A stretch of DNA of 64,000 nt, from the NCBI GenBank assembly GCA_938016265.1, contig CALLWB010000041.1:1-64000 (forward strand), in the 5' to 3' direction. Under the pieces are notes generated by a model that did not search any database, was not told where the DNA came from, and saw nothing but the letters and a program-made list of their open reading frames with translations. Every line of letters begins with the position of its first letter. Within the stretch, counting starts at the first letter, position 1. The stretch is from an uncultured Saprospiraceae bacterium (GTDB lineage Bacteria > Bacteroidota > Bacteroidia > Chitinophagales > Saprospiraceae). The position numbers and the translations under genes were made by a program. Positions 1 to 64,000 of this stretch are shown piece after piece.

Positions 1-237
1 TTCATAAATATTGGTAGATATCCGATGCCCGATCACCTCCGTAATATTAAGCGGAAACAAATCTCGAAAATATTCTTCTTCATTATAGTGGAATACCCCA
101 CCATAATACTTACCACCTTTAGTTTCTTTCAGATCAAACCCTAAGGCCGGTGCGCCATTACTGTCCGTTTTAGGACCCTCTGATTTGCATCCAATTAGAA
201 ATAATAAACTAGTTAGAACAACAAAAAGATGCTTCAT
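1..237 (-). CDS. Peptide-type ABC transporter substrate-binding lipoprotein (N-terminal fragment)
   Basis: The first 79 codons of a minus-strand gene that runs off the left edge. The start is the ATG at 237. Residues 1-16 form a lipoprotein signal peptide ending in a lipobox with Cys17 (LIGC), so the product should be an anchored lipoprotein. The segment GGKYYGGVFHYNEEEYFRDL, followed by a stretch close to FPLNITEVIGHRISTNIYE, is the characteristic beginning of Bacteroidota family-5 extracellular solute-binding proteins (oligopeptide/nickel type). These proteins capture peptides for an ABC importer. The family call rests on this N-terminal pattern alone because the rest of the gene is outside the window. 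Confidence 0.7.
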   Translation of the reverse strand, partial: MKHLFVVLTSLLFLIGCKSEGPKTDSNGAPALGFDLKETKGGKYYGGVFHYNEEEYFRDLFPLNITEVIGHRISTNIYE

Positions 238-705
238 TATATATCGATTTTAATTTGGAGATCAAGCACAAACATAAGGCCAAGATAATGACCAAAGTAA
301 ACAAAAAAAGTGAGTAGTCTAGACTTATTCGTTTTTTCAAAAGTTGATTTTATTGTCATTTTATGTAAATGAAAGAGTTATTAATTGTCAATAAGATGAA
401 TTTTCTAGATACAAGAACACGAAAATTTATCCTCGACAATTTTACCATCATGGGAATATTCTATCTCTTGCCTTTGTTTTCTCTTAGTCTGTTCTTTTTG
501 GTTACATAAGTCTTCAGGTTACCATTTCTCTATTTCAAGCATTTATTCTAAATTATTTTACTTATTTTACCTATTCACGAAAACTAGGTGCAACCCACTA
601 ACAATCAATATATAATGCCCTGAATTATATGTTTCATCATTTGTTATTTAAAGGCCGTTTGCTCTGATGGTTTCGCATGAAAATTACCCTTAAAATTTTA
701 ATATT
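238..705. other. Divergent intergenic region, no firm gene
   Basis: This is 468 bp of AT-rich DNA between two divergently transcribed genes and should hold both their promoters. A near-consensus -7 box (TATGTTTC, one mismatch to TAnnTTTG) lies near 630 on the plus strand. A 46-codon plus-strand ORF (369-509) has a hydrophobic C-terminal half (GIFYLLPLFSLSLFFLVT), but it shows no ribosome binding site, promoter or terminator. I therefore do not call it a gene. Confidence 0.4.
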
Positions 706-2826
706 ATGAAAAAGGTTTTACTTAGTTTATTAATAACAGCAATGTCACTTGTTGCATTTGCTCAAAACATTGGTATTGGAACGACAACCCCAAGCAAGAT
801 GCTGGATGTAAATGGAGAGTTGAGAGTTCGAACAATTCCAACCGGAAACGTTGCCTCAGACTTTATACTTACCTCTGATGCAGCCGGCAATGTTCGCAGC
901 GTGCCTGTTACTGCCATTTCAACATCCAACGATTCTGACTGGGATTATTCAATAGGATCTGGGCAAACGGGCTCTATATACCATACAGGTAAAGTTGGTG
1001 TCGGTGCTACCTCTACGGGTTCTCTGTCTCTGCTAAGTGCTTTTACCGTTCGAGAATCCAATACTGCAACCAATGGAACTGACGGTGTTTTTATTGACGT
1101 GTTTAATACTGCAACAAACACAGCAAACACTTTGGCAGGGATTCGGTTTGGAAACTGGCAATATAATACAACAAATGATCATGTTCCTGGAGCAATATTC
1201 TGGAATTCTAATGGTCTATCAGGTGGCAGTGGAGATATGATGTTTGCCACTGGTGCAGCTCCTCCAAATACAGTAGGCGTCAACAATACACGAATGACGA
1301 TTACACACAATGGTGATATAGGAATTGGTACAACTGCTCCTACCAAGAGGCTGGATGTAGATGGACAAGCACGAATTCGAGTACTTCAGCTTGGAAATAC
1401 AGCAACAGATTATCTCCTTACCGCGGACGCAAATGGAAACCTTCGCAGAGTACCCGCAGCTAGTACTCTAAATGACTTGGACTGGGAGTATTCAAGTGGC
1501 GCTGGAGCAACCGGTACCATATACCATTCAGGCAAAGCAGGTGTAGGTACAGACGCTCAAACTCAACTAGGTACTTTTACTATTCGTCAAGCTCACAATG
1601 CTTCAACTGGTGGCACTATTGGTACATTTCTGGATATCATCAATAGCCAAACCAATACAATAAATACGCTCGCAGGTATTCGATTTGGTAACTATAACGC
1701 AACTCCAACCAATGATTTTCTTCCTGGAGGTATCTTCTGGAAATCTACTGGTCAATCTTTTGGTCGTGGAGATATGATATTTGCTACAGGCGCTACGAAC
1801 AACCCAGCTAATCCATTTGCCAATGCACGTATGACAATCAACAATGCTGGGAATGTTGGTATCGGTACACTAAGTCCCACTTCACCTTTGCAAGTCAATG
1901 GAGACATCCAAGTAAGCAGAGATGATAAGATTAAATTTGGTAATAATACTGTAGGAGATGGGGAATTCATTCAAAACTCTTTTAGCGCACCGACTGGCGC
2001 AGGTTATGGACTATCCTTTTTTGTCAATTCTATTGAAAAGGCTAGAATTACTAGCAATGGCATTGGTGTTGGAACTGATGCTCCTTTTGCACCCATCCAT
2101 GTCACCAAGCCGTTGGCAAATGGTACGCTTGATTCCCGCTTAGGATTTGGTACTAGAGGGTCTTATGTGCTCATTGACAATCCTAGTAGTTTTAATTATG
2201 GATATTATGCTAGCGTGACTGGGGCAAACAGTAATGGGAATTATGGTATTTATACCTCCGTACAAGATGCGAACCAAACAGGAGCTTATGGGGTAAGAAC
2301 TTATGCAAACAATGCTTCAAATTTTTGTTATGGTGTTTGGGCCTCTAATTCTGGAACAACAGGCAGTCAATGGGCTGGGTATTTTGCTGGCCGTACTTTT
2401 GCTTCTGGTGGAGCATGGACTAGTTCTGCAAAGAAATTGAAAAGCAATATTCGACCAATAGAAGGTGCTCTGGATAAGGTTATGGCACTAGAAGGAAAAA
2501 ACTATTCCTACAAGCGGGAGGAATACTCCCAACTAAACCTACCTGTTGGAAATCAATATGGTTTTGTTGCTGACGAGGTGGAAAAAGTTATTCCAGAGGC
2601 AGTTATTGACGTATACCATGCTCAAGAAGTTGGCGAAGATGGAAAGGAGATTAATGGGACTGATGTAAACTTCAAAGGCATGCAATATCAGACGATTATC
2701 CCTGTTTTGGTAGAAGCGATCAAGGAGCAACAAGCACAAATTGAAACGCTTAAATTAGAAAACGATAATTTGAAAAACCAATGGGAGAAAGTGGAGTTGT
2801 TGCTGAATCAATCTATTGACGAGTAA
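706..2826 (+). CDS. Secreted tail-fibre-like protein with S74 (endosialidase-type) chaperone domain
   Basis: A 706-aa protein with a signal peptide (residues 1-19, MKKVLLSLLITAMSLVAFAQ). The body carries repeated 'NIGIGTTTPSKMLDVNGE'-type segments, at about residues 21, 203, 385 and 450, each starting a block that resembles phage tail-fibre or collar repeats. The first two blocks (about 21-200 and 203-385) are clear duplicates of each other. The C-terminal 130 residues begin SSAKKLKSNIRPIEGALDKV and contain GFVADEVEKVIPEAV, the signature of the intramolecular chaperone (peptidase S74) domain. The domain ends in a coiled coil (EQQAQIETLKLENDNLKN). In phages this domain trimerises the fibre and cleaves itself off; in Bacteroidota many such genes are chromosomal and of unknown function. 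No phage genes surround it. An intrinsic terminator follows. Confidence 0.75.
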   Translation: MKKVLLSLLITAMSLVAFAQNIGIGTTTPSKMLDVNGELRVRTIPTGNVASDFILTSDAAGNVRSVPVTAISTSNDSDWDYSIGSGQTGSIYHTGKVGVGATSTGSLSLLSAFTVRESNTATNGTDGVFIDVFNTATNTANTLAGIRFGNWQYNTTNDHVPGAIFWNSNGLSGGSGDMMFATGAAPPNTVGVNNTRMTITHNGDIGIGTTAPTKRLDVDGQARIRVLQLGNTATDYLLTADANGNLRRVPAASTLNDLDWEYSSGAGATGTIYHSGKAGVGTDAQTQLGTFTIRQAHNASTGGTIGTFLDIINSQTNTINTLAGIRFGNYNATPTNDFLPGGIFWKSTGQSFGRGDMIFATGATNNPANPFANARMTINNAGNVGIGTLSPTSPLQVNGDIQVSRDDKIKFGNNTVGDGEFIQNSFSAPTGAGYGLSFFVNSIEKARITSNGIGVGTDAPFAPIHVTKPLANGTLDSRLGFGTRGSYVLIDNPSSFNYGYYASVTGANSNGNYGIYTSVQDANQTGAYGVRTYANNASNFCYGVWASNSGTTGSQWAGYFAGRTFASGGAWTSSAKKLKSNIRPIEGALDKVMALEGKNYSYKREEYSQLNLPVGNQYGFVADEVEKVIPEAVIDVYHAQEVGEDGKEINGTDVNFKGMQYQTIIPVLVEAIKEQQAQIETLKLENDNLKNQWEKVELLLNQSIDE

Positions 2827-2876
2827 CAATCCATAATCAAATCAAAATAATTTGACAACATCTTCTTCTAAAAAAA

Positions 2877-2910
2877 AACCCGAAACATATGCTTCGGGTT
2901 TTATTTTTTT
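2877..2910. terminator. Bidirectional intrinsic terminator
   Basis: The arms AACCCGAA and TTCGGGTT (2877-2884 and 2893-2900) form a perfect 8-bp stem with an 8-nt loop. It is flanked by an A-run on the left and TTATTTTTTT on the right, so it can end both the plus-strand fibre gene and the convergent flotillin gene. Confidence 0.8.
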
Positions 2911-2967
2911 ATCATGTCATGGACAAGTGACTGTTTTCAGAAAAGTCCAGACAAGCAATAAAGTATT

Positions 2968-4404
2968 TTACTCTGCTGGTTTCTCTGATTTTATTTCTAT
3001 GGTCTCTTTATCCATATCCGGCAGCGCTTCTTTGTTGCCAAGATACTGAGGAAGCTCCATTCCAGCCATGTTAAACAAATCGTTTAGAGGCGGCACAGAT
3101 TTGTACAATCCAGACACAAACTTGGAAGTAGAATTGCCTTCTCCTTCTTTTTGATTGCCTCCTTCCCAAACGGTGATTTTGTCGATTTTGATGTTCTTGA
3201 TGGCTTCAACCTGTGTTTTCACCAGTTCTGGTAATTTGTCTGCGATCATTAGTAAGACAGCATCTCTGGCATTTTCGCCAGAAGCTTCAACGATTTTATT
3301 GAAACCGTCTGCTTGTTTGCTCATGATTTCTAGTAGACCACGGGCTTCTGCTTCTTTTTTCATGTAGATGGCATCGGCTTCACCACGCGCTAGTCGTCTG
3401 GTTTGTTCGGCTTCTGCTTCTGCGGAGATTTCTAGTTTTTGTTTTGCGATTTGCGCCTTTACGATGACATCCGCTTCCTGGCTGGCAAGTTCTTTTGCTG
3501 CACGAGCTCTCTCCGCTTCTTCCTCTGCAATATAGGCTTCTTTTAAAGCGTTTGCATTTTGAGTTTTCTCGGACGAAATCGCCATTTTTTCAGCTTCTGC
3601 TTCTCTTTGACGTCTTAGTGCATCAGAGTTGGCGATGAGGATTTGTGCTTTGTTATTTCCCTCTATTGCTGATGCTCTTGCTTCCGACTCCCCGACTTCT
3701 GCTAGAGATTCGGCGTCTGCCACTCTGATTCTTTGATCTTTTCGGGCCTCTGCCTGACCGATATCACCATCTCTTGTTTTCTCGGCTACGCTAATCTTGG
3801 CATCGTTGATTGCTTTTGCAGCCGCTTCTTTACCAAGTGCTTCGATATAGCCAGATTCGTCCTTGATATCTGTTACGTTTACGTTGATCAAGTTAAGTCC
3901 GATTTTTTCTAATTCTTTTCCTACGTTGTTTGTTACGTTGGAAAGGAATTTATCTCTGTCAGTGTTGATTTCTTCAATATCCATGGTGGCAACTACCAGA
4001 CGCAGCTGTCCAACAATAATGTTTTCTGATAATTGGCGAACACGTTCGTGGTCTAATGCTAGCAGACGGTCGGCAGCGTTTTCCATAACACCAGGATTTG
4101 TGGATACCCCAACGGTAAATTGAGAAGGGACATTGACACGAATATTTTGCTTACTCAATGCTCCGTGCAGGTCGACATCTATAGATATAGGTGTAAGATC
4201 TAGAAATGCATAGTCTTGAATGACTGGCCAAACAAAGGCTGCGCCACCGTGTATACATCTAGAAGCTTGCCCTTTACCGGTTTTACCATAGACTACCAAA
4301 ATTTTGTCAGAGGGACATCGTTTGTATCTTGACGCTCCCCAGAGCAGCATGATAAACAAGAATCCAATAAACCCAAGTCCAATAATTAAAAATGGTCCAA
4401 ACAT
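2968..4404 (-). CDS. Flotillin-family (SPFH/band 7) membrane-scaffold protein
   Basis: A 478-aa protein with an N-terminal membrane segment (about residues 4-26) followed by an SPFH domain (about 30-200). A long Ala/Glu-rich coiled coil follows (about 200-360, with many EAEA/AEAE heptads), then a flotillin C-terminal region (KLPELVKTQVEAIKNIKIDKITVWEGG). This order is that of bacterial flotillins (FloT/YuaG type). Flotillins oligomerise at the cytoplasmic membrane and organise protein-lipid microdomains. The gene lies 56 nt downstream of an NfeD-like gene on the same strand, the standard flotillin partner, so the two are probably an operon. The last 70 residues are a hydrophilic, Pro/Glu-rich tail. 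Confidence 0.9.
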   Translation of the reverse strand: MFGPFLIIGLGFIGFLFIMLLWGASRYKRCPSDKILVVYGKTGKGQASRCIHGGAAFVWPVIQDYAFLDLTPISIDVDLHGALSKQNIRVNVPSQFTVGVSTNPGVMENAADRLLALDHERVRQLSENIIVGQLRLVVATMDIEEINTDRDKFLSNVTNNVGKELEKIGLNLINVNVTDIKDESGYIEALGKEAAAKAINDAKISVAEKTRDGDIGQAEARKDQRIRVADAESLAEVGESEARASAIEGNNKAQILIANSDALRRQREAEAEKMAISSEKTQNANALKEAYIAEEEAERARAAKELASQEADVIVKAQIAKQKLEISAEAEAEQTRRLARGEADAIYMKKEAEARGLLEIMSKQADGFNKIVEASGENARDAVLLMIADKLPELVKTQVEAIKNIKIDKITVWEGGNQKEGEGNSTSKFVSGLYKSVPPLNDLFNMAGMELPQYLGNKEALPDMDKETIEIKSEKPAE

Positions 4405-4460
4405 AGTGATTATGTGTTAATAGTGATAAAAAAGTCTATTTAAGTCGCTTTACGCGAATA

Positions 4461-5072
4461 TTATTCTTCGATTTGAAGGTACTGAGATTCTAGCTGTTCG
4501 ACAACTATTTTGTTTCCATCCAAAATGTCGACTACTCTGATCTTTGTACCAGTAGCTAGTGATTTGCCTTCAGTAACAGCTTCCATCTCTCGGAGATTTC
4601 CTTGTACTTTCACCTGCACTTTTCCAGAGCCTTGATTATTACCAGGAATGATTAGGTATACTTCTCCCACCTCGTCAATGGCATTATTGATGTCTAAATT
4701 TCCGTCGCTTTGCAATTGCATAAAAGCATACATCACATAGGCCACTAAAGACATTGCAAGCAAACCAGATATAAACGCTGCAATAATTGCAAACAGGGAA
4801 GATCCACCAGCATTCAGGATCAGAACGCCCGTCCATCCAAAAAAGGTAAAAAAGGCAATCAAACTCCGTACAGAAAAGATGGTAAAATCGGCATCTAATC
4901 CATCTACACCTCCTGAATGATCGAGGTCTGCTTCTCCATCGAAATCAAATCCGATCAAACTCAATACAAACTGGATAATAAAGAGCACGCTAAATACCAT
5001 AGAGATGCCCCAAAAAAATTGCTCCAGTCCTCCGAGCTCAGCCCACCAGCCTTCTAAAAATAAAATTGTCAT
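4461..5072 (-). CDS. NfeD-like membrane protein, flotillin partner
   Basis: A 203-aa protein with three predicted transmembrane stretches (about residues 18-42, 66-88 and 90-115), then a soluble C-terminal region of about 80 residues. That region (GEVYLIIPGNNQGSGKVQVK ... GTKIRVVDILDGNKIVVEQL) has the pattern of an NfeD OB-fold. NfeD-type proteins are coded beside flotillins, as here, and in Bacillus the NfeD YuaF works with YuaG in membrane-domain organisation. It lacks the ClpP-like protease domain of long NfeD forms. The acidic loop DFDGEADLDHSGGVDGLDAD lies between the first two membrane segments, and I cannot assign it a role. Confidence 0.8.
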   Translation of the reverse strand: MTILFLEGWWAELGGLEQFFWGISMVFSVLFIIQFVLSLIGFDFDGEADLDHSGGVDGLDADFTIFSVRSLIAFFTFFGWTGVLILNAGGSSLFAIIAAFISGLLAMSLVAYVMYAFMQLQSDGNLDINNAIDEVGEVYLIIPGNNQGSGKVQVKVQGNLREMEAVTEGKSLATGTKIRVVDILDGNKIVVEQLESQYLQIEE

Positions 5073-5419
5073 AACGAAAATAAAATTGACAGTTTACAGC
5101 ATCCGCTGCTTATTACATTAAGTTGAATGGATCGCCATACAACTTACATTTATAAATTTAGTCTAAAATCGCTGAAAAGGAAATATGTTTCGACAAACAG
5201 CTTCATTTAGTCGCCTAAGGACATTCTAATGCGAGAATGTGCGATTGGCGAGAATGGTTGAATGCTTTTGACTCTTGCCTTAGTGGTAAGCAATCGTCTC
5301 GTTGTTGATTTTGATACAAAAATGGCTAAATGTGCGAATGCGTAGAAATTCTTATGATAAGTGGCACCAATAAAAAAACGCAACTTATTAATAAATAACA
5401 AGTTGCGCTAATGCTTTTG
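5073..5419. other. Intergenic region with no gene found
   Basis: These 347 bp lie between the NfeD-like gene start and the tRNA 3' end. I find no supported ORF; the open frame on the minus strand (5207-5401) has no family pattern and an atypical composition. A short inverted repeat (CATTCT/AGAATG near 5222-5240) is the only structure seen. Promoter elements of the flotillin operon should lie at its left side, but no consensus box is visible. Confidence 0.4.
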
Positions 5420-5492
5420 TTGGCTCACTAGGGCTCGAACCTAGACTCTTCTGGACCAAAACCAGATGTGTTGCCAGTTACACCATGAGCCA
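5420..5492 (-). tRNA. tRNA-Gln (anticodon TTG)
   Basis: The minus strand folds as a complete cloverleaf. The 7-bp acceptor stem is TGGCTCA/TGAGCCA. The anticodon arm is TCTGG-TTTTGGT-CCAGA with anticodon TTG, and the T arm is CTAGG-TTCGAGC-CCTAG. The discriminator base is A and CCA is not encoded. Anticodon UUG reads CAA/CAG glutamine codons. A -7 box (TAAATTTG, 5516-5509) lies just upstream. Confidence 0.95.
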
Positions 5493-5508
5493 TCCTTTTT
5501 AAGCAACG

Positions 5509-5516
5509 CAAATTTA
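5509..5516 (-). promoter_or_regulatory. -7 promoter box of tRNA-Gln
   Basis: TAAATTTG on the minus strand matches the Bacteroidota -7 consensus TAnnTTTG. It is 16 nt upstream of the mature tRNA 5' end. No TTG is seen at the usual -33 distance. Confidence 0.55.
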
Positions 5517-5579
5517 TAACAAAAAATTGAATTGAAAAAGTTCCCGAAGAAAAAAAATAAAATAATCTCCATTAAAAGA

Positions 5580-6245
5580 CTACTCGTTATAAATAAAGCG
5601 TTGAAGCTGAGTCGCAGATGTAAACCTTTCCAGCAGTTCTTCTGCCAATTTCATTGCTCCAGCTAGCGCATCTAATCCTTCAAAATCATAGAAAATCATC
5701 AAAAACTTGGTGGTCTCAGGAGTAACTCTTGTCCGCATGGAGTCACTGGTGGGCGAACCAACAGCCCCCTTATCGTCCCTAAAAATTGGTAAGTTTTCAA
5801 TATTTAGTGTCCCTCGACCTATCCCTTCAAAGGGCTCTTCTTTTTTGCCGACTCCGAGTTGGATGGGGCCGGAAAGTTGATCCGCATCATAACCTGCGAT
5901 CGAGTAACCCGTTTGTATGGATACTAAGTTTAGTGCATCTACTACGTTGTTGATTTGGTAAAGGCCCTTTCCTTTTACCACTCTTCTTAGCAGCGCCTCC
6001 GCACTTAGGCGGTATCTTGCGGGGTCTTTTCCTAGTGTTTTGTAGGCTTTTCTGGAGGCACTGATTGGCGGAAGTTTGCTGATATCTTCTACGGACAGTT
6101 TTTGCTGAAGTTCGTTGACGGCGGTCTGGATGGTTTCTGCTAGGTCAGCCTGGTTTTCCTTGACATTAACCTGGCATTGTATACAGCCGAGTCTCGTTTT
6201 TGGAATTGCTTTAATTAAGTCCGGGTCGATGGAAATGAGGTGCAT
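5580..6245 (-). CDS. B3/B4 tRNA-binding-domain protein
   Basis: A 221-aa soluble protein resembling the stand-alone B3/B4 domain of the phenylalanyl-tRNA synthetase beta subunit. The pattern SASRKAYKTLGKDPARYRLSAEALLRRV ... INNVVDALNLVSIQTGYSIAGYD is typical of this family; the quotation is split by an omitted segment. In PheT the B3/B4 region hydrolyses mischarged Tyr-tRNAPhe, and free-standing versions are suspected tRNA-editing or tRNA-binding proteins. The location next to tRNA-Gln is probably coincidental. The ATG at 6245 gives a length normal for the family. Confidence 0.8.
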   Translation of the reverse strand: MHLISIDPDLIKAIPKTRLGCIQCQVNVKENQADLAETIQTAVNELQQKLSVEDISKLPPISASRKAYKTLGKDPARYRLSAEALLRRVVKGKGLYQINNVVDALNLVSIQTGYSIAGYDADQLSGPIQLGVGKKEEPFEGIGRGTLNIENLPIFRDDKGAVGSPTSDSMRTRVTPETTKFLMIFYDFEGLDALAGAMKLAEELLERFTSATQLQRFIYNE

Positions 6246-6702
6246 TAAACGTAAGTTTTATTTTTTATTAATACTAGGAATATCTTTGTCCATTAAGTGA
6301 TTGCGAGTCTTTCGATTTGCAATTTATTCTTTTTTATGGTGAATTCGAACTTGTTCTGATTGACTGTTGCTAATTTTTGTTGTTTGAAGTTAAGGTTTTC
6401 TTGGAAGCTAGTGACATTATAGTAGTTAGGATCTTCGCTGTCCGAAATTACGATGACTCCTCTTACTTCGAGTCTTTCGGTTTTGGAAAAGGAGGTTTGC
6501 CATATGCAATGCATAAAAATATTAATGTTAGTTTGTGCATTAGAAATAATTTTTATAACTACGTCCTGATCCTAAAAATGGATTTGTACCTTTTGATCTT
6601 TAGGGCATAAATAACAATTTAAGAAATATATAGACGCTAACCATCTGCTACAAAACCCTCTGAAAACCTTACGATTACCTCAACAGAGGGTTTGCCATCT
6701 TA
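6246..6702. other. Intergenic region with possible gene remnant and a strong inverted repeat
   Basis: Apart from the possible minus-strand remnant at 6293-6540, this 457-bp gap holds a perfect 10-bp inverted repeat. Its arms are AAACCCTCTG (6653-6662) and CAGAGGGTTT (6684-6693), separated by 21 nt, and it ends 9 nt before the next start codon. No intact gene is seen. Confidence 0.5.
6293..6540 (-). pseudogene. Possible frameshifted small secreted protein
   Basis: Two minus-strand frames look like halves of one short gene. From the ATG at 6540 a signal-peptide-like start (MHKLTLIFLCIAYGKPPF) reads for 25 codons to a stop. The adjoining frame continues from about 6490 to a stop at 6293 with protein-like sequence (GVIVISDSEDPNYYNVTSFQ ... 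KLQIERLAIT). A one-base change in the T or A runs near 6485-6500 would join them. No family is recognised. It could be a real pseudogene, a sequencing error, or chance. Confidence 0.3.
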
Positions 6703-7620
6703 ATGAATGATGGACATTTATTGCCTATGAAAATTTTGAAGAACTATATCGTTGATTCCAACTCTGCAGGTATCCGTTTACAGGAATACCTAATAGAACA
6801 GATCGACACCATTCCGTCAAAAAAAGGCATTCAAAAATTAATCAAAAGAAAAAATATCCTTGTCAACAATGAAGCGTCCACTACCGGATATCGGGTGAAA
6901 GAAGGCGACGTTGTCCATTGGATTGAGAGCGAACGTCCGTTGCCAGCCGTTTTTCAACTGCCAATTCCCATTATTTATGAAGATGAGCATTTGGCGGTGA
7001 TCAATAAACCTGCAGGGATTGCTGTAAGCGGGAATCAACACCGCACAATAAAAAATGCCTTACCTTTTAATTTAACACCATCACATCTGGAAGGTGCTTT
7101 GAGACGTCCGTTACCTGTGCATCGCCTTGATGGACCGACAAGCGGACTGCTGTTAGTAGCAAAAACAAGTGCCGCTAGCGTCCATCTAAGCAGACAGTTT
7201 CAAGAAAGAAGCATTAAGAAGGAATACCTGGCAGTCGCTATGGGAAAACTATCCAATACTGGCACCATCAATAACCCATTAGACAATAAAGAAGCCATCA
7301 CGAAATATGAAGTTTTACAAACCGTGCCTTCTTTAAGAAGTAACTTTCTTTCTAGCGTGAGGCTGTTGCCGGAAACTGGCCGAACACACCAACTCCGTAG
7401 ACATTTGGCAGGGGTTGGTTGTCCGATACTTGGGGATGCGCTTTATGGTCGAGAAGGAGAAGTCTTGAAACATAAAGGGTTGTTTTTGTGTGCGATGGCA
7501 TTAAGTTTTGCGCACCCAATTAGTAAACAGCAGATGGAGGTTCGGATGGATCCTCCATCAAAATTTCAGAAGCGAATGGAAAGCGAAGCGCTTCGGTGGC
7601 AGCGGTATCACGGTCAATAA
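6703..7620 (+). CDS. RluA-family pseudouridine synthase with S4 domain
   Basis: A 305-aa enzyme that should isomerise specific uridines of rRNA or tRNA to pseudouridine. An S4 RNA-binding domain occupies about residues 15-78 (IQKLIKRKNILVNNEAST ... VKEGDVV). The catalytic RluA domain follows, with the motif HRLDGPTSGLLL at residues 140-151, where Asp143 is the expected nucleophile. Later family elements are KEYLAV, LLPETGRTHQLRRH and GDALYG. The consensus residue after HRLD is usually Asp or Glu; here it is Gly-Pro. The ATG at 6703 is used, but the internal ATG at 6727 (MKILKNYIV) is an equally plausible start. The DinB-like gene follows 18 nt downstream on the same strand. Confidence 0.9.
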   Translation: MNDGHLLPMKILKNYIVDSNSAGIRLQEYLIEQIDTIPSKKGIQKLIKRKNILVNNEASTTGYRVKEGDVVHWIESERPLPAVFQLPIPIIYEDEHLAVINKPAGIAVSGNQHRTIKNALPFNLTPSHLEGALRRPLPVHRLDGPTSGLLLVAKTSAASVHLSRQFQERSIKKEYLAVAMGKLSNTGTINNPLDNKEAITKYEVLQTVPSLRSNFLSSVRLLPETGRTHQLRRHLAGVGCPILGDALYGREGEVLKHKGLFLCAMALSFAHPISKQQMEVRMDPPSKFQKRMESEALRWQRYHGQ

Positions 7621-7638
7621 TCAGAAAATCGATTCACC

Positions 7639-8148
7639 ATGACAATAAAAACTACGATAGACCAACTGGAACGAAACAAGGACGTTTTCAAATCCCATTT
7701 TGAACAAATCCCTGAAGGCCTTATAAAATGGAAGCCTGATCAGAAAAAATGGTCATTGCTTGAGATCGTTTGCCATTTGTATGATGAAGAGTTGGAAGAT
7801 TTCAGATCCCGATTAAGGCACGTCGCCAATACGCCCGATTTGAAAATGCCGCCAATTGATCCAGAAGGTTGGGTCGTTGATCGGAACTATGCTGCTCAAG
7901 ATTTTGAGAAAAAGGTGTCGGACTTTCTGCTAGAGCGAGAACAGTCCATAGCATGGTTGCGAAATCTTGATGTTTCCGTTTTTGAGAATGCTTACGCCCA
8001 TCCCAAATATGGTCCGTTGACAGGACGATTTTTCCTAAGCAATTGGTTGGCACACGATTATCTGCACATGCGGCAAATATTGAGCAACAAATATTCTTTT
8101 TTGGAAATGAAGGGTGGCGCTGGTTTATTGTATGCAGGAGGTTGGTGA
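7639..8148 (+). CDS. DinB-superfamily protein
   Basis: A 169-aa protein of the DinB/YfiT four-helix-bundle type. Seen are TIDQLERNKDVFKSHFEQIP, WSLLEIVCHLYDEE (first metal-site His in the CHLYDEE segment) and a late FLSNWLAHDYLHMRQI with His residues spaced as in the second metal motif. Members bind a divalent metal through three His, and several act as thiol-dependent S-transferases, but the substrate cannot be inferred here. It begins 18 nt after the pseudouridine synthase stop codon, so co-transcription is likely. Confidence 0.8.
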   Translation: MTIKTTIDQLERNKDVFKSHFEQIPEGLIKWKPDQKKWSLLEIVCHLYDEELEDFRSRLRHVANTPDLKMPPIDPEGWVVDRNYAAQDFEKKVSDFLLEREQSIAWLRNLDVSVFENAYAHPKYGPLTGRFFLSNWLAHDYLHMRQILSNKYSFLEMKGGAGLLYAGGW

Positions 8149-8262
8149 TTGGGTGATTCCTGTTTTCCAGCGATCGAAATAATGGAAAGGTGATGTTTAG
8201 TTTTATAAGGGGCTGAAACCCTGGCCAATAAAAGATGTCATGAATTATGGGCCATCAAAAAA

Positions 8263-8297
8263 AGAAAGAGGCCAAACCTCTGGCCTGCCTCTTTCTA
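8263..8297 (-). terminator. Intrinsic terminator directly behind the 26-codon ORF
   Basis: On the minus strand a perfect 10-bp stem, AGAAAGAGGC (8296-8287) with GCCTCTTTCT (8272-8263), encloses a 14-nt loop and is followed by six T. The stem starts inside the TAG stop codon of the micro-ORF. Confidence 0.8.
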
Positions 8298-8375
8298 GCT
8301 AGTGAATTTACGTTTGGTCACAGGAACAGTTGTTGCTGGAGCCATGTAGCTTCGTTTGAATTTACGTTTAAACAT
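8295..8375 (-). CDS. 26-residue basic micro-protein candidate
   Basis: A minus-strand ORF of 26 codons plus stop. The peptide begins MFKRKFKRSYMAP and ends TVPVTKRKFTS, so a Lys-Arg-Lys-Phe motif occurs near both ends. At DNA level AAACGTAAATTCA is present twice. The support is positional: the stop codon overlaps the base of a near-perfect intrinsic terminator on the same strand, which argues that something short is transcribed here. No known family, signal peptide or membrane helix is evident. No clear Shine-Dalgarno is seen, which is normal in Bacteroidota. An alternative is a non-coding small RNA using this terminator. Confidence 0.45.
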   Translation of the reverse strand: MFKRKFKRSYMAPATTVPVTKRKFTS

Positions 8376-8798
8376 AGTTGTAAATTTGTTGACAGAGGCG
8401 TAGGAATTCCAAGCTGAAGATTTGCGAATTGCTCGCTTTTTTCAGTGTTTTTCCCTTAACTATTCCGTCAAGGTGATTAAAAAATTATTATTTGTTTTTG
8501 CTTGCGCGTTTCAATAGTACAAACCAAATTAATCTAAAGTAAGTTCCCCATTTTTAGAAATTATATAAATATTCAGACACCACTATACGGCAGTTACAAA
8601 ATAAAGTTTCGAATTAAAATAAAATAAATTCATTTATACTGAAAATTTGTTGATTCTCCTTTGCTGCTTGCTTATTGGACAATTATTCAGAATTAAAATT
8701 TTTGAAAAAAAATAGTGAAAAGTTATTTTTTGATAGCAAATAACTTAGGAACTCCATACTCTAGTACCTACCTTTGCGCCTTATTCATATAAAATTTT
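8376..8798. other. Intergenic region upstream of the PAP2-like gene
   Basis: 423 bp of AT-rich DNA separating the divergent micro-ORF from the membrane-protein gene. It contains the promoter of the latter (-7 box at 8769). Apart from poly-A/T runs I see no coding sequence or repeat. Confidence 0.4.
8769..8776 (+). promoter_or_regulatory. -7 promoter box (TACCTTTG)
   Basis: A perfect match to the Bacteroidota -7 consensus TAnnTTTG, 22 nt upstream of the ATG at 8799. No TTG occurs at a normal -33 spacing. Confidence 0.6.
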
Positions 8799-9422
8799 AT
8801 GGCTAGGGGAGTTGCACATATATTATCTTTCGTTTTTCACCCACTTCTGATGGTGACCTATGGGCTGTTGTTTCTAATGTGGGCCAATCCTTATGAATTT
8901 GGGGGAATTGGGCTTAAAGATCATGCTCCAATCCTTATTCTTCAAGTATTTATGTTGACTTTTATATTGCCGGTATTTTCTGTTATCATGATGAAAATGC
9001 TGGAAATGGTGGACGACATACAACTGAGCAACAAGCAGGATCGGACGATACCCTATATTACTACTGCCGTTTTTTATTGCTGGTTGAGTGTCAATTTGCA
9101 CTATAATCAGGTGTATCCAAAAATGTTCGAGATTTTCGCCATTGGCTCTACACTTGCCTTGTTTATCGCGTTTTTTGTGAATATTTTCTCAAAAATAAGT
9201 TTGCATACCGTCGGAATGGGAGGCCTAATTGGGTTGATTATTACTACGATGTTGTTTTACAGCTACGACAACCTGGAGTTTGCACTTATGGCCGCAATTA
9301 TTGTTGCTGGTCTTGTTGGTACCGCTCGTCTATTGCTGGAAGCTCATGAGTCTATGGATGTCTATGGAGGTTATCTTGTCGGCTTTTCTGCCCAACTTAT
9401 TGTCTTTGCTATTTTATATTAA
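8799..9422 (+). CDS. PAP2-like polytopic membrane protein
   Basis: A 207-aa membrane protein with five or six hydrophobic helices. The segment KISLHTVGMGGL (about residues 131-142) resembles the KxSxH..G..G core of PAP2-type phosphatases, and SNKQDRTIPY and LLLEAHESMDVYGGYLVG resemble the flanking conserved regions of Bacteroidota PAP2-related membrane proteins. The catalytic set is incomplete compared with classical PAP2 enzymes, so phosphatase activity on lipid phosphates is uncertain. A drug/metabolite transporter gene starts 11 nt after its stop. Confidence 0.5.
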   Translation: MARGVAHILSFVFHPLLMVTYGLLFLMWANPYEFGGIGLKDHAPILILQVFMLTFILPVFSVIMMKMLEMVDDIQLSNKQDRTIPYITTAVFYCWLSVNLHYNQVYPKMFEIFAIGSTLALFIAFFVNIFSKISLHTVGMGGLIGLIITTMLFYSYDNLEFALMAAIIVAGLVGTARLLLEAHESMDVYGGYLVGFSAQLIVFAILY

Positions 9423-9433
9423 AATACCATTGC

Positions 9434-10384
9434 GTGAAGACTCTACCAGCATTTATCCCACACATTTTGTTGTTTCTTGCGCAACTGATTTACGCGGCCA
9501 ACTATACGATTGCGAAGGAGGTCATGCCCAATTATATCAGCCCTTTTGGTTTTGTACTGCTTCGTGTTATTTTCGGATTGAGCTTTTTTCTTTTGTTTCA
9601 TACGTTGTTCATCAAAGAAAAAGTAGACAAGTCAGATATCCCTCGATTCATTCTTTGCGGGGTGTTTGGCATTACGATCAACCAACTCATGTTTCTTAAG
9701 GGGCTCAACTGGACGACACCGATCAATGCCTCACTGATTATGACAACGACGCCGATTTTGGTGCTTGTTATTTCTGCACTATTACTAGGAGAAAAAATCA
9801 CGTCAAAGAAAGTATTAGGCATTGGCTTGGGGGCGGCAGGGGCAATTTTCCTGATCACTTACGGCCAGGAAGTTGCCATCAATAAAAATGGGATGCTGGG
9901 CGATTTGATGATCTTCATCAATGCGCTTTCTTATGGTATTTATATTGTTCTTGCCAAGTCGCTAATGAAAAAATACAATCCTATAACTGTAGTAAAATGG
10001 GCATTCACTTTTGGGATATTTTTTGTATTTCCCTTCGGTATTCAGGAGGTGTTGGCGATAGATTGGGCGAGTTTTCCAACAGCAATTTGGTGGGCGGTCT
10101 TTTATGTATTGCTATGTACGACGGTCTTTGCGTATTTGTTCAACTCTATTGGGTTGAAGTTTTTAAATGCTTCTACGGTTAGTGTTTATATCTATTTGCA
10201 GCCGCTGCTTGCTGGATTGATTGCGCTTTTCTTTGCAAAAGATGTCCTTACTATAGAAAAGGTGTTTGCCGGGCTACTTATATTTGTCGGTGTTTACCTG
10301 GTAAGTCAGCAACGTAAAGATGCGGAGAGCGAGCGGCCAGAAGTAGGATCAAAGAATGTATTAGATGATGGGGAGATAGGCTAG
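9434..10384 (+). CDS. EamA/DMT-family transporter
   Basis: A 316-aa protein with ten predicted transmembrane helices and two tandem EamA repeats (about residues 8-140 and 150-290). Recognisable elements are YAANYTIAKEVMP, the LIMTTTPILVLVISALLLGE end of repeat 1 and the LQPLLAGLIALFFAKDVLT end of repeat 2. DMT proteins export small metabolites or amino acids; the substrate is unknown. Translation starts at a GTG (9434), 11 nt behind the PAP2-like gene, so the pair is probably one transcript. Its TAG overlaps the stop codon of the convergent glycosyltransferase gene by 4 nt. Confidence 0.85.
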   Translation: MKTLPAFIPHILLFLAQLIYAANYTIAKEVMPNYISPFGFVLLRVIFGLSFFLLFHTLFIKEKVDKSDIPRFILCGVFGITINQLMFLKGLNWTTPINASLIMTTTPILVLVISALLLGEKITSKKVLGIGLGAAGAIFLITYGQEVAINKNGMLGDLMIFINALSYGIYIVLAKSLMKKYNPITVVKWAFTFGIFFVFPFGIQEVLAIDWASFPTAIWWAVFYVLLCTTVFAYLFNSIGLKFLNASTVSVYIYLQPLLAGLIALFFAKDVLTIEKVFAGLLIFVGVYLVSQQRKDAESERPEVGSKNVLDDGEIG

Positions 10385-10983
10385 AACTTAGTAAGACGGT
10401 ACTTCACAGCATTCCAGTCTTCCTCATTATCCAAGTCAGAAAGCAACTCCAGTTTGCAGTACGAGTCCCCATGTTCTTCTACAGACTGCATAGAAATATC
10501 AAGCAAGTTAGACTGGCTCCAGGGTTTATCCTCAAACAAATAAGGCAACAATTTTCTCATGCCGAGCAAGTAGTACCCGCCATCATTGGCTGGACCGAAA
10601 ACCACATCGTAGGTGTCCAGTTTTTCAAACGCCTGGTCGATTATTTCCTTAGTCAACTCCGCACAGTCACTTCCTATGATGACCACTTTCGTGGAATTGG
10701 TGGTGGTGATTTGTTGTTGGAAAGCATGCAGCATTCGGTCGCCTAGATTGTTGCCTTCTTGCACGTGTTTGTGAAAGTTGGCAGTTGACCAGTTGTCTGT
10801 TGTTATTTTGTTAGAATAATAAAGGTGTCTGCTCGCATCTACTTGCAACGTGAGTGCTTTGGTGTAGGCCAACAATTGCAGATACACCGAAAGTGCCTGG
10901 TCGTCTCCTATGGTTTTAGCCAATCGGGTTTTGACCTTTCCCTTTTCGGGATTTTTTATAAAAATCAGTAGTTTGTTCTTCAA
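10381..10983 (-). CDS. TIGR04282-family glycosyltransferase
   Basis: A 200-aa GT-A fold enzyme of the DUF2064/TIGR04282 family. Hallmarks are LIFIKNPEKGKVKTRLA at the N terminus, VVIIGSDCAELT (about residues 97-108) and DVVFGPANDGGYYLLGM (about 125-141). Members of the family have been linked to arsenosugar biosynthesis where other ars genes are near, but none are here, so the acceptor is unknown. The start is a TTG (10983) directly abutting the TAA of the adaptor gene upstream, which indicates translational coupling in the tolC-adaptor operon. Confidence 0.8.
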   Translation of the reverse strand: MKNKLLIFIKNPEKGKVKTRLAKTIGDDQALSVYLQLLAYTKALTLQVDASRHLYYSNKITTDNWSTANFHKHVQEGNNLGDRMLHAFQQQITTTNSTKVVIIGSDCAELTKEIIDQAFEKLDTYDVVFGPANDGGYYLLGMRKLLPYLFEDKPWSQSNLLDISMQSVEEHGDSYCKLELLSDLDNEEDWNAVKYRLTKF

Positions 10984-12402
10984 TTATTTGTCTTTTTTCC
11001 AGGAGGACTTGCCTTTATTTTTTTTCTTCGTTTTGTCTTCCAGTTTTACGGACATTCCTTGTTCGAGTTTTCTGGAGACGGCGGTGTAGGGCCCGATTAC
11101 TATCTCCTCATTTTCTTCAAGGCCTGATTTTATTTCAATATAAGAATCATCCTGAATTCCGGTTTTTACTTCTTTGAGAATAACGCTGTCCGATTCAAAA
11201 ACAAATACCACTTCTCTGAGCTCGACCTCCTTCACACTTTCCTCTTCGTCTTCATCCTCCCTGGTGGTTACGGCCTGAATAGGGGCGGCCAGAATTCCAG
11301 CAACAACATTGGTCTTTATCTCCACAGAGGCAGACATTCCCGGACGGAAGGGGTACGTCTTTTTCTTTTCCAAAATATCCGAATAAGACGACGGCAACAA
11401 GCGAACTTTAACCGTAAAGTTGGTCACCTGATCCGTATTCAATGAAGAAATTCCCGTCCCCGTATTATTGGCAGAATTGGCGATTTGAGTCACCACCCCC
11501 TTAAATGTCCGGTCAACATAAGCATCCACTTCCACCCTAGCAGTATCGCCAAGTTTCACCCGAAGGACATCATTTTCACTAACATCAACTTGCACTTCCA
11601 TCGAAGACATGTTTGCAATCCGCATGATTTCTGTACCAGCCATCTGAGAAGTACCAACTACGCGTTCTCCTTTCTTCATATTTAGTTTGGAAATCACACC
11701 GCTTACCGGAGCGTAGACCGTGGCTCTTTTGAGGTTGTTCTTCGCTTCCTTTTCGTTTGCTCTTGCGCTTTCTACATTGAATCCTGCTGCTTTTGATCGT
11801 TCTTGTGCGGAGACGATACTTGCTTGTGCAGCCTCTACATTAGCTTCTCCTGCCGCTTTGTTTGCCTTTAATGCGCGCAAGGAAGAATTGGACGCCTGTA
11901 AGTCAGCATCCGAAATAACTCCTTCTTTATGTAGTTTCTGATTTCGATCATAAATATTCTGTGCATTCTCTATTTGAGCGTCAAACTGTAAAATTTGTGC
12001 TTCTGCCTGCTTCAGATTGGATTGGAATTGGGCGATTTGTGATCGGGCGTCTGCCAAACTGGCTTCTGAGCTATTGGCTGTTGCGATTGCACGCTCTACC
12101 ACTGATTTATAGATTTCTGGATTTACTTTTACTAGCAGCTGGCCAACTTTTACGGTATCTCCTTCTTCTACATAAAGTTCGACGATTTCTCCTGAGACAT
12201 CAGAACTGATACTTAGTTCTTCTTCAGGAAATATCCTTCCACTAGCGGTTACGGTTTCAACAATCGTCCTTTTTTTTAATTGCTCGATTTTCACCTCTGT
12301 TTTATTTCGCTCTGCTTTAGATTTATTATTCCACCAGGCAAAAGCCACCATTGCCAAAACAATGACTCCCAGAATAATTAATAACTTATTATTTCCTCTC
12401 AT
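10984..12402 (-). CDS. Efflux periplasmic adaptor (HlyD/MacA type)
   Basis: A 472-aa membrane-fusion protein with one N-terminal membrane anchor (about residues 6-24). A lipoyl half-domain follows (GEIVELYVEEGDTVKVGQLL), then a long alpha-hairpin (about 115-225, rich in AQ/EA heptads) and the second lipoyl half (VYAPVSGVISKLNMKKGERV). The beta-barrel and membrane-proximal regions complete it, and the C terminus is very basic (KDKTKKKNKGKSSWKK-like). Such adaptors bridge an inner-membrane pump and a TolC channel. The TolC partner is 43 nt upstream. No ABC or RND pump gene follows, which is unusual, since MacB-type genes normally complete the set. Confidence 0.9.
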   Translation of the reverse strand: MRGNNKLLIILGVIVLAMVAFAWWNNKSKAERNKTEVKIEQLKKRTIVETVTASGRIFPEEELSISSDVSGEIVELYVEEGDTVKVGQLLVKVNPEIYKSVVERAIATANSSEASLADARSQIAQFQSNLKQAEAQILQFDAQIENAQNIYDRNQKLHKEGVISDADLQASNSSLRALKANKAAGEANVEAAQASIVSAQERSKAAGFNVESARANEKEAKNNLKRATVYAPVSGVISKLNMKKGERVVGTSQMAGTEIMRIANMSSMEVQVDVSENDVLRVKLGDTARVEVDAYVDRTFKGVVTQIANSANNTGTGISSLNTDQVTNFTVKVRLLPSSYSDILEKKKTYPFRPGMSASVEIKTNVVAGILAAPIQAVTTREDEDEEESVKEVELREVVFVFESDSVILKEVKTGIQDDSYIEIKSGLEENEEIVIGPYTAVSRKLEQGMSVKLEDKTKKKNKGKSSWKKDK

Positions 12403-12445
12403 AATGTGCTCGTTCTATAGAAATGAATAAAGACAGATTTCGTAA

Positions 12446-13870
12446 TTACAGTTTTATTTGCTTCCCAACATAAAAATCCAACACCTTTAACTGAAACAAA
12501 AACCGGTATTCTGCACTGACGAGATTTGCCTTTGCAATATCCAAATTGTCCTTTGCTCCAGCATATTCGAAAGTGGTCGCTGCCCCTAGATTGTATCGCT
12601 TTTCGGTGCTATCGAAAGCTAAGGTCTGTGCTTCGACCGATTTTTTTGCTGCGGCTAATTCTTTTTCAGTGCCTCGGGCGTCTGCCAATGCTCGTTGGAT
12701 GTCTGCTTTCAGCTGTTGGCGTGCCTGATCGGCGGTGTACTCTTGACTGATGACGTTTAGTTCTGCTCGCTGCACATTCAATTTGCTTACGCCGTTATTA
12801 TAGATAGGGACGGACAGTCGGAGACCAACTGCTTGACTGAAGTTGTCTGCCAATTGATTAAAGTAAGCGTAATTACCAAAAACGGGATCTTGGCTTGGGA
12901 AACCGATGTCGACAGGCATTCCTCCGATGTCTACAGATATTGTTTCTACCGTTTGATCCACTCTTTCTAACTTTCTTGCTCTACTAGAGTAGTTCGTCCC
13001 CAAAGATCCAAAAGCTGAAAGTGATGGCTGCAAGGCACCTTTTGCCACATCTACTCCCGTTTTTGCACTCATCTTTTTATATTCGTTGGCCATTATTTGA
13101 GGCTGGGTGTTTATGGCTTCTGTATATAGATTTTCGACAGTCATGGTGGCGAGATCTGTGTTTTCTGGGACTAATATTTCTGGTCGAACAATGGTCATCT
13201 CAAAATCAGATTCCTTATTGAGCAATGACTTTAAGGTGATATAAGCAGTTTGCACCAAATTCTCAGCAAAGATGATTGCTTGTTCATCTGAAAATGTTTG
13301 CGCTTCTATAGTTAGTCGATTTACTCTTGGTAGTTGCCCAGCGTTGATCAGGATGTCTGTCCGTTCCAATTGTCTCTTTGTGGTGACTAGCCTGTTTTTA
13401 GCAATTTCGACCTGATCTTCGTTTAGTAAGATCTGTAGATAGGCTTGAGCGACGCTGAGTGCGATGTTATTCATCACGGTTTCTTTGTCGGCTTCGGAGG
13501 CGAGGAGGTCGTATTCACTTCTTTTTAGAGAATTTTTCAGTTGGAATCCGTTGTATATGGGCGCTCCTGCAGAGAGGGAGAAACTATTTGCTTGTAATGA
13601 TTGTGCAATAAAGGAGTTGGATGTTGGGTCAATAGATCGTCCAAAATTGGCGCTGTAATTTCCAACCCCGTTTAGATTCGGGTATCTGGCTTGTTTGCTT
13701 TGTTTTTGGCCGATCTCGGCCTGGTCTACTCCAATAGAAGATTGTAGAACCTGGATGTTGTATTGCTGAGCATATCTAATACAATCCTCCAGCGTCCATG
13801 TTTCTTGAGTAAAACCGGAGGAACAGAACACAAATAACAACAAAATGGTAAACAAGGCAATTTTGCGCAT
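12446..13870 (-). CDS. TolC-family outer-membrane efflux protein
   Basis: A 474-aa protein with a signal peptide (residues 1-21, ending SSGFTQ) and two outer-membrane efflux repeats. These are rich in long amphipathic helices (LEDCIRYAQQYNIQVLQ and KQLKADIQRALADARGTEKE regions). TolC trimers form an outer-membrane barrel with a periplasmic helical tunnel. It is the first gene of a three-gene minus-strand operon with the adaptor and the TIGR04282 enzyme. The length and ATG at 13870 are normal for the family. Confidence 0.9.
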   Translation of the reverse strand: MRKIALFTILLLFVFCSSGFTQETWTLEDCIRYAQQYNIQVLQSSIGVDQAEIGQKQSKQARYPNLNGVGNYSANFGRSIDPTSNSFIAQSLQANSFSLSAGAPIYNGFQLKNSLKRSEYDLLASEADKETVMNNIALSVAQAYLQILLNEDQVEIAKNRLVTTKRQLERTDILINAGQLPRVNRLTIEAQTFSDEQAIIFAENLVQTAYITLKSLLNKESDFEMTIVRPEILVPENTDLATMTVENLYTEAINTQPQIMANEYKKMSAKTGVDVAKGALQPSLSAFGSLGTNYSSRARKLERVDQTVETISVDIGGMPVDIGFPSQDPVFGNYAYFNQLADNFSQAVGLRLSVPIYNNGVSKLNVQRAELNVISQEYTADQARQQLKADIQRALADARGTEKELAAAKKSVEAQTLAFDSTEKRYNLGAATTFEYAGAKDNLDIAKANLVSAEYRFLFQLKVLDFYVGKQIKL

Positions 13871-14062
13871 AATGAGTATATTGAAATTTTCAGATTATTC
13901 TGAGTACAATGTTACTTTCTTCAAGAAGATTAATCTAATTAATTATATCAAGGTGGAAAAATCATGGATTAACTTTATTTTACACCGGATTTAAAAAAAC
14001 AATATTAATCTAAATAAGGTTTTAGGTTTAATTGTTAATATTAAGAATATAAAATTATAAAT

Positions 14063-14506
14063 ATGCTTTCTGTACTTAGTGATGATCATTTTATGAAAGC
14101 GGCCCTGCAAGAGGCGCAAAAAGCAGCAGATCTGGGAGAAGTACCTGTTGGTGCTGTAGTTGTTTGTAAAAATCAAATAATCGCCCGTGCCCACAATCAA
14201 ACTGAAATGTTGAATGATGTAACGGCGCACGCAGAAATTCTTGCTGTGACGTCTGCGGCCAACTATCTGGGAGGCAAATATCTGGATGAGTGTACCCTTT
14301 ATATTACGCTGGAGCCTTGTACGATGTGCGGTGGGGCGCTTTATTGGGCGCAGCTCGGCAAGCTGGTTTTCGGTGCAAGTGACGACAAACGAGGGTATAA
14401 GGTGCACAAGGAGCGGGTGTTGCATCCTCGGACGACCGTCATTCATGGTATTATGGAGAACGAGTGTAGTGCCTTGCTGAAGGAGTTTTTTGCTGCCAAA
14501 CGGTAA
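14063..14506 (+). CDS. tadA: TadA-like nucleoside deaminase
   Basis: A 147-aa zinc deaminase of the CDA/TadA fold. The zinc site is HAE at residues 56-58 (His56 ligand, Glu58 proton shuttle) with PCTMC at 85-89 (Cys86 and Cys89). The flanking sequence VPVGAVVV...AHNQTE and the C-terminal helix fit tRNA adenosine-34 deaminase, which makes inosine in the tRNA-Arg anticodon. Guanine or cytosine deaminase paralogues have similar motifs, so the symbol is a best guess. It converges on an XRE regulator gene with only 6 nt between the stop codons. Confidence 0.8.
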   Translation: MLSVLSDDHFMKAALQEAQKAADLGEVPVGAVVVCKNQIIARAHNQTEMLNDVTAHAEILAVTSAANYLGGKYLDECTLYITLEPCTMCGGALYWAQLGKLVFGASDDKRGYKVHKERVLHPRTTVIHGIMENECSALLKEFFAAKR

Positions 14507-14512
14507 CTATTA

Positions 14513-14887
14513 CTAGGAGGCTTTTTTCTTTATTCTGTTGTCTTTTTTAGCTTTAAGGTCTTGGAGATCTTTCTTTAGGGTGGAGAAATCAAATGTGTCT
14601 TCTACGAAAAGATAATTGATCATCTTATCCATAATTGGTTTTACCTCCTCATAGTTTTCCTTTTTGTGTGCTGGTATTTTGTCATCATTCAATGCTAAGA
14701 AATTGATGGCGGACAATGGAACTTCAAAAACATTTGCTAGTTTTTGGAGTAATACCATACTAGGAAGTTTAGCACCATTTTCTATTTTCGATAAATATTC
14801 TGGTGTAATATCACAAGCAAGAGCTACATCTTTCTGAAAAAGACCTTTCTGCTCTCTAAATGATTTTATAATTTTTGCATATTGCAT
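14513..14887 (-). CDS. XRE-family HTH transcriptional regulator
   Basis: A 124-aa DNA-binding protein. The Cro/C1-type helix-turn-helix covers about residues 5-62 (IIKSFREQKGLFQKDVALAC, then PEYLSKIENGAKLPS). The remaining 60 residues are charged and helical (DFSTLKKDLQDLKAKKDNRI) and carry no recognisable ligand domain. Targets are unknown; the small size and stand-alone position suggest autoregulation. Confidence 0.85.
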   Translation of the reverse strand: MQYAKIIKSFREQKGLFQKDVALACDITPEYLSKIENGAKLPSMVLLQKLANVFEVPLSAINFLALNDDKIPAHKKENYEEVKPIMDKMINYLFVEDTFDFSTLKKDLQDLKAKKDNRIKKKAS

Positions 14888-15295
14888 AAAACTAAAATTT
14901 AATGTGAATAATCAAGTTTGGATTAATCAGATTTAAGTCAAGACCCCTTCTTTTAATAGAAAATACTATCCAATCCTTGGTACAATGCTTTTTTGCAAAA
15001 ACCAGAAAGATCGCCAGCTACAGTCGCAAGACACTTAAACTTATAGTACAAGTCAAGTCTGTTTCAATAGTTTTCTATTTTCACCTTATTTCCTTAAAGA
15101 AAGAGACTTTTCCCTTCCAATTCCGTCAAAATATCAGAAATTCCCTATTTAAGAATTATTTATTTTTAAATTCGTAGTCCAAAATTTGATCGGGGGTCAA
15201 AAAAGACTATTTCATAGGCCCTTTTTTTTATTTTGGCACAAAAATGGCAAAGAGCCAATCGTAAAAACTACCTAATCATTAAAAATAGTATAACC
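14888..15295. other. Divergent intergenic region
   Basis: 408 bp between the XRE gene and the secreted coiled-coil gene. A near-consensus -7 box (TATTTTGG, 15229-15236, one mismatch) probably serves the plus-strand gene. A small TGGC/GCCA hairpin lies in its leader. I see no coding sequence. Confidence 0.4.
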
Positions 15296-15961
15296 ATGAA
15301 AAAACTAGTTCTATTCACTTTCGCATTTCTTTTTTTCGCATCAGCTACTTTTGCGCAGTTGATCAAACAAGGAAATCGCTCTTGTAGTCAAGGATCTCAA
15401 AACTCAATGTCTATCGAACTTCGTAAAACGGAGAAAAAAGATGTCGAAAAAGAGTTTACCAAGTACATCGATAAGTACAAAGGAAAAACCAAACTAGACA
15501 AAAAATCCGGCGAAATATTCAGTGACAACGCCATCATCAAAGAAATTGGAAACAATGATTTGGATATCTATTCGCGTGTAACGGAGAGCGGAGAAAATAC
15601 CATTCTTACTGTATGGTTTGATCTTGGAGGCGCATTCTTAAATTCAGAGATGCACCCAACGGAGTATGCCGTCGCTGAAAAAATCATCATGGAATTCGCG
15701 ATAAGCGTATCTAAAGGATTGTTAGAAGATCAACTAAAAGAAGAGGAAAAAGTATTGAAGAAAATCGAAGGCGATCTTAAAAAATTAGTAAAAGACAAGG
15801 AAGGCTACGAAAAAGACATCGAAAAGGCGAAAGAGCTTATCGCTCAACGTGAAAACGATATCCGAGCGAACATTGACAGCCAAAAAAATACCGCTGTACA
15901 GATCGAAACTCAAAACCAAGTCGTCGCAAAAGTCAAAGCAAAAATCAAAAGCTTAGACTAA
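15296..15961 (+). CDS. Secreted coiled-coil protein of unknown function
   Basis: I do not recognise a family. From the ATG at 15296 the 221-aa product has a clean signal peptide (MKKLVLFTFAFLFFASATFA, cut before Gln21). A mixed region follows (about 40-140, containing WFDLGGAFLNSEMHPTEY), then a long Lys/Glu-rich coiled coil (about 145-215). A periplasmic or envelope location is likely. A TTG 63 nt upstream keeps the frame open, but the signal peptide fixes the start used here. An intrinsic terminator follows, so the gene is probably monocistronic. Confidence 0.7.
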   Translation: MKKLVLFTFAFLFFASATFAQLIKQGNRSCSQGSQNSMSIELRKTEKKDVEKEFTKYIDKYKGKTKLDKKSGEIFSDNAIIKEIGNNDLDIYSRVTESGENTILTVWFDLGGAFLNSEMHPTEYAVAEKIIMEFAISVSKGLLEDQLKEEEKVLKKIEGDLKKLVKDKEGYEKDIEKAKELIAQRENDIRANIDSQKNTAVQIETQNQVVAKVKAKIKSLD

Positions 15962-16008
15962 TCAACAAATAAGAGATTACTTAACTATTTCAGCTTAGAT
16001 AAGTATTG

Positions 16009-16044
16009 GTCCGGGGAGCGTCAAACCTTCCTGGACTTTTTTTT
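16009..16044 (+). terminator. Intrinsic terminator
   Basis: GTCCGGGGAG (16009-16018) pairs with CTTCCTGGAC (16027-16036) in a 10-bp stem including two G-U pairs, followed by eight T. It ends the secreted coiled-coil gene. Confidence 0.8.
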
Positions 16045-16155
16045 GCTAAGATTGAACTTCCTTCATTAAGAGAACGTTATAAAAACCGAAAATAGCATCA
16101 AAAAATAGGAATTCCCGTATAGTTTTCTTTACTTACCAATACAATACTACAAATT

Positions 16156-16548
16156 ATGGCTACCACAAAACGGATGAACCAAATAGCATCCACCATACAA
16201 AGGGAAATAAGCATTGTACTCCGACAAGAAGGAACTTATATTTACGGCAATGCCCTTGTAACAGTCACTCAAGTAAAAATGACACCAGATCTGGGACTTG
16301 CAAGAATCTACCTAAGCGTCTACAATGTGCAGGACAAATCGATGGTCGTTGAGTTAGTATCGCAAAACCTACAAAGGATTCGCCAATCACTTGCCTACCG
16401 CGTAAAAAAACACATGCGGAGAGTTCCAAATCTTGAGTTTTTTGAAGACGACACTCTCGATGAGATGTACCGCTTGAGAGAACTATTCGATAAAATAGAA
16501 ACCAAGGATCCAAGTAATGAAAACACCGACGATACAAAAAATGAATAA
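16156..16548 (+). CDS. rbfA: Ribosome-binding factor A
   Basis: A 130-aa KH-fold 30S assembly factor. The family pattern is seen in MATTKRMNQIASTIQREISI, VTVTQVKMTPDLGLARIYLS and RRVPNLEFFEDDTLDE, the conserved core near the C terminus. RbfA helps mature the 5' end of 16S rRNA and aids growth in the cold. Length is normal, with a short acidic tail (SNENTDDTKNE). The LolC/E-type permease gene starts 61 nt downstream, an arrangement common in Bacteroidota. Confidence 0.93.
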   Translation: MATTKRMNQIASTIQREISIVLRQEGTYIYGNALVTVTQVKMTPDLGLARIYLSVYNVQDKSMVVELVSQNLQRIRQSLAYRVKKHMRRVPNLEFFEDDTLDEMYRLRELFDKIETKDPSNENTDDTKNE

Positions 16549-16609
16549 TTGTCTGTTTTTCAAAATTTCACCATATATCCACCAATCTTTTAGGTCTCCG
16601 CAATAACAG

Positions 16610-17845
16610 ATGAACCTTCCAGTCAAAATAGCGCGTCGATATCTGTTTTCTAAGAAATCGACCAATGCCATCAATATTATTTCCGGCATCTCCGTATTTG
16701 GGATTACTGTGGGTACGGCAGCGTTGATTTTGGTGATGTCTGTTTTTAATGGTTTTGGTGACTTTATTGGAGGACTTTATGATGCATTCAATCCTGATCT
16801 CAAAGTCAGTCCTATAGAAGGAAAAGTATTCACTCCAGACCTCGATAAACTCAATCAAATTGCCAGCCTTGACAATGTGGTCGCGATTGCTAGAACGCTG
16901 GAGGAAAATGCCATGTTCGAATATGGAAACAACAATGATTTTGGAATAATAAAAGGAGTAGACCAATATTATGATGACGTGACCTCAATTGACACGTCGA
17001 TCATTCGCGGCAATTATGCGTTGCAAGCTGACGGTGTTGACTACGCTGTCATTGGCCAAGGCGTAGAAGGCAAAATGGACATCAACGTCAATGACATGTT
17101 CAAATCGCTAGCGGTATATATGCCCAAGCGAAAAAAATCCTCTGGCCTAGCTGGAGGCAACCCCTTGAAGAAAAAATACCTAAAACCTGTCGGCACGTTC
17201 GCTATTTATCAAAATGACTTCGATGATCAGTACGTCCTTGTTCCGATGAGTTTCGCCCAGGACATTCTCAGCTATAAAAACAATGAAGTCAGCTTCCTGG
17301 AGATCAAACTCGCTCCTGAAAAAGACAACAGCCAAACCATCGCCCAAATAAAAGACATCCTTGGAAGCAGTTTTTCAGTAAAAGACCGCTACGAACAAGA
17401 TGAGGCGTTTTTCAGAATCATGAAATTGGAAAAATGGATTGCTTATATCCTACTCACCTTTACGGTGCTGCTAGTGGCCTTCAATATGATTGGGTCCTTG
17501 TGGATGTTGGTGATTGACAAAAAAAGTGATATCGCGATATTGAAGTCTATTGGTGCGACACCTGCTTTGGTGCGCAATATCTTTCTTACCGAAGGGATGA
17601 TGCTTTCCTTGTTCGGCATGTTGATCGGATTTATTCTAGCGGTGGTGCTTTGCCTTGTCCAGCAGCGATTTGGCATTATCACTTTGCAGGGCGGTGACGC
17701 ATTTATTGTACAGGCCTATCCTGTCAGTATGCAAATCGGAGATTTCGTCCTTGTCTTTTTTACGGTATTGACGATTGGTGCGGTGGCGTCTCTTTTTCCT
17801 GCTTTGCGGGCCAGTCGGATTCCTGCTATGATTCGGGAGGATTAA
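16610..17845 (+). CDS. FtsX-type ABC permease (LolC/LolE-like)
   Basis: A 411-aa inner-membrane permease. One N-terminal helix (NAINIISGISVFGITVGTAA) precedes a periplasmic MacB-PCD-like domain (about 45-250). Three C-terminal helices form the FtsX domain (about 270-405), including AFNMIGSLWMLVIDKKSDIA, LKSIGATPALVRNIFLTEG and the final ALRASRIPAMIRED. This fits the permease of a lipoprotein-release complex that extracts lipoproteins from the inner membrane. No ATPase gene is adjacent, so the LolD partner must be elsewhere. It lies behind rbfA and is probably co-transcribed. Confidence 0.85.
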   Translation: MNLPVKIARRYLFSKKSTNAINIISGISVFGITVGTAALILVMSVFNGFGDFIGGLYDAFNPDLKVSPIEGKVFTPDLDKLNQIASLDNVVAIARTLEENAMFEYGNNNDFGIIKGVDQYYDDVTSIDTSIIRGNYALQADGVDYAVIGQGVEGKMDINVNDMFKSLAVYMPKRKKSSGLAGGNPLKKKYLKPVGTFAIYQNDFDDQYVLVPMSFAQDILSYKNNEVSFLEIKLAPEKDNSQTIAQIKDILGSSFSVKDRYEQDEAFFRIMKLEKWIAYILLTFTVLLVAFNMIGSLWMLVIDKKSDIAILKSIGATPALVRNIFLTEGMMLSLFGMLIGFILAVVLCLVQQRFGIITLQGGDAFIVQAYPVSMQIGDFVLVFFTVLTIGAVASLFPALRASRIPAMIRED

Positions 17846-17863
17846 AAATGCTAGTTGGTAGAA

Positions 17864-18319
17864 CTACTTCCTAACCATTCCGATATGTGGAATGTCATCT
17901 TCCAGATACTCCTCTGTGTACTGTACAAAGTCAAACGACTCGTAGTATTTTTTCAAGTACGTTTGTGCAGAAATTCGAATTTGATTGTCGGGGAATATTT
18001 TTTGGATCCATTTTATGGAATGCTGCATTAATTCTTTGCCGACGCCCTGACCTCTGATTTTCTGACTTGTGGCGACTCGTCCTATGGAAACGGCGTCTGG
18101 ATAGGAAACCCCTTTGGGCACTAATCGGGTACACGCCACAACTTCTCCATTGCTTTCTGCAAATAGATGCCAGGAGTCCAGGTCTTTACCATCCGCATCC
18201 AGGTAAGGGCAGTCTTGCTCAACTACAAAAACTTCTTGACGGATTTTCATCAAGTCATGCAATTGAAGCAGGGTCAAATCCTTGAAGTGAAGGCATTTCC
18301 AAACTAGCGGTTCATTCAT
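17864..18319 (-). CDS. ElaA-type GNAT acetyltransferase
   Basis: A 151-aa N-acetyltransferase of the ElaA subgroup. The start LTLLQLHDLMKIRQEVFVVE and DCPYLDADGKDLDSWHL are highly characteristic. The acetyl-CoA pyrophosphate loop is IGRVATSQKIRGQGVGKELM (Q/RxxGxG/A). The natural acceptor of ElaA proteins is not established. Its start codon overlaps the recX stop codon (ATGA), so the two genes are translationally coupled. Confidence 0.88.
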   Translation of the reverse strand: MNEPLVWKCLHFKDLTLLQLHDLMKIRQEVFVVEQDCPYLDADGKDLDSWHLFAESNGEVVACTRLVPKGVSYPDAVSIGRVATSQKIRGQGVGKELMQHSIKWIQKIFPDNQIRISAQTYLKKYYESFDFVQYTEEYLEDDIPHIGMVRK

Positions 18320-18783
18320 TTTAGTTCATCTAGTAAGTGGTAAATCAATTCCGACTCATAGCCTTTGGTAAGAGCGTGAGAAACTACTTTTTGTCTCAAT
18401 TTCCAAGGATCTCTTTCTGGAGTCGTTTTTATTTTTTTGATTAATATTTTTGTCAACATGTTCCGATAGTCCTTAAGGTCAATTTCTTTAAATCCCTTTT
18501 TCATACAGTAATCAGAGATATCACGCCGTCTTAACTCCCGAGCAATTTTGTTTTTTCCCCAGCCTTTCATATAAAACTTACCCCGGCAGTAGGACTTAGC
18601 AAATCGTTCTTCATTCAAGAAATCATCCTTGATCAACTCTGCTATGATGACTTCTACATCCAATCCACGCATCCCCAACTTTATCAGTTTATAGCGGACT
18701 TCCTGATGGCACCGATCCTGGTAGGCGCAATATTTTTGCAATTTGGCCAACGCGGTGCTGACTGTTAAGTATTCTTTTCTCAA
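18316..18783 (-). CDS. recX: Regulatory protein RecX
   Basis: A 155-aa helical RecX-family protein, which in other bacteria binds RecA filaments and limits recombinase activity. Family features are CAYQDRCHQEVRYKLIKLGM, the DDFLNEERFAKSYCRGKF core and the repeated three-helix units with KGFKEIDLKDYR. The length is at the short end of the usual range. It is the first gene of a two-gene minus-strand operon with the ElaA-type acetyltransferase and is divergent from the MFS gene. Confidence 0.88.
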   Translation of the reverse strand: MRKEYLTVSTALAKLQKYCAYQDRCHQEVRYKLIKLGMRGLDVEVIIAELIKDDFLNEERFAKSYCRGKFYMKGWGKNKIARELRRRDISDYCMKKGFKEIDLKDYRNMLTKILIKKIKTTPERDPWKLRQKVVSHALTKGYESELIYHLLDELK

Positions 18784-18812
18784 AACATTTCTAAGTTTAT
18801 CAAGTTAAAGAG

Positions 18813-18820
18813 TATGTTTG
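18813..18820 (+). promoter_or_regulatory. -7 promoter box (TATGTTTG) of the MFS gene
   Basis: A perfect TAnnTTTG match in the recX/MFS divergent region, 57 nt upstream of the MFS start codon. Confidence 0.5.
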
Positions 18821-18877
18821 CGACTTGAAGATTTTAAAACCGACTTGTAGCTATAAAAATATCCTGAACTAATCTAA

Positions 18878-20158
18878 TTGAAGAATTTAAGCGCCATAAT
18901 TTTACTTTTTATTGCCAACTCTGTTTCTGGAGTTGCGCAAGGTATCAGTATGATTGCTATTCCCTGGTATTTTGCTCAGCAGGAAGAGACCCGGAAATTT
19001 GCGATCATCTATATATTGGTCAACTTTATTTCACTGGCCTGGGGTCCGCTTAGTGGGACATTTGTTGACAAATATAACCGTAAAAATATCTTTTTAGCAA
19101 TTACTGTGGTTAGCGGGTTGTTGTTGGCGGGTGTTTCGTGGTATGGATATTTGTTGGGTGGGTTGCCCTGGTACATGGTGGCTTTTGTTTTTGCCTTTAC
19201 TTTTTTCAACTACAATATTCACTATCCGACCTTGTATGCTTTTGTGCAAGAGATCACTGAGCAACGGTTTTATGGCAAGGTGGCTTCTTATATTGAGATA
19301 CAGGGACAACTCACGAGCATGCTTGCTGGAGCTGGTGCGGCGATGCTCCTCGAAGGCGCACCAACTGGCCAAATGGAGTTGGTCGGTCTCCCCATTCACC
19401 TTCCCTTTCCGATTGAAAAGTGGGCCATTCATGAGATCTTTTTTATAGATGCTTGCACGTACGCCGTTGCCTTTGTGTTTATCCTTTTAATACGATTTAT
19501 TCCAATAAAAATAAGACATCCAGAAACCGGAACCATTCGTCAACGGCTGGTTATTGGGATAAATTACCTTAAGGAGAATAAAAGTATTTTTCTATTTGGG
19601 GTCGCCTCGTATTCGATATTTGTCACGGTATTAATTTCTACCTTTTTCCTATTTGCCATCTATGTAAGCAACCATCTGCAAGCTGGTGGTGATGTATTTG
19701 CATCTTGTGAGATGATGTATGCACTGGGAGCTGTTTTTGCTGGAGTGGGCATCAGACGTTTATTTCGAGGAGTCAATTCTGTTAAGGCGATCTTTTTACT
19801 TACGTTAATTACAGCCGGGCTATTTTTCACGTTAGCCATCAGCAAGTCCCTATTTGTCTTTTATTTACTTTCCCTGGTTTTAGGTATTTCAAATGCAGGA
19901 ACGAGAATATTGCGGGTCAATTATCTATTTCACCATGTTCCGAATCAAGTTTATGGTAGGGCAGGGAGTATTTTTTTCTTGACGAATGTGAGCTTTAGAA
20001 TTTTATTTCTTGGTTTATTTTATCTCTCCTTCTTCCACGAAAAAAATAATGTAATCTATACCTTCGCAATTTTAGGTGTCTTCCTATTAGCAAATGCATT
20101 TGTCCTACTTCGATTTAGCATGAAGTCAAATGATCTTCCTGCACAACTTATAGAGTAG
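18878..20158 (+). CDS. MFS transporter
   Basis: A 426-aa protein with twelve predicted helices. The helix 2-3 loop contains GTFVDKYNRKNIFLA, the MFS signature (GxLaDrxgRkx). The N terminus SAIILLFIANSVSGVAQGIS and the extended central loop (about 195-215, RHPETGTIRQRLVIGINYLK) resemble EntS/macrolide-efflux-type exporters. Substrate unknown; export of a small hydrophobic compound is the likeliest role. Translation begins at a TTG (18878); no ATG fits the first helix. Confidence 0.8.
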   Translation: MKNLSAIILLFIANSVSGVAQGISMIAIPWYFAQQEETRKFAIIYILVNFISLAWGPLSGTFVDKYNRKNIFLAITVVSGLLLAGVSWYGYLLGGLPWYMVAFVFAFTFFNYNIHYPTLYAFVQEITEQRFYGKVASYIEIQGQLTSMLAGAGAAMLLEGAPTGQMELVGLPIHLPFPIEKWAIHEIFFIDACTYAVAFVFILLIRFIPIKIRHPETGTIRQRLVIGINYLKENKSIFLFGVASYSIFVTVLISTFFLFAIYVSNHLQAGGDVFASCEMMYALGAVFAGVGIRRLFRGVNSVKAIFLLTLITAGLFFTLAISKSLFVFYLLSLVLGISNAGTRILRVNYLFHHVPNQVYGRAGSIFFLTNVSFRILFLGLFYLSFFHEKNNVIYTFAILGVFLLANAFVLLRFSMKSNDLPAQLIE

Positions 20159-20389
20159 CCCCGCTTTAATCAAGAATGCCCAAAAGTTTGATTGGATTTG
20201 GATCGTCCCGAATGGGGTTGTAAAACGCGGAGACGCAGAGTTTATCGCAAAGAATTATCTTAATGGATGGTTAATCCGTCGTGGACGATCATTCGCTCCA
20301 AAAAGAAACAATATCAACAATAATATTGCGAATCAAATTTAGTCCAGTCCATCTATACACTACTCTTCGTCTTTCTACTTACTACCTCA

Positions 20390-21958
20390 CTACTTTACAA
20401 TTATAAACTCAATTCGTCTATTCTTGTCCTTATTGGTTTCGGTGTCGTTTGGAGAAATAGGTTCTGATTCTCCAACACCCTCCGTTCTGATTCTTGAGCG
20501 ATCGATTCCTTCTTTCATCAGATGCCTGGATACCGCATAAGCTCTTCTTTCAGAAAGCCTTCTGTTGTACTCATTATCGCCGTCTGTATCGGTGTGCGCT
20601 CTAATCAAAATTTGTTGGCCGCACTGCGAAAGCAGGGTAACAATCTTGTCCAATTCAGTCTTAGATGACAATTTGAGCTTGGCTTTGTCAGAATCAAACT
20701 TTATCCGATTACCAATTTGTTCCAGCATATTTTCAGGCAAATCACAAGGGACTGCATTTGAATTGCTAGTCGTCGTTGTCGTGGATGGCCGTGTAGCAGG
20801 TATCGCTGGTTTGGTTGGCTTTGGAGGATTCGTTCCTACTGATGGTTGATAGATCGATGGCTTGGAAGGTCTTGGAGGTGGTCGATAAGCTTGAGCTTCA
20901 GGATCAATCCCCATTTTTAGATTAGTCATTCCTTTTGCGTCATAAGGACAGCCATTGTATTTTTTCAGTCCCCAGACATCCGGACAATTATCATTGTCAT
21001 CAACAATACCGTCTGCGTCTCTGTCCGGGCAGCCCTTAGCAGAAAGGTGGCCAGCAACACCGGGACATTTATCATTTTTATCAGAAATCAAATCACCATC
21101 TCGATCTACCAACGATTGAGGGCAGCCATAATTCTCTTTGGTACCAAAATCAGAAGGGCAGCGATCAGCTGGATCTGCTACTCCATCGCGGTCAGAGTCT
21201 AGGCATCCATTCAGGTTGCTGTATCCTTTTATTGTTGGGCACTGGTCCTCGACATCAAGTACACCATCGCCATCCATGTCTGGGCAACCGGTTTTACTCC
21301 CTACTGCTTTAATCCGTGGGCAGCGATCAAGGTAATCCGGTATCCCATCAGAGTCGCTATCTCCAGCTTCTGGTGAAATTTTCCTGCTTTTTCTAGCTTT
21401 CATATTTACCACAAATCCGAGAGAATGATGCAAATAACTTTCAGAATTGGCAACTCCTAAATTGTAAGACGTTTGCAATATTATGTAACTGGATTGTTTA
21501 ATTCTAAATCCGAGTCCTAGTCCTACAGGAGCGGAAATTCCCAGATCCGCACCATTATACTTATTGATGCCAATACCCACTTTTAAGGAAGGCATGATGA
21601 TCGAATTTTCCTTAAACATATACCCATTATAAAACTTATACTTGAGGAATGGATTGGCATCGTAGAAGAAGTCTCTCCACAGTCCTCCTGTCAATGGATT
21701 GTCTTCTCCTGCAGGGTGACGAACCACCGCAAAGGAGCTTTCCACACCAAAATCAAAGGATTTGTTCACATATCGGTTGATAGAAAACTGAATGCCATGT
21801 TCGTATTCATCGAGATTAAAAAATCCTTCTTGTAGTGCATAAAAACTGAAGCTGCTTGGGTGTAAGCCTAAGCCCCACTTCAATCCTTTATTTTGAGCAT
21901 CGGCCTTAAAACAAAGCAAAATCCCAACAATTGCAAGTAAATAGGAGTACTTAATCAT
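20390..21958 (-). CDS. OmpA-family outer-membrane protein with TSP3 calcium repeats
   Basis: From the ATG at 21958 the product has about 522 aa. A signal peptide (MIKYSYLLAIVGILLCFKADA) precedes an N-terminal beta-barrel-like domain (about 22-190). At least five thrombospondin type-3 repeats follow (DSDGIPDYLDRCP, DMDGDGVLDVEDQCP and others), which are predicted calcium binders, then a Pro/Thr-rich linker. The C-terminal OmpA peptidoglycan-binding domain contains RAHTDTDGDNEYNRRLSERR and NRRIEFI. It should tether the outer membrane to peptidoglycan. A longer frame starts at 22015, but the -7 box at 21983-21976 lies inside that extension, which supports the downstream start. Confidence 0.9.
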   Translation of the reverse strand: MIKYSYLLAIVGILLCFKADAQNKGLKWGLGLHPSSFSFYALQEGFFNLDEYEHGIQFSINRYVNKSFDFGVESSFAVVRHPAGEDNPLTGGLWRDFFYDANPFLKYKFYNGYMFKENSIIMPSLKVGIGINKYNGADLGISAPVGLGLGFRIKQSSYIILQTSYNLGVANSESYLHHSLGFVVNMKARKSRKISPEAGDSDSDGIPDYLDRCPRIKAVGSKTGCPDMDGDGVLDVEDQCPTIKGYSNLNGCLDSDRDGVADPADRCPSDFGTKENYGCPQSLVDRDGDLISDKNDKCPGVAGHLSAKGCPDRDADGIVDDNDNCPDVWGLKKYNGCPYDAKGMTNLKMGIDPEAQAYRPPPRPSKPSIYQPSVGTNPPKPTKPAIPATRPSTTTTTSNSNAVPCDLPENMLEQIGNRIKFDSDKAKLKLSSKTELDKIVTLLSQCGQQILIRAHTDTDGDNEYNRRLSERRAYAVSRHLMKEGIDRSRIRTEGVGESEPISPNDTETNKDKNRRIEFIIVK

Positions 21959-21975
21959 AGTAGTAGTTACGTTTT

Positions 21976-21983
21976 CAAATATA
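21976..21983 (-). promoter_or_regulatory. -7 promoter box (TATATTTG) of the OmpA-family gene
   Basis: Perfect TAnnTTTG match 17 nt upstream of the ATG at 21958, implying a leader of only about 12 nt. It decides between the two possible start codons. Confidence 0.6.
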
Positions 21984-22185
21984 ATATTCTTACTAAGTAG
22001 TTGGACATTTCCCAAAAAAGGTTGTTTGTCAAGCCTTTAATTATTAAGAAACTTCAACTATTAGCGATGCATTTAGCACACAAAAAATGAACAATGCCGG
22101 GCACGCATATTGTTCTTTAAGAATTTGGGATAGGTAGTATTCAGTGATGCCCTCTGGCGTATTCGTTTGTAAATTAATCAAATAA

Positions 22186-23727
22186 TTATTTCAAAAACAA
22201 ATTTTTCATGTCTACTCCTTTACTAACATGCTGTTCTATCTCTTCAATAGGTATTCTTATTTGTTCTAATGTGTCTCTATCTCTGAGTGTTACGGTGTTT
22301 TCCTCTAAGGTTTCAAAGTCAACAGTTACGCAATATGGAGTACCAATTGCATCTTGTCTTCTGTACCGTCTTCCAATAGCATCTTTTTCGTCATATTGAC
22401 AGTTAAAAGAAAATTTAATTTTATTAAAAATTGCTTTTGCTTTTTCGGTAAGTTCTTCCTTGTTTTTCAATAAAGGCAAAACGGCGCATTTTATAGGAGC
22501 AATTGCTGGGTGAAGTTTAAGGACGATTCGTTGGGAGTCTTTACCCTTTGCATCAGGTACCATTTCTTCGGTATATGCGTTGCTAATTGCAGCAAGGAAC
22601 ATTCGGTCACAGCCGATCGATGTTTCTACGACATACGGTACATAGTTTTCTTGTAGCTCGGGATCAAAGTATTGAATGTTGCGACCGGATAACTCCTGGT
22701 GTTGTTTTAGGTCGAAGTCTGTTCTAGAGTGAATGCCTTCAATTTCTCTAAACCCAAATGGGAAGTCAAATTGAATATCTACTGCAGCATTCGCATAATG
22801 TGCTAGTTTATCATGGTCGTGAAACCGCAATTTTTCCGCTGGTGAGCCCATTGCTTTGTGCCATTCCAAGCGTGCTTCCTTCCAGTAGTTGTACCATTTC
22901 ATTTCTTCACCGGGGCGAACAAAAAACTGCATTTCCATTTGTTCGAACTCGCGCATTCTGAAGATAAACTGTCTGGCAACGATCTCATTTCTGAAAGCCT
23001 TCCCTATTTGTGCAATACCGAATGGAATCTTCTGTCTTGATGTCTTTTGGACATTCAGAAAATTGACAAAAATTCCTTGGGCCGTTTCTGGTCGCAAATA
23101 CAATTTGCCTTCTTCGCCAGCTACTGTCCCGAGCTGCGTAGAAAACATAAGATTGAATTGGCGCACATCCGTCCATTCTTTTGAGCCGCTAACCGGGCAA
23201 GCGATTTCTAGTTCGATGATCAGGTCTCTGATTTCTTCTAGCGTGCCCTCGGCTAGTCGTTTAGCGATGGCGGCATTTTTTTCAAGATACCCGACGACGC
23301 GAGGATTGGTTTCCCGGTATTGTTTTTCGTCAAAAGAATCACCAAATCGTTTTTTGGCTTTTTTGATTTCTTTATTGATTTTGCCTTCTACCTTCTCCAT
23401 GTAGTCTTCTACCAGTACATCTGCTCGATATCTTTTCTTGGAGTCTTTGTTGTCGATCAAAGGGTCATTGAATGCATCGACGTGGCCGGATGCCTTCCAC
23501 GTTTTTGGGTGCATAAATATTGCAGCATCAAGGCCAACAATGTTTTCATGCATCTGTACCATTGACTGCCACCAATACTTTTTTATATTATTTTTTAACT
23601 CTACCCCATAAGGGCCGTAGTCATAAACTGCAGATAATCCATCATACACTTCGCTGGAAGGAAATACAAATCCGTACTCCTTACAATGCGATACTACTTT
23701 CTTAAAATTCTCGTCTTGATTTGCCAT
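22186..23727 (-). CDS. glyS: Glycine--tRNA ligase (single-chain alpha2 type)
   Basis: A 513-aa class II synthetase that charges tRNA-Gly. Seen are the N-terminal KEYGFVFPSSEVYDGLSAVY segment, motif 1 around DYGPYGVELKNNI, motif 2 (FRNEIVARQFIFRMREFEQM) and motif 3 near ETSIGCDRMFLAAI. The C-terminal anticodon-binding domain follows (HPAIAPIKCAVLPL onwards). This is the eukaryote/Gram-positive-like homodimeric type, not the alpha2-beta2 type of most Proteobacteria, and is normal for Bacteroidota. The -7 box ends only 7 nt before the ATG. Confidence 0.95.
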   Translation of the reverse strand: MANQDENFKKVVSHCKEYGFVFPSSEVYDGLSAVYDYGPYGVELKNNIKKYWWQSMVQMHENIVGLDAAIFMHPKTWKASGHVDAFNDPLIDNKDSKKRYRADVLVEDYMEKVEGKINKEIKKAKKRFGDSFDEKQYRETNPRVVGYLEKNAAIAKRLAEGTLEEIRDLIIELEIACPVSGSKEWTDVRQFNLMFSTQLGTVAGEEGKLYLRPETAQGIFVNFLNVQKTSRQKIPFGIAQIGKAFRNEIVARQFIFRMREFEQMEMQFFVRPGEEMKWYNYWKEARLEWHKAMGSPAEKLRFHDHDKLAHYANAAVDIQFDFPFGFREIEGIHSRTDFDLKQHQELSGRNIQYFDPELQENYVPYVVETSIGCDRMFLAAISNAYTEEMVPDAKGKDSQRIVLKLHPAIAPIKCAVLPLLKNKEELTEKAKAIFNKIKFSFNCQYDEKDAIGRRYRRQDAIGTPYCVTVDFETLEENTVTLRDRDTLEQIRIPIEEIEQHVSKGVDMKNLFLK

Positions 23728-23734
23728 ATTGCTG

Positions 23735-23742
23735 CAAATATA
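23735..23742 (-). promoter_or_regulatory. glyS: -7 promoter box (TATATTTG) immediately upstream of glyS
   Basis: A perfect TAnnTTTG match whose last base is 7 nt before the ATG, so the predicted transcript has a leader of only a few nucleotides. Confidence 0.6.
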
Positions 23743-23782
23743 TAGTTTTCATTAATAATTTTGCTGAAACAAAGAGTAATTA

Positions 23783-24640
23783 TTACTTACGTAAAAAAGA
23801 AAGAATTAGTTCATTTACTTTTTGCGGTTCTTCATGTGCCAGCCAGTGGCTTGCTTCTTCTAGAAAAACTAACTCTCCTTCTTTGCAATACTTCAAACTT
23901 TTGGTAGCCAGGATGGGTTCTAAAAATTGATCTTGTTTTCCCCAAATTATTTTAGTGGGGACAGAAACATGGCCATTTTCGAAGGCATCATACTTGAAAG
24001 GGAAACGTACTGCTGCCCGATACCAATTGATCATAGAAGACACTGCACCTTCTTTGCTCCAAGCAGTAATGTAATCCTTGAGATGTTCATTGGTAATTGA
24101 ATCATTTTTTGCCATAAGCAAAGCGTTTCTAAACATCGCATAGTTATTCCTCCTTACCAATACTTCAGGCATCCAAGGAAATTGAAACGCGATCATATAC
24201 CAACTTTTTAACAGTTGTTTTAAATTTTTGAAAATTGTCTCTTTTAAAGCCAGTGGATGTGGGACATTGAGAATCAATAGTTTTTCTATATATTCTGGGT
24301 GAGTTATAGCGAGGTGCCAGGCGATGACGGCTCCCCAATCGTGTCCGACCAGATATACTTTAGATTTGCCTGTTTGTTTTATTAGCTCGATGATGTCGCT
24401 GGCTAAAAGTTCAATCTTGTAGTCTGTTACGTTGGGTGGTTTATCTGACAAATTGTATCCTCTTTGGTCGGGGACTAAAACATGGAAGCCTTGGTCTTTG
24501 AAAAATTGAATTTGGTTTTTCCATCCTAGCCAGAATTCAGGAAATCCGTGTAAAAAAATGATGGTTGGCATTTCACGTTCCCCCTCTTCTACAACATGGA
24601 GGTTAATTGTGTTTACTAGGCAATTGAGGTTTCGAAGCAT
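23783..24640 (-). CDS. Epoxide-hydrolase-like alpha/beta hydrolase
   Basis: A 285-aa alpha/beta-hydrolase-fold enzyme. The oxyanion motif is HGFPE (residues 31-35) and the nucleophile elbow is VGHDWG with Asp101. The acid lies in IIWGKQDQFLEP and the catalytic His in EASHWLAHEEP near the C terminus. An Asp nucleophile with HGxP and a Trp after it (DWG) is the pattern of epoxide hydrolases and haloalkane dehalogenases; the W and HGFPE favour epoxide hydrolase. It is cytoplasmic, without signal peptide. Its gene is divergent from a TetR regulator 166 bp away, which may control it. Confidence 0.85.
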   Translation of the reverse strand: MLRNLNCLVNTINLHVVEEGEREMPTIIFLHGFPEFWLGWKNQIQFFKDQGFHVLVPDQRGYNLSDKPPNVTDYKIELLASDIIELIKQTGKSKVYLVGHDWGAVIAWHLAITHPEYIEKLLILNVPHPLALKETIFKNLKQLLKSWYMIAFQFPWMPEVLVRRNNYAMFRNALLMAKNDSITNEHLKDYITAWSKEGAVSSMINWYRAAVRFPFKYDAFENGHVSVPTKIIWGKQDQFLEPILATKSLKYCKEGELVFLEEASHWLAHEEPQKVNELILSFLRK

Positions 24641-24806
24641 TGAAAAAATTAAAAATACGTGATTTGCTCAGAGAAGAAAAAAGAATTTCGCATATTTGCA
24701 TGCACTTTGTTATAAAGTTGCGTTTGTAAAAAACCATATAAAACACCTTTATCCTCCTCTTAAACATTGAATATAGAAGTTTTTCTCAAAATTCAAGGAA
24801 AGGGTT

Positions 24807-25457
24807 ATGAAAAAAAACAAACAAGAAACAAAACAAAAAATTTATGCCGCTTTAGTTGAAATCATTGAAACTGAAGGAGTGCAAAAACTTGGGGTCAATG
24901 CAATTGCAAGAAAGGCAGGGGTATCGAAAGTATTGTTGTATAGGTATTATGGTGGCCTAAACGGCCTGCTAAAGGAATATACTTCCGATCCAGCATTTTT
25001 GCCGATAATTGAGGAGGCCGATTTGGAGGCACAGCTAAAAGAATATCAAAAAATAAAAGACCAACCTGAAAAACTGCACCAATTTAGGTCTGAGTTGTCT
25101 AAAATGACTGTTTCAAAGGTTATTGAAAATGTTCGTAATAACAAAGCACTTCAGGAGTCCATCCGCCTTCAAGTAATGGAATCTAATGATTTGACCAATC
25201 ATCTAATACAGAAAAGAAACCTCCTATTTGAAAAATTTGATGGGATTTGGGCGGAAGAAACCTCCTTTAACATACATGCTGTAACTTCTATTATTTCTTC
25301 CGCTATAGATTTTATGGCAATTACCATGGATACAAATTCTACCCTTCACGGCTCTATCGATCTCAAAACTGACGAGGGCTGGAAAGAAATCGAAAAAGCA
25401 TTTCATTATATGTTGGATGCTGTTCACGAAAAAATTTATACCGATTCCAAATCATAG
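24807..25457 (+). CDS. TetR/AcrR-family regulator
   Basis: A 216-aa repressor-type protein. The HTH is at about residues 10-55 (EIIETEGVQKLGVNAIARKA, then VSKVLLYRYYGGLNGLLKEY), the canonical TetR arrangement. The C-terminal two thirds is an all-helical ligand domain without recognisable specificity. It is divergent from the epoxide-hydrolase-like gene, the usual placement for a TetR controlling a neighbour, but no operator palindrome is obvious in the 166-bp gap. Confidence 0.85.
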   Translation: MKKNKQETKQKIYAALVEIIETEGVQKLGVNAIARKAGVSKVLLYRYYGGLNGLLKEYTSDPAFLPIIEEADLEAQLKEYQKIKDQPEKLHQFRSELSKMTVSKVIENVRNNKALQESIRLQVMESNDLTNHLIQKRNLLFEKFDGIWAEETSFNIHAVTSIISSAIDFMAITMDTNSTLHGSIDLKTDEGWKEIEKAFHYMLDAVHEKIYTDSKS

Positions 25458-25701
25458 ATAGGTTGGTTCTTGAAATGAACTAATTCTTACCCATTACAAA
25501 AGTAAATCTTTCTTGGATGTGTTAATTCTCTCTACTATTTTTTAATTAGCTGATATGCTCTGTAGAGGAAAGAGGTATTCCTGGCCTCCAATCTTACTTT
25601 TTCACTAAAATTTGATCATCTTTATCAAACCTCTATGCAGTTTTTGTATCTTGACTGCAAGACACTATTTTTTAGTCACTAACACTCAATAGTTTCACAA
25701 C

Positions 25702-27627
25702 ATGCGTTTATACTACATTTGTTTTCTCCTTTTGGTAGGGCCTTTTTTCATTCTTGACTTAACCGCCCAACAGGCCAAATATGACGCCTCTGCTAATTAT
25801 GCAGAAATCCTCAACATCAATAAAGTCGTCGTTCAGTTCCACCCAGGAATAACTAAAAGTCAACAACAAACCATCCTCAAACAAACAACAGGCATCACCA
25901 ACCAACTACTGTTTCTCCCTGCACCAGAAGTCGTCGTCGCCAATACTGCCTGCACTTCTACAAACAGTTATTTCGATTTACTGCATACCTTAGAATCGCT
26001 GAATGAAGTAAAATATATAGGAATGTACATCCACAATGGACAAGGATCAAACGCTGGTATTCTAAACAAAATATTTGTAAAACTAAAAACACAAGCTGAC
26101 CTACCTTTACTAGAACAACTACTTGAAAACAAAGGGATTTCCTCCATCACCCCCTACAAATACAACGATCAAATAATCAGTATTCAAACCAACAAAAACA
26201 CCACCACAAACACCCTACAGCTAGCAATAGAACTCCACAATTCTGGCAAATTTGAATTTGCAGAACCCAATTACCTCGTCAACCCAGACGTCCATACCAC
26301 AGACCCACTTTACTACAAACAATGGGCATTAGAAAACGACGGCTCCGCCGATCAATGGAACGGCACACCAAATGCAGATCTCTCCGTACCAGAAGCATGG
26401 ACAATAACTGCAGGAGATCCGAACATTTTGATTGCGGTGATGGACTCCGGAGTAGATACCACCCATCCTGAGTTTATCAATCAGTTGATCCAAGGGTTTG
26501 ACGCGGTCGGATTTGGTACAAATGGCTTTCCAACACCAAATTTTAGCAGCGATGGCCATGGAACTGCTTGTGCAGGTATTATCGGTGCCCTGGCAGACAA
26601 TGGACATGGGATTGCCGGAGTAGCGCATGGTTGCAAATTGGTATCTACTAGGATATTTTATTATGTTGACACGACTTTTTCGGGTATAAATCTTGGCGTT
26701 ATCCCGTTTTCGACCAGTGAGATTCTCTCGGATGGTATAAACTGGGCGTGGCAGGTTGCACAAGCAGATGTCCAAAGTCATAGCTGGAGTTTACCAGATG
26801 TTTATTTGACACTTGGTTTTCCTTCTGGAAACCCCGCACTAGTAGATGACGCCTTGAATAATTCATTTACCCAAGGAAGAGGAGGTCTTGGGTCCTTACA
26901 TTTTTTCTCTAGTGGCAATGACGGTCCGCCTCCTTATTGGCCAGGCAGGGACGCTCACTCTATGTCAGTAAATGCCACCTCCATGTGCGATGAACAGAAA
27001 ACGCCAATGTCTTGCGACACGCTTGATTGGACAGGCAACTTTGGCGGCACACTAGACTTCAGCGCTCCTGGAGTCCGAATTACCACCGTCGATATGCGAG
27101 ATACGTTGGGTTATTCTGAAACAGATTATATTATGTCCTTTGGCGGCACATCGGCTAGTTGTCCTTTTGCTGCAAGTATTGGAGGTCTTGTCCTTTCTGC
27201 CAACCCAAATCTAACAGCAACTGAAGTCAAAGTGCTACTTAGTAAAACCTGCGACAAGGTAGGTGGCTATCACTATGGCACCTGGTCGGGGTATGGTACT
27301 TGGTCTGAGGAACTTGGCCATGGCCGACTGAATGCTTTTCGCGCTGTTGAAGCTGCTCAAATGCTTACAAATACAGAAGTTGTTGCTTCAGATGACGAAT
27401 TCCAATGTTACCCAAATCCGGTAAGTGATCTTTTATATTTGAATGCTCCTGGATCTGGCACAAAGCACCTTTCTGTATACACGGCCTCCGGCAAACTCAT
27501 TCTGGAGCGTCAGTTTGTTGATACTTATTACGAAATAGACACACACCTTTTAAATCCTGGTTTCTACTTACTACAGCTAAGAGCAGGAGAAATTCATCAC
27601 AGTAAAAAAATATTTGTTGAGCGGTAA
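25702..27627 (+). CDS. Secreted S8 (subtilisin-like) peptidase with T9SS sorting tail
   Basis: A 641-aa protease. A signal peptide (about 1-22, ending DLTAQ) is followed by a propeptide region to about residue 200. The catalytic domain (about 210-545) has triad residues Asp248 (VMDSGVDTTHPE), His286 (GHGTACAG) and Ser484 (GGTSASCP). The last 75 residues (CYPNPVSDLLYLNAPG ... KKIFVER) are a type-A T9SS sorting domain, so it should be exported and attached to the cell surface or released. It probably degrades extracellular protein. The next gene starts at a TTG inside its last codons (14-nt overlap). Confidence 0.93.
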   Translation: MRLYYICFLLLVGPFFILDLTAQQAKYDASANYAEILNINKVVVQFHPGITKSQQQTILKQTTGITNQLLFLPAPEVVVANTACTSTNSYFDLLHTLESLNEVKYIGMYIHNGQGSNAGILNKIFVKLKTQADLPLLEQLLENKGISSITPYKYNDQIISIQTNKNTTTNTLQLAIELHNSGKFEFAEPNYLVNPDVHTTDPLYYKQWALENDGSADQWNGTPNADLSVPEAWTITAGDPNILIAVMDSGVDTTHPEFINQLIQGFDAVGFGTNGFPTPNFSSDGHGTACAGIIGALADNGHGIAGVAHGCKLVSTRIFYYVDTTFSGINLGVIPFSTSEILSDGINWAWQVAQADVQSHSWSLPDVYLTLGFPSGNPALVDDALNNSFTQGRGGLGSLHFFSSGNDGPPPYWPGRDAHSMSVNATSMCDEQKTPMSCDTLDWTGNFGGTLDFSAPGVRITTVDMRDTLGYSETDYIMSFGGTSASCPFAASIGGLVLSANPNLTATEVKVLLSKTCDKVGGYHYGTWSGYGTWSEELGHGRLNAFRAVEAAQMLTNTEVVASDDEFQCYPNPVSDLLYLNAPGSGTKHLSVYTASGKLILERQFVDTYYEIDTHLLNPGFYLLQLRAGEIHHSKKIFVER

Positions 27628-29074
27628 CAGTTCTTCCATCTATAGTCTTTCTACTCCCAAAAAATCATCCTTTATTTTGCTTGGAAGTAGTTTTTATGCC
27701 TTGGTTATCTTCCTGGTGCTGGATCATCCTTTTTTTGGGGACTGTATCAATCTTGGATCCCGATATGCCCACTGGTTTTTAGAATCTAACTTTAGTGGCA
27801 TAATTGCTCCAGCAGGAATTGATAGCGGCAATCCACCTTTTTTTGGTGCTTATCTGGCATTATGGTGGAAATTCTTCGGACGTTCCCTTGCTGTTGCACA
27901 TGTGGCCATGCTGCCTTTTTTGATTGGAATTGTTTGGTCGTTTTATCACATTGCCCGCTATTTCTTTGAAGGCAAATGGCTGTGGATGAGTTTGGCGCTC
28001 CTGTTGTTGGAGCCTACTTTGCTGGCACAATCTACGATGTTGAGTCCTGATATTCCACTTACTTTTTTCTTTTTGATGGCGGTTGCTGGTTTATTGAATA
28101 ATCGACCGAATATGCAGATGCTAGGACTTTGTGGATTGCCTTTGTTGAGTACTCGAGGGATTATGACGGTTGCAGTGGTTTTTCTAGCAGAGTGTTTCCT
28201 TATTTTTTTAGATAAAAATCGAAAATTTTCATTTAGTCGAATAGGTAAATACATTCCCGCAGGCCTTTTGGCTGTTGGTTGGATGGGGTATCATTATTTG
28301 AATACGGGCTGGATTAGTTACAATCAGGAGTCGATGCCCTGGGCGGGTGGTTTTGCGACCGTTGGCCTGGTTGGATACATAAAGAACGTTGCGATTTTGG
28401 GTTGGCGGATACTTGATTTCGGGCGTATTTTTGTTTGGATTGTTGCTGGGATTCTTCTATTCTTCTTGTTTACAAAAAAATTGGTATTGGATCGTCGGTT
28501 TAAAATATTGCTGGCGTTGACGCTTGCTCCTTTGTTGGTTTTTGTGCCTGTACTTGCCAGGTATTCTGGATTGCTGCAACATCGTTATTTATTGCAGGCC
28601 TATTTGCTGGTGGCGCTTTGTGTACTTTATGGATTGCAACGAATGCCTTCCACGAAAGTGGCTTATCCCTTATTCATTTTCACGTTGGTAGGATTGCTCT
28701 CTGGTCATTTTTGGATCTACCCGGACAAGGTGGCTCAGGGTTGGGATTCTTCGCTGGCCCATGTTCCTTATTTTGAACTTCGGGATGAGATGGTTCAGTA
28801 TATTCAAGCAAAAAATATTGCACCGACCTCTGTGATGACAGGAACGCCCAATCAGTTTTCGTACAAAGAGACGAATACCGCATCGTCTACTTGGCAGTTT
28901 AATCATATTGATGGTGCAGATTATGAAAATGCCCCTTATATTTTTTATTCAAATGCCTTTAATGATGTGCCTGATGACTTTTACGATGTCCTCCATTCTC
29001 AATGGACACCTGTTAAGTCATTTGAGCGTTCTAGAATAAGAGTGACCCTTTTTAAAAATCCCAGACTTCAATAG
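27614..29074 (+). CDS. Polytopic GT-C-like membrane protein
   Basis: A 486-aa protein with about ten transmembrane helices. The first periplasmic loop holds acidic and aromatic residues (DHPFFGDCINLGSRYAHWF). The LLLEPTLLAQSTMLSPDIPL segment matches the second-loop region of PMT/ArnT-type glycosyltransferases (GT39/GT83), which use lipid-linked sugars. A catalytic Asp cannot be assigned with certainty. The start is a TTG at 27614 or 27617, overlapping the end of the subtilase gene; no in-frame ATG precedes the first helix. The overlap implies translation coupled to the secreted protease gene. Confidence 0.6.
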   Translation: MLSGNSSSIYSLSTPKKSSFILLGSSFYALVIFLVLDHPFFGDCINLGSRYAHWFLESNFSGIIAPAGIDSGNPPFFGAYLALWWKFFGRSLAVAHVAMLPFLIGIVWSFYHIARYFFEGKWLWMSLALLLLEPTLLAQSTMLSPDIPLTFFFLMAVAGLLNNRPNMQMLGLCGLPLLSTRGIMTVAVVFLAECFLIFLDKNRKFSFSRIGKYIPAGLLAVGWMGYHYLNTGWISYNQESMPWAGGFATVGLVGYIKNVAILGWRILDFGRIFVWIVAGILLFFLFTKKLVLDRRFKILLALTLAPLLVFVPVLARYSGLLQHRYLLQAYLLVALCVLYGLQRMPSTKVAYPLFIFTLVGLLSGHFWIYPDKVAQGWDSSLAHVPYFELRDEMVQYIQAKNIAPTSVMTGTPNQFSYKETNTASSTWQFNHIDGADYENAPYIFYSNAFNDVPDDFYDVLHSQWTPVKSFERSRIRVTLFKNPRLQ

Positions 29075-29165
29075 TCCGTCTTTCAGGCTTTCTCCCTCAA
29101 CGACAAATAATCCGAATTAAAATAATTATGACTCACTAAGGGGGTATAATATGCCGCCAATTTGC

Positions 29166-29173
29166 TATCTTTG
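29166..29173 (+). promoter_or_regulatory. uppS: -7 promoter box (TATCTTTG) of uppS
   Basis: Perfect TAnnTTTG match 38 nt upstream of the uppS ATG. No TTG at standard -33 spacing was found. Confidence 0.55.
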
Positions 29174-29211
29174 TGACCTTTTAGGAACTAGGAACCAATT
29201 ACAAATAACTG

Positions 29212-29958
29212 ATGGATATAAAATCACAGATCGATCTGAATAAACTCCCAGAGCACATCGCTGTCATTATGGACGGTAATGGTCGCTGGGCAAAACAGTT
29301 TGGTAAGGTGAGAATATTTGGCCATAAAAATGGCGTAAAAGCGGTTAGAGAAACCACAGAAGCGGCTGCAGAACTAGGTATTAAATACCTGACCATGTAT
29401 GCTTTTTCTACAGAAAATTGGGGCCGTCCGAAGGAAGAAGTCAATGCATTGATGACCTTGCTCGTTGGTACAATACGCAAGGAGATCAATACGCTGATGG
29501 AAAATAAGGTCCGGCTCCAAGCAATAGGGGATTTAAAAAATCTACCCGCAAAGTGCTACAAAGAACTAACAGAGGCCATTGAAAAAACAAAGAACAATGA
29601 CCGGATGACACTCATCCTTGCACTCAACTATAGTGCACGGTGGGAAATCGTCGAGGCTGTAAAAAAACTGACTACGGATGCTAAAGCCGGAAAGCTGGAT
29701 CCTGCAACGGTAGACAGTGCTTTGATTTCGAATGCACTAAGTACTGGTGGTATACCGGATCCTGAATTGTTGATACGAACCAGCGGCGAAGCCAGAATTA
29801 GCAATTTTTTGCTTTGGCAAATCGCTTATGCTGAATTGTATTTTACAGAGACTTTGTGGCCTGATTTTAGAAAGGAACATTTATACGAAGCAATAGTAAA
29901 TTTCCAAGGAAGAGAACGCAGATTTGGTAAAACAAGCGACCAATTGCATCAAAATTGA
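29212..29958 (+). CDS. uppS: Isoprenyl (undecaprenyl) diphosphate synthase
   Basis: A 248-aa cis-prenyltransferase that makes the C55 lipid carrier for cell-wall and surface polysaccharide. Motif I is HIAVIMDGNGRWAK with catalytic Asp21. The later signatures LLIRTSGEARISNFLLWQ and AYAELYFTETLWPDF are complete. The gene lies directly upstream of bamA and the ompH genes, the conserved Bacteroidota order. bamA has its own promoter box 92 nt after the uppS stop. Confidence 0.95.
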   Translation: MDIKSQIDLNKLPEHIAVIMDGNGRWAKQFGKVRIFGHKNGVKAVRETTEAAAELGIKYLTMYAFSTENWGRPKEEVNALMTLLVGTIRKEINTLMENKVRLQAIGDLKNLPAKCYKELTEAIEKTKNNDRMTLILALNYSARWEIVEAVKKLTTDAKAGKLDPATVDSALISNALSTGGIPDPELLIRTSGEARISNFLLWQIAYAELYFTETLWPDFRKEHLYEAIVNFQGRERRFGKTSDQLHQN

Positions 29959-30030
29959 GACCCAATAACAATATCAACAGGCTTTTGTCTGTTAGGTCTA
30001 TTGAAACCAGTTTTAACAATTCCTTATGAT

Positions 30031-30057
30031 TTTGCAAGCAGCAATTAACTAACTTTG
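30031..30057 (+). promoter_or_regulatory. bamA: Promoter of bamA (TTTG and TAACTTTG)
   Basis: The -7 box TAACTTTG (30050-30057) matches TAnnTTTG. A TTTG at 30031-30034 is 15 nt upstream, slightly closer than the usual -33 element. It implies a leader of about 100 nt. Confidence 0.5.
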
Positions 30058-30162
30058 CACGTTTTTCAGCGTGTTGACATTACTTAAGTGGACTTTTGTC
30101 CATTGACTTAACCAAGAAATTTCTAGCGGCAGCCGCTAGCTATTACTAAGAAAACTGAACTC
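30058..30162 (+). promoter_or_regulatory. bamA: Structured 5' leader of bamA
   Basis: Between the -7 box and the ATG there are three inverted repeats: CACG/CGTG (30058-30073), a 10-bp bulged stem TTAAGTGGAC...CTTAA (30084-30111) with a TTTT loop, and CTAGCGGC-A-GCCGCTAG (30123-30139), a perfect 17-bp palindrome. The last sits 23 nt before the start codon. The role is unknown; translational control of BamA is a plausible inference. Confidence 0.45.
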
Positions 30163-32781
30163 ATGAGAAAGACTTATATCTTATTTTCGATACTAAGTTT
30201 ACTTGCTATAAACCTATTCGCCCAAGTTGATTCTGATGCGTTTGACTACAAGGATGCAAAGACCTATCAAATTGGAGGTATTGAGATCCTCGGATCTGAA
30301 TACAACGATAAAAACGCAATTATTGCCGTATCCGGGCTTTCTGTAGATCAGAAAGTCAAAATACCAGGCGCCAAAGTCACCAAGGCAATCCGCAATCTTT
30401 GGAAAATGCGCCTATTCACAGATGTACAAATTCATGTAAGCAAGACTATTGAGGATGTTGCTTTTTTGACGATTACTGTTCAAGAACGTCCAAGGCTTTC
30501 CAGGTATTCTTATAAAGGAATCAAAAAAGGGATGCATGATGATGTGAATGGAAAAGTGCAGCGTTTCCTTTTGCGAGGGGGCATTGTTACAGAAAGCGTG
30601 AAACTCAATGCTAAAAATGCCATAACCGACTATTTCGTAGATAAGGGGTTTTTGGACACCGAGGTAGATGTTATTGAGATAAAAGATTCTCTTCTTACAA
30701 ACTCTGTCCGCCTTGTTTTTGACATTGAAAAACAGCGAAAAGTAAGAATTAGCGATATCCAAATAAATGGAAATAATGCTGTTACAGCCCAGAAGGTGCG
30801 AAATAAAATGAAAAACACCAAGCGCCGAAAATCAATATTCAAATCTTCAAAATATCTTGTGGATGACTATCAGGATGATTTGGTCGGCGTTATTAACTAT
30901 TATAATACTATAGGTTATCGAGATGCCATCATCACCCGCGATACGGTTTACCGAAATGGCAGGCACTTGAAGGTTGAGATAGACGTCAATGAAGGATTTC
31001 AGTATTATTTTAGAGATATTGCATTTAAGGGCAACTCAATATATGATACCAAACGCCTGGCGGAGATACTCGGTATTAAAAAAGGAGATATTTATAATGA
31101 AAGTCTGCTAGAGACCCGATTGAGGTTTAGTCAGGACGGCCGGGATGTCACCTCTCTTTATATGGACAATGGGTATTTGTTTTTCAGAGTTGATCCTGTA
31201 GAGGTAAATATTGAAAACGATTCCATTGATTTGGAATTAAGAATTTTTGAAGGCCCACAAGCGACCATCGACAAAGTAGTCATAAAAGGAAATGATCGGA
31301 CGCACGAACACGTGATCCGTCGTGAGCTAAGAACAAAACCAGGTGAAAAATTTAGCCGTTCAGACATTATCCGTTCACAACGGGAAATTTTGGCGCTTGG
31401 CTATTTCAATCAAGAAGCCCTTGGCATCAATACTCCTGTAAATGCACAACGAGGTACGGTAGACATCGAATATACTGTTGAAGAGCGTCCTTCAGATCAG
31501 CTGGAATTGTCTGCTGGTTGGGGTGGAGCTGGTAGAGGAATAATTGGAACCCTTGGGGTAACGTTCAATAATTTTTCCTTGCGGAATATGTTGAAGACGG
31601 AAACTTGGAGTCCATTACCTCAGGGAGATGGCCAACGACTATCGCTGCGGGCACAGACAAATGGTAAGTTTTTCCAATCCTACAATTTTTCGCTTACAGA
31701 GCCATGGTTGGGAGGTAAGAAGCCGAACTCATTTACAGTATCTGCTTTTCATTCACGATCTACAAATGGACAAGATAAAAACACCAGCGCCTTCTCTAAG
31801 TTGGCCATTACGGGTACAAGTTTGAGTTTAGGTACACGACTTAAGGTGCCGGATGACTTTTTTGTTTCCTCTACTGCTTTGAGTTATCAGAATATAGCGC
31901 TGACAAATTGGCCAGGTTTCCAAATTGAAGATGGTCAGCGACTAAATGATGGAAGTTATCATAACTTAAGTATCAATCAAACGCTTTCCAGAAACTCTAT
32001 TGACAGTCCGATATTTCCTACTAGTGGAGCCAAGATCACCTTGTCTTTGCAATTTACCCCTCCATATTCGTTGTTTAGAAAAGACAACTTCTATGTATTT
32101 GATGATGGGGAGCGGCAAGGTGTGTTAGACCAAATAAACGAGGAACTATTAGCTCAAAATGGCGGAAATGAACCATTAACAATGGAGAATTCTCTTGTGC
32201 AGGCGACTATTAGAAACCAAGAGACCGCTAAGAAGTTTAGATTGGCAGAATATCACAAATGGAAGTTTAATGTAGAATGGTATTCCAAATTGTTTGGAAA
32301 ATTTGTCCTCAAAACATCTGCAAAGATTGGTATGCTTGGAGGATACAGCAGATCTGTAGGAGTTACGCCATTTGAGCGTTTCGAGTTAGGTGGTGACGGT
32401 ATTGCCAACTTCAATATTGAGGGTAAAGATATTATCTCTTTAAGAGGATATGACGTAGCAGACTTGGCAGCAAATGAGCCTGGCGGTGCTACTATTTATG
32501 ATAAATTTACGATGGAGCTTCGATATCCTGTGTCCTTGAACCCAAGTGCAACGATCTATTTGTTGGCTTTTGCTGAGGGTGGGAATGCCTGGAAAAGTTT
32601 CAAGGACTTCAATCCGTTAGAGTTGCGCCGTTCTGGAGGACTGGGAGTTCGTATTTTCTTACCGATGTTTGGAACATTAGGGTTTGATTACGGATTAGGG
32701 TTTGATAAGGAATATGTAGTCTCCAACAAATGGGCAGATTATGGTCGATTTAGCATCATTTTAGGATTTGAACCAGAGTAA
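30163..32781 (+). CDS. bamA: Outer-membrane protein assembly factor BamA
   Basis: An 872-aa Omp85 protein, the central component of the machinery that inserts beta-barrel proteins into the outer membrane. A signal peptide (MRKTYILFSILSLLAINLFA) precedes five POTRA domains (about residues 30-430; for example YQIGGIEILGSEYNDKNAII and VKIPGAKVTKAIRNLW). The barrel spans about 440-872. The conserved loop-6 motif appears as SLRGYDV (about residue 765) and the protein ends in the barrel strand FSIILGFEPE. It is followed by three ompH genes whose products are periplasmic chaperones feeding the same pathway. Confidence 0.95.
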   Translation: MRKTYILFSILSLLAINLFAQVDSDAFDYKDAKTYQIGGIEILGSEYNDKNAIIAVSGLSVDQKVKIPGAKVTKAIRNLWKMRLFTDVQIHVSKTIEDVAFLTITVQERPRLSRYSYKGIKKGMHDDVNGKVQRFLLRGGIVTESVKLNAKNAITDYFVDKGFLDTEVDVIEIKDSLLTNSVRLVFDIEKQRKVRISDIQINGNNAVTAQKVRNKMKNTKRRKSIFKSSKYLVDDYQDDLVGVINYYNTIGYRDAIITRDTVYRNGRHLKVEIDVNEGFQYYFRDIAFKGNSIYDTKRLAEILGIKKGDIYNESLLETRLRFSQDGRDVTSLYMDNGYLFFRVDPVEVNIENDSIDLELRIFEGPQATIDKVVIKGNDRTHEHVIRRELRTKPGEKFSRSDIIRSQREILALGYFNQEALGINTPVNAQRGTVDIEYTVEERPSDQLELSAGWGGAGRGIIGTLGVTFNNFSLRNMLKTETWSPLPQGDGQRLSLRAQTNGKFFQSYNFSLTEPWLGGKKPNSFTVSAFHSRSTNGQDKNTSAFSKLAITGTSLSLGTRLKVPDDFFVSSTALSYQNIALTNWPGFQIEDGQRLNDGSYHNLSINQTLSRNSIDSPIFPTSGAKITLSLQFTPPYSLFRKDNFYVFDDGERQGVLDQINEELLAQNGGNEPLTMENSLVQATIRNQETAKKFRLAEYHKWKFNVEWYSKLFGKFVLKTSAKIGMLGGYSRSVGVTPFERFELGGDGIANFNIEGKDIISLRGYDVADLAANEPGGATIYDKFTMELRYPVSLNPSATIYLLAFAEGGNAWKSFKDFNPLELRRSGGLGVRIFLPMFGTLGFDYGLGFDKEYVVSNKWADYGRFSIILGFEPE

Positions 32782-33002
32782 TTGAGAAGGACTGAATTCC
32801 CTGTTTTTCGTTAAAGGTTTGTTAATGATTGGGGAATAGACAATAGATTTTCGATTTCCTCCGCCTTTGTTATTTGTTGAAAATCAGGCGTTTAATTAAA
32901 TAAAGAATAAAAATTGCTCCCTTTGCTAAAAAACTTGGCAAAGGGATTGCAATAGGACTAAATAAGTTTAACATTTTACATCACAAAAAAACAAGATTAC
33001 TG

Positions 33003-33512
33003 ATGAAGAATTTGCTCGTTGCTCTTGCTATAACTATGATCTCTGCTGTAACCGTACAGGCACAACGCGTAGCCTATGTAGATATCGAAAAGATAATGGC
33101 CAACATTCCTGACTACAAATCAGCACAACAAGAACTAGATCAGACTGCAGCAAAATGGAAGCAAGAAATTTCATTAGAATATGCAAAGATCGAAGAGATG
33201 TATAGAAAGTATCAAGCAGAACAAGTTTTGCTTAGTGAATCCTCCAGAGCGACTAGAGAGGAGGAGATTGTAAATCAAGAGAAACAGGTGCGCGAAATGC
33301 AGAAATTGAAATTTGGTACCGATGGCGCCTTGTTCAAAAAAAGACAAGAATTAGTTAAACCGATTCAAGATAAAGTATTCGAAGTAATAGAAAAATACGC
33401 AACAGAGCGTGGTTATGATTTGATTTTTGACAAATCCAGTGGCGTGAATATTCTTTTTGCTGCTCCAAGATTGGACAAGACTCAGGACATCCTTAAGAAA
33501 CTAGGATACTAG
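33003..33512 (+). CDS. OmpH/Skp-family periplasmic chaperone, paralogue 1
   Basis: A 169-aa protein with a signal peptide (MKNLLVALAITMISAVTVQAQ) followed by RVAYVDIEKIMANIPDYKSA, the characteristic Skp N-terminal strand and helix. A long charged coiled coil forms the tentacles, and the C-terminal core ends GYDLIFDKSSGVNILFAAPR. Skp trimers hold unfolded outer-membrane proteins in the periplasm. It differs from the next two paralogues in its C-terminal end. An 8-bp hairpin (CCCTTTGC/GCAAAGGG, 32919-32945) lies in the upstream gap. Confidence 0.88.
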   Translation: MKNLLVALAITMISAVTVQAQRVAYVDIEKIMANIPDYKSAQQELDQTAAKWKQEISLEYAKIEEMYRKYQAEQVLLSESSRATREEEIVNQEKQVREMQKLKFGTDGALFKKRQELVKPIQDKVFEVIEKYATERGYDLIFDKSSGVNILFAAPRLDKTQDILKKLGY

Positions 33513-33674
33513 ACTTTCAACAATAGAAACCGTAATCAACTTTCAACCAATAAAAATCAGGTCTGCACAAAGGCATAGGCAAGTTATGTCTAAGTTCAGA
33601 CCATACCATAACTATTAACCAGACCTTTGGAAGCAAAAATTTACTAATAGAGAGGTTATTTAAAAATTAAACCT

Positions 33675-33682
33675 TATTTTTG
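33675..33682 (+). promoter_or_regulatory. -7 promoter box (TATTTTTG) of the second ompH gene
   Basis: Perfect TAnnTTTG match 25 nt upstream of the ATG at 33708. The second and third ompH genes can thus be transcribed separately from bamA and the first one. Confidence 0.55.
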
Positions 33683-33707
33683 TGTCCCAAATTTAAAAAC
33701 TAAAAAA

Positions 33708-34214
33708 ATGAAAAGGATAATTCAATTTACACTAATCGCCGTTTTCGCCTTTGCTGGTATGTCTTCTGCGATTGCTCAAAAACTAGGGCACGTCGATGCT
33801 CAAACTATCGTATATGAAATGCCAGAGATGAAGCAAGCAATGTCTAGCCTCGAAGCACTTGCAGGACAATACGAAAAACAACTTGTCAGCCAGAAAGAAC
33901 AATTGGAAGGCAGACTCGTGGAAGCTCAGAAAAAACAAGAACGTGGAGAACTATCTCCTTCAGACATCCAACGAATTCAAGGAGAACTTGCTGCTGAAGA
34001 GAAAAAACTAATCGCGTCTGAGCAAGAAGCAAAACAAAATTTATTAAAAAAGGAAGAGGAACTTACCGCTCCGCTTTATGACAAAATCAAAAACGCAATC
34101 AAAACTGTCGCTTCTGAAAATGGATATAATAATATCCTTGACACTAGCACACTTCTTTATGCTGATGAAAATGACAACATCACTAGCAAAGTGCGTTCAA
34201 AATTAGGCATGTAA
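33708..34214 (+). CDS. OmpH/Skp-family periplasmic chaperone, paralogue 2
   Basis: A 168-aa Skp-like protein with a signal peptide (ending SSAIAQ) and the start KLGHVDAQTIVYEMPEMKQA. A coiled coil covers about 45-115, and the C-terminal core is IKTVASENGYNNILDTSTLL. It is much closer to paralogue 3 than to paralogue 1: both share KxGHxxAQxIV at the N terminus, PxxIQxIxxEL in the hairpin and a KxxSKLG ending. It probably arose by tandem duplication. The third gene follows after 31 nt, so the two form an operon with their own promoter. Confidence 0.85.
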   Translation: MKRIIQFTLIAVFAFAGMSSAIAQKLGHVDAQTIVYEMPEMKQAMSSLEALAGQYEKQLVSQKEQLEGRLVEAQKKQERGELSPSDIQRIQGELAAEEKKLIASEQEAKQNLLKKEEELTAPLYDKIKNAIKTVASENGYNNILDTSTLLYADENDNITSKVRSKLGM

Positions 34215-34245
34215 GCCGTCCCTTTTTACTTAAAAAAATATTACA

Positions 34246-34749
34246 ATGAAATCAATTATAAAATTTAGCTTCTTGTTTGTTGTTGTTGCTCTTATGTGTG
34301 CCAATACTGCAGTTGCTCAGAAAATAGGTCACTTAAGTGCAGATCAAATTGTACTTCAAATGCCTGCATACAAATCGGCTTCTACTCAATTGGAAACCCT
34401 GGCAAAACAGCTGGAGACTCAACTGAAAACGGAAGAAGATCAAATCAGAGCTAAGGTAGCTAAGGCAGAACAAAATGCTTCGAACCTTACTCCTGCGGAA
34501 ATTCAAAAAATAGAAGCAGAACTTCAAACAGATCAGCAAAAGTTGTACACCAATCAAGGTAAATATAAGCAACAACTATTGGAGAAAGAACAAGAACTGA
34601 CTGCTCCGATTTATGAAAAGATCAAAAGTGCCATCAAATCAGTTGCCCAAGAAAATGGATATAGCTATGTAATGGAAACAAGCATGATGCTTTTTTCTGT
34701 AGAGGCTGATGATATCACTAGTCAAGTAAAGAGTAAGCTAGGAATATAA
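34246..34749 (+). CDS. OmpH/Skp-family periplasmic chaperone, paralogue 3
   Basis: A 167-aa Skp-like protein with a signal peptide (ending NTAVAQ), the start KIGHLSADQIVLQMPAYKSA, a Gln/Glu-rich coiled coil (about 45-115) and the core IKSVAQENGYSYVMETSMML. It is the last gene of the uppS-bamA-ompH group, and a 15-bp perfect terminator follows 22 nt after the stop codon. Redundancy or different client sets among the three chaperones is inferred only from the duplication. Confidence 0.85.
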   Translation: MKSIIKFSFLFVVVALMCANTAVAQKIGHLSADQIVLQMPAYKSASTQLETLAKQLETQLKTEEDQIRAKVAKAEQNASNLTPAEIQKIEAELQTDQQKLYTNQGKYKQQLLEKEQELTAPIYEKIKSAIKSVAQENGYSYVMETSMMLFSVEADDITSQVKSKLGI

Positions 34750-34771
34750 AATTCTTGGTTTTTCAACTATA

Positions 34772-34808
34772 AAAAGATCGAATGCTTGTTAGCATTCGAT
34801 CTTTTTTG
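34772..34808 (+). terminator. Intrinsic terminator of the bamA-ompH group
   Basis: A perfect 15-bp stem (34772-34786 with 34791-34805; core GATCGAATGCT) with a TGTT loop is followed by T-rich sequence. The A-rich left arm also makes it a possible terminator for the convergent site-2 protease gene. Confidence 0.9.
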
Positions 34809-34873
34809 TTTCCGGATTGTGGATAGATAGCAGAAAGTACTGACATCAATAACTAATATTCACCAAATTGGGA

Positions 34874-35962
34874 CTATTTCTTTTGTTGAATGAAATCGCT
34901 TACTGTTTGATAGTCGATGACTCCCATGAGTAGGCCTTCTTCAAAGATGGGAACGATTGGTTGTTGTTTTTGTCGCATTAGGGCATAGACCTCTTTCAAT
35001 TCACTGTTGGTGTCAAGGGCTGCGATGTCTGTATTCATGATGTCTGCCAGAGGGGTGTCGAGGCCTGTTTTTTTGTTGGCTAGAAGTAGTTTGCTGGTGA
35101 TTATTCCTTCCAGTGAGTTGTGCTCATCCATGATCAGGAAATTGCGTTCTAATCCTTTGTAAAGCATACTTAGTGCATCTCTCACCGTTTCATGCGTTCG
35201 GAAAATTGTATATCGCTTACGCAACAAGTCTTTTACTTTATAGCCTTCCAGTGCTCCCTCCATGCTCACTACTTTGTTTTCTACATTTGCACCGAAAAAC
35301 ACGAAGGTACCAATAAGCATCATTGTCATTTCTCTTTCAAAAAAACCAAACGCGACCATTCCTATTGCCAGCGCCCGCCCAACTAAAGAAGCAATCTGTG
35401 TCGCCTTTACATAATCCATTTTATAAGACAGCAATGCTCTAAAAACCCGTCCGCCATCCATCGGAAAAGCTGGAATCATGTTAAATACAACTAGGGAGAT
35501 ATTCATTATTAAAAGTAAAAAAACAAACTTCTTTCCAGTAAATGGTGCTTCAAAAATCTCTAGCAAATCCAAGTTAAAATCCGTTCCAAAACCAACAATA
35601 AAAACGACAAACAACACAAGGCCAATTGCTACATTTACCATTGGTCCCATTATCGCAATTACTAATTCCTGAGTGGGCTTTCTCGGCATTTTTTCTAACC
35701 GAGCAAGTCCACCAATTGGTAGCAAACTAATATCTTCCGTTTCTATTCCATATTTCCTTGCTGCCATCGAGTGCCCAAGTTCATGCAATAAAACACAGAT
35801 AAAAACCGCACCTGTTAGCGCTAACAACCAGACTACCCCCGTATACCCCATTTGATTGATCACGCCAATATAAACCACATAGGCAATCAACAACGAAAAA
35901 GTCCAGTGCACATAAATCGGTATCCCGCCTATACGGCCCAACATCAAGGACATATTCCTCAT
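34874..35962 (-). CDS. Site-2-type membrane metalloprotease (M50) with CBS domains
   Basis: A 362-aa intramembrane zinc protease. The catalytic helix carries HELGH at residues 60-64, and the second site is NMIPAFPMDGGRVFRALL (Asp of the DG motif ligates zinc). Two CBS domains occupy about 240-360 (RTHETVRDALSML, TPLADIMNTDIAALDTNSEL). This is the CBS-containing S2P subgroup (Rip3/MJ0392 type). It should cleave transmembrane segments, possibly of anti-sigma factors, with CBS-mediated nucleotide control; the substrate is unknown. Its ATG is 6 nt behind the stop codon of the secreted hydrolase gene, so the two are one operon. Confidence 0.9.
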   Translation of the reverse strand: MRNMSLMLGRIGGIPIYVHWTFSLLIAYVVYIGVINQMGYTGVVWLLALTGAVFICVLLHELGHSMAARKYGIETEDISLLPIGGLARLEKMPRKPTQELVIAIMGPMVNVAIGLVLFVVFIVGFGTDFNLDLLEIFEAPFTGKKFVFLLLIMNISLVVFNMIPAFPMDGGRVFRALLSYKMDYVKATQIASLVGRALAIGMVAFGFFEREMTMMLIGTFVFFGANVENKVVSMEGALEGYKVKDLLRKRYTIFRTHETVRDALSMLYKGLERNFLIMDEHNSLEGIITSKLLLANKKTGLDTPLADIMNTDIAALDTNSELKEVYALMRQKQQPIVPIFEEGLLMGVIDYQTVSDFIQQKK

Positions 35963-35968
35963 GATAAT

Positions 35969-37114
35969 TTAGTTTTTAATAAACTTACTTGCTCCTACTC
36001 CATTTTCATTGATGACTTCCAATAAAAAGATTCCTTTTGGCAAACTGGAAACATTCAATTCTATGTTGGAAGTAGTTGGAAGGTTATTTTCTTGTAATAG
36101 CACTCTTCCATTGATGTCTGTTATTTTCAGATGAGTTGCTTTTTCATTTTCTGTCCAGCTAACAAACAGACGATCACTAGTTGGATTAGGAAATAGACTT
36201 GGTTTTAGCAAATTTTCTACTTGCTTGATTCCCACACCAGAACAACTTTGCTGATAATTGGTCCTCGTATCAGAAACCAGCAAATCATTAAAAACAGTTA
36301 GTGAGGCGCTATTCCCTTTAAGGTGTGCATCAAAAAATGGATTTAGAAAGTCAAACAGAATGGTATGCTGATCTTCTCGTGTGAGGCTGCCCATGCAAAG
36401 TAACTCGCCGGTAGTACATGCTATATTGCTCTCCGCAAATTTGCAGTGGCTTCCCCCCAGGACTTCGATCATTGTTTTGCAATCGGTACCAAGGGCATCA
36501 TACATTGGTTGTTGGTGGTCGGCGATACCTGCAACGCAATCATCTTCACCAGCAAAAATTAAGGCTGGGATGGTGATGTTGGCTGCGGCGGCTATTGCGG
36601 AAGGTGTTGTTTCAGCTGGTGCCATGGTTGCCATACAGGTGATGTTGGCGTTTGGTGCTGCTAGGAAACTTGCTCCTCCACCCATGGAATGCCCCATTAA
36701 TGCAGCATTAGGTCCGATTTTTCCTTGAAAAATACTAGGGTTTGCTCCTAGGGCTTGGATTTCTGCTACTGCAAACTGGAGGTCTAAACCGAAGGCTTCA
36801 TGGTCTGGTAGTCCTGTTTCTGTATCGACGAGTGCGACGATGTACCCGTTTGGAACTAGTTCGTTGACAATATTTAAATAGGCACCAATTCCCATAACAA
36901 AGCCATGCCCGACGACAACAACTGGTAGGTTTGTGCCTTGTACGGCGACATCCTGTCCAGCGACGGCGGCTGGATAATGGATTTCGGTAGGGACGGGGCG
37001 GTCGGCCCGACTGGCATCTTCAAAGTTGGCGTTGGTGTATCCAATGGCAAAAGGTTGTGCTATACTGAATGTTGTCAATATTGGAAATAAGAGGGCAGTG
37101 AAAATTGATTTCAT
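35969..37114 (-). CDS. Secreted alpha/beta hydrolase (cutinase/chlorophyllase-like) with T9SS tail
   Basis: A 381-aa exported hydrolase. A signal peptide (about 1-19) precedes a core with the oxyanion region VVVVGHGFVMG. The nucleophile elbow is GHSMGGG (Ser143), the acid is in FAGEDDCVA (Asp191 or Asp192) and the catalytic His is in LGGSHCKF (His223). The layout resembles dienelactone-hydrolase/chlorophyllase/polyester-hydrolase relatives. Several Cys (160, 193, 212, and in AESNIACTTGELLC) could form disulfides outside the cell. The last 75 residues (LFPNPTSDRLFVSW ... GASKFIKN) are a T9SS sorting domain. The substrate is probably an ester or lipid, not determinable from sequence. Confidence 0.8.
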   Translation of the reverse strand: MKSIFTALLFPILTTFSIAQPFAIGYTNANFEDASRADRPVPTEIHYPAAVAGQDVAVQGTNLPVVVVGHGFVMGIGAYLNIVNELVPNGYIVALVDTETGLPDHEAFGLDLQFAVAEIQALGANPSIFQGKIGPNAALMGHSMGGGASFLAAPNANITCMATMAPAETTPSAIAAAANITIPALIFAGEDDCVAGIADHQQPMYDALGTDCKTMIEVLGGSHCKFAESNIACTTGELLCMGSLTREDQHTILFDFLNPFFDAHLKGNSASLTVFNDLLVSDTRTNYQQSCSGVGIKQVENLLKPSLFPNPTSDRLFVSWTENEKATHLKITDINGRVLLQENNLPTTSNIELNVSSLPKGIFLLEVINENGVGASKFIKN

Positions 37115-37152
37115 GGGTATTTGTTTGTGTGAGAATGGATGTATTCCTTCAT

Positions 37153-37182
37153 CAAATATAAGGATGAATTTGATTTATGCAA
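37153..37182 (-). promoter_or_regulatory. Promoter of the hydrolase / site-2 protease operon
   Basis: On the minus strand TTG (37182-37180) and TATATTTG (37160-37153) are separated by 19 nt, a full Bacteroidota -33/-7 pair. The -7 box is 38 nt upstream of the ATG at 37114. Confidence 0.65.
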
Positions 37183-37201
37183 GGAATTGCACACAGGGCT
37201 A

Positions 37202-37242
37202 AAATAAAAAACAGTTGGTAGACTTTATCTATCAACTGTTTT
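37202..37242 (-). terminator. Intrinsic terminator of the histone-like gene
   Basis: On the minus strand a 15-bp stem (37242-37228 with 37222-37208, one G-U pair, core AAAACAGTTG) has a 5-nt loop and is followed by TTTATTTT. It separates the histone-like gene from the hydrolase operon. Confidence 0.8.
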
Positions 37243-37292
37243 CTGTGAATTGCTTTGGTAGTTAGCAATATCACTAACTAACTATAAATCAG

Positions 37293-37466
37293 TTAGCCAT
37301 TTTTTTTGTTTTGGACTTCTACGCGAATATCTTGCGCAAGCGTTTTGAGTTCCTGCATTCCTTTACGTACTCTTGTTCCAGCAGCATTGTTGCCACCGTC
37401 GTAAAATTTCTGAAAATCAACTTCTACAGAAGCGATCAAAGCCTTTAATTCTTCTAGTCTGTTCAT
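37293..37466 (-). CDS. Histone-H1-like small DNA-binding protein
   Basis: A 57-codon minus-strand gene. The product starts MNRLEELKALIASVEVDF and contains KFYDGGNNAAGTRVRKGMQE followed by LKTLAQDIRVEVQNKKNG. The 'GNNAAGTRVRKGMQELKTLAQ' core, quoted here in part, is the signature of the short Bacteroidota histone-H1/Hc1-like family. Unlike chlamydial Hc1, the Lys-rich tail is only a few residues long. It is expected to bind the nucleoid or RNA non-specifically; the in vivo role is not established. A strong terminator follows 51 nt downstream, and the gene stands alone. Confidence 0.85.
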   Translation of the reverse strand: MNRLEELKALIASVEVDFQKFYDGGNNAAGTRVRKGMQELKTLAQDIRVEVQNKKNG

Positions 37467-38250
37467 GTTTAATTTTGATTAAATAAAAAATAGTTTTTAA
37501 ATGTATACAACTGCCCATATAAGTACATTAAAATACAAAGAATTAGTGTTTTCATATAATTTCACTAAAATAACCTGTACTTATTGTGGTTTTTTTACAA
37601 AAAACGTGTTTCAATACCCAAATCTATTGAAAATCGTTTGAAACACCCAGTTTTACTGGTTTTTTTTTAAATTTCTTCTAAATTCTTTCAACACTTAAAA
37701 ACCAGTTATGTTTAAAAAAAGTATGCTTTTTTGTAAAAAACACGCTTTTTTGCCATTTATACACTTGATTTGGGAGCTTTTTCCTGATGCATAATTGGTC
37801 ACAAAAATCTACAAAACAACCTGCACGCAACCTCAATCACCTGTAAACCAATGCCAAAATAAAAGACACAAAACTCAATTATTTATAAATTAAATTTATC
37901 CCCGCTTTTAGATTTTTTTTTACAGCATGCAGAAAACGCTCCATTATTTTTTGTTTAAAGGTCTTTTCCTGAGTTAAAATAATTGGCCTAATAATTTCAT
38001 TTTTTTTTGCTGACAAAGCGTTATTCTCTTGTTCGCTTAAACGGCGATTTCCAATTACCCTTTTTTAAAAAAAGAAGCTAACTAGTTTTTTAAAACGACT
38101 TCACTTAGAGAAAACGACCTTTATCCATAGAAATGTCATATTAGTCGGAAATAATCCCATAAAGAGGTACACAAATTAAATGACGAATAGAGAAAAACGT
38201 ATATTCGTAGTCGAATATATCCATTATACAATTTCAAATATTAGTACATC
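37467..38250. other. 784-bp AT-rich gene-free region
   Basis: No supported ORF on either strand. It holds many homopolymeric A/T runs, a 9-bp inverted repeat (GTGTTTCAA 37606-37614 with TTGAAACAC 37638-37646) and, directly after it, CCAGT-TTT-ACTGG followed by eight T (37648-37667), which is a weak terminator-like hairpin. The promoters of the histone-like gene (left side) and the M16 peptidase gene (right side) must lie here, but no consensus box is visible. A small RNA ending at 37667 is possible but unsupported. Confidence 0.35.
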
Positions 38251-41196
38251 ATGAAAAATATTCAGTTCGTTTCCTGGATGCTCTTGTTAACGTTGATTGG
38301 TTTTACTTCTTGTAAAAACGCTCCAATCAGTAAGTATACTTATGAAACAGCAGCCAACGACCCTTTAAATGCTAAGATTTATACCCTTGACAATGGGTTG
38401 AAAATCTATATGAGTGTCTACAAAGATGAGCCGCGTATTCAGACCTATATCTCTGTAGCCTCTGGGTCAAAACACGATCCCGCACATTGCACTGGGCTTG
38501 CTCATTATCTAGAACATATGATGTTTAAAGGTACAGACAAAATAGGCTCTTTGGATTGGGAAAAGGAAAAAGTGATGCTTCAACAAATCTCCGATCTATA
38601 CGACGAACATAGTAAAGAAAAGGATCCTGCAAAACGAAAGGCGATCTACAAAAAAATTGACGAGGTTTCGAACAATGCGGCTAAACTAGTCGCCGCCAAC
38701 GAATATGATAAAATGGTCGGTTCGCTGGGAGCAAAAGGCACCAACGCATATACCTCCGTAGAAGAAACCGTTTATGTCAATGATATTCCTTCTAATGAAT
38801 TGAGAAAGTTCTTGGCCCTTGAGTCCGAACGGTTTAAAATGTTAGTCCTTCGATTGTTCCACACGGAGCTGGAGGCTGTTTACGAAGAGTTTAATATTAG
38901 CCAGGATCGGGATGGCCGCAAGGTAAACAAGGCGTTATTCCAATCCTTATTTCCAAACCACACCTACGGTACACAAACCACCATTGGAGAAGGAGAACAC
39001 TTGAAAAATCCATCGCATGTTGAAATTCATAAGTACTTCAACAAGTTTTATGTACCTAACAATATGGCTGTTATTTTAAGTGGAGATTTCAATCCTGACG
39101 ACGCAGTAGATATGGTCAAAGAGTATTTTGGCGATATGAAAACAAAAGAAATTCCTGAATGGACGTTTGAAGAACAACCAGAGATCAAAGCACCCATCGT
39201 ACATGAAATCTTTGGCCAGGAAGAAGAGTTTGTAGACAATGGATGGAGACTGGGTGGAGCGAAAACGGATGATGCCATTAAAATGGAATTGGTCACTAAA
39301 ATTTTATCCAACGGCCAGGCTGGATTGATCGATTTGAATTTAATTCAAAAACAAAAAATCCTTAAAGGAACAGCCTATGGTTGGAGCTGGGCAGACTACT
39401 CTCTTTTTGGTATTGAAGGCAATCCAAGAGAAGGCCAAAAGCTAGAAGAAGTCCGCGACCTGCTACTAGGAGAACTGGAAAATTTGAAAGCCGGAAAATT
39501 TGATGAATGGTTGGTGGAAGCCTGTAAGAAAGACATCAAACTTTCACGAATGAAACAGCTGGAATCCAACCGTGGTCGAGCTAGCGAACTAAACGAGGCG
39601 TTTGTACGTGGATTGGATTGGGATTTCTACGCTTCAAAATTTGACCGGATGGACAAAATTACGAAAGCCGATTTGGTGGATTTCGCTAAAAAGAATCTAA
39701 ACGACAACCGCGTACTCATTTACAAGCGCACCGGGACCGACAAGGACGCCATGAAAGTCGAAAAACCAACCATCACTCCAGTAGAACTGAACAGAGAAAA
39801 GGAATCGAACTTCCTTGCTGATTTCAACAAAATGGAGTCGGATGTCATCAACCCAGTTTTTGTAGACTATAAAAAAGACATCAAAGAATTGAAACTGGAC
39901 AATGGTGTTGCTTTAGATTACATAGAAAACCCTTACAATAAGACCTTCAGTTTATACTATGTTTTTGAAATGGGTAAGATGCATGACAAGAAATTGCCCT
40001 TGGCGATCAAGTACCTGCCTTACCTTGGTACGGACAAATATTCTGCGGAACAATTGCAACAAGAGTTTTTCAAATTGGGCGTGAGTTTCGATGTCTTTAG
40101 TTCTGACGATCGGGCCTATGTGACGCTTAGTGGACTGGAAGAATCTTTGGAGCAGGGTGTTGAGCTATTCGAACATATTCTTGCCAATGTAAAAGCAGAC
40201 GATACCGCCTTAGCTGGCGTGGTAAAGGATATCATAAAATCTCGTCAGGATTCGAAAAAAGACAAACGCACCATCCTTCGCCAGGCAATGGGCAACTACG
40301 CTAAATACGGTCCACTTTCGTCCTTCACCGATATTATCCCTGAAACAGAATTGAAAACAATCAAAGCGCAGGAATTGGTTAGTAAAATAAAAGGGTTGAC
40401 AGGATACGAGCACCGCGTTTTTTATTACGGTAAAAATTCTGCGTCTTCTGTAAAAGCACTGATAAACAAATACCATAAAGTCCCTGCTGAGCTAAAACCA
40501 TATCCAGCTAAAACAGAGTACAAGGAGGTCGCGACCACAGAAAACAAAGTATATTATGTCGATTTCCCGATGGTTCAGGCGGAAATTTTGATGCTGTCTA
40601 AGGGAGATAAATACGATGCGGAACAGGATATGATGGCGGATCTGTACAACAATTATTTCGGGTTTGGGTTGTCGTCTATCGTCTTTCAGGAGATTCGAGA
40701 ATCTAAAGGATTGGCCTATTCTGCTTATGCGTACTACTCTTCTCCAGATGAGAAAAAGGAATCTCACTATCTGCAAGCTTACCTCGGCACGCAGGCTGAC
40801 AAATTGAAGGATGCCGTTCCAGAAATGGAAAACATCCTAACCAACATGCCTGTCGCCGACTCGCAAATAGAAAATGCACGCTCTTCCTTATTGAAAAAAA
40901 TCGAAAGTGAGCGGATTACTAAAACGGGTATTTATTTCAATTATCTAGCAAACAAAAAACTGGGATACGACTACGACATTAGAAAAGACCTTTATAATAA
41001 AATGAAATCAACCACGAAGGAAGACCTCCTTCAGTTTCATGAGAAAAATGTAAAGGACCGTAAATTTACTTATCTGGTGCTTGGCGAAAAAAGCCGAATC
41101 AATATGGACTACCTAAAAACGATCGGAAACGTAGAAGAATTGACCATGGAGCAAATTTTTGGTTATAAAGACGAAAACACAAGCATCAAAAATTAG
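38251..41196 (+). CDS. M16-family zinc metallopeptidase lipoprotein
   Basis: A 981-aa protein with a lipoprotein signal and Cys21 (GFTSC), followed by the inverted zinc motif HYLEH at residues 85-89 (His85, Glu88, His89) in the first M16 repeat. The C-terminal half (about 560-970) is a second, inactive M16-like pair, with QEIRESKGLAYSAYAYYS as the typical substrate-binding segment. Full-length single-chain enzymes of this kind resemble pitrilysin/insulinase and form a closing chamber for peptides. As an envelope lipoprotein it likely degrades peptides in the periplasm. An intrinsic terminator follows. Confidence 0.93.
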   Translation: MKNIQFVSWMLLLTLIGFTSCKNAPISKYTYETAANDPLNAKIYTLDNGLKIYMSVYKDEPRIQTYISVASGSKHDPAHCTGLAHYLEHMMFKGTDKIGSLDWEKEKVMLQQISDLYDEHSKEKDPAKRKAIYKKIDEVSNNAAKLVAANEYDKMVGSLGAKGTNAYTSVEETVYVNDIPSNELRKFLALESERFKMLVLRLFHTELEAVYEEFNISQDRDGRKVNKALFQSLFPNHTYGTQTTIGEGEHLKNPSHVEIHKYFNKFYVPNNMAVILSGDFNPDDAVDMVKEYFGDMKTKEIPEWTFEEQPEIKAPIVHEIFGQEEEFVDNGWRLGGAKTDDAIKMELVTKILSNGQAGLIDLNLIQKQKILKGTAYGWSWADYSLFGIEGNPREGQKLEEVRDLLLGELENLKAGKFDEWLVEACKKDIKLSRMKQLESNRGRASELNEAFVRGLDWDFYASKFDRMDKITKADLVDFAKKNLNDNRVLIYKRTGTDKDAMKVEKPTITPVELNREKESNFLADFNKMESDVINPVFVDYKKDIKELKLDNGVALDYIENPYNKTFSLYYVFEMGKMHDKKLPLAIKYLPYLGTDKYSAEQLQQEFFKLGVSFDVFSSDDRAYVTLSGLEESLEQGVELFEHILANVKADDTALAGVVKDIIKSRQDSKKDKRTILRQAMGNYAKYGPLSSFTDIIPETELKTIKAQELVSKIKGLTGYEHRVFYYGKNSASSVKALINKYHKVPAELKPYPAKTEYKEVATTENKVYYVDFPMVQAEILMLSKGDKYDAEQDMMADLYNNYFGFGLSSIVFQEIRESKGLAYSAYAYYSSPDEKKESHYLQAYLGTQADKLKDAVPEMENILTNMPVADSQIENARSSLLKKIESERITKTGIYFNYLANKKLGYDYDIRKDLYNKMKSTTKEDLLQFHEKNVKDRKFTYLVLGEKSRINMDYLKTIGNVEELTMEQIFGYKDENTSIKN

Positions 41197-41233
41197 TCGG
41201 TTACACAAAATAAACACCACTTCGAAAAGATTA

Positions 41234-41267
41234 AGAGGTAGGAGCAAAAGCTTCTGCCTCTTTTTTT
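41234..41267 (+). terminator. Intrinsic terminator of the M16 gene
   Basis: AGAGGTAGGAGC (41234-41245) pairs over 12 bp (two G-U) with GCTTCTGCCTCT (41250-41261), loop AAAA, followed by a T-run to 41267. Confidence 0.85.
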
Positions 41268-41289
41268 ATTGACACCCTTTTGTTTTCGT

Positions 41290-41317
41290 TGAAATAATTT
41301 GTTTGAAATAATTTGTT
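41290..41317 (+). repeat. Tandem 14-bp repeat overlapping a promoter
   Basis: GAAATAATTTGTTT occurs twice in direct tandem (41290-41303 and 41304-41317). The second copy supplies the -33 TTTG of the small-RNA promoter. Confidence 0.8.
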
Positions 41318-41343
41318 TTTATTGTGGCCGTGCCTTATCTTTG
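41312..41343 (+). promoter_or_regulatory. Canonical promoter of the small RNA
   Basis: TTTG (41312-41315) and TATCTTTG (41336-41343) are separated by 20 nt, a full match to the Bacteroidota -33/-7 promoter. No ORF follows on this strand before the terminator at 41485-41526. Confidence 0.75.
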
Positions 41344-41349
41344 TAAGCA

Positions 41350-41526
41350 CAATCCCAAAGAACTTAGTTTAAGTTCTACGGATATTTTTATAGCAAAAAA
41401 GTTTGTTATAAGCAGTGTGGTCTGGCGTAACTGGCTTATTGTTATTCACCAGACGGCACTTTAAAATGCGGGTTTTTTAGATTCGCCTCTGAACTTTCTT
41501 GCGCGGGTTCAGGGGCATTTTTTTTT
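41350..41526 (+). ncRNA. Unidentified structured small RNA of about 180 nt
   Basis: A non-coding transcript is predicted from a canonical promoter (41312-41343) and an intrinsic terminator (GCCTCTGAAC 41485-41494 with GTTCAGGGGC 41507-41516, then nine T). Between them are three hairpins. H1 is GAACTT-AGTTT-AAGTTC (41360-41376). H2 is TTATAGCAAA-AAAG-TTTGTTATAA (41388-41411). H3 is a long stem (41414-41460) built from AGTG/CACT, GTCTGG/CCAGAC and GTAAC/GTTAT. CCCAAAG near the 5' end could pair with CTTT and GGG after H3. It lacks features of tmRNA, RNase P or SRP RNA that I know. A 6S-type or trans-acting regulatory RNA is possible. A small ORF lies on the opposite strand. Confidence 0.65.
41485..41526 (+). 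terminator. Intrinsic terminator of the small RNA
   Basis: A 10-bp stem with one G-U pair and an 11-12 nt loop is followed by ATTTTTTTTT. Orientation is plus only. Confidence 0.85.
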
Positions 41527-41723
41527 GTTAGATGGGAATTGATAATTTTTGTTTGCGAGAAAAAGAGCGTTGCTAAACCAAAAAGAGCTACAATTTTCAT
41601 TGTGACTCCTTCTAAATTAAGTCGGAGCGGCAGGATTCGACATGTTCTTAAAACAGGTTTCTAAAAAACCTTATTCTCTATGAATTTCGCATGCTGCTAC
41701 AAAACCTTGATCTATCAGTCTCT

Positions 41724-41991
41724 TTAAAGCTCCCTGCACAATTCAAGTCCATCTAAATAAGGAGTATTAGCATAATAATGCACATGCATTCCACAGATGC
41801 AAGACTCGTGAGTAAGGTAGTCGATTGAAGACTCTAACGAATCTAGTTTTGGAGACTACCTGCCCTCCTAGATCAAATACAGATAGAAAGATTTTACCGA
41901 ATTGTTTTTTTATAAGAATAGATCCATAAGAGCGTTGCTTTGGCGCATACATAGTAAGATTGGCAGCATCTTGCTTTAGCAAAATTTTCAC
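41724..41991 (-). pseudogene. Possible frameshifted gene remnant
   Basis: On the minus strand one frame reads protein-like sequence from about 41991 (MYAPKQRSYGSILIKK, FGKIFLSVFDLGGQVVSK). The reading then continues, after a one-base shift at an AAAA run near 41845, in the next frame (LDSLESSIDYLTHESCICGM ... YLDGLELCREL) to a stop at 41724. No promoter or start codon better than GTG is seen. The GKIFLSVFDLGGQVV part resembles a T9SS-tail strand pattern but is too short to trust. Its only support is composition. Confidence 0.25.
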
Positions 41992-42135
41992 TTTTGCTTT
42001 ATCGGTATCGCTCGAACTTGTTTATCCCATATACTTTTTAGTCTTTTAATTCACTTCTTCGTAACTTACACACGAAAACCCAATCATTCATTTTCCAGAA
42101 TACCTTTATAATTAAACCAATACCAAAAACCGATT

Positions 42136-42513
42136 ATGAAAAACTTAATACTCTTCTTTGCTGTTCTTTTTATGCTTCCTGCTTGTGTTAATACCAGCCA
42201 GACAGTAGATGATAATGATTCCTACTCAAAATCTCCTTGTGAAGCAAGTCCTAAAGATCCAACACAAGTAGAATGGATGAATACCATCATCGCAAAAAGA
42301 GACGTAACAAAAGTGATTCGATATGACTACAACGACAAACCCGTTTATTTCTTTAAAGTAACCAAGTGCTGCGACTTCCAAAGCTACTTGCAAGATTGTG
42401 AAAATAATAGAATTTGTGTCGACGGAGGCATGACCGGAGGAGACTGCCAAGCAATCTTCCGACAATTAACCAACGAGACCACCATCTGGGAAATAGATTC
42501 CGCAGCAGAATAA
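42136..42513 (+). CDS. Small Cys-rich lipoprotein
   Basis: A 125-aa protein with a lipoprotein signal (LPAC, Cys17). The mature part contains VTKVIRYDYNDKPVYFFKVT and CCDFQSYLQDCENNRICVDG followed by GMTGGDCQAIFRQ. This spacing of Cys pairs and the 'YDYNDKPVYF...CCD...ICxxxGGxTG' order matches a family of small Bacteroidota lipoproteins of unknown function (I believe DUF6970, from memory). It should sit in the envelope, with at least two possible disulfides. It is monocistronic; the TACCTTTA at 42101-42108 is a near-consensus -7 box. Confidence 0.65.
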   Translation: MKNLILFFAVLFMLPACVNTSQTVDDNDSYSKSPCEASPKDPTQVEWMNTIIAKRDVTKVIRYDYNDKPVYFFKVTKCCDFQSYLQDCENNRICVDGGMTGGDCQAIFRQLTNETTIWEIDSAAE

Positions 42514-42621
42514 TCCAAAAAAGAACTTAAGTTAATCTGAAAATGGCACTTTGGGAACAAGTCCAGGTTTTATGAAAACATTCAAAAACCAAATACCCCC
42601 AATAACTTAACAACTACTTTT

Positions 42622-43647
42622 ATGCAAAGTCCTAATCTCGATCCTAGCGACGAAAACTTCACACCAGAAGAAAAACTGATCGAACGAAGCTTGCGGCCAC
42701 AAGCCCTCGAAGACTTTGCCGGACAACAAAAACTGGTCGAAAACCTCGACATTTTTATACGTGCAGCAAAAGGAAGAGACGAAGCCCTTGATCATGTGCT
42801 ACTACACGGCCCGCCAGGACTAGGAAAAACAACCCTATCCCACATCATTGCCAATGAACTAGAGGCCGAACTAAAAATGACATCCGGTCCCGTCCTAGAA
42901 AAAGCTGGCGATTTGGCTGGGCTACTCACCAATTTAAGCGAAGGCGACGTGTTATTCATAGATGAAATTCATCGCCTGAATAATGTTGTAGAAGAATACC
43001 TGTACTCCGCCATGGAGGACTATCGAATCGATATTATGATCGACTCTGGCCCAAATGCAAGAAGTATACAGATATCTCTAGAACCGTTTACCCTAGTTGG
43101 CGCAACAACAAGAATGGGGCTCCTCACCGCCCCAATGCGTGCTCGATTTGGAATAAATTGCCACCTGGATTATTACGACATCCAAACCCTCCTTCATATT
43201 GTAAAACGATCAGCAAAAATACTAGGAGTAGAGATCAGCAACGACGGAGCAAGAGAAATCGCCCGCCGTAGCAGAGGAACTCCAAGAATCGCCAATGCCC
43301 TACTAAGAAGAATCCGAGATTTTGCACAAATAAAAGGAAATGGGACGATCGATCTCGAAATCGCAAAGTTTGGCCTCGCCGCACTCAATGTAGACGAAAG
43401 TGGACTGGACGAAATGGACAATCGAATCCTATCTACCATCATCCTGAAATTCAAAGGAGGACCAGTAGGCTTAACGACAATTGCCACCGCTGTCAGTGAA
43501 GAAGCTGGGACAATTGAAGAAGTACACGAACCATTCTTGATCCAGGAAGGCTACATCCAGCGCACACCAAGAGGACGAGAAGCAACAGAGCGCGCGTACA
43601 GACACCTTGATATCGTACCCCCAGCACAAAGTGGAACGCTTTTCTAG
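42622..43647 (+). CDS. ruvB: Holliday junction branch-migration helicase RuvB
   Basis: A 341-aa AAA+ motor that drives Holliday-junction migration with RuvA. Seen are [20 protein letters not shown], Walker [11 protein letters not shown], Walker B FIDEIHRL, sensor 1 [20 protein letters not shown] and the C-terminal winged helix [20 protein letters not shown]. Length and order are standard. No ruvA or ruvC is adjacent. Confidence 0.97.
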
Positions 43648-43818
43648 CACCTCTTCACCAAAAATGACACCCGGAAAATTCAAATATGATTGAAAAATCA
43701 AACAACAGTCCTCCGAAAACCGTAATTTTGAAGCTGCCTTCAAAATTAATTTGACTTTTACACGTTTAATAAGGTAATTCCGAAACAAAACGACGGTTTT
43801 CCGTTTAAAGAATACTAA

Positions 43819-45279
43819 ATGAATCTTTTCTTAAAATATACCTTTTGGGTGTTTTTATTTATAACACTCGCGTTTTCTTCTTGTAGGAAAAATGTGATTA
43901 CTACAGATATGAATGATAAATTATCATTCTCTGCAGATACCCTAAAGTTTGATACCGTGTTTACAGCAAGGGGCTCTGCTACCAGAGAATTCAAGGTGTA
44001 CAATCCACACAACAATCCAATCATCATTTCTAAAATCGGCCTAGGAGGAGGAGGCAATTCTCCTTATCGCCTAAATGTAGACGGAGTAGCAGCATCTTCG
44101 CATACCGACGTCAGAATAGAAGCAAATGACAGTATTTATGTATTCACCGAAGTGACCATCGATCCTAATATTGGTAATATTCCTTTTATCGTAAAGGATT
44201 CAGTTCTTTTTGAAACCAACGGAAATCCGCAACAGGTGAATTTGGAGGCTTTTGGCCAGGATGCAAACTATGTAGGAACGACAGGAGAACTTTCAATACT
44301 CACCTGCGGAGGAGGTACTCGTGTTTGGAATGACCCAAAGCCTTATGTGGTACTGGGATTTTTATTAGTAGATAGTTGCGGGTTGATTATTGAAGCAGGT
44401 ACACGTGTTCACTTTCAAGGGGGAACTGTTTTTGCACAGGGAGGAAGACTGCCAAGTGGTTTACTCTATGTGACTAGCAATGGTTATCTCGACGTCCGCG
44501 GACAATTGAACAACCCCGTTCGCTTTCTAACAGACCGAATCGAACCAGAATTTGAAGACGTTCCCGGCCAATGGGGAGGAATTATCCTTGACAAAGGAAG
44601 TACAGGCAATGTTTTTGACTATGCAGAAATCAGAAATTCTAATGTCGGCATCCTAGTAGATTCCGCAGCTGATTTAACAATAAGTAATTCAATAATTTAC
44701 GAAGCAACCAACTCTGGTTTGCTAGGTATCCATTCTCAAATAACAGCCTCCAATTGCCTGATTTATGATGTTGGTCAAAACAATGTACAGCTGGTATATG
44801 GGGGAACGCACAAATTTTACAATTGTACGTTTGCCAACTTTGCAACTAATCCATTTATAAGTCATCAGGAAATGGTGGTCCTTGTCAATAACTTTTTTGT
44901 AGTAGAATACGAAAACGGCAGCCGCGAAGTTTTTGAGAATGATGCGAACGTCCTTTTTGAAAACTGTATTGTCTATGGTAGTCGTTCGGATGAGGTCGCG
45001 CTCTACAAATTGGATGACGCTATGGCAGATTTAAACTTTACGTTTGATCATTGTTTGATAAAGGCGGATACATTAAATACCAGTACTTCTGCCTTCATTA
45101 ATCCAGTGTTTGATGATCCGTTGTTTGTAGATGAAGGCGATTATGACTATCGGTTGGACACGATGATCTCTCCGGCGATTGATGCTGGTAGAACACCAAG
45201 TATCTCACTGCCTGTTGATCTTGATGGAAATTCCCGAGTAGGAGACACCGACATTGGTGCCTATGAATTTCAATTTTAA
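43819..45279 (+). CDS. Lipoprotein with right-handed beta-helix repeats
   Basis: A 486-aa protein with a lipobox Cys22 (AFSSC). An N-terminal immunoglobulin-like region follows (about 30-150; LSFSADTLKFDTVFTARGSA). A parallel beta-helix covers about 230-440, made of short repeats such as YAEIRNSNVGILVDSAADLT, ISNSIIYEATNSGLLGIHSQ and ASNCLIYDVGQNNVQLVYGG. The end DLDGNSRVGDTDIGAYEF is the closing motif common to beta-helix and choice-of-anchor-Q proteins. Such proteins bind or process polysaccharides in some cases; no catalytic site is recognised. It converges on guaB with a 21-nt gap. Confidence 0.75.
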   Translation: MNLFLKYTFWVFLFITLAFSSCRKNVITTDMNDKLSFSADTLKFDTVFTARGSATREFKVYNPHNNPIIISKIGLGGGGNSPYRLNVDGVAASSHTDVRIEANDSIYVFTEVTIDPNIGNIPFIVKDSVLFETNGNPQQVNLEAFGQDANYVGTTGELSILTCGGGTRVWNDPKPYVVLGFLLVDSCGLIIEAGTRVHFQGGTVFAQGGRLPSGLLYVTSNGYLDVRGQLNNPVRFLTDRIEPEFEDVPGQWGGIILDKGSTGNVFDYAEIRNSNVGILVDSAADLTISNSIIYEATNSGLLGIHSQITASNCLIYDVGQNNVQLVYGGTHKFYNCTFANFATNPFISHQEMVVLVNNFFVVEYENGSREVFENDANVLFENCIVYGSRSDEVALYKLDDAMADLNFTFDHCLIKADTLNTSTSAFINPVFDDPLFVDEGDYDYRLDTMISPAIDAGRTPSISLPVDLDGNSRVGDTDIGAYEFQF

Positions 45280-45300
45280 CCATCCCAATTATAACTTCAT

Positions 45301-46814
<1,514 letters not shown>

Positions 46815-46863
46815 ATCTTTTTTTACCTGTTTGTTGTAATAGTTGCGAATTCTAATCTATCCT

Positions 46864-47772
46864 CTAAACAAGATTCCAATTTGAATATCCGAAGAGGGTT
46901 TTACTCTCAAAAAATGTGTTTTCAACATAGCTAAGTGCTCTGTATTTCAGGCGTTCGTGCTTGAATAACTCGCGGTCTAGCGTGTGGGTATTTCCTTGGT
47001 TGAGCTGGTCGGTCCAACTCATTTCTGTTCTCCAGGTGTCTAGTACTTTTGGATGGGAGTCTTCAAATCTTGGTAGTCGGCCGAGCGCTCCATAGTCAAA
47101 AGTGGTGCTTCTTTTCTCAAAGGTATTTTGTGCCTTAGATTTCCCCCACCAAAGCGCAAACTGTTCTTTCTTTTTTGCTTGCATAATACCAGGAGGGCGC
47201 ACCCATCCATAATGGTGAATGTGGGCCTGTAGCTTTTTAACATTCAACTTATTATTGTTTGCCAATCGGAAAGACTGGGCGTCTTTGTGCGAGCGAATCC
47301 CCATCTTGTTTCTAACCAGCCGAATCTCCTGACGATACCAGGCGTGGGAGTTTAGCACATGGTCATAGTCTCCCCAAAAATGATGGTAGTTGAATAAAAA
47401 TCCATGAATGGAAGGGTCGTTCAAATATTTTTGACAAACATGCAAAATCTCCTCCTCGTCTTTTTCGTGTGCTACTTCATCTGCTTGCAAATAATAGCAC
47501 CAATCCCCCGTACATTGATCAAGCGCAAAATTTGTTTCTTCACGGAGCACTAAGCCACTTTTAAATTTTTCAGCGTCCCATTCTCGATCAAAAATTTTTA
47601 TTTTATTAGAGTTAATCGATTCAATGATTTCTCGTGTTCGGTCGGTAGGATCGCCGACACCCAATGCCACCACAAATTCGTCGACAAACGGCAAAATTGA
47701 AAGGATCGATTCCTTAATAGGAAAATAATACTTTTCGGCATTTCTAACGATGGTAAACCCACTAATTTTCAT
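46864..47772 (-). CDS. Family 2 glycosyltransferase
   Basis: A 302-aa GT-A enzyme. The N terminus KISGFTIVRNAEKYYFPIKE and VDEFVVALGVGDPTDRTREI are typical of the lipopolysaccharide-core/glycan GT2 subgroup. YLQADEVAHEKDEE carries the 'QADE' equivalent of the DxD metal motif. The C-terminal half is rich in His/Trp (HIHHYGWVRPPGIMQAKKKE). The acceptor is unknown; surface polysaccharide or glycoprotein assembly is probable. It starts 6 nt after the GH3/beta-lactamase gene and is the last gene of that minus-strand operon. Confidence 0.85.
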   Translation of the reverse strand: MKISGFTIVRNAEKYYFPIKESILSILPFVDEFVVALGVGDPTDRTREIIESINSNKIKIFDREWDAEKFKSGLVLREETNFALDQCTGDWCYYLQADEVAHEKDEEEILHVCQKYLNDPSIHGFLFNYHHFWGDYDHVLNSHAWYRQEIRLVRNKMGIRSHKDAQSFRLANNNKLNVKKLQAHIHHYGWVRPPGIMQAKKKEQFALWWGKSKAQNTFEKRSTTFDYGALGRLPRFEDSHPKVLDTWRTEMSWTDQLNQGNTHTLDRELFKHERLKYRALSYVENTFFESKTLFGYSNWNLV

Positions 47773-47778
47773 TGTCTG

Positions 47779-50700
47779 CTAGGTTTCTGGGGGATCTTCG
47801 ATTTCTTCCTCTACCTTTTTGGGAGGAATGATAGCGTCGTAAATAGCATCATGTATTCGAAGTCGGATGTCCTTTTTGTTTAACTTCCAATTGTTCATGC
47901 GGGGGTAAGTTCGATTAGAAATAAAGATAAAAATCAAATCGTTGTCAGGGTCCGCCCAAACACCAACGCCAGTAAATCCGGTATGTCCGAAAGTGTTGTC
48001 AGAAGATTTTACTGCGATATTAGGATCTTTTGCTCTATTGGATTCTTTCATATCAAAACCAACCGCTCTTCGTGTGGAGCCTTTGTGTCTTGTGGTAAAC
48101 TGCTTGATCGTTTCTGGTTTGAGGTAATTAATACCTCCATATTTACCATCGTTGAGCAGCATTTGCATGACAATCGCCAAATCATTTGAGTTTCCAAACA
48201 AGCCAGCATGACCGCTCACACCACCAAGCATGGCTGCTCCCATATCGTGCACATGCCCAACCAAAATCTGATGTCGAAAGTAAGTATCTTTTTCAGAAGG
48301 GACAATCCTCGATTTTGGAAATTTATCCAAGGGCAAATAAGTAAGTGTTTGCAATCCTAAAGGCGCATAAAACTCCTCATTTATATAGCTTTGGATTGGC
48401 TTTTCTGCATTGATCTCTATCATTCTTTTAAGCATGTAAAAGCCTAAATCTGAATAGCGATAGTTTTTGTTTTTTCGAAGATCAGATCGATAAATTCTAT
48501 TCCAAATAGTGTCTCTATACCCTGAATCGATATACAGATTGTTTGCTACTTGGACAGAAAACTTGTCTTTTTTTGAGGTGCTATAAATTGATTTTTTAGG
48601 TCGTTTATATTTTCTTGTAATGGTTTCTTCATAAAAAGGAATCCAGGATTTGAGGCCTGCGTGATGGGCCATGATGTCCTTGATCAGCATGTTTTCTTTA
48701 TTGGTCCCTTTTGCCTTTTTGAAATATTGACCAAGTGGTTTAGTGACGTCTAGTTTGTTTTGCTCTTGCAACTTCATGACGGAAAGTGTGGTTGCTGCAA
48801 TTTTTGTGACGGAGGCCAAGTCGTAGATATCGCTATTCTTCACCTTTGTCCTTGGGAGGTAGGAGTGATGGCCAAAGCTTTTTTGATAGATCACTTTACC
48901 ATTTTTGGCGACTAGGATTTGGCAACCTGGAGTTGCTTTTATGCGAACGGCTTCCTTTGCAATTTTGTCTACTTCTTTCAATTTTTCGGCGTCCATTCCT
49001 GCAAACTCTGGCGTGGTGTAAATCAACCGGTGGAGGTTTTTGGTGTCTACTCCATCTCCAAACTTACTACGTGGGCCAGCGGTGACCGGAAGTCTGCCGT
49101 TGGTAGCAATCGCTCCGAAAAGAGCTTGTGCAGCTTTAGCTTGGGTGGTTTCATCATCATTGTAGGCAACCATTGCATAATCCAATTCTTCAAAATACTT
49201 TAGGCTGTACGGTGTTCCCAAAACAACCAAAATTACTTTCGTCTCCTTGTTTAATTTATTGATAAAATTGCGTGCAGACGTCGATATTCCATAGTTTTTG
49301 GAGGATCTTGAACTCATGTCATGCAAACTAACAATGACGGTACTTTTTTTCTTTAGTTTTTTGATCAATGCGGCGCTATTGCTTACGTCCTTACCGAAAT
49401 TTGAAAATTCAAATTTTGCATATTTTCCCAGGTGTTCTTGGAAAGTTGTCATTTTTGAAGCGCCAATAGCCACCGAAGCAAAAGACATCGAATCCAACCG
49501 AACAAATGGCAACAGACCTCCTGGATTTCGGACTACGGTAATCGAATTTTCTATCAACTTTTCATTCAGCTTTCTCGACTCCAACGAATTCAGATCCGCC
49601 ACTAAGTTTTCCGTCTCTACCGGCATTAGCTCGTCCAATTTAAGACGATGTTTAGCCCGCAATATTTTTTTGACCTTTAGGTCCAGATCTTCCTGGCGGA
49701 GTTCTCCATTTTCTATTGCTTTTGCAACTGCTTTTACTGTCCCGGCAACACTTTGTGGCAATAACAAAACATCATTCCCTGCTTTCAGCGCCTGTACTTC
49801 TGCCCGTCCGTTATTGTAAAATTTAGAAACGCCTTTCATATCAAGACCATCGGTAAACAACAACCCTGAATAGCCAAATTTCTCCTTCAGCAATCCTGTT
49901 ACAATCTTAGGAGAAAGAGAGGACGCAAGGTTTGCTGTGCTGTCCAACGATGGTATAGAAAGGTGGCCCATCATCATGCTTTGAATGCCGTTTTGTGCTA
50001 GTATTTTGAATGGGTAAAACTCCACACTGTCCAAACGCGCATAGTCATGCGGTATAACCGGGAGGTCAAAATGAGAATCGACGTTTGTATCCCCGTGGCC
50101 AGGGAAGTGCTTTGCGCAAGCCATTACCCCGTGATCCTGCATTCCTCGAGCATACATATAACTTTTGGCAGTTACGTTGTATCGATCTTCTCCAAAAGAG
50201 CGAGTATTGATGACCGGATTGTCTGGATTATTGTTGATGTCAACGACAGGCGCAAAATTGAGATGGACCCCCAGTCTCCGGCAATGCCTGGCTACTTCCT
50301 TCCCCATTTCATAGATCAACTTGTTGTTTTTTATCGCTCCAAGCGTGAGTTGCTTTGGAAAGCTGATCGTGTGGCCCTTCAATCTCATCCCTAATCCCCA
50401 TTCTGCGTCCATTGCTATCATCAGGGGGATTTTTGCTTTAGACTGAAATTTATTGGTCAACTCTGCTTGTTTGTCAGGATGGCCTTGGAAAAAGATGACT
50501 CCGCCGACGTGGTATTTTTCGATGTACTCATTGATGACTCTTTCGTGCCCAGCATCTTTGTTGGAATAGGCTCTGACCATCATCAATTGGCCGATTTTCT
50601 CTTCCTGTGTCATGCTTTGATACAAGGAGTCGACCCATACTTGCTGGATGGCCGTACGGATGTTTGCTTTCTGGTCCTCTTCAGAAGTTTTGTCAAACTT

Positions 50701-50820
50701 TACAGGAACATTAAACAAGGTAAGAATAAGCGCCAGGATCCCTGGAGCCCTCCAACTCTTTGGAAATTTATTTAATATTTTTGAAATTGTATTCACGATT
50801 TTATCCGGTTTCCTCATCAA
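47779..50820 (-). CDS. GH3 (NagZ-like) beta-N-acetylhexosaminidase fused to a serine beta-lactamase-type domain
   Basis: A 1013-aa two-enzyme protein with a single N-terminal hydrophobic segment (about 27-42, APGILALILTLFNVPVKF), hence a signal peptide or anchor. Residues about 60-400 are a GH3 NagZ-like domain with the His/Asp dyad in ACAKHFPGHGDTNVDSHFDL and the nucleophile region LLFTDGLDMKGVSKF. Residues about 400-610 are a GH3 C-terminal-like domain. Residues about 620-990 are a beta-lactamase/transpeptidase-like serine hydrolase with SxxK (DLASVTKIAATTL), YSD (YRYSDLGFYML) and HTG (FGHTGFTGVGVW). NagZ releases N-acetylglucosamine from muropeptides, and the second domain may be an esterase or peptidase. 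The predicted function is murein recycling or remodelling in the periplasm. Confidence 0.88.
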   Translation of the reverse strand: MMRKPDKIVNTISKILNKFPKSWRAPGILALILTLFNVPVKFDKTSEEDQKANIRTAIQQVWVDSLYQSMTQEEKIGQLMMVRAYSNKDAGHERVINEYIEKYHVGGVIFFQGHPDKQAELTNKFQSKAKIPLMIAMDAEWGLGMRLKGHTISFPKQLTLGAIKNNKLIYEMGKEVARHCRRLGVHLNFAPVVDINNNPDNPVINTRSFGEDRYNVTAKSYMYARGMQDHGVMACAKHFPGHGDTNVDSHFDLPVIPHDYARLDSVEFYPFKILAQNGIQSMMMGHLSIPSLDSTANLASSLSPKIVTGLLKEKFGYSGLLFTDGLDMKGVSKFYNNGRAEVQALKAGNDVLLLPQSVAGTVKAVAKAIENGELRQEDLDLKVKKILRAKHRLKLDELMPVETENLVADLNSLESRKLNEKLIENSITVVRNPGGLLPFVRLDSMSFASVAIGASKMTTFQEHLGKYAKFEFSNFGKDVSNSAALIKKLKKKSTVIVSLHDMSSRSSKNYGISTSARNFINKLNKETKVILVVLGTPYSLKYFEELDYAMVAYNDDETTQAKAAQALFGAIATNGRLPVTAGPRSKFGDGVDTKNLHRLIYTTPEFAGMDAEKLKEVDKIAKEAVRIKATPGCQILVAKNGKVIYQKSFGHHSYLPRTKVKNSDIYDLASVTKIAATTLSVMKLQEQNKLDVTKPLGQYFKKAKGTNKENMLIKDIMAHHAGLKSWIPFYEETITRKYKRPKKSIYSTSKKDKFSVQVANNLYIDSGYRDTIWNRIYRSDLRKNKNYRYSDLGFYMLKRMIEINAEKPIQSYINEEFYAPLGLQTLTYLPLDKFPKSRIVPSEKDTYFRHQILVGHVHDMGAAMLGGVSGHAGLFGNSNDLAIVMQMLLNDGKYGGINYLKPETIKQFTTRHKGSTRRAVGFDMKESNRAKDPNIAVKSSDNTFGHTGFTGVGVWADPDNDLIFIFISNRTYPRMNNWKLNKKDIRLRIHDAIYDAIIPPKKVEEEIEDPPET

Positions 50821-50843
50821 CTATCACTAAAAATCAGGCCGTT

Positions 50844-53027
50844 TTACTGGCCAAGGGTTGGATCCATTTGTATTGCCTTCTGTCTAAGTTCTCCTGCTTT
50901 CTGTTTATTCCCCAATTGATCATAAAACGCACCTAAGTTAAAATATAGATTGGCATTATCAGGTTGTTTTGTGATTAGTTCATTAAATAGTTTGATCGCG
51001 TCATTCAGTTTTCCTGTAGATGCGTAACAAAGTCCCATCAAACGGTAGGTTTCGTCATTTTCTGTGTCAATTTCCTGCGATTTTTTTAGCATGCCGAGAG
51101 CGTCGTCAAACCTGCCCATTCGTTCTCCATAAAATTTCCCCCACTCACGATAGGTGGTGGCCATTTGTTTTTTTACTGGTTCTTGCTCTCTGGTTACTGT
51201 AAGCAGCCGTTCAAAATTTTTGATAGATTTTTGGAAGTAGGTAAGCGCGGTACTGTATCTGGCTTGTTGGTTTTTACTGCCGATATTGATGGCTGCATCT
51301 TTGTAAGTGATCCCCATATTGTTGAGTGCTTCCTTCGAATTTTCTTTGTAGGAAAGCGACTTTTCATAGAAGCCAAATGCCTTATCGTAATTTTGTAAAT
51401 AGTTATTCGCGTTCCCTAGTTGTAGGTAGACGTTGGCATAGGTTGGATGAAGTCTTGCCGCCTCATTTAAGTGTTCGACCGATGTCGCGACGGTTTGTTT
51501 GAAGTCGTTGTTGATTTTTTCTTCCTGTGCTTTTCGTTGTGGAGATTTGGCTTTTGGTAGTTTTTTTAGGGCGGCATTTTTTACTTTCAGCGCCTCTGCA
51601 ACGATCTCTCCGCCTACTGCATTTCTAAGTTTTGCGCTGTTCTTTGAGGTTTTGATGTCTGTGGTAAATAATTTGTAATTGCTTTCCCAGGCTTGATTTC
51701 GGTGGATGGTTTTTGCGCCAAACAACAAACAAACCACCCCCAAGACAGCTAACGGTATTTTTAGCTCTTGCAAGCTCAATGTTTCTTTTTTACTGAGCAT
51801 CTTTCCGAGTTGGTAAAGCAGCACGCCCACTACAAATGCAAATCCGACAGACGGCATGTACATAAACCGCTCAGACATGTTTGTCCCAATTGCAAACACG
51901 ATGTTAGAAACAATGGAAAGGGTAATTATAAAAAATGAAATTCCGAATGCGATATAATTTTTCTTTCTAAGGTTTAATAAGGCAAAAACCACCATTCCAA
52001 GATACAACAATACAGAAAGTAGCACCTGCCAGCTCCCCCAGGACATTTTAGGTATATGATGAGGGTAATAGTCATGAGTCAAGACAATTGGTACAAAAAG
52101 TAGCTGAACATATTTGCCCAATGTGAAAATAATCGTTGCCATTTTAGTACCTAAGCTCATTCCAACAAAAGGATTATTCATCAACTCCTGTGCCTCACTT
52201 CCCATATCAAATCCAAGTATTGACGTTCGAATAGCCAAAAACAAAATGGTACTCGCTACTATTGGACTCATCAATTTTATTATCTCCCCAGTACCAGATT
52301 TCGTAAAGTAAAACAAGACTAAAGGAATAACCGCCAGGAAAGTAATTGTGTTCTCCTTGGCAAGCAAACCAAGGAAAAACAATACACCAGCCCCTATCAA
52401 ATGTGTAGTTTTTCCCTCATGAAAGGCCCTCAACAAATAATAGGTTGCCCCCAGACTACCCAGAAGTGCAAGGATTTCATCCCGACCTTTTATGTTAGCC
52501 ACCGCTTCAGTATGGATAGGATGCGCGATAAATATAAGCGTAGCCGAAAGCCCCAAAAACCAAGGAAAAATATCTTCTTTCTTTTCTTCGGGATTCAACA
52601 TTTTCATAAACAGCAAATACAACAATATTCCAGTAAAGCCATAGAGTAGGATGTTCACAAAATGCCCGATAAATGGAGATTCGCCAAAGAGTTGATACTC
52701 AAATGCAAACATAACCAAAGACAATGGACGATATCGTCCTCCTGCTACCAAATCCTTCTGTTGCCCGAAAAATCCAAAAAATGTATCTTTCGACAAGATA
52801 CCTGGAATCCCTTTCAGCCCTTGCTTTGTAAAGTCATTATCATAAATAACAATGGCATCATCCTGCGTGAAGCCATGAAACAGGGTGTTGGCATAGAGCA
52901 AAAAGCCAACCATAAAAATGATGATTAGGTGCATTTTTTTATTAAAAAGAAAGGATCGATTGTTTGCCTGATTCGTTTTGCTGGCAACTCTTTTTTGTTT
53001 TTTCTTTACTTTTTTTTGCTTAGCCAC
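50844..53027 (-). CDS. TMTC-like membrane glycosyltransferase with TPR domain
   Basis: A 727-aa protein. After a very basic cytoplasmic start (KKVKKKQKRVASK) there are about ten transmembrane helices. The first loop contains YANTLFHGFTQDDAIVIYDN, where the Asp pair resembles the catalytic acid of GT-C enzymes, and GGRYRPLSLVMFAFEYQLFG. IFIAHPIHTEAVANIKGRDE matches the conserved segment of TMTC-type O-mannosyltransferases. The C-terminal 230 residues hold four or more TPR repeats (YLQLGNANNYLQNYDKAFGF, NLYFNLGAFYDQLGNKQKAG). Prediction: transfer of sugar from a lipid donor to exported proteins. It is the first gene of the operon with the GH3/beta-lactamase and GT2 genes. Confidence 0.8.
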   Translation of the reverse strand: MAKQKKVKKKQKRVASKTNQANNRSFLFNKKMHLIIIFMVGFLLYANTLFHGFTQDDAIVIYDNDFTKQGLKGIPGILSKDTFFGFFGQQKDLVAGGRYRPLSLVMFAFEYQLFGESPFIGHFVNILLYGFTGILLYLLFMKMLNPEEKKEDIFPWFLGLSATLIFIAHPIHTEAVANIKGRDEILALLGSLGATYYLLRAFHEGKTTHLIGAGVLFFLGLLAKENTITFLAVIPLVLFYFTKSGTGEIIKLMSPIVASTILFLAIRTSILGFDMGSEAQELMNNPFVGMSLGTKMATIIFTLGKYVQLLFVPIVLTHDYYPHHIPKMSWGSWQVLLSVLLYLGMVVFALLNLRKKNYIAFGISFFIITLSIVSNIVFAIGTNMSERFMYMPSVGFAFVVGVLLYQLGKMLSKKETLSLQELKIPLAVLGVVCLLFGAKTIHRNQAWESNYKLFTTDIKTSKNSAKLRNAVGGEIVAEALKVKNAALKKLPKAKSPQRKAQEEKINNDFKQTVATSVEHLNEAARLHPTYANVYLQLGNANNYLQNYDKAFGFYEKSLSYKENSKEALNNMGITYKDAAINIGSKNQQARYSTALTYFQKSIKNFERLLTVTREQEPVKKQMATTYREWGKFYGERMGRFDDALGMLKKSQEIDTENDETYRLMGLCYASTGKLNDAIKLFNELITKQPDNANLYFNLGAFYDQLGNKQKAGELRQKAIQMDPTLGQ

Positions 53028-53144
53028 TTGATTCTTGGTTTGTAACGAAAGTATTTAATTTTTGCAGAAAATTAGAATAAAATGAATGTCAATATGATTT
53101 TTCCGCTTTTCTGTCTGTTTAATGAGGTGCTTTAAGACGAAATT

Positions 53145-53183
53145 CCATAAAAAAAGCGACTACCTTTTTCAAGATAGTCGCTT
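53145..53183 (-). terminator. Intrinsic terminator of the giant gene
   Basis: On the minus strand AAGCGACTA (53183-53175) pairs with TAGTCGCTT (53162-53154) over 9 bp, loop of 12 nt, followed by TTTTT. It lies 37 nt behind the stop codon. Confidence 0.85.
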
Positions 53184-53219
53184 CACAAATTATGTTATCA
53201 AATTCTTCCGAAAATCGGA

Positions 53220-56200
53220 TTATTTGGTCACGATTAGTTGTTTTGTTGCAGTTTGTCCGTCTACTCTTACACGAACAAAGTAAGTACCTGCAGCATATTT
53301 TGTAAGATCTAGGTTATATTGTTTAGACAATACCTTGGTATCACCTTCTTCAAAAATCACCTGACCTAATACATTTACTACTTGTACATTCAAATCAACT
53401 GGAGTTGAGAATCCTAATGTTAATTCAGAAACCGAACTAGTAGGGTTCGGAGATAAATTAAATTCACTCAGATTTGTAATCTCATTGGTACCACTTACTC
53501 CAGAAGCGATTGTTCCACAGATATCTTCAAGACATCCGTTTGCATCAGTAATGGTTACACAGTAAACTCCAGGAGCAAGTCCTGCAATATCTTCTGTAGT
53601 TTCACCATTATTCCAAACGTAAGTATAAGGAGCAGTTCCTCCACTTACCATTAAGTCAATAGACCCGTCACTTGCGCCCAATGTTCCTTCACCAACAGTT
53701 AATACTGTAGACTGAATTGGACTAGGACCAGAAAGTGGTAATGGTCCGCCTGTTACTACACAACCATTAGCATCGGTTATAGTACCTCCGTAGTTGCCTG
53801 CTACCAAACCAGAGATATCTTCTGTAGTCGCACCATTTGACCATATGTAAGTATATGGAGCTGTCCCTCCTGTTGTTGTGATACTTAGGAATCCATCAGC
53901 GCCACCAGCACATGAAGGTCCACTAAATCCATCTGCAGTGAAACCTAGAGCTGCTGGTTCAGTTATAACAACCGGTCCTGCAGCTAAAGTACATCCATTA
54001 GCATCAGTAATAGTTCCTGTATAGGATCCTGGAGCCAATCCAGCAACATCTTCAGTAGATGCACCGTTTGACCAACTATACGTATAAGGTGCTGTTCCAC
54101 CTGTTGGTGTAATACTGATGCTACCATCAGAATCACCGTTACAAGAAGCATTCACAACTGCATCTACCGCAAGAGTAATAGCCGTTGGTTCAGTCACCAT
54201 AACAGGTCCAGCTACTAATGTACAACCATTGACATCTGTAATTGTTCCAGTATAACTACCCGCAGTAAGTCCAGTAAGATCTTCAGTTGTTGCTCCATTT
54301 GACCAACTATAAGTATATGGAGCAACACCATTTGTTGTAGTGATCATGATAGCTCCTGAAGAATCACCATTACAAGCAATTGCTGTAACAGCATCCACTG
54401 CAGCAGAAACAGGGTTTAACGATTCAGAGACATTCAATACAAAATCTCCAGAATTTGCTAAGTATCCTTCCACTGCAATTGTGTAGGTTGCGTTAGGCAT
54501 AACAGCTTCTACAATTTCTGATTGCGTAGAGCAAGCATCATCGTTAGAAGCAATCATAGTTCCTGTAGCATCAAACAATCTTAAGAAAGTGTCATAGCTC
54601 GATCCACATAATGAAACGGTTACTGAGTCTGTACATGGTCCTGTTGTAAATTGATAGAACGCATCTGGCGAAGCATTTCCTAGTGAATTAGTAAAACAAG
54701 CAGCAGTTGTTGAAGTATCAACAAATGGCAGTGCTGGAATCATAATCGGATCTGCAAGGCTATCACCTACAAATGGAGAACAAAGTGTAGTAAAGGTAAA
54801 TGGTCCTGCACATGCAGAAACTGGAGCAACATAAGAACCAATTGGGAAAGGAGTTGGTGATGTTGCATTTGTTGTTTGCCCATCAAAAACGTCTCTTCCA
54901 CTAAAAGTCCAGTCACCAACTGCAAACGTACCACTATTCGTGGTCAGAGAGTTTCTGTATATCCAACCATCAGTATACTCCCAAGGAGTTCCTGTTCCAT
55001 CCACATTTGGATCACCTGCTACGTCGATAACTGCTCCATTTTCAAATAGAACAACGGCATCGTCACCATTTATCAATGTAGAAGGAATGTCAATGTAATC
55101 CGCATCAAAGCCAAAGAAGTTATTAAACTCCGCAGAATCCCTTGCAACATATAAAAAGGTTCCTTGAGGGACTGCGACTCCTGCTGGGAAAGTAAATTCT
55201 GGCGCAGTAGGGCCACCTGCAAAATTAACAGACTCTAATCCGTAAATACCTAAATCAGGAATATCATTTACTGCATACAACTCAACAGATTTCGGGTTAC
55301 CTACAGGTAGAGGGCCATCCGTCAAACCAGTAATAATAAGGTCTGCGATTGGTCCACCACAATCATTTTGTACATAGTAATCATAAGTTGTTTGCTCAGC
55401 CAAACCTGTTAATGCATGAGGGTTTGTTGTTGTTGCAACTCCGGTACCAGTTCCTTTTGCAAAACCAGTAACACCATATTCAACATTCCAGGCAGTACCC
55501 ATACTCATCCAACTTAGATCAGCAGAGCTGTCAGTAATATTTGCTGCAGTTAATGCGGTAGGAGCAGGACATGGAGGTGGAGGAGCACAAGTTACCATTG
55601 CTTCCCAACCTTCTCGTACTGCAGAGCCATCCGATGTAAAGACAAACGTCAAACATCCAGACACATCTGTAGAGGTAATGGTCATCCCTTGAAGGTCACC
55701 AGACCCTGTTGGTGTTGCATCATCTCTATCCCAGCACCAAACAGCGCCACCCGTAGGGGCGTTGATCGGAGTGTCAGTATCGTCATCTCCATCATAAATA
55801 GATAATCCATCCCAACAACCAGTTCCACTATTTTCAGTGCTGAAAAAAGTAAAGGTTACTGAAACTACTTCTCCTACTATATCTGGACAAATTGTTACTG
55901 AGTCGGTTTCATTACTAGAATAATCTCCAGCAGGTCCTCCTGAATCTGTATAGTTTCCTCCACAACCAAGTAACGTAGTAAAGGTATATGGACCTACACA
56001 TGCTGAAACTGGAGGTATATATACTCCAACAGGGAATGGTGTAGGTGAGGTTGCATTGGTCATTTGACCATCAAACACGTTAATGCCACTAAACGTCCAA
56101 TCTCCGATGACAAACATGCCATCATTGTTGGTAGCAGAAGCTCTAGACATCCATCCATCCAGATAGTCCCAAGCAGTTCCTGTTCCATCCATATTTGGAT

Positions 56201-59200
56201 CTCCAGCGACATCGATGATGGCACCACTTTCGTATAAAACAATGGCGTCATCTCCATTAACTCCTGTAGATGGTCCGTCAATATAGTCTGCATCAAAACC
56301 AAAAAACTCATTGAATCTTGCTGAATCACCTGTAATATAAATAAACGTTCCAGCAGCTACAGTTACGCCAGCAGGGAAAGTGTATTCTGGAGCATTTGCT
56401 CCTCCTCCGTTATTTGCAGACTCTAGTCCGTAAATACCTAAATCAGGTACATCGTTTACAGCATAAAGCTCAACAATTTTCGGTTGGCCTCCTGTAAGTG
56501 GGCCATCTCCAACTCCTGTGATAACAAGGTCAGCAATTGGTCCACCACAATCCGTTTGTACATAATAATCATACGTTGTACCTGGAGTTAATCCAGTAAG
56601 TGCATGTGGGTTTGTAGTTGTTGAAACGCCAGTTCCAGTTCCTTTTGCAAAACCAGAAACGCCATATTCTACATTCCATAATGTTTCTGTTGAAGTCCAA
56701 CTTAGGTCAGCAGATGTTTCTGTAATGTTTGTTGCCGTTAATGCTGAAGGTGCAGGACAAGGAGGAGCTTCTTTAAAAGCAACATCATCAATAGCGAGAT
56801 CATCGTAGAAATCTGTTCCATTAGTTTCATCAACCACAAATGTTGCCATTACAGGGCCGGTGATTGTTAAGCTGGATAAAGGTATTGTAACCTGTAACCA
56901 TCCACCTGTATTCGTATTGCTTGTATATACATTTGGAACCCAAGCAGCTCCATCCCATACATTAACAGAAAAGTCTACGTTGGTATTTCCTTCGTTATCA
57001 CTTAAAACCCAAAAACATAAGACTGGATTTGCAAGACTAGTAACATCTACCAAAGGAGTTTGTAGAGTTGTTCCAATCCCTTGAGGAGGATTACTGTCGT
57101 CTACATAGGCAAAGTAACCACTTCCTGTGGTGTGATCTCCTGTTGCTCCAGCATTTCCGACATGACCACCACTTGTTGCAAATATCCAGGTTTCTCCATT
57201 CCCGAAGTTTCTCCAGCACGTTGGTACAGCGCCCGCTGCAGCTTCAAAGTCTTCAAAGTATGGTGCCATTAGAGCAGCACATTGTGTTACAAATGTTACT
57301 GGTCCTATTGCATTCCCCAAACCAGGGTTACAGTCAGAAACTACGTAATAATCATAACCAGTTGCTGGCATTAATCCCGTAAGTTGATAAGTGGTCGTTG
57401 TAAGACCATTAACCATTGTACCTGAACCAGGAGTAAAACCAATTGGTCCGTATTCAAGGTTCCACAATGATTCTGATCCTCCACCTGTCCAGCTCAATAG
57501 TGCCTCTGTATCAAGAACGTTTGTTACAGTAAGGTTTGTGACATTGGTACATGCGGGAGGCATGCGTATTTGGAAATTATCCACAAAGAAGTCATTGTCT
57601 TCTGGATCATCTACGGTACCTTCCCATCCCCAAAAAGCAAATTGAGTTGTACCAGTATAGGCAGCAAGTGGGAATATGATTTGATCTCCTGTATTAGAAA
57701 TCGGAGTAGAGGCATTCCAGGTCATCATATTGACCCAGGTAGCACCTCCATCTGTTGACACCAACAATTGAACTTCATCATCAGAACCCAATGTAGTAGG
57801 ATTCGTATTGTTAAATTCTGTAAGTGCAATGTCGAAAACCAATTCCCATGGTCCAGGAACAGATAAATCGAACTGTGGAGAAAGTAACCAATCTTCCGTT
57901 CCAAGATTATATAAATTAATTCTTGCGGCTCCTGTCGTTCCAACACTTCCAAATCCATCAGCAATCCATTCTCCAGTACCAATAGCCATTGGTCCTATAG
58001 TAGGATCTCCTGAATTAGCTTCATCCCAGCATGCAGGGGCAAATGTTGTAAAGTCTTCGAGGTAAGCAGGTGTGAATGCCATACAAGGAGTCGTGAAGCT
58101 AGATGGCCCAGCCCATGCACTTAATCCATTTGCACCACAATCTGCCTGCACATAAAAGTCATATGCAGTAACTGGTGTCAATCCTGTTAAATTGTAAGGG
58201 CTCGGTGCTGCAACAGCAACAGTCGTTCCTGCTCCTTGAGCAAAACCCGCTAGCCCATATTCAATGTTCCACATACTTGCTGTTCCATTTTCAGTCCAGT
58301 TAAGGTCTGCAGAAGTGCCTGTAATGTTTGTAGCCATTAAACCTGATGGAGTAGGACAAGTTGGAGCTTCTTTAAACTCAATATCGTCGATTGCAACATC
58401 GTCATAAAAATCTCCAGCGACAACTTCATCGCCTACAAATGTAGCCATTACTGGCCCGACATATCCAGTTAGTGGAATAACAACTTCAGCCCAACCTCCT
58501 GTATTTGTATTACTTGTGAAGACATTAGGAACCCACATGGTCCCATCCCAAATATTAACGGAAAAGTCGACATTGGAGAAACCTTCGTTGTCACTAAGTA
58601 ACCAAAATGAAAGAACAGGATTAGCAAGGCCACTAATATCTACTAGTGGTGTTTGTAAAGTTGTTCCTAGGTTGTCCGGTGTACTGTCTTCGATGTTTGC
58701 AAAGTAGCCAGAACCCGTAGTATGATCACCAGTCGCCCCAGCATTTCCAACGTGTCCGTCAAAAGTATTGAATTCCCAGGTCTCGTTTCCAAAGTTTCTC
58801 CAGCATGTTGGTACAGAACCAGCGGCCGCTTCAAAATCTTCAAGTATTGGTGCAGTAAGAGGTGGACATTGGGTGACTACAGTAATTGGTCCAGTAACAA
58901 TACTTGTACCACTTGCGCCACAATCTGCTTGAACGTAAAAATCATATCCAGTAGATGCAGTAAGGCCAGAAACCATGAGTGGATTTGTGCTTGCTGCAAC
59001 GGTTGTTCCCATGCCGGGAGTAAATCCTGAAGGACCATATTCCACATTCCACATGGTGCTTGTTCCATTTTCAGTCCAACCTATCTGTGCAGCAATATCA
59101 GTCACATTTGTTGCAACTAGCATTGTTGGCTCTGGACATAAAGGTTGAGTAACAGCGGAAGCTGGTCCATGCTGTGCACTCAAGCCATCTACACCACAAT

Positions 59201-60569
59201 CAGAATTAACATAAAAATCATATCCTGTAGAAGGTGTCAACCCAGTAACTGTAAAGGGGTTTGTTCCTGCAGCAACTGTTGTTCCGGTCCCAGGAGTGAA
59301 TCCTGCTGGTCCATATTCAATGTCCCACATAGTCGCAATTCCATTTTCAGTCCATCCAAGAGAGACAGTAGTTGGAGTAATTCCTGTCGTCATTAGCATA
59401 CTTGGATCAACACAAGGTGGAAGTTCATCAATAGTGATGTCGTCAACGCCAATGTCCGTTGTGAATGCAGTACCTGTTGTTCCTTTAAATCTTAAAGAAA
59501 GGGTAGTCGCTCCTGCGTAAGCAGGTAGAGCAACTATTTGTTCAATCCAGGCATTTCCCTGGTCACCAGAAAGAGACCAAACGGGGGCATAAGTGACTCC
59601 ATCAGTAGAGGCTTCTACTTCTAAAGTTCCCATATCTGCGCCCCACATGTGATACCAAAATGTAAGAGTAGGAGTAGTCAATGTAGAAACGTCTAGAACA
59701 GGGCCATACATATAACTAACCATACTGAAACAAGAAGATCCTTCAAGGAACACATAATTGCCAGTTCCTGAGGTGTGATCCGCAGATGGACCAGTGTTAC
59801 CGCTTCCTGTTGAGGAGCTTCTTGCTGTCCACATATTAGTATTTAGTGTAACAGGGTCGTTTATCCAACAATCTGTTAGGTTGTCTGTAGTAATACAAGC
59901 AAAAACGCCTGCATTATTAGGAACCAATACATCAAAATTTTCGGTATACGGGAAGGTTGAAACAACTGGAGTTGTACATGCCAAAGAAGACTCCATGATT
60001 GTCATAGAATTTCCAGTACCACCTAAATCTCCTGTTGTGGTGAAATTTGCATTGACTGCATTGCCAATGTAGTAGAATGTTACATCTCCAGAACCAGCAG
60101 CGGGAGCGACCCATTGCATGTTGAACGTGTTTGAGGTGCTAAATCCACCTCCTTGCTCAACATAAGTTCTTCCAGCGACATTTGATGCGGTTGCAGATTG
60201 TACGTTCGCACCTAGGTTTTGCCAGGTTCCAGTATTTGTATTAGCAACATCAAGTGCTGTCATTTGGAATCCGTAGCCGCCTGGGGTTCCAGTCGAAGTA
60301 GAAACAGAAAATACAACATCGTATGCTGTATTTGGACTATAATTGGAAACAGGAATGGAGGTTCCTGCTTCATAGATATCAAGTGTTTCTATTATGGTTC
60401 CAAAAGTTGTGCTACCTGAATTATGACAGTTCATACAAACGGTCCCAGATTCTCCTGGAGCACCTGTATTGCCGTCGTTGGCAGCTAAGGCTCGTCCACC
60501 AGAACTACTCATAAGTAGTAATGCAAGCAGACTAAATCCTATACAGAAGTAAAGGAATTTGAATTTCAT
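53220..60569 (-). CDS. 2449-aa secreted mosaic protein with CxxCH motif, FN3, MAM-like, lamin-tail, CUB and SprB repeats, and T9SS tail
   Basis: Signal peptide about 1-29 (ending SSGGRALAA). Residues 31-195 look like a choice-of-anchor-V/Reeler-like domain with Cys45-x-x-Cys48-His49, a potential haem c site. MAM-like jelly-roll domains lie at about 198-378, 568-733, 828-1003 and 1093-1265. Six FN3 domains start at about 378, 473, 733, 1003, 1266 and 1666. Two lamin-tail-like segments are at about 1347-1520 and 1742-1910. A CUB-like domain covers about 1530-1665 and a PPC-like domain about 1925-2045. Four SprB-type repeats follow at about 2050-2350 (GGTAPYTYSWSNGASTED, then AGSYTGTITDANGC-like). 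The T9SS type-A tail is about 2365-2449. It is expected at the cell surface, probably as an adhesin or gliding-related protein. No catalytic residues are recognised. Confidence 0.85.
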   Translation of the reverse strand: MKFKFLYFCIGFSLLALLLMSSSGGRALAANDGNTGAPGESGTVCMNCHNSGSTTFGTIIETLDIYEAGTSIPVSNYSPNTAYDVVFSVSTSTGTPGGYGFQMTALDVANTNTGTWQNLGANVQSATASNVAGRTYVEQGGGFSTSNTFNMQWVAPAAGSGDVTFYYIGNAVNANFTTTGDLGGTGNSMTIMESSLACTTPVVSTFPYTENFDVLVPNNAGVFACITTDNLTDCWINDPVTLNTNMWTARSSSTGSGNTGPSADHTSGTGNYVFLEGSSCFSMVSYMYGPVLDVSTLTTPTLTFWYHMWGADMGTLEVEASTDGVTYAPVWSLSGDQGNAWIEQIVALPAYAGATTLSLRFKGTTGTAFTTDIGVDDITIDELPPCVDPSMLMTTGITPTTVSLGWTENGIATMWDIEYGPAGFTPGTGTTVAAGTNPFTVTGLTPSTGYDFYVNSDCGVDGLSAQHGPASAVTQPLCPEPTMLVATNVTDIAAQIGWTENGTSTMWNVEYGPSGFTPGMGTTVAASTNPLMVSGLTASTGYDFYVQADCGASGTSIVTGPITVVTQCPPLTAPILEDFEAAAGSVPTCWRNFGNETWEFNTFDGHVGNAGATGDHTTGSGYFANIEDSTPDNLGTTLQTPLVDISGLANPVLSFWLLSDNEGFSNVDFSVNIWDGTMWVPNVFTSNTNTGGWAEVVIPLTGYVGPVMATFVGDEVVAGDFYDDVAIDDIEFKEAPTCPTPSGLMATNITGTSADLNWTENGTASMWNIEYGLAGFAQGAGTTVAVAAPSPYNLTGLTPVTAYDFYVQADCGANGLSAWAGPSSFTTPCMAFTPAYLEDFTTFAPACWDEANSGDPTIGPMAIGTGEWIADGFGSVGTTGAARINLYNLGTEDWLLSPQFDLSVPGPWELVFDIALTEFNNTNPTTLGSDDEVQLLVSTDGGATWVNMMTWNASTPISNTGDQIIFPLAAYTGTTQFAFWGWEGTVDDPEDNDFFVDNFQIRMPPACTNVTNLTVTNVLDTEALLSWTGGGSESLWNLEYGPIGFTPGSGTMVNGLTTTTYQLTGLMPATGYDYYVVSDCNPGLGNAIGPVTFVTQCAALMAPYFEDFEAAAGAVPTCWRNFGNGETWIFATSGGHVGNAGATGDHTTGSGYFAYVDDSNPPQGIGTTLQTPLVDVTSLANPVLCFWVLSDNEGNTNVDFSVNVWDGAAWVPNVYTSNTNTGGWLQVTIPLSSLTITGPVMATFVVDETNGTDFYDDLAIDDVAFKEAPPCPAPSALTATNITETSADLSWTSTETLWNVEYGVSGFAKGTGTGVSTTTNPHALTGLTPGTTYDYYVQTDCGGPIADLVITGVGDGPLTGGQPKIVELYAVNDVPDLGIYGLESANNGGGANAPEYTFPAGVTVAAGTFIYITGDSARFNEFFGFDADYIDGPSTGVNGDDAIVLYESGAIIDVAGDPNMDGTGTAWDYLDGWMSRASATNNDGMFVIGDWTFSGINVFDGQMTNATSPTPFPVGVYIPPVSACVGPYTFTTLLGCGGNYTDSGGPAGDYSSNETDSVTICPDIVGEVVSVTFTFFSTENSGTGCWDGLSIYDGDDDTDTPINAPTGGAVWCWDRDDATPTGSGDLQGMTITSTDVSGCLTFVFTSDGSAVREGWEAMVTCAPPPPCPAPTALTAANITDSSADLSWMSMGTAWNVEYGVTGFAKGTGTGVATTTNPHALTGLAEQTTYDYYVQNDCGGPIADLIITGLTDGPLPVGNPKSVELYAVNDIPDLGIYGLESVNFAGGPTAPEFTFPAGVAVPQGTFLYVARDSAEFNNFFGFDADYIDIPSTLINGDDAVVLFENGAVIDVAGDPNVDGTGTPWEYTDGWIYRNSLTTNSGTFAVGDWTFSGRDVFDGQTTNATSPTPFPIGSYVAPVSACAGPFTFTTLCSPFVGDSLADPIMIPALPFVDTSTTAACFTNSLGNASPDAFYQFTTGPCTDSVTVSLCGSSYDTFLRLFDATGTMIASNDDACSTQSEIVEAVMPNATYTIAVEGYLANSGDFVLNVSESLNPVSAAVDAVTAIACNGDSSGAIMITTTNGVAPYTYSWSNGATTEDLTGLTAGSYTGTITDVNGCTLVAGPVMVTEPTAITLAVDAVVNASCNGDSDGSISITPTGGTAPYTYSWSNGASTEDVAGLAPGSYTGTITDANGCTLAAGPVVITEPAALGFTADGFSGPSCAGGADGFLSITTTGGTAPYTYIWSNGATTEDISGLVAGNYGGTITDANGCVVTGGPLPLSGPSPIQSTVLTVGEGTLGASDGSIDLMVSGGTAPYTYVWNNGETTEDIAGLAPGVYCVTITDANGCLEDICGTIASGVSGTNEITNLSEFNLSPNPTSSVSELTLGFSTPVDLNVQVVNVLGQVIFEEGDTKVLSKQYNLDLTKYAAGTYFVRVRVDGQTATKQLIVTK

Positions 60570-60994
60570 AAGTAAGTGTTTTTGTTAAAAAGTTTGTTTA
60601 AAAATTGACAATCATCAATTTAGGGTAAGATGATTAGGTTTTTATGCAGTAGTAAATTGTCCAATATCACAGTGAATTAATCAATGAACGGGTATAATAT
60701 TATCTCGTAAGTGCAGTAATTGGTATTTGTTTTTATTTAATGTAACAAAAGTTCTATACGGTACTTTTTGTAATTTGTTTCTTCAAATAATTTCTTTTTA
60801 TTGCTTTTATTTATATTAATAACACAATTAGATACTTGTAACAAAAAACATACCTAGTGTGTGATTTACTATGTCACGTTTTGGTAAAAATTCAAAACAT
60901 AGGCGTTGGGTAGTTTCTAAATATTGAGGGGTTTCCATTCAAAAACTTCTTTTTGAAGTATATATGCCTTTTAGCTAAACATTATATGTGATAG
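60570..60994. other. Gene-free region upstream of the giant gene
   Basis: 425 bp of AT-rich DNA between the giant gene's start and the oxidoreductase's stop codon. No ORF, no intrinsic terminator for the oxidoreductase and no consensus -7 box were found. The promoter of the giant gene should lie here. Confidence 0.4.
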
Positions 60995-61990
60995 TTAGAG
61001 AATTTTTAAAATTAGTTTTCCTTTTTTATTGCCATTGAATAACCGTAGAAATGTATCATGGAAATTTTCAATTCCTTCAACAATTTGTTCTTTGGACTTT
61101 ATTTCCCCATTTGCGATCCATCCACCAATTTCGACTGCAGCCTGGCCAAATTGACTGACGTAGTCTAAAATGACAAAGCCCTCCATTCTTGATCGGCTTA
61201 CTAATAACGATAAATAATTGGAAGGGCCCTCCACATTTGTTGTCGAATTGTACTGAGAAATTGCTCCACAAATCACCACTCGGGCTCTTTTGTTTAATCG
61301 TGTCAATGCAGCATTTAGAATTTCTCCACCAACATTATCAAAATAAATATCGATTCCCTCTTTGCAAGTACTTTTTATTGCGTCTTTAATATCTTCGTTT
61401 TTGTAGTCGATCACCTCATCGTACCCTAATTCCTCTTTTAAATACTGACACTTTTCAGGTCCCCCAGCAATTCCGACGACTCTGCATCCTTTTATTTTTG
61501 CAATTTGTCCAACAATACTACCCACTGCTCCTGCAGCACCAGAAACAAGAACCGTTTCTCCAGCTTTTGGTTTTCCAACATCCAAGAGGCCAAAGTAAGC
61601 TGTAAATCCAGGCATTCCTAACGTTCCTATGAAAGTAGGAAGTGGAGCTAGTTTCGGATCAACTTTGAACCAGCCTTCTCCATTGGAGGTGGTAAAGGAT
61701 TGCACTCCTCCCCAGCCAGAATAATAATCTCCAACCTTAATTTTTGAGTTATTAGACGCGATCACCTCTCCGATTGTACCGGCTCTCATAACTTCTCCAA
61801 TACCTACCGGGGGAATATATGATCGTACATCGTTCATCCAGCCTCTCATTGCTGGATCCAGTGACACATATAAGATTTTGAATAGAACTTCTCCTTCTTT
61901 TGGGCCAGGAATTGGGGATTCCACTAGTTCCCAGGTATCTGAGGAGGGTAGACCTTCAGGTCTTTTACGGAGGAGAAGTTGTTTGTTCAT
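60995..61990 (-). CDS. MDR-family NADP-dependent oxidoreductase
   Basis: A 331-aa zinc-free medium-chain reductase of the leukotriene-B4-dehydrogenase/CurA subgroup. Seen are NKQLLLRKRPEGLPSSDTWE, SLDPAMRGWMND, GTLGMPGFTAYFGLLDVGKP and the nucleotide-binding VSGAAGAVGSIVGQIAKIKG. IDIYFDNVGGEILNAALTRL and the C-terminal NGKKGKLILKIL are further family hallmarks. Such enzymes reduce alpha,beta-unsaturated ketones and aldehydes with NADPH. It is monocistronic, with an ATG at 61990. Confidence 0.9.
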   Translation of the reverse strand: MNKQLLLRKRPEGLPSSDTWELVESPIPGPKEGEVLFKILYVSLDPAMRGWMNDVRSYIPPVGIGEVMRAGTIGEVIASNNSKIKVGDYYSGWGGVQSFTTSNGEGWFKVDPKLAPLPTFIGTLGMPGFTAYFGLLDVGKPKAGETVLVSGAAGAVGSIVGQIAKIKGCRVVGIAGGPEKCQYLKEELGYDEVIDYKNEDIKDAIKSTCKEGIDIYFDNVGGEILNAALTRLNKRARVVICGAISQYNSTTNVEGPSNYLSLLVSRSRMEGFVILDYVSQFGQAAVEIGGWIANGEIKSKEQIVEGIENFHDTFLRLFNGNKKGKLILKIL

Positions 61991-62169
61991 TGGCTTTGTA
62001 GGTGCTTATATTACACGAAGTTAATATAATACCTTTATACGGCCAAAACACCGTTAAATTTTTATGGTTGTAATTCGCTTACCTCCAATAAAATGGGATG
62101 TTTATTCTTTCAAAAAAAACAAATAACAACCGAATTACGCTTTTTTGATTTTGGATTAATTTATAACAG

Positions 62170-62198
62170 AAAAAAACCATTCCTAGTTAAATAGGAAC
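62170..62198 (-). terminator. Intrinsic terminator behind the DUF1232 gene
   Basis: On the minus strand TTCCTA (62197-62192) and TAGGAA (62085-equivalent arm at 62185-62180) form a 6-bp stem with a 6-nt loop, followed by GG and seven T (62176-62170 region). The stem is short, but the T-run is strong. Confidence 0.6.
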
Positions 62199-62230
62199 AG
62201 TTTCTTTTCACGTTTATCGTTTCTTGATTT

Positions 62231-62656
62231 TTAGCTTTCGTCTTTTTTGTTTTCTTCTTGCTTGTCTTTTACCTTTTTGTCAATCTCGTCAACATCGGTG
62301 GTGTCATAATCTCCAAACAGATTGGTCATCTTATCTCTGGATTGATCAATAACTGTTTTATCAATATGCGCCGTCAGAGCCAGTAAGCCAAAGGTAAGTA
62401 CAGAAAGGTCGTCCGTATACCCAATTAAAGGAATGAGAAAATCAGGAACCAGGTCAAACGGAAGTATAAAATATCCAATTGCTCCTGTAATTATTTTTTT
62501 TGCCCAGCCAGGTGTATCTTTTTTCTTGTATGCATAATAAAGCAACAGAACGGGATATATGGTTTTCATCCCAACTTTCTTGGCGACAGCATTAAGTTTT
62601 TCTATCAGCTTCGTTTCAGAAAACTCTTTACGGTATTGCTCAAATCTATCTTTCAT
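62231..62656 (-). CDS. YkvA/DUF1232-family membrane protein
   Basis: From the ATG at 62656 the product has 141 aa. The DUF1232 core is AIGYFILPFDLVPDFLIPLI followed by GYTDDLSVLTFGLLAL, two hydrophobic segments around a PxDLxPD turn. The C terminus is a charged tail (KKVKDKQEENKKDES). The function of the family is unknown; members are small membrane-associated proteins. A longer frame begins at 62701, but its extra residues (MHLNNVIIDKLGNYI) do not fit the family start. Confidence 0.8.
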   Translation of the reverse strand: MKDRFEQYRKEFSETKLIEKLNAVAKKVGMKTIYPVLLLYYAYKKKDTPGWAKKIITGAIGYFILPFDLVPDFLIPLIGYTDDLSVLTFGLLALTAHIDKTVIDQSRDKMTNLFGDYDTTDVDEIDKKVKDKQEENKKDES

Positions 62657-62814
62657 AATATAATTGCCTAGTTTATCAATTATAACGTTGTTTAGGTGCA
62701 TTCTGGTTCACTAAAACATTCGTTATTTTTTTGAAGTATTAGAAACTTCATTATTAAGGTATCAATTACTCTACCATTTTTCAAAAAATATCGACAAACT
62801 TGTTCTTTTTTATG

Positions 62815-63126
62815 TTATTCAGGGGCAAGTTTAACGACCAATCCATCCAGATCGTCTGACAATTTAATCTGGCAGCCTAGACGGCTATTGTCTTCTACAA
62901 AAAAGGCCTGATCTAACATATCTTCTTCCGCGTCATTTGCTTCTGGCAATTCGTGTTTGCTTTGAATATAGCAGTGGCAGGTCGAGCATAAGGCCATTCC
63001 GCCGCAAGTGCCTTGCACAGGCAGTTCACTAGCCTTGCAAATTTCCATGAGATTAAGACTCATATCGGTTGGCGCTTCTATCTCATGCGGGTTGTTTTCC
63101 CTGTCTATTACTGTTATCTTGATCAT
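62815..63126 (-). CDS. [2Fe-2S] ferredoxin (adrenodoxin-like)
   Basis: A 103-aa plant/adrenodoxin-type ferredoxin. The cluster ligands are Cys41, Cys47, Cys50 (TCGGMALCSTC) and Cys85 (RLGCQIKL), the C-x5-C-x2-C...C pattern. It carries electrons for biosynthetic or oxygenase reactions. Its ATG is 6 nt behind the stop codon of the ferredoxin-NADP-reductase gene, so reductase and carrier are co-expressed. The electron acceptor is not coded in the window. Confidence 0.92.
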   Translation of the reverse strand: MIKITVIDRENNPHEIEAPTDMSLNLMEICKASELPVQGTCGGMALCSTCHCYIQSKHELPEANDAEEDMLDQAFFVEDNSRLGCQIKLSDDLDGLVVKLAPE

Positions 63127-63132
63127 ATTGTG

Positions 63133-64000
63133 TTAGCTCTCAAAGCCGGTTACCCCTTGTACTGTGGTATACTTTAATGTTAATTTTTTATCCGGATTTA
63201 ACTGTTTCCAAGCGGATTGAACCATCAAAGTTGCTTCATGAAATCCACAGAGAATCAGTTTTAATTTTCCCGGGTACGTGTTAATATCACCTATGGCAAA
63301 AATGCCTGGAATATTTGTTCTGTAATCAAAAGTATCTACTTCGATCGCATTTTTGTCAATGTTCAAACCCCATTCTGCAATTGGGCCTAGCTTCGGAGAA
63401 AGTCCAAAAAGAGGAACAAAGTGATCTGTTTTCTGTGTTTTTTCTCCTTCCGTCTTTGTTTTAATAACCACGTTTTCCAACTTTCCGTTCCCTCCAAGGC
63501 CAACGACCTGCGCTTCGGTGATTAATGTGATTTTTTTAGCTTCCGCTAATTGCATTACTTTTTCTACAGAATCCGGTGCGCCTCTAAACTGTTTCCTTCT
63601 GTGCACGAGCATAACCTCTTCAGCAATTTCCTCCAAGAAAATTGTCCAATCCAATGCGGAGTCCCCTCCCCCAGCAATAACTACTTTTTTGTCTCTATAA
63701 AACTCTGGATCTTTTATGATGTATTCCACGCCTTTTCTTTCGAAGTCTGCAATATTTACAATGGGCGGTTTTCTAGGTTCGAAGCAGCCAAGGCCTCCCG
63801 CAATCGCAATAACAGGTGCTATATGCTCCGTCCCTAAATTAGTTGTCACTTTGAACCTTCCGTCCTCCAATTTTTCAATCGTTTCGGTACGTTCGCCTAG
63901 AGTAAATCCTGGTTTGAATGGGGCCGCTTGTTCCAACAGATTTTTCACCAAATCTCCAGCGAGGATATCGGGAAGTCCCGGAATATCATAAATAGGTTTT
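63133..64000 (-). CDS. Ferredoxin--NADP reductase, thioredoxin-reductase-like type (5' truncated by window edge)
   Basis: The coding frame stays open to the right edge (KPIYDIPGLPDILAGDLVKN just inside it), so the N-terminal FAD-binding part is missing. The visible 289 residues contain the NADPH-binding motif VVIAGGGDSALDW, VMLVHRRKQFRGAP, the second FAD motif RTNIPGIFAIGDINTYPGKL and EATLMVQSAWKQLNPDKKLT. The absence of a CxxC redox pair before the NADPH domain marks the YumC/FNR type rather than a true thioredoxin reductase. It is co-transcribed with the ferredoxin gene. Confidence 0.88.
   Translation of the reverse strand, partial: KPIYDIPGLPDILAGDLVKNLLEQAAPFKPGFTLGERTETIEKLEDGRFKVTTNLGTEHIAPVIAIAGGLGCFEPRKPPIVNIADFERKGVEYIIKDPEFYRDKKVVIAGGGDSALDWTIFLEEIAEEVMLVHRRKQFRGAPDSVEKVMQLAEAKKITLITEAQVVGLGGNGKLENVVIKTKTEGEKTQKTDHFVPLFGLSPKLGPIAEWGLNIDKNAIEVDTFDYRTNIPGIFAIGDINTYPGKLKLILCGFHEATLMVQSAWKQLNPDKKLTLKYTTVQGVTGFES

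Follow-up and report, generated by a model that had tools for sequence, protein, structure and literature searches.

The window analysed in the present study, a stretch of 64,000 nucleotides from an uncultured Saprospiraceae bacterium, very probably contains a real, selected, structured RNA gene at positions 41312–41526 of the plus strand. Sequence and folding analyses place a promoter, three hairpins, a linker and an intrinsic terminator in series within this locus, and a second species of the same genus has a homologue that keeps both ends and the middle of the gene, with compensatory changes in the stems. The product is most likely a lineage-specific small regulatory RNA, ordinary in kind. 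The whole reading preferred here, that of a free-standing small RNA whose linker would pair with mRNAs in trans, helped by an RNA recognition motif (RRM) protein, is given a probability of roughly 0.55, and the chances that the RNA works chiefly through base pairing in trans are likewise put slightly above even.

Location and architecture of the RNA gene

As stated in the preliminary description, which was made from the letters of the window and a list of its open reading frames, the RNA gene lies between a gene for an M16 peptidase and a gene for a small lipoprotein. The M16 gene (Peptidase_M16, 38251–41196) is situated upstream and is followed by a terminator-like site at 41233–41262; on the other side, a gene encoding a 125-aa lipoprotein-like protein (DUF6970) begins at 42136 and is followed by ruvB. 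The next sizeable gene on the plus strand starts ~610 nt past the RNA terminator. The earlier statement that no plus-strand ORF is found within the locus needs a qualification: a mechanical 46-aa ORF with a GTG start is present at 41324–41464, but its start falls within the promoter, so the transcript could not carry the whole of it. On the minus strand, at 41618–41645, a segment (TCGAATCCTGCCGCTCCGAC) looks by eye like the 3′-terminal part of a tRNA or tmRNA; Rfam and ARAGORN scans gave no match at this place, and the segment might be an old integration scar.

The promoter (41312–41343) is of the Bacteroidota housekeeping type and consists of a −33 box TTTG (41312–41315), a 20-nt spacer and a −7 box TATCTTTG (41336–41343); the published consensus for the phylum includes TTTG around −33 and TAnnTTTG at −7 (PMC7366714). 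The window contains three matches of this promoter type against 2.45 expected, and a match alone is unremarkable; the promoter is credible because the homologue has the same two boxes with the same 20-nt spacing, and the boxes and the distance between them given in the preliminary description are confirmed. Judging by the position of the −7 box, transcription would start at about 41347. The −33 box and ~15 bases upstream of it are spanned by a conserved element, ATTTGTTTGAAATAATTTGTTTT (41297–41319), where 22 of 23 bases are identical in the homologue; it is possibly a UP-like element or a regulator site. Two 14-nt direct copies, TTTCGTTGAAATAA and TTTGTTTGAAATAA, which are 86% alike, stand head to tail at 41284–41311, just upstream of the −33 box.

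Folding predictions located the three stable hairpins in series that had been noticed earlier and indicated that the body of the RNA folds far better than shuffled sequences. The segment 41344–41463 folds at −38.1 kcal/mol, its shuffles averaging −21.4 (z −5.4, with none of 300 shuffles as low), and for the whole RNA (41346–41531) the z value is −5.2 (none of 200 shuffles as low). Hairpin 1 (41352–41383) reaches z −4.5 when folded alone, again with 0 of 300 shuffles as low. Hairpin 2 (41388–41411) has a 10-bp stem and an AAAG loop, and all 10 of its pairs are standard in both copies; hairpin 3 (41414–41460) has a stem of up to 12 bp and a large apical part, with one mismatch (G–G) in the window copy and an end pair that meets a gap. 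These are followed by the linker AAATGCGGGTTTTTTAGA (41464–41481), the proposed interaction site, which is identical to the homologue at 18 of 18 positions; it is unpaired in the predicted fold of the homologue and lies partly within a small local hairpin in that of the window copy. The gene ends with a strong intrinsic terminator (41485–41526), composed of a 12-bp stem (41485–41516), an A and nine T (41518–41526), in agreement with what had been described.

The homologue in a second species and evidence for selection

A BLAST search of 60 genomes, the window genome (G000) included, revealed one other copy of the RNA, on contig CALGAW010000039.1 of a metagenome bin from an uncultured Saprospiraceae (G002), which represents another species of the same genus. 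The G002 copy sits downstream of a gene for a TPR protein and not beside the M16 gene; the contig carrying the M16 gene in G002 ends 166 nt past that gene. Since the neighbours differ between the two genomes, the RNA does not belong to an adjoining gene. What the copies have in common comprises the upstream element, both promoter boxes at equal distance, hairpin 2 (stem and loop), the stem of hairpin 3, the linker and the terminator. Hairpin 1 is conserved solely as a shape, not in sequence: its counterpart in G002 has a different sequence and folds with z −2.2 (12 of 300 shuffles as low).

The distance between the two species makes this similarity informative. The M16 proteins of G000 and G002 are 76% identical, and 30% of the 248 fourfold sites that can be compared in their genes are identical, which corresponds to saturation; DNA free of selection is therefore expected to be barely alignable. 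Of the 2920 windows of 18 nt in the M16 gene, only 21 are perfectly conserved.

The predicted stems have changed in a manner that keeps the pairing. Across both copies, 62 of the 63 pair cells of hairpins 2 and 3 and the terminator are standard, and five two-sided and six one-sided changes retain the pair. One two-sided and two one-sided changes belong to hairpin 2, two and three, respectively, to hairpin 3, and two and one to the terminator stem. When the partners were slid by one to three columns as a control, the share of paired cells was 36.5–45.3%. In a shuffle control of covariation, 8 of 500 shuffles reached the observed values, a control that has little power because it deals with two sequences; as the homologues known are two, the covariation rests on a single comparison. 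In the alignment used for the pair counts, one of the two sequences was taken without eight letters located beside the helices; the unaltered homologue, when placed on the resulting model, has every pair standard, and the window copy has one exception.

Thus, folding and the second species, where both ends and the middle of the gene are found together with compensatory changes, uphold the earlier proposal of a well-delimited structured RNA that has a promoter and a terminator of its own. The preliminary description had also made this proposal depend on conservation of the hairpins and the promoter in relatives: in G002 they are kept, with the above reservation about hairpin 1, and the remaining species of the genus that was searched, G001, has no match.

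Distribution and relation to known RNA families

In G001, the third of the searched species in this genus (93% complete, 670 contigs), neither BLAST nor the covariance model found a convincing copy, and inspection by eye of 1.5 kb after its M16 gene revealed no such RNA. Downstream of this M16 gene, a MITE-like element was observed (G001 L005, 1002–1239), with 22-nt inverted repeats that are 91% complementary and 194 nt apart, and with an inner hairpin.

With an E limit of 1, the covariance model (R1) matched 3 of 40 genomes; with a limit of 0.1, it matched 6 of 298 genomes of the family. The copies in G000 and G002 score ~150 bits, and all other matches score 21–28 bits and have broken pairs or lack the linker. 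The run on 298 genomes used stricter filters, with no more than 10 candidates per genome scored, and for this reason may have missed diverged copies. BLAST with the homologue as a query and an E limit of 0.1 gave matches in 49 of 199 genomes of the family. Fifteen of the 28 loci beyond the G000 and G002 copies were looked at: the 12 viewed at the match were chance-like, several of them being inside coding sequence, and L039, L052 and L053 reach the contig end. The linker pattern, with one mismatch allowed, is present in four genomes among the 60 relatives; the matches in G055 and G035 were rejected, as their surroundings contain no such RNA. In the named genome collection, the linker pattern occurs at 22 loci, the sole homologue among them being the G002 record. 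No copy was found in viral contigs, searched with the exact pattern, or in plasmids and phages, searched with blastn. The RNA is present in a single copy in G000 and, within the searched set, is confined to two of the three species of one genus.

A scan with Rfam 15 at curated scores assigned no family to the RNA, and the sole match in the window was a tRNA at 5420–5492; the designation of the RNA as unidentified in the preliminary description still stands in this respect. It had also been noted that the RNA could not be matched to tmRNA, SRP RNA or RNase P; the corresponding Rfam models are silent, and ARAGORN found no tmRNA in the window. Permissive scans produced nothing but weak matches, under the cut-offs, for the window copy (14 matches), the right flank and the homologue (three matches). 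PyrR obtained 18.6 and 19.1 bits in the two copies, compared with a cut-off of 54, and was taken as a chance match; in the PyrR alignment of the window copy, large insertions accompany the placement of the first two hairpins and the terminator on the model, and no pyrimidine gene is adjacent. The best E-values of the permissive window scan (STnc400, 0.036) are located on the terminator of the M16 gene.

Proposed function and comparison with known systems

In the preferred reading, the housekeeping sigma factor would read the promoter at 41312–41343, perhaps with the aid of a regulator bound at the conserved element 41297–41319, which includes the −33 box. The transcript, predicted to be ~180 nt long, would fold into hairpins 1–3 and stop at the terminator, a scheme supported by the comparison of the two copies. 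Protection of the RNA and exposure of the linker AAAUGCGGGUUUUUUAGA are the probable roles of the hairpins, and the linker would serve as the working site and pair with mRNAs in trans; by analogy with Bacteroides, an RRM protein similar to RbpB may be the likeliest helper. Searches for Hfq found it in none of 20 genomes, and RRM matches were obtained in 10 of 13 genomes, including four in G000, three in G001 and one in G002. In Bacteroides thetaiotaomicron, small RNAs of the FopS family are bound by the RRM protein RbpB and pair in the vicinity of start codons (PMC11697453). Trans base pairing with an RRM helper is favoured because no Hfq was detected, RRM proteins are present and RbpB with FopS offers a precedent.

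The 11-nt complement of the linker, AAAAAACCCGC, has 12, 2 and 1 sites in G000, G002 and G001, respectively, versus 9, 3 and 11 sites for the reversed control; the figures for G000 and G002 each include the RNA gene itself (2 of the 15 sites). These counts show no excess over the control, and inspection of 14 of the 15 sites revealed no gene common to the species. One site in G002 is located ~60 nt before a GcvP-like gene, and one site in G000 is located ~110 nt before an HU-like gene (both names given by eye), but these sites are not regarded as evidence, since orthologous pairs are absent.

The failure of this simple search to find a target common to the species suits the main rival to trans base pairing, namely protein titration, where the linker and the loop of hairpin 2 would bind and titrate RNA polymerase or an RRM protein, with no pairing to mRNA. 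The fully conserved 18-nt linker, longer than the ~6–10-nt seeds reported for Hfq-dependent RNAs (PMC7366714), and the RRM proteins encoded in the genomes can be read in the same way. However, the shape of the RNA is not 6S-like, repeated binding sites as in sponge RNAs are missing, and the partner protein is hypothetical; protein binding without mRNA pairing is a serious contender, though distinctly less probable than pairing in trans. It seems rather unlikely that the RNA is the founder of a new genus-level family, with the linker as a site for RNA polymerase or an RRM chaperone, and that it acts as a global regulator in these Hfq-less bacteria.

Another rival reading is that of a type I antitoxin. 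On the minus strand, an ORF at 41442–41600 encodes 52 aa starting with MKIVALFGLATLFF, a signal-peptide-like sequence, and an AAGGAG-like stretch precedes its ATG; the 3′ ends of the RNA and of this ORF overlap by ~85 bases. Such a tail-to-tail overlap with a gene for a small secreted or hydrophobic peptide would be expected of a type I antitoxin similar to RatA, which overlaps txpA by ~120 nt (PMC3531473). The 52-aa peptide, however, has no match in 59 other genomes and no Pfam match, and in G002 the opposite frame survives solely where it faces the linker and the terminator, while the features of the RNA are conserved, which makes the antitoxin reading improbable.

It is more doubtful still that the RNA represents the lineage's 6S RNA, diverged beyond the reach of the Rfam model. 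6S RNA has its ends closed by a single long duplex, within which there is a central bubble. The preliminary description had considered a 6S-type RNA and doubted it, with good reason: no 6S match was obtained at E up to 10, both copies are composed of serial hairpins and not of an end-closed duplex with a central bubble, and the covariance model finds the RNA absent from G001 and the other genomes of the family, although wide occurrence would be expected of a housekeeping RNA. The length of ~180 nt would be appropriate, and the 6S model RF00013 finds no other 6S gene in the relatives either (0 of 60 genomes of this order, compared with 4 of 14 control genomes); as a model that misses all 60 relatives and finds 4 of 14 controls may be blind here, its silence in the phylum is weak evidence, and the relatives either lack 6S RNA or have one too diverged for RF00013. 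A role as leader or attenuator for a gene downstream, which the terminal position of the terminator and a same-strand ORF starting ~130 nt downstream in G002 might suggest, is just as improbable, given the distance to the next sizeable plus-strand gene in the window, the different neighbours in G000 and G002 and the lack, in the predicted folds, of an anti-terminator alternative pairing common to both copies.

Genus-limited small RNAs are numerous, and in this regard the finding is normal: this is an RNA gene without an Rfam family, but of a common kind. It adds to a family of environmental bacteria an RNA gene that is backed by comparison and has no match in Rfam 15. A literature search joining Saprospiraceae and small RNAs found no paper; most subscription journals lay outside its scope, and absence is not proven by it. 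The identical 18-nt linker, standing in a saturated background, provides a precise site for mutation and a bait with which to identify whatever takes the place of Hfq in these bacteria.

Several known systems share some of these features. 6S RNA (RF00013) has a similar length and a free-standing gene, but its duplex with a central bubble is missing here. RatA of the txpA/RatA pair is described as structured and, at its 3′ end, as overlapping a small ORF of the opposite strand (PMC3531473), as is the case here; unlike in pairs of that type, it is the RNA that is conserved in the Saprospiraceae locus, and the opposite ORF is not. GibS and FopS of B. thetaiotaomicron, according to the accounts in PMC7366714 and PMC11697453, are likewise intergenic, possess their own promoter and intrinsic terminator, occur where there is no obvious Hfq and are bound by the RRM protein RbpB. 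FopS comprises a family of 14 members, 65–70 nt in length, with a single-stranded 5′ seed directly before the terminator (PMC11697453); unlike FopS, the present RNA is a single-copy RNA of ~180 nt, where the hairpins come first and the conserved linker is located just before the terminator.

A layout that recalls the Bacteroides FopS family was observed on the minus strand of G008:C132, where two short RNA-like elements (~11130–11233 and ~12105–12229; L069, L070, L112 and L113) are located ~970 bases apart. Both contain the same 39-nt stretch, TACAACGGAATTTTATAAATTAGGGTTTTAGTAAGGGTT, which is preceded by a box of the TATNTTTG type and directly followed in each element by a separate terminator hairpin of different sequence; a 30-nt pattern of these elements, with up to three mismatches allowed, was found in 1 of 298 family genomes.

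In Flavobacterium psychrophilum, 85 independent RNAs have been newly described, with a median length of 176 bp, 40 of them being antisense to coding genes (PMC9723704). These RNAs, e.g., Rfp18, come from the same phylum and, as described in that work, are free-standing, strongly folded and without an Rfam family, like the RNA considered here. The expression of Rfp18 has been measured, a deletion mutant is available and protease targets have been predicted (PMC9723704), whereas the present RNA is known from sequence alone and is likened to Rfp18 by description. Several of the F. psychrophilum RNAs are reported to be conserved within the genus or somewhat beyond it (PMC9723704), and the range of the Saprospiraceae RNA is likewise narrow.
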